A stretch of DNA of 8,052 nt. It comes from Dictyoglomus sp. NZ13-RE01 (GTDB taxonomy: Bacteria > Dictyoglomota > Dictyoglomia > Dictyoglomales > Dictyoglomaceae). Both the position numbers and the translations under genes were made by a program. Below, one piece after another: positions 1 to 8,052 of the stretch (position 1 is its first letter; every line of letters starts with the position of its first letter). The stretch is from NCBI GenBank assembly GCA_002878375.1, contig NIRF01000027.1, positions 1-8,052 of the forward strand, read 5' to 3'. The notes beneath the pieces were generated by a model. It ran no database searches, was not told where the DNA came from, and worked only from the letters and a program-made list of their open reading frames with translations.

Positions 1-450
1 CAGTACAAATTCTTCTGGATCGGCGGTATTCCCTTCTCATTCTTGAGTAGCGGTTACTCCGAAGTAAAAAGAGTTCAGGCAAGCCCCCCTCCTAACTTGT
101 TCCTTCCAGGTCCCCAACCTCATGAGGAAATCTATAAGTTCTATAATATGGCAGATATTTTCTTCTTCCCTTCAAGACAAGAACTTTTCCCTATGGCACC
201 TATTGAGGCTGCTTCCTGTGGACTCCCTCTCCTCCTTAGAAATCTCAAAGAATACGAAGATATCTTCTTTGACTCCTATATACCTTCTACTGAGGAAGAT
301 TTTGCAAATAAAATAGTAAAACTCGCTGAAAATTATGACCTTAGAATGAAAATGTCCCAAAAGGCTATCGCCTTGGCTAATACCTATGACATCAATAAAA
401 TTGCAGATCAAACTGTAAAGGTTTATAAGTCTCTATTAGAAAGTCAATGA
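1..450 (+). CDS. GT4-family glycosyltransferase, C-terminal part (5' end outside window)
   Basis: The reading frame is open from base 1, so the gene enters from the left; the TTG at 43 is not the real start. The 149 visible residues form the C-terminal, nucleotide-sugar-binding Rossmann domain of a GT-B enzyme. It carries the GT4 EX7E motif (E61 and E69, counted from base 1) just after the MADIFFFPS segment, the usual donor-site signature. The pattern 'FFWIGG-P-S...NLFLPG...FFFPS...LEA/IEA...LLLRN---YEDIF' resembles the LafB/DGlcDAG-synthase-type enzymes that add a second glucose to monoglucosyldiacylglycerol. From family knowledge it would act at the inner face of the membrane with UDP-glucose. 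It overlaps the next gene by ATGA, so the two are translationally coupled. Its codons favour C endings (11 of 13 Phe codons are TTC), unlike its neighbour. The family call is strong; the exact acceptor is inferred. Confidence 0.85.
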   Translation, partial: QYKFFWIGGIPFSFLSSGYSEVKRVQASPPPNLFLPGPQPHEEIYKFYNMADIFFFPSRQELFPMAPIEAASCGLPLLLRNLKEYEDIFFDSYIPSTEEDFANKIVKLAENYDLRMKMSQKAIALANTYDINKIADQTVKVYKSLLESQ

Positions 451-1634
451 AAATAGCTTTTTTTACTAATAATTACTTACCAAATACTGGTGGAGCTGCA
501 ATATCAGTGGAAACTTATAGAAAAGCCTTGGAAGATTTAGGGCATGAAGTTATGGTTTTTGCGCCCAGTTATCCTCCATGGTTCCCACCCTATGATGATA
601 CAAATAAAAAAATTTGGAGATTTCCATCCATCTTTCTAAAAAAAATCACTATTCATCCCATTCCAATATGGTTTACAAGGAAAGTATATAAAGCTTTTGA
701 AGAGTTCAATCCTGACATTATCCATTCACATCATCCTTATGTTATTGGAAAGGTTGCCTTGAAAATTTCAAAAAAGTATAAAAAGCCCATAGTCTTCACT
801 TACCATACCCAATACCACAAATATGTCCACTATATTCCTATAATACCGACAAAGATAAAAGAAATATATGCTATAAAAAGTAGTGTTTATTATGCCAATT
901 CTGTAGATAGAGTTATAGCTCCTACTGAAGAATTAAAAGCACTAATCAAAAGCTTTGGTGTAAAAAAGGAGATTGAAGTTCTACCAACAGGTATAGATCT
1001 TAAGCTCTGGGAAAAAGCAGATCCTAAAAAATATTTAAATAATAAACCTTGGCAAGGTAAAAAAATTTTGCTTTATACAGGCAGATTAGCAAAAGAAAAA
1101 AATATTGAGTTTTTGCTTTATTCTCTATCAGACTTACTTATTAAAAGAGATGATGTAGTACTTTTAATAGTCGGAGATGGAGACGAGAGAAAAAATTTAG
1201 AGGAATTAAAAAATAAATTAAACTTAGGGAATAAAGTATACTTTTTGGGATGGTATCCACGAGAGGAATTAGTACATTTTTATAGTATGGCGGATATTTT
1301 TGTTTTCTCATCTACTACAGAAACTCAGGGATTAGTCACTTTAGAAGCAATGGCTGGTGGATGTGCAGTTGTTGCTGTAAAAGCAATCGGATCTGAAAGT
1401 TTAGTTACTAATGGAGTTGAAGGTTTTCTCACAGATCTAAATTACGATCACTTTAAAAATAAAGTTGAATATTTACTTGATAATCCTGAAATTCTCCAAA
1501 GAATGAAAAGTAATGCCAAGATTAAAGCAGAAGAATATTCAGTACAGAATTTAGCTATTAAATTAATCGAAATTTATCGTAAAACAATAAAAGAACGAGA
1601 AAATAGGAAATTTTTACTGAATAAATCTAAATAA
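447..1634 (+). CDS. GT4 glycosyltransferase, probable 1,2-diacylglycerol 3-glucosyltransferase
   Basis: This is a complete 395-residue GT-B enzyme, the normal length for the family. The N-terminal acceptor domain starts MKIAFFTNNYLPNTGG, with the glycine loop at 14-16 and the H93-S-H-H and TYHTQYHKYVHYI (118-130) segments. The last is very like the motif of monoglucosyldiacylglycerol synthases (LafA/ALMGS type). The C-terminal donor domain has the phosphate-binding GRLAKEKN (212-219, R213 and K218), the GDGDERKNLEEL region and EX7E (E292 and E300). From the family, it would transfer glucose from UDP-glucose to diacylglycerol, making a membrane glycolipid. No signal peptide or membrane segment is seen; such enzymes bind the membrane peripherally. 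Its ATG overlaps the previous stop (ATGA) and has only a weak RBS (AGAAAG), consistent with coupling. Other GT4 acceptors, such as phosphatidylinositol or exopolysaccharide precursors, are not excluded. Confidence 0.9.
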   Translation: MKIAFFTNNYLPNTGGAAISVETYRKALEDLGHEVMVFAPSYPPWFPPYDDTNKKIWRFPSIFLKKITIHPIPIWFTRKVYKAFEEFNPDIIHSHHPYVIGKVALKISKKYKKPIVFTYHTQYHKYVHYIPIIPTKIKEIYAIKSSVYYANSVDRVIAPTEELKALIKSFGVKKEIEVLPTGIDLKLWEKADPKKYLNNKPWQGKKILLYTGRLAKEKNIEFLLYSLSDLLIKRDDVVLLIVGDGDERKNLEELKNKLNLGNKVYFLGWYPREELVHFYSMADIFVFSSTTETQGLVTLEAMAGGCAVVAVKAIGSESLVTNGVEGFLTDLNYDHFKNKVEYLLDNPEILQRMKSNAKIKAEEYSVQNLAIKLIEIYRKTIKERENRKFLLNKSK

Positions 1635-1670
1635 TCATTAATAAATGCCAATAATCATTGTTTTTTAGCA

Positions 1671-1699
1671 TTGAAGAAAAATTTTGATTTTAATATATT
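1671..1699 (+). promoter_or_regulatory. Probable sigma-A-type promoter of groESL
   Basis: A -35 box TTGAAG (1671-1676) is separated by 17 bases from a -10 box TATATT (1694-1699). The start of transcription would fall near 1705-1707, immediately before the CIRCE operator, which is the classic arrangement for HrcA-controlled chaperone operons. A shifted -10 box (TAATAT at 1691) is possible but gives a poor 14-base spacer. Confidence 0.7.
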
Positions 1700-1708
1700 A
1701 ATCTTGGT

Positions 1709-1735
1709 TTAGCACTCAATTAAATTGATTGCTAA
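1709..1735 (+). promoter_or_regulatory. CIRCE operator (HrcA binding site)
   Basis: The site reads TTAGCACTC, nine bases, then GATTGCTAA. The CIRCE consensus is TTAGCACTC-N9-GAGTGCTAA, so the left arm is perfect, the spacer length is exact and the right arm has one mismatch (T for G at its third base). It covers the predicted start of transcription and lies 31 bases before the groES start codon. From established knowledge, the HrcA repressor binds CIRCE and releases it on heat shock, with its own activity maintained by GroEL. The organism should therefore carry hrcA, which is not in this window. Confidence 0.95.
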
Positions 1736-1748
1736 CAAAAATTTATAG

Positions 1749-1757
1749 AAAGGAGGT
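1749..1757 (+). promoter_or_regulatory. Strong ribosome binding site of groES
   Basis: AAAGGAGGT is a full match to the 16S anti-Shine-Dalgarno complement and sits nine bases before the ATG at 1767, which fixes the groES start. Confidence 0.9.
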
Positions 1758-1766
1758 AGATACTTA

Positions 1767-2057
1767 ATGAAGTTAAGACCAATTGGTGATCGTGTTGTTG
1801 TAAAGGTTTTAGAGCAAGAAGAAAAAACTAAAGGAGGTATAGTATTACCAGACACTGCTAAAGAGAAACCCCAACAAGGAAAAGTTATCGCTGTAGGTAG
1901 TGGAAGAATCTTAGACAATGGTCAAAAAGTTCCTTTAGAAATTAAAGAGGGAGATAGAGTCATTTTTGCTAAATATGCGGGTACAGAAGTTAAGATTGAA
2001 GGAGAAGAATATTTAATTCTCAGTGAAAGAGATATTTTGGCAGTAATAGAAGGTTAA
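1767..2057 (+). CDS. groES: Co-chaperonin GroES (Hsp10)
   Basis: The 96-residue protein has the usual length of bacterial GroES, the heptameric lid that caps the GroEL folding chamber in the cytoplasm. It shows the N-terminal [12 protein letters not shown] signature (2-13). The mobile loop at about 17-36 has GGIVLP at 23-28, whose hydrophobic tip (IVL) docks into the GroEL apical domain. The roof region lies around 48-56, followed by the conserved [15 protein letters not shown] strand (62-76). The C-terminus [13 protein letters not shown] is typical. It is the first gene of the CIRCE-controlled operon and lies 35 bases before groEL. Nothing in it appears truncated or unusual. Confidence 0.98.
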
Positions 2058-2092
2058 TAATTAAAAAAATTAGAAAAGGAGGGTGATAAAAG

Positions 2093-3709
2093 ATGGCTGC
2101 TAAAATGGTAAGTTTAAACATGGAAGCAAGAACAGCGTTAGTAAAAGGTCTTGATATTGTAGCAGATACAGTAAAGATAACATTAGGACCAAGAGGAAGA
2201 AACGTAGTTTTGGAGAAAAAATTTGGAGCACCTGTTATAACCAACGATGGAGTTACTATTGCAAAAGAAATTGATTTAGAAGATCCCTTTGAAAATATGG
2301 GAGCTCAGCTTGTAAAAGAAGTAGCATCTAAGACCAATGATGTTGCAGGTGATGGAACCACTACTGCTACTGTTTTAGCCCAAGCATTAGTTCACGAGGG
2401 ATTAAAGAGTGTTGTTGCAGGTGCTAACCCAATGTATGTAAAAAGAGGAATAGAAAAGGCAGTAGAAGCAGTAGTAGAAGAATTAAAGAAGATGGCAAAG
2501 CCTATCGAAACAAAAGATGATATTGCTCACGTAGCTGCAATTTCTGCAAATAATGACGAGGCAATTGGACAACTAATAGCGGATGCTATGGATAAGGTTG
2601 GAAAGGATGGAGTAATCACAGTAGAAGAGTCTCAAGGAATAGAGACTACCTTAGAACTTGTAGAAGGAATGCAATTTGATAGAGGTTATATATCCCATTA
2701 TATGATAACTGATGCTGAAAGAATGGAAGCAGTTTTAGAAGAACCTTACATTCTAATAACCGATAGGAAGATTAGTGCAGTAAATGATATAATCCCAATT
2801 CTTGAACAGGTAGTACAAACAGGAAAACCATTAGTAATCATTGCAGAAGATGTAGAAGGTGAAGCTTTAGCTACCTTGGTAGTAAATAAGTTACGTGGAG
2901 TTCTCCAATCTCTTGCAGTAAAAGCACCAGGCTTTGGCGATAGAAGAAAAGCCATGTTACAAGATATTGCCATACTAACTGGAGGAGAATTCATATCAGA
3001 AGAGACCGGAATGAAACTTGAAAGCGTAAAGCTTAATCAATTAGGTAGAGCAGAAAAAGTAAGAGCGGACAAAGATAAAACTACCATTATTGGTGGAAAA
3101 GGTGATAGAAAAGCAATTGAGGCAAGAATTGCTCAAATAAGGAAACAATTAGAAGAGACTGATTCCGAATTTGATAGAGAAAAACTTCAAGAAAGACTTG
3201 CAAAACTTGCTGGTGGTGTAGCAGTTATTAAGGCAGGAGCAGCAACAGAAGTTGAACTAAAAGAAAAGAAACACAGAATAGAAGATGCATTATCTGCTAC
3301 TAAAGCTGCAGTAGAGGAAGGAATAGTTCCTGGCGGTGGCGTAGCTCTCATAAGGGCAATGAAAGCATTAGATAATGTGAAGGTTAATAATGAGGATGAG
3401 AAAATTGGCGTAGATATCGTAAGGAGAGTTTTGGATGTACCATTAAAATTAATCGCTAACAATGCAGGAAAAGAAGGGTCTATCATTGCAGAAAAAGTAA
3501 AGGAAATGGACGGACCTATGGGATATGATGCAGCAAAAGATAGATTTGTAAACATGTTTGAGGCTGGAATTGTAGATCCATGCAAAGTAACAAGATCTGC
3601 CTTACAAAATGCTGCAAGTATAGCTGCACTAATACTTACCACTGAAGGTCTCGTTGCAGAAAAGCCAGAAAAAGAAAAACAAACACCACCCCCACCACCT
3701 GAGTACTAA
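2093..3709 (+). CDS. groEL: Chaperonin GroEL (Hsp60)
   Basis: This complete 538-residue group I chaperonin forms the double-ring ATP-driven folding chamber with GroES. Key positions match the E. coli numbering: LGPRGRNVV at 31-39, D52 in ITNDG, D87 in the GDGTTT nucleotide loop (86-91), and D398, the residue needed for ATP hydrolysis. The nucleotide-binding EEGIVPGGG lies at 408-416. The apical-domain segment KAPGFGDRR at 277-285 is intact. A strong RBS (AAAGGAGGGTGAT, 2075-2087) lies five bases before the ATG. It is co-transcribed with groES under CIRCE control and ends at the hairpin 17 bases downstream. The one oddity is the tail: instead of the common flexible Gly-Gly-Met repeat it ends [12 protein letters not shown]. 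Confidence 0.98.
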
Positions 3710-3725
3710 TATTCAAGGAAAATGA

Positions 3726-3762
3726 AAAGCCCCTGGAGATTTCCAGGGGCTTTATTTTTTTT
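3726..3762 (+). terminator. Rho-independent terminator of groESL, possibly bidirectional
   Basis: AAAGCCCCTGGA (3726-3737) and TCCAGGGGCTTT (3742-3753) form a perfect 12-base-pair stem with a four-base loop (GATT). After one A it is followed by eight Ts (3755-3762) on the plus strand. Read on the minus strand the same stem is followed by TTTTCATTTT, a weaker but usable U-tract, so it may also end the convergent tRNA transcript that finishes only five bases away. Confidence 0.95.
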
Positions 3763-3766
3763 ATTA

Positions 3767-3842
3767 TGGTGGCCCTACGGGGATTCGAACCCCGGTTTTT
3801 GGGTTGAGAACCCAACGTCCTGGTCCACTAGACGATAGGGCC
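3767..3842 (-). tRNA. tRNA-Glu, anticodon CTC (reads GAG)
   Basis: The 76-base gene folds into a complete cloverleaf. The acceptor is GGCCCTA with TAGGGCC, the D arm GTC...GAC, and the anticodon stem TTGGG/CCCAA with loop TTCTCAA giving anticodon CUC. The T arm is CGGGG-TTCGAAT-CCCCG, followed by discriminator A and an encoded CCA. The first pair is G1-C72 and the D arm is one base longer than in the neighbouring tRNA-Gln. This is a wobble-C isoacceptor; a UUC tRNA-Glu should exist elsewhere. It lies second in the operon, seven bases after tRNA-Gln. Confidence 0.96.
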
Positions 3843-3849
3843 ATTTAAT

Positions 3850-3924
3850 TGGCTGGGGAGGATGGACTCGAACCATCCCTACCTGATCCAGAGTCAGGCG
3901 TCCTACCAACTAGACGACTCCCCA
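3850..3924 (-). tRNA. tRNA-Gln, anticodon CTG (reads CAG)
   Basis: The 75-base gene forms a full cloverleaf. The acceptor TGGGGAG/CTCCCCA starts with the U1-A72 pair typical of tRNA-Gln. The D arm is GTC...GAC, and the anticodon stem CCTGA/TCAGG encloses loop CTCTGGA with anticodon CUG. The T arm is GATGG-TTCGAGT-CCATC, followed by discriminator G and an encoded CCA. Its D arm is strikingly like that of the adjacent tRNA-Glu. U1-A72 together with the shorter D loop fits the known requirements of the GatCAB amidotransferase route, although a direct GlnRS route cannot be excluded from sequence alone. It is first in the tRNA operon, about nine bases from the predicted transcript start. Confidence 0.96.
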
Positions 3925-3939
3925 GTTAAAACTATGTTA

Positions 3940-3969
3940 ATAATACTAAATCCTTTAGCTTGTTGTCAA
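3940..3969 (-). promoter_or_regulatory. Promoter of the tRNA-Gln/tRNA-Glu operon
   Basis: On the minus strand a perfect -35 box TTGACA (3964-3969) is followed after 18 bases by a near-perfect -10 box TATTAT (3940-3945). Transcription would start near 3933, leaving a short leader before tRNA-Gln at 3924. This is the strongest promoter-like match in the window, as expected for stable RNA genes. Confidence 0.82.
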
Positions 3970-4207
3970 TATTTAAAAGAGTTTTCAGGGTAAATAGGTA
4001 TGGACATAGGAAAGAAATAGATAAATATAAATGGAAGGAAAAACACCTAATTATAAGTTAAGATCAACTATGTTTTTGATTCATCCTCATGTTTTAGAAT
4101 TTCTAGTGATACTCTTAGAAGACTTTTTATCTCTTTATAGTTTGTTTACTAAGAATTTATCTATATTTCTCAAGGGTAGTAACTATGTCTATACCAATTG
4201 CCATTAT
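3970..4207. other. Intergenic spacer without a supportable gene
   Basis: This AT-rich stretch separates the divergent tRNA promoter from the 3' end of the minus-strand phosphatase gene. A 69-codon plus-strand frame runs through it (4031-4240), but it has no Shine-Dalgarno site, its product shows no recognisable family, and its end overlaps the phosphatase gene. No T-tract hairpin was found that would end the phosphatase operon here, so its 3' end is undefined. Confidence 0.6.
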
Positions 4208-4954
4208 CTAAATATTCAAGATTTGAATTGTTACTACTGAAATATTATCAATTCCCCCATTTTGTTTTGCTCTACTAACCAATTCAAATGCCGGATCATT
4301 ACTACTCTTCAGGATAGATTCAATTTCTTCATCTGGAACCATATCTGTTAATCCATCGCTACATAAAATTAGAATATCTCCTTCAAAAATTTTTTTACTA
4401 ACTTGATCAAATTCTACAAAAACTGTATCATTCTTGCCACCAACACAATTTAGAATAATATGAGATTGTATGCCTGTTAGAGCCTTTAGTGAATGGTCTT
4501 TCGATATTTGAACAAGAAGATCATCTCGAAAGCGATATAATCGACTGTCACCTATATTAAGATAATAAATAAACTCCTTATAAAACAATAATCCAATTAA
4601 AGTGGTTCCCATCCCACTTCTTTCAGGGTTTTTATTTGATTCTTCAATAATAATGTTGTGAACTTCTTGAACTATTTCTTGAATTCTTTTTTTCAATTCA
4701 AAGTCTGTTAAGTCAATTTCAAGGAAGGATATTCTATTTCTCATTAAATCAAGAGTCATCTCAGCAGCTATCTCACCAGCCGCATGTCCACCCATTCCAT
4801 CTGCTATTGCAATAAAAAATTTATCATTATTAGAAATAGAAATGTTAAGATCTCGTCGTCCATCTTGTAAAATTTCATCACACACAAGAATTCTATCTTC
4901 ATTCTGTTCCCTTATACAACCTTTATCAGTAATGGCAGTAACATAAATTTCCAT
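4208..4954 (-). CDS. PP2C-family (PPM) Ser/Thr protein phosphatase
   Basis: The 248-residue protein is a single catalytic PP2C domain with all main motifs, so it should be an active Mn/Mg-dependent phosphoprotein phosphatase. Visible motifs are R15-E-Q-N-E-D20; ADGMGGHAAGEIAAE (51-65), with metal-binding D52 and G53; GMGTTL (114-119); NIGDSRLYRF (133-142); ISKDHSL (150-156); LCSDGLTD (197-204, D200); and GGIDNISVV (233-241, D236 and N237). The lid segment after SKDHSL is shorter than in PstP/Stp1-type enzymes. No membrane helix or signal peptide is present, so it is cytoplasmic. Its ATG shares one base with the FHA gene's stop (TAATG), and GGAGAGG (4960-4966) lies five bases upstream. The context suggests it reverses threonine phosphorylation read by the FHA protein; the substrate is not known. 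Confidence 0.95.
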   Translation of the reverse strand: MEIYVTAITDKGCIREQNEDRILVCDEILQDGRRDLNISISNNDKFFIAIADGMGGHAAGEIAAEMTLDLMRNRISFLEIDLTDFELKKRIQEIVQEVHNIIIEESNKNPERSGMGTTLIGLLFYKEFIYYLNIGDSRLYRFRDDLLVQISKDHSLKALTGIQSHIILNCVGGKNDTVFVEFDQVSKKIFEGDILILCSDGLTDMVPDEEIESILKSSNDPAFELVSRAKQNGGIDNISVVTIQILNI

Positions 4955-5502
4955 TATAGCCTCTCCGTTTGTTCACCCACTTGCCTTATTTCAACATAAA
5001 ATTCAATGTTTGCTATTATTAAATAACTGCTATTCTTTAGCGGTACAGGTTGATTTGGTTTCAATGGTACATTTTCGTACATTGTCCCATTAGTTGAACC
5101 AAGGTCTATTACTGTCCATCCAAGTTGGGGATCAAATTTAAATTGACAGTGCTGTCGTGAAACTTTCTTGTATTGTGAAAAGATTTGTGTAAATCGTCCT
5201 ACTGTTCTCCCTATAATATCTTGATCCTGTATAATTAAATCAAGATTAAGATTTCGATTTATAAGATGTAATTCGCTCGAAGATGAAATTTTCTGATTTA
5301 TTCCCTGATAAATATTAGAAGAAGATGTCCCAGAAGATAAATTAACTATCTCGGAGGCTTTAACTAACATGCTTCCATCATAAATGCAAGCTTTGCCACG
5401 TCCTGGCTTACCACATTTTGGACAAATCCATAACTCTTTACCACATTGATCACAAAACCAAGAATCGTCATCAATCTCTGATTTACACCAAGGACAAATC
5501 AT
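4954..5502 (-). CDS. Zinc-ribbon plus FHA-domain protein
   Basis: The 182-residue protein begins with a double zinc-ribbon-like region: C3xxC6, C17xxC20 and C27xxC30, with one further Cys at C39. A serine-rich linker (about 56-76) follows. The rest is an FHA domain (about 85-173), a phosphothreonine-binding beta sandwich. Its signature residues are all present: IIGR with R99; VSRQH with S115, R116 and H118; and GSTNG with N138. Phosphothreonine binding is therefore expected. No membrane segment is seen. It starts 33 bases after the AAA+ gene and overlaps the phosphatase gene by one base. The only nearby ribosome-site candidates are GGGGTGGTGA, about 11 bases upstream, and a weaker AGAGAG. The likely role, by inference, is an adaptor that recruits phosphorylated partners to the AAA+ machine. 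C39 has no obvious fourth partner, so the third zinc site may be incomplete or completed by another residue. Confidence 0.93.
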   Translation of the reverse strand: MICPWCKSEIDDDSWFCDQCGKELWICPKCGKPGRGKACIYDGSMLVKASEIVNLSSGTSSSNIYQGINQKISSSSELHLINRNLNLDLIIQDQDIIGRTVGRFTQIFSQYKKVSRQHCQFKFDPQLGWTVIDLGSTNGTMYENVPLKPNQPVPLKNSSYLIIANIEFYVEIRQVGEQTERL

Positions 5503-5535
5503 TACTCTCTAAATTCACCACCCCATATGATATTT

Positions 5536-8037
5536 TTATAATTTAATTTTAACTATATCATCAATAGTAATAGTATTAAGAACTTCAGGAGATGGATTAC
5601 TTTCTTTCGCCAATTGTGCCAACCTTTCTGCTTGGTTTTGTAAAACTTGCTCAAAAATATTTCTAACAGTACGACCATTTGCAAAATTTTTATCTCTTTT
5701 CTGAGAGATTTGCTCCATTAGATTATAAACGGCTTGCTCTGCATCAGGTTCTAATGTTAAATTCTTTGATTTAACCATATAAATAAATATCGCTGTTAAT
5801 TCTTCCGGATTATAGTCCTCAAAGAAAATATGCTTAGTAAAACGAGAAGATAATCCCGGATTTGTATCCAAAAATTGCTTCATCTCATTCGGATAGCCAG
5901 CAACAATCACTACAAATTTTCCACGATCATCTTCCATTCTCTTAAGAAGTGTATCTATGGCTTCTCGCCCGAAATCTGAAGCTCCTCCTCTGGATAAAGT
6001 GTAAGCTTCATCAATAAAAAGAATGCCCCCAATAGCTTTATCTATTACTTTATTAGTTTTGGGTGCTGTTTGCCCTACATATTCCCCAACAAGATCTTTA
6101 CGATCGACCTCTACTACATGACCCTTTGAAAGTAATCCTAAAGCTTTAAAAATTCCCCCAAGAATACGAGCAACAGTTGTCTTTCCAGTACCAGGATTAC
6201 CATAAAAAACAAAATGTATATTTAATGGCGTTTTTTGTCCACCAATAGTAGCACGCATTTGTTCGACCTTAAGATAGTCCGCTAATCTTTTTATCTCTTC
6301 TTTCACTTGTTTTAATCCAATAAGTTTATCTAATGGTGCTAAAGCATCTTCTAAAGAAATTGGTGCCTCTCCAACATATGCAGAACGAATATCTTCTGCG
6401 CTAATTAAAGAGAGTTCATCCTCACTTATCTCAGGATGTTTGATAATTCGCTTTGATTGGTAAATTATACAATTTTCTAATAAATTCCTTACTTCTCTAG
6501 CATTGGCAAAATTTCGATCTTTCTTCGATACCATGTCTTCGCAAACTCTTCTAAGTTCTTCCTCTGCATTCTCGTCAATTTTATAGCCCTGCTTATGAGC
6601 CATTTTTTTAAAGATAAGAAAAAGTTCCTCTGCAGTATAGTCTGGTAAATGGAAGAAACGCGTAAAACGTGATTTAAGTCCTGGGTTTGAATCTAAGAAA
6701 TTTTGCATTTCATTTGGATAGCCAGCAACAATTACTACAAATTTACCACGATCATCCTCCATCCTCTTAAGAAGTGTATCTATGGCTTCTTTACCAAAAC
6801 TATCATGATCACCTTGAATAAGGGTATAGGCTTCATCGATAAAAAGTATTCCACCTATAGCCTCATCAATTTTTGAGTTTGTCTTAGGTGCTGTTTGCCC
6901 TACATATTCTGCAACAAGATCTTTACGATCAACCTCTACTACATGCCCCTTTTCCAATATGCCTATAGCTTCTAATATTTCACCAAGTTTTCTTGCAATT
7001 GTTGTTTTACCAGTTCCAGGACTTCCTGTTAGAACCATATGAAGATTAGGAATAAAAACCTGATTTCCTTGTTCTGCTCTCTTTTTTTGAATAGTAAGTG
7101 TTGCTACTAGATCCTTGATTTCTTTTTTGATATCATCCATGCCAATAAAGTCATCCAATTCTGACATAATATCCTCAAGTGATCTTACTTCAGCTACTTC
7201 TCCTATTATATCCTCGCTTTTAATAATTTGATCATCATTTGCACCATTCATCACTCGGATAAAATAATTTTTTATAGCTTCCTCTGCTTCTCTAATAGCA
7301 GTATGTCCATAAGCAAAGGATTTATCGCTCACTTTTGTTAAGTATATTAAACGACGTTTCAATCGATCTTGAGCAGAACTATCTAATTCAAAACCTTGTT
7401 CCCTAATCCTTCCTTCCGCTATTAAATAAAGTTGCTCAACACTTAAATCTGGTAAAGTAAATTTATAAGGAAAAAGCTCATTCAAACGAGGATTAACTTT
7501 AAGATAATCATCAAAACCATCTGGTAAGCCTACAAGAAAAACAATAGGATCCCCATTTGATTTGCGCATTTCTGTGAAGAGTTTATCTAATGAGTCAATT
7601 CCAATTGGGGAATTACTTGAGATAAGTTTTTGAACATCATTAATGATAAGAAGTCCACCTTTAGTTTTTTGGAAATTTTGTTCAAAATCTTTTGCAAAAC
7701 GATTATAATCAACTGCTTCAATTGTTGTTATATCCTTTATAAGTCCATTCTCTTGAAAAACAGTTGCTAAATAATTTGCTAATTTAGTTTTACCGGTTCC
7801 TGCCTTACCTATTATGATACTATTTAAACATAGAGTTATATTATATCCCCTCTTTTTTCTTTCCCCAAGTCCTTTAGCAATTTCCATAACATGATTAACC
7901 TTTTCTTTAATAGAGTCTGGAATTATTAATTCACTTAATTTAACCACAGATAAACTTTTTAAACGAACTCCACAATGTTTACAATATATTGCAGAATCTC
8001 TATTTATAGTATGACAATTATTGCAAGTTATACTCAT
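5536..8037 (-). CDS. Zinc-ribbon protein with three CbxX/CfxQ-type AAA+ modules
   Basis: The 833-residue protein has an N-terminal zinc ribbon (C5xxC8, C19xxC22) and three AAA+ modules related to CbbX, SpoVK and EccA. Module 1 (about 40-260) keeps Walker A GKAGTGKT (77-84), but its Walker B ends IIND (131-134) where the others have FIDE. It has L188 at the arginine-finger position and H245/I248 at the sensor-2 arginines, so it probably binds but does not hydrolyse ATP normally. Module 2 (about 285-535) has Walker A 338-345, D401/E402, arginine finger R457 and sensor-2 R514/R517. Module 3 (about 560-805) has Walker A 613-620, D676/E677, R732 and R789/R792; both look active. No membrane segment is seen. 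By family it should form hexameric rings that remodel or unfold a protein target. An RBS (AGGTGAG) six bases before the ATG supports this start. The target is unknown; the FHA and PP2C genes follow. Confidence 0.94.
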   Translation of the reverse strand: MSITCNNCHTINRDSAIYCKHCGVRLKSLSVVKLSELIIPDSIKEKVNHVMEIAKGLGERKKRGYNITLCLNSIIIGKAGTGKTKLANYLATVFQENGLIKDITTIEAVDYNRFAKDFEQNFQKTKGGLLIINDVQKLISSNSPIGIDSLDKLFTEMRKSNGDPIVFLVGLPDGFDDYLKVNPRLNELFPYKFTLPDLSVEQLYLIAEGRIREQGFELDSSAQDRLKRRLIYLTKVSDKSFAYGHTAIREAEEAIKNYFIRVMNGANDDQIIKSEDIIGEVAEVRSLEDIMSELDDFIGMDDIKKEIKDLVATLTIQKKRAEQGNQVFIPNLHMVLTGSPGTGKTTIARKLGEILEAIGILEKGHVVEVDRKDLVAEYVGQTAPKTNSKIDEAIGGILFIDEAYTLIQGDHDSFGKEAIDTLLKRMEDDRGKFVVIVAGYPNEMQNFLDSNPGLKSRFTRFFHLPDYTAEELFLIFKKMAHKQGYKIDENAEEELRRVCEDMVSKKDRNFANAREVRNLLENCIIYQSKRIIKHPEISEDELSLISAEDIRSAYVGEAPISLEDALAPLDKLIGLKQVKEEIKRLADYLKVEQMRATIGGQKTPLNIHFVFYGNPGTGKTTVARILGGIFKALGLLSKGHVVEVDRKDLVGEYVGQTAPKTNKVIDKAIGGILFIDEAYTLSRGGASDFGREAIDTLLKRMEDDRGKFVVIVAGYPNEMKQFLDTNPGLSSRFTKHIFFEDYNPEELTAIFIYMVKSKNLTLEPDAEQAVYNLMEQISQKRDKNFANGRTVRNIFEQVLQNQAERLAQLAKESNPSPEVLNTITIDDIVKIKL
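5891..5965 (-). repeat. Internal repeat A1 (module 3 copy), paired with 6716-6790
   Basis: This 75-base segment of AAA+ module 3 matches 6716-6790 of module 2 with four differences by eye. The encoded stretch after the Walker B helix (from EAIDTLLKRM to PNEM) is identical in both modules. It includes the sensor-1 strand. Confidence 0.9.
6062..6120 (-). repeat. Internal repeat B1 (module 3 copy), paired with 6887-6945
   Basis: This 59-base segment encodes the pore-loop-side stretch HVVEVDRKDLVGEYVGQTAP and differs from the module 2 copy at three bases, two of them adjacent and causing the single Gly/Ala change. Confidence 0.9.
6716..6790 (-). repeat. Internal repeat A2 (module 2 copy), paired with 5891-5965
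   Basis: This is the module 2 partner of the 75-base repeat, with about 95% identity by direct comparison. The four differences do not change the protein. The two copies are 825 bases apart, the same distance as between equivalent residues of the two modules. Confidence 0.9.
6887..6945 (-). repeat. Internal repeat B2 (module 2 copy), paired with 6062-6120
   Basis: This is the module 2 partner of the 59-base repeat, covering residues from about 365 to 384, with A376 where module 3 has G651. It is again offset by 825 bases. Confidence 0.9.
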
Positions 8038-8043
8038 TTTCTA

Positions 8044-8050
8044 CTCACCT
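8044..8050 (-). promoter_or_regulatory. Ribosome binding site of the triple AAA+ gene
   Basis: AGGTGAG on the minus strand lies six bases before the ATG (8035-8037) and decides that start. In-frame or shifted stop triplets (TAG, TGA) occur in the same few bases, so an upstream gene could end right here, beyond the window edge. Confidence 0.7.
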
Positions 8051-8052
8051 AC

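What the first reader, a model, noticed from the sequence alone, without database searches (positions are those of the whole stretch)
4208..8037. Compact operon joining a triple AAA+ machine to a phosphothreonine reader (FHA) and eraser (PP2C)
Seen: three same-strand genes with gaps of 33 and -1 bases encode zinc-ribbon/AAA+x3, zinc-ribbon/FHA and PP2C. Known: FHA domains bind phosphothreonine; PP2C removes such marks; CbxX/CfxQ AAA+ proteins remodel partners (CbbX on Rubisco, EccA in ESX secretion), and kinase/FHA/PP2C sets control type VI secretion. Inferred: a phospho-switched remodelling or assembly machine. No Rubisco, ESX or T6SS gene is in view, so this may be a distinct and poorly described system.
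Basis: partly seen in the sequence, partly recalled or inferred. Interest (0 to 1): 0.68.

Follow-up and report, generated by a model that had tools for sequence, protein, structure and literature searches.

The report
Phospho-switched triple-ATPase gene cassette
Three adjacent genes of a Dictyoglomus-like bacterium encode a protein-remodelling ATPase with three motor domains, a reader of phosphate marks and an eraser of them; together with a kinase that writes such marks the set recurs in distantly related bacteria and looks like an undescribed mobile switch-controlled machine, possibly an anti-virus one.

Summary
In detail: zinc-ribbon/AAA+x3 (5536-8037), zinc-ribbon/FHA (4954-5502) and PP2C (4208-4954), minus strand, gaps 33 and -1. 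The window is a whole 8052-bp contig and cannot be extended. The cassette was inserted beside two tRNA genes after groEL; relatives keep GT-groES-groEL-tRNAs but lack the cassette. Two distant genomes carry the same genes (46-55% identity) in one operon, and there the first gene is a Ser/Thr kinase. The window's genome has that kinase (51%) and its zinc-ribbon partner elsewhere, between Hma and BREX type 4 defence genes; it is one of only two kinases found in the genome. Kinase, reader and eraser motifs are intact. AAA domains 2 and 3 keep motor residues; domain 1 has lost them in all three. Best reading: a kinase/FHA/PP2C-switched AAA+ remodeller that works like the T6SS threonine-phosphorylation pathway, with no T6SS, T7SS or Rubisco genes at the loci. 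A defence role is plausible, not shown. A new combination of known parts; I found no description of it.

The parts
5536..8037 (-). AAA+x3 protein, 833 aa, CbxX/CfxQ type, N-terminal zinc ribbon
7945..8037 (-). Zinc ribbon of the AAA+ protein (residues 1-31; C5, C8, C19, C22 invariant)
7183..7944 (-). AAA domain 1, degenerate: Walker A kept, no Walker B Glu, no YVG pore loop, arginine-finger motif not kept; conserved FAKDFExN instead
6373..7182 (-). AAA domain 2, motor motifs intact (Walker A/B, YVG pore loop, NPGLxSRF)
5539..6372 (-). AAA domain 3, motor motifs intact; closest solved relative CbbX
4954..5502 (-). Zinc-ribbon/FHA protein, 182 aa; pThr-pocket residues R99, S115, H118 invariant
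4208..4954 (-). PP2C phosphatase, 248 aa; metal-site motifs (NED, DGMGG, SDGL, DN) invariant
3767..3924 (-). tRNA-Glu and tRNA-Gln genes; DNA shared with relatives stops at 3924-3974, so this is the near edge of the insertion

Best explanation
A horizontally spread cassette in which a Ser/Thr kinase senses something through its C-terminal part (TPR repeats in this genome, membrane helices in the other two) and phosphorylates threonines of itself or of partners; the zinc-ribbon/FHA adaptor reads the mark and brings the marked partner to the zinc-ribbon AAA+ protein; AAA domains 2 and 3 hydrolyse ATP and remodel or unfold the client, with inert domain 1 as docking ring; PP2C erases the marks and resets. 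Shown by sequence: gene set, order, conservation across three genomes, intact catalytic and binding motifs, dead domain 1, the kinase partner in the same genome. Inferred: kinase-to-FHA-to-AAA+ information flow, recruitment, remodelling activity, the signal and the client.
For: Same order AAA+/(repeat protein)/FHA/PP2C with the kinase directly upstream in L039 (4-base overlap) and L080 (14-base gap). Orthologue identities: AAA+ 53-55%, FHA 54-55%, PP2C 46-48%, kinase region 52-53%. The window's genome has just two Pkinase genes, one of them the orthologue. Kinase, PP2C and FHA show the same branching, G000 apart from G392+G311 (support for FHA only 0.75), as expected for parts that travel together. 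In a 386-genome sample the only close FHA match outside the own genome is in G311, which also has the only close kinase match. HRD/DFG, FHA pocket and PP2C metal residues are invariant. D2/D3 carry YVG pore loops aligned with CbbX; D1 is inactivated in all three.
Against: Only three instances known. In the window's genome kinase and AAA+ lie on different contigs, and whatever is directly upstream of the AAA+ gene is unknown. No interaction, phosphosite or client is shown. A zinc ribbon shared by three components may serve DNA or membrane binding rather than docking. The kinase model was too poor to interpret (pLDDT 41).
Confidence: 0.5

Rival explanations
1. The cassette is an anti-phage or anti-plasmid defence system: the kinase senses infection, the FHA/AAA+ module acts as effector on host or invader complexes, PP2C keeps it off. 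This is a claim about role and is compatible with the mechanism above.
For: Kinase and ZR4 genes lie between HmaABC and brxL-pglZ-brxC-brxP; a type IIG restriction gene lies 2.3 kb past the L039 operon; insertion at a tRNA-flanked variable site where relatives differ (GmrSD near groEL in G004); patchy distribution, absent from same-genus genomes. KKP shows that a kinase/FHA/PP2C set can defend against phages (PMC11341870).
Against: No PADLOC family fits the FHA or PP2C protein. The mad6 kinase match is generic: a control kinase scores higher. No nuclease or recognisable toxin in the operons. The AAA+/FHA/PP2C part in the window is not in the defence island, and G311's flanking genes scanned are not defence genes.
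Confidence: 0.35
2. A chaperone-like stress or quality-control system: phosphorylation gates an AAA+ disaggregase or unfoldase acting on host proteins.
For: p97/Cdc48-type tandem AAA proteins follow CbbX in the fold search; GroEL next door in the window and, for a related triple AAA+ gene, in L040.
Against: GroEL adjacency is older synteny shared by relatives without the cassette; neither L039 nor L080 has GroEL beside the operon; sporadic occurrence does not fit housekeeping.
Confidence: 0.2
3. An EccA-like accessory of a type VII-like secretion or cell-surface assembly system.
For: EccA1 is among the three closest solved proteins; Streptomyces beta-helix/AAA+ relatives sit beside eccB/eccD/eccCa.
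Against: No T7SS gene in the three loci as read; architecture differs from EccA; the Streptomyces locus shows no relative of the FHA, PP2C or kinase genes.
Confidence: 0.07
4. A CbbX-like activase for one metabolic enzyme, with phosphorylation as fine control.
For: Domain 3 is closest to CbbX among solved structures.
Against: No carbon-fixation gene at any of the three loci; three AAA domains instead of one; kinase/FHA/PP2C genes are not known beside cbbX (own knowledge).
Confidence: 0.05

Closest known systems
T6SS threonine-phosphorylation pathway (PpkA kinase, PppA PP2C, Fha; with ClpV AAA+)
   Same: Same four roles: kinase, PP2C, FHA reader, AAA+ machine (PMC3953482 for PpkA and Fha)
   Different: No T6SS structural gene in the three loci; AAA+ is CbxX type with three domains, not ClpV; the FHA protein has a zinc ribbon
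CbbX / EccA / SpoVK (CbxX/CfxQ AAA+)
   Same: AAA fold, pore loop and lid domain of domains 2 and 3
   Different: Those have a single such AAA domain; here three plus a zinc ribbon, the first one dead, linked to kinase/FHA/PP2C
KKP prophage kinase-kinase-phosphatase module (PMC11341870)
   Same: Kinase, FHA domain and PP2C in one mobile module, with antiphage effect
   Different: KKP has two kinases, the FHA fused to one of them, a cold-shock domain on the other, and no AAA+ protein
Kinase/PP2C/vWA theme of GAP1-N2 conflict systems (PMC7159879)
   Same: Kinase (often with zinc ribbon) next to PP2C in multi-gene conflict loci
   Different: Built on GTPases and vWA; no CbxX AAA+ and no ZR-FHA protein described there
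Radical-SAM / ClpB-like AAA / ZR-FHA / PP2C / kinase clusters (L095, L096, L099, L064; seen here, no description found)
   Same: Same ZR-FHA, PP2C and kinase core around an AAA+ protein
   Different: AAA+ is ClpB-D2-like (AAA_2), extra radical-SAM gene; shared parts 20-38% identical

Membership tests
CbbX (Rubisco activase) | Single AAA domain, about 290 aa | tested here: not met
   833 aa, three AAA domains; it passes the NCBIfam cut-offs of SpoVK, EccA and CbbX all at once, with scores summed over three stretches
CbbX (Rubisco activase) | Rubisco genes adjacent | tested here: not met
   None in window, L039 or L080; the contig end limits the window
EccA (T7SS) | N-terminal TPR-type domain plus one AAA domain, beside ecc/esx genes | tested here: not met
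   Zinc ribbon plus three AAA domains; no ecc gene seen at the three loci
T6SS threonine-phosphorylation pathway | Kinase + PP2C + FHA reader | tested here: met
T6SS threonine-phosphorylation pathway | T6SS structural genes (TssB/C, TssL/M) with the set | tested here: inconclusive
   None in the loci read; whole genomes not searched for them
KKP | PP2C followed by two kinases, one fused to FHA, one to CSD | tested here: not met
   FHA is a separate zinc-ribbon protein, one kinase, no CSD hit
MADS defence system | mad6-type kinase | tested here: inconclusive
   E 2.7e-47 over the kinase domain only; an unrelated control kinase of the same genome scores 8e-80
Known PADLOC defence systems | A system model matched by the FHA or PP2C protein | tested here: not met
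   no FHA hit; only a marginal E 0.004 hit for the window PP2C, none for the L039 PP2C at 1e-6

The most novel reading that the evidence does not exclude
An undescribed multi-gene immune system: infection is sensed by an interchangeable kinase sensor (TPR or membrane type, with ankyrin/WG partners), relayed by phosphothreonine through a zinc-ribbon FHA adaptor to a triple-domain AAA+ unfoldase that dismantles phage or host complexes, with PP2C as safety catch; a parallel cassette uses a ClpB-like AAA and a radical-SAM enzyme in the same frame.
Probability: 0.27. Interest if true: 0.8.

Novelty: new variant of a known kind. Interest (0 to 1): 0.52.

Why it matters
Phosphothreonine switches coupled to AAA+ machines are known mainly from T6SS. 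This set has the writer-reader-eraser-motor parts list in a compact, portable form without a secretion system. If the model holds, one could test directly how an FHA adaptor hands a phospho-marked client to an AAA+ motor, and whether such switches are a further class of bacterial immunity. A second cassette family with a similar phospho-core but another motor suggests that the switch is a general module.

Tried and rejected
MADS membership through the mad6 match: rejected as generic after a control kinase scored higher. Contamination of the bin: rejected, as GT-groES-groEL-tRNA synteny and 91-96% GroEL identity tie the contig to its family. Extending the contig by overlap of its last 253 bases: no overlapping contig. 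Viral and plasmid origin: no viral-contig relative of the AAA+ alignment, only one kinase-domain hit, no plasmid relative of the FHA protein. Link of the C8 beta-helix gene to the beta-helix of the Streptomyces AAA+ proteins: similarity too weak. Kinase structure prediction: unusable. Literature searches gave no paper describing this gene set; subscription papers are mostly missing from that library, so this is weak evidence of novelty.

Full report
OBSERVATION. The three genes are as described: AAA+x3 5536-8037, zinc-ribbon/FHA 4954-5502, PP2C 4208-4954, all on the minus strand, 33 bases apart and overlapping by one base; Pfam confirms the domains. The window is the whole of contig C27 (8052 bp) of a 1.93-Mb, 34-contig genome. 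The AAA+ gene starts 15 bases from the contig end, and no other contig overlaps that end.

THE INSERTION. Upstream in the window are a glycosyltransferase, groES and groEL, then tRNA-Glu and tRNA-Gln on the minus strand. Beyond it every relative has other genes. These relatives also lack close matches to the AAA+ and FHA genes genome-wide. So the contig belongs to its genome, and the cassette is a lineage-specific insertion at a variable site.

THE FULL OPERON ELSEWHERE. A pattern-based scan of 84,980 species' contigs found one full-length close relative of the AAA+ protein, L039 (55%). Its operon reads Ser/Thr kinase (892 aa), AAA+x3, a short ORF with an ankyrin-like start and a WG repeat, ZR-FHA (53%), PP2C (48%), and a protein with several zinc ribbons (ZR4). 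A survey of 386 genomes with the FHA protein found one more, G311: kinase (899 aa), AAA+x3, ankyrin-repeat protein (514 aa), ZR-FHA, PP2C, PEGA-domain protein. GroEL of the two hosts is 65% and 61% identical to the window's, i.e. distant bacteria; the eight other genomes held of G311's phylum lack the kinase.

THE KINASE IN THE WINDOW'S GENOME. Only two genes match Pkinase. One, on contig C8, is 51% identical to the L039 kinase over 498 aa and is preceded by a ZR4 gene overlapping it by four bases. It carries TPR repeats where the other two kinases have hydrophobic, membrane-type segments. Its neighbours are HmaC-HmaB-HmaA on one side and BrxL-PglZ-BrxC-BrxP (BREX type 4) on the other. Small trees of kinase, PP2C and FHA all put G000 apart from G392+G311, as expected if the C8 kinase belongs with the window's genes. 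All three kinases start with a short segment holding repeated SGV motifs, a possible phospho-acceptor region (inference).

ANATOMY OF THE PARTS. Kinase: HRD, DFG and APE-type motifs present in all three. FHA: G98/R99, S115 and H118, the usual pThr pocket, invariant; closest solved relatives are mycobacterial TB39.8 FHA domains. PP2C: the acidic metal-site motifs are invariant; nearest solved relatives are bacterial PP2C phosphatases such as 5iti/2j82 and PstP. AAA+: domains 2 and 3 keep Walker A, Walker B with Glu, a YVG pore loop and NPGLxSRF; domain 1 has Walker A but Walker B without the Glu (IIND/FIDN), no YVG and no conserved arginine-finger motif, with a conserved FAKDFExN in the pore-loop place. 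Domain 3 matches CbbX at E 1e-62, domain 1 only at 2e-9. The predicted model (pLDDT 74) matches CbbX first and then p97/Cdc48-type tandem AAA proteins. Domain 1 is 75% identical between the two genomes with membrane-type kinases but 41-45% to the window's, while domains 2 and 3 differ evenly (56-66%); with three sequences this only hints that domain 1 faces the kinase.

MECHANISM. I take the set to be a phosphothreonine-switched remodeller: the kinase writes, the FHA adaptor reads and delivers, AAA+ D2/D3 remodel, PP2C resets. The parts and their integrity are shown; the flow between them is inferred. The biological role is open; defence is the likeliest single role (0.35), because of the Hma/BREX setting of the kinase, a nearby type IIG gene in L039, the tRNA-side insertion and the patchy distribution. 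These are associations from three loci.

MEMBERSHIP. It is not CbbX, EccA or SpoVK (domain number, neighbours; one search shows it passing three mutually exclusive cut-offs at once, with scores summed over repeats). It works like the T6SS threonine-phosphorylation pathway, but no T6SS gene was seen at the loci. It is not KKP (no fused FHA, no CSD, AAA+ added). The mad6 match is generic.

A SISTER THEME. Clusters with a ClpB-D2-like AAA (AAA_2), a radical-SAM protein, ZR-FHA, PP2C and kinase occur in Aristaeella lactis (plasmid) and G271 and, in part, in G261, G363 and G005, the last of the window's own family. Their shared parts are 20-38% identical to the window's, so a similar phospho-core appears to be paired with different AAA+ motors.

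VERDICT. Real, conserved, rare, apparently undescribed in the searchable literature, built of known parts in a new combination. Main limits: three instances, split loci in the window's own genome, no experiment.

Noticed in passing
L084:6306-14913, L038:10981-14753, L085:756-7364 (contig C8): Defence island with HmaABC and BREX type 4 (BrxL, PglZ, BrxC, BrxP), with the kinase/ZR4 pair, a beta-helix gene and a sigma-70 factor between them.
   Followed up: partly
L095:11818-23232, L096:56-6596, L099:12082-17859, L083:262-2596, L064:2-2006: A second cassette family: ClpB-D2-like AAA, radical-SAM protein, ZR-FHA, PP2C and kinases (some loci partial), on a plasmid and in several chromosomes; no description found.
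   Followed up: partly
window 3924-4208 and L108-L111: The site after groEL and the tRNA-Gln/tRNA-Glu genes holds different genes in each relative, including a GmrSD-like gene in G004 (L111:3195-5033).
   Followed up: partly
L047:8327-11662: Streptomyces plasmid proteins annotated as beta-helix proteins carry CbxX-type AAA domains in their C-terminal half and sit beside T7SS genes eccB, eccD, eccCa and a subtilase.
   Followed up: no
L040:4950-10709: Ignavibacteria MAG: a 1337-aa protein with repeated CbxX-type AAA domains directly downstream of groEL, without FHA or PP2C.
   Followed up: no
L036:9247-17899: The genome's other FHA protein lies beside genes that look by eye like MoxR, DUF58 and vWA genes, a different setting (not scanned).
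   Followed up: no
window 7183-7944 (AAA domain 1): Degenerate AAA domain 1 is 75% identical between L039 and L080 but 41-45% to the window's, whereas domains 2 and 3 differ evenly.
   Followed up: partly
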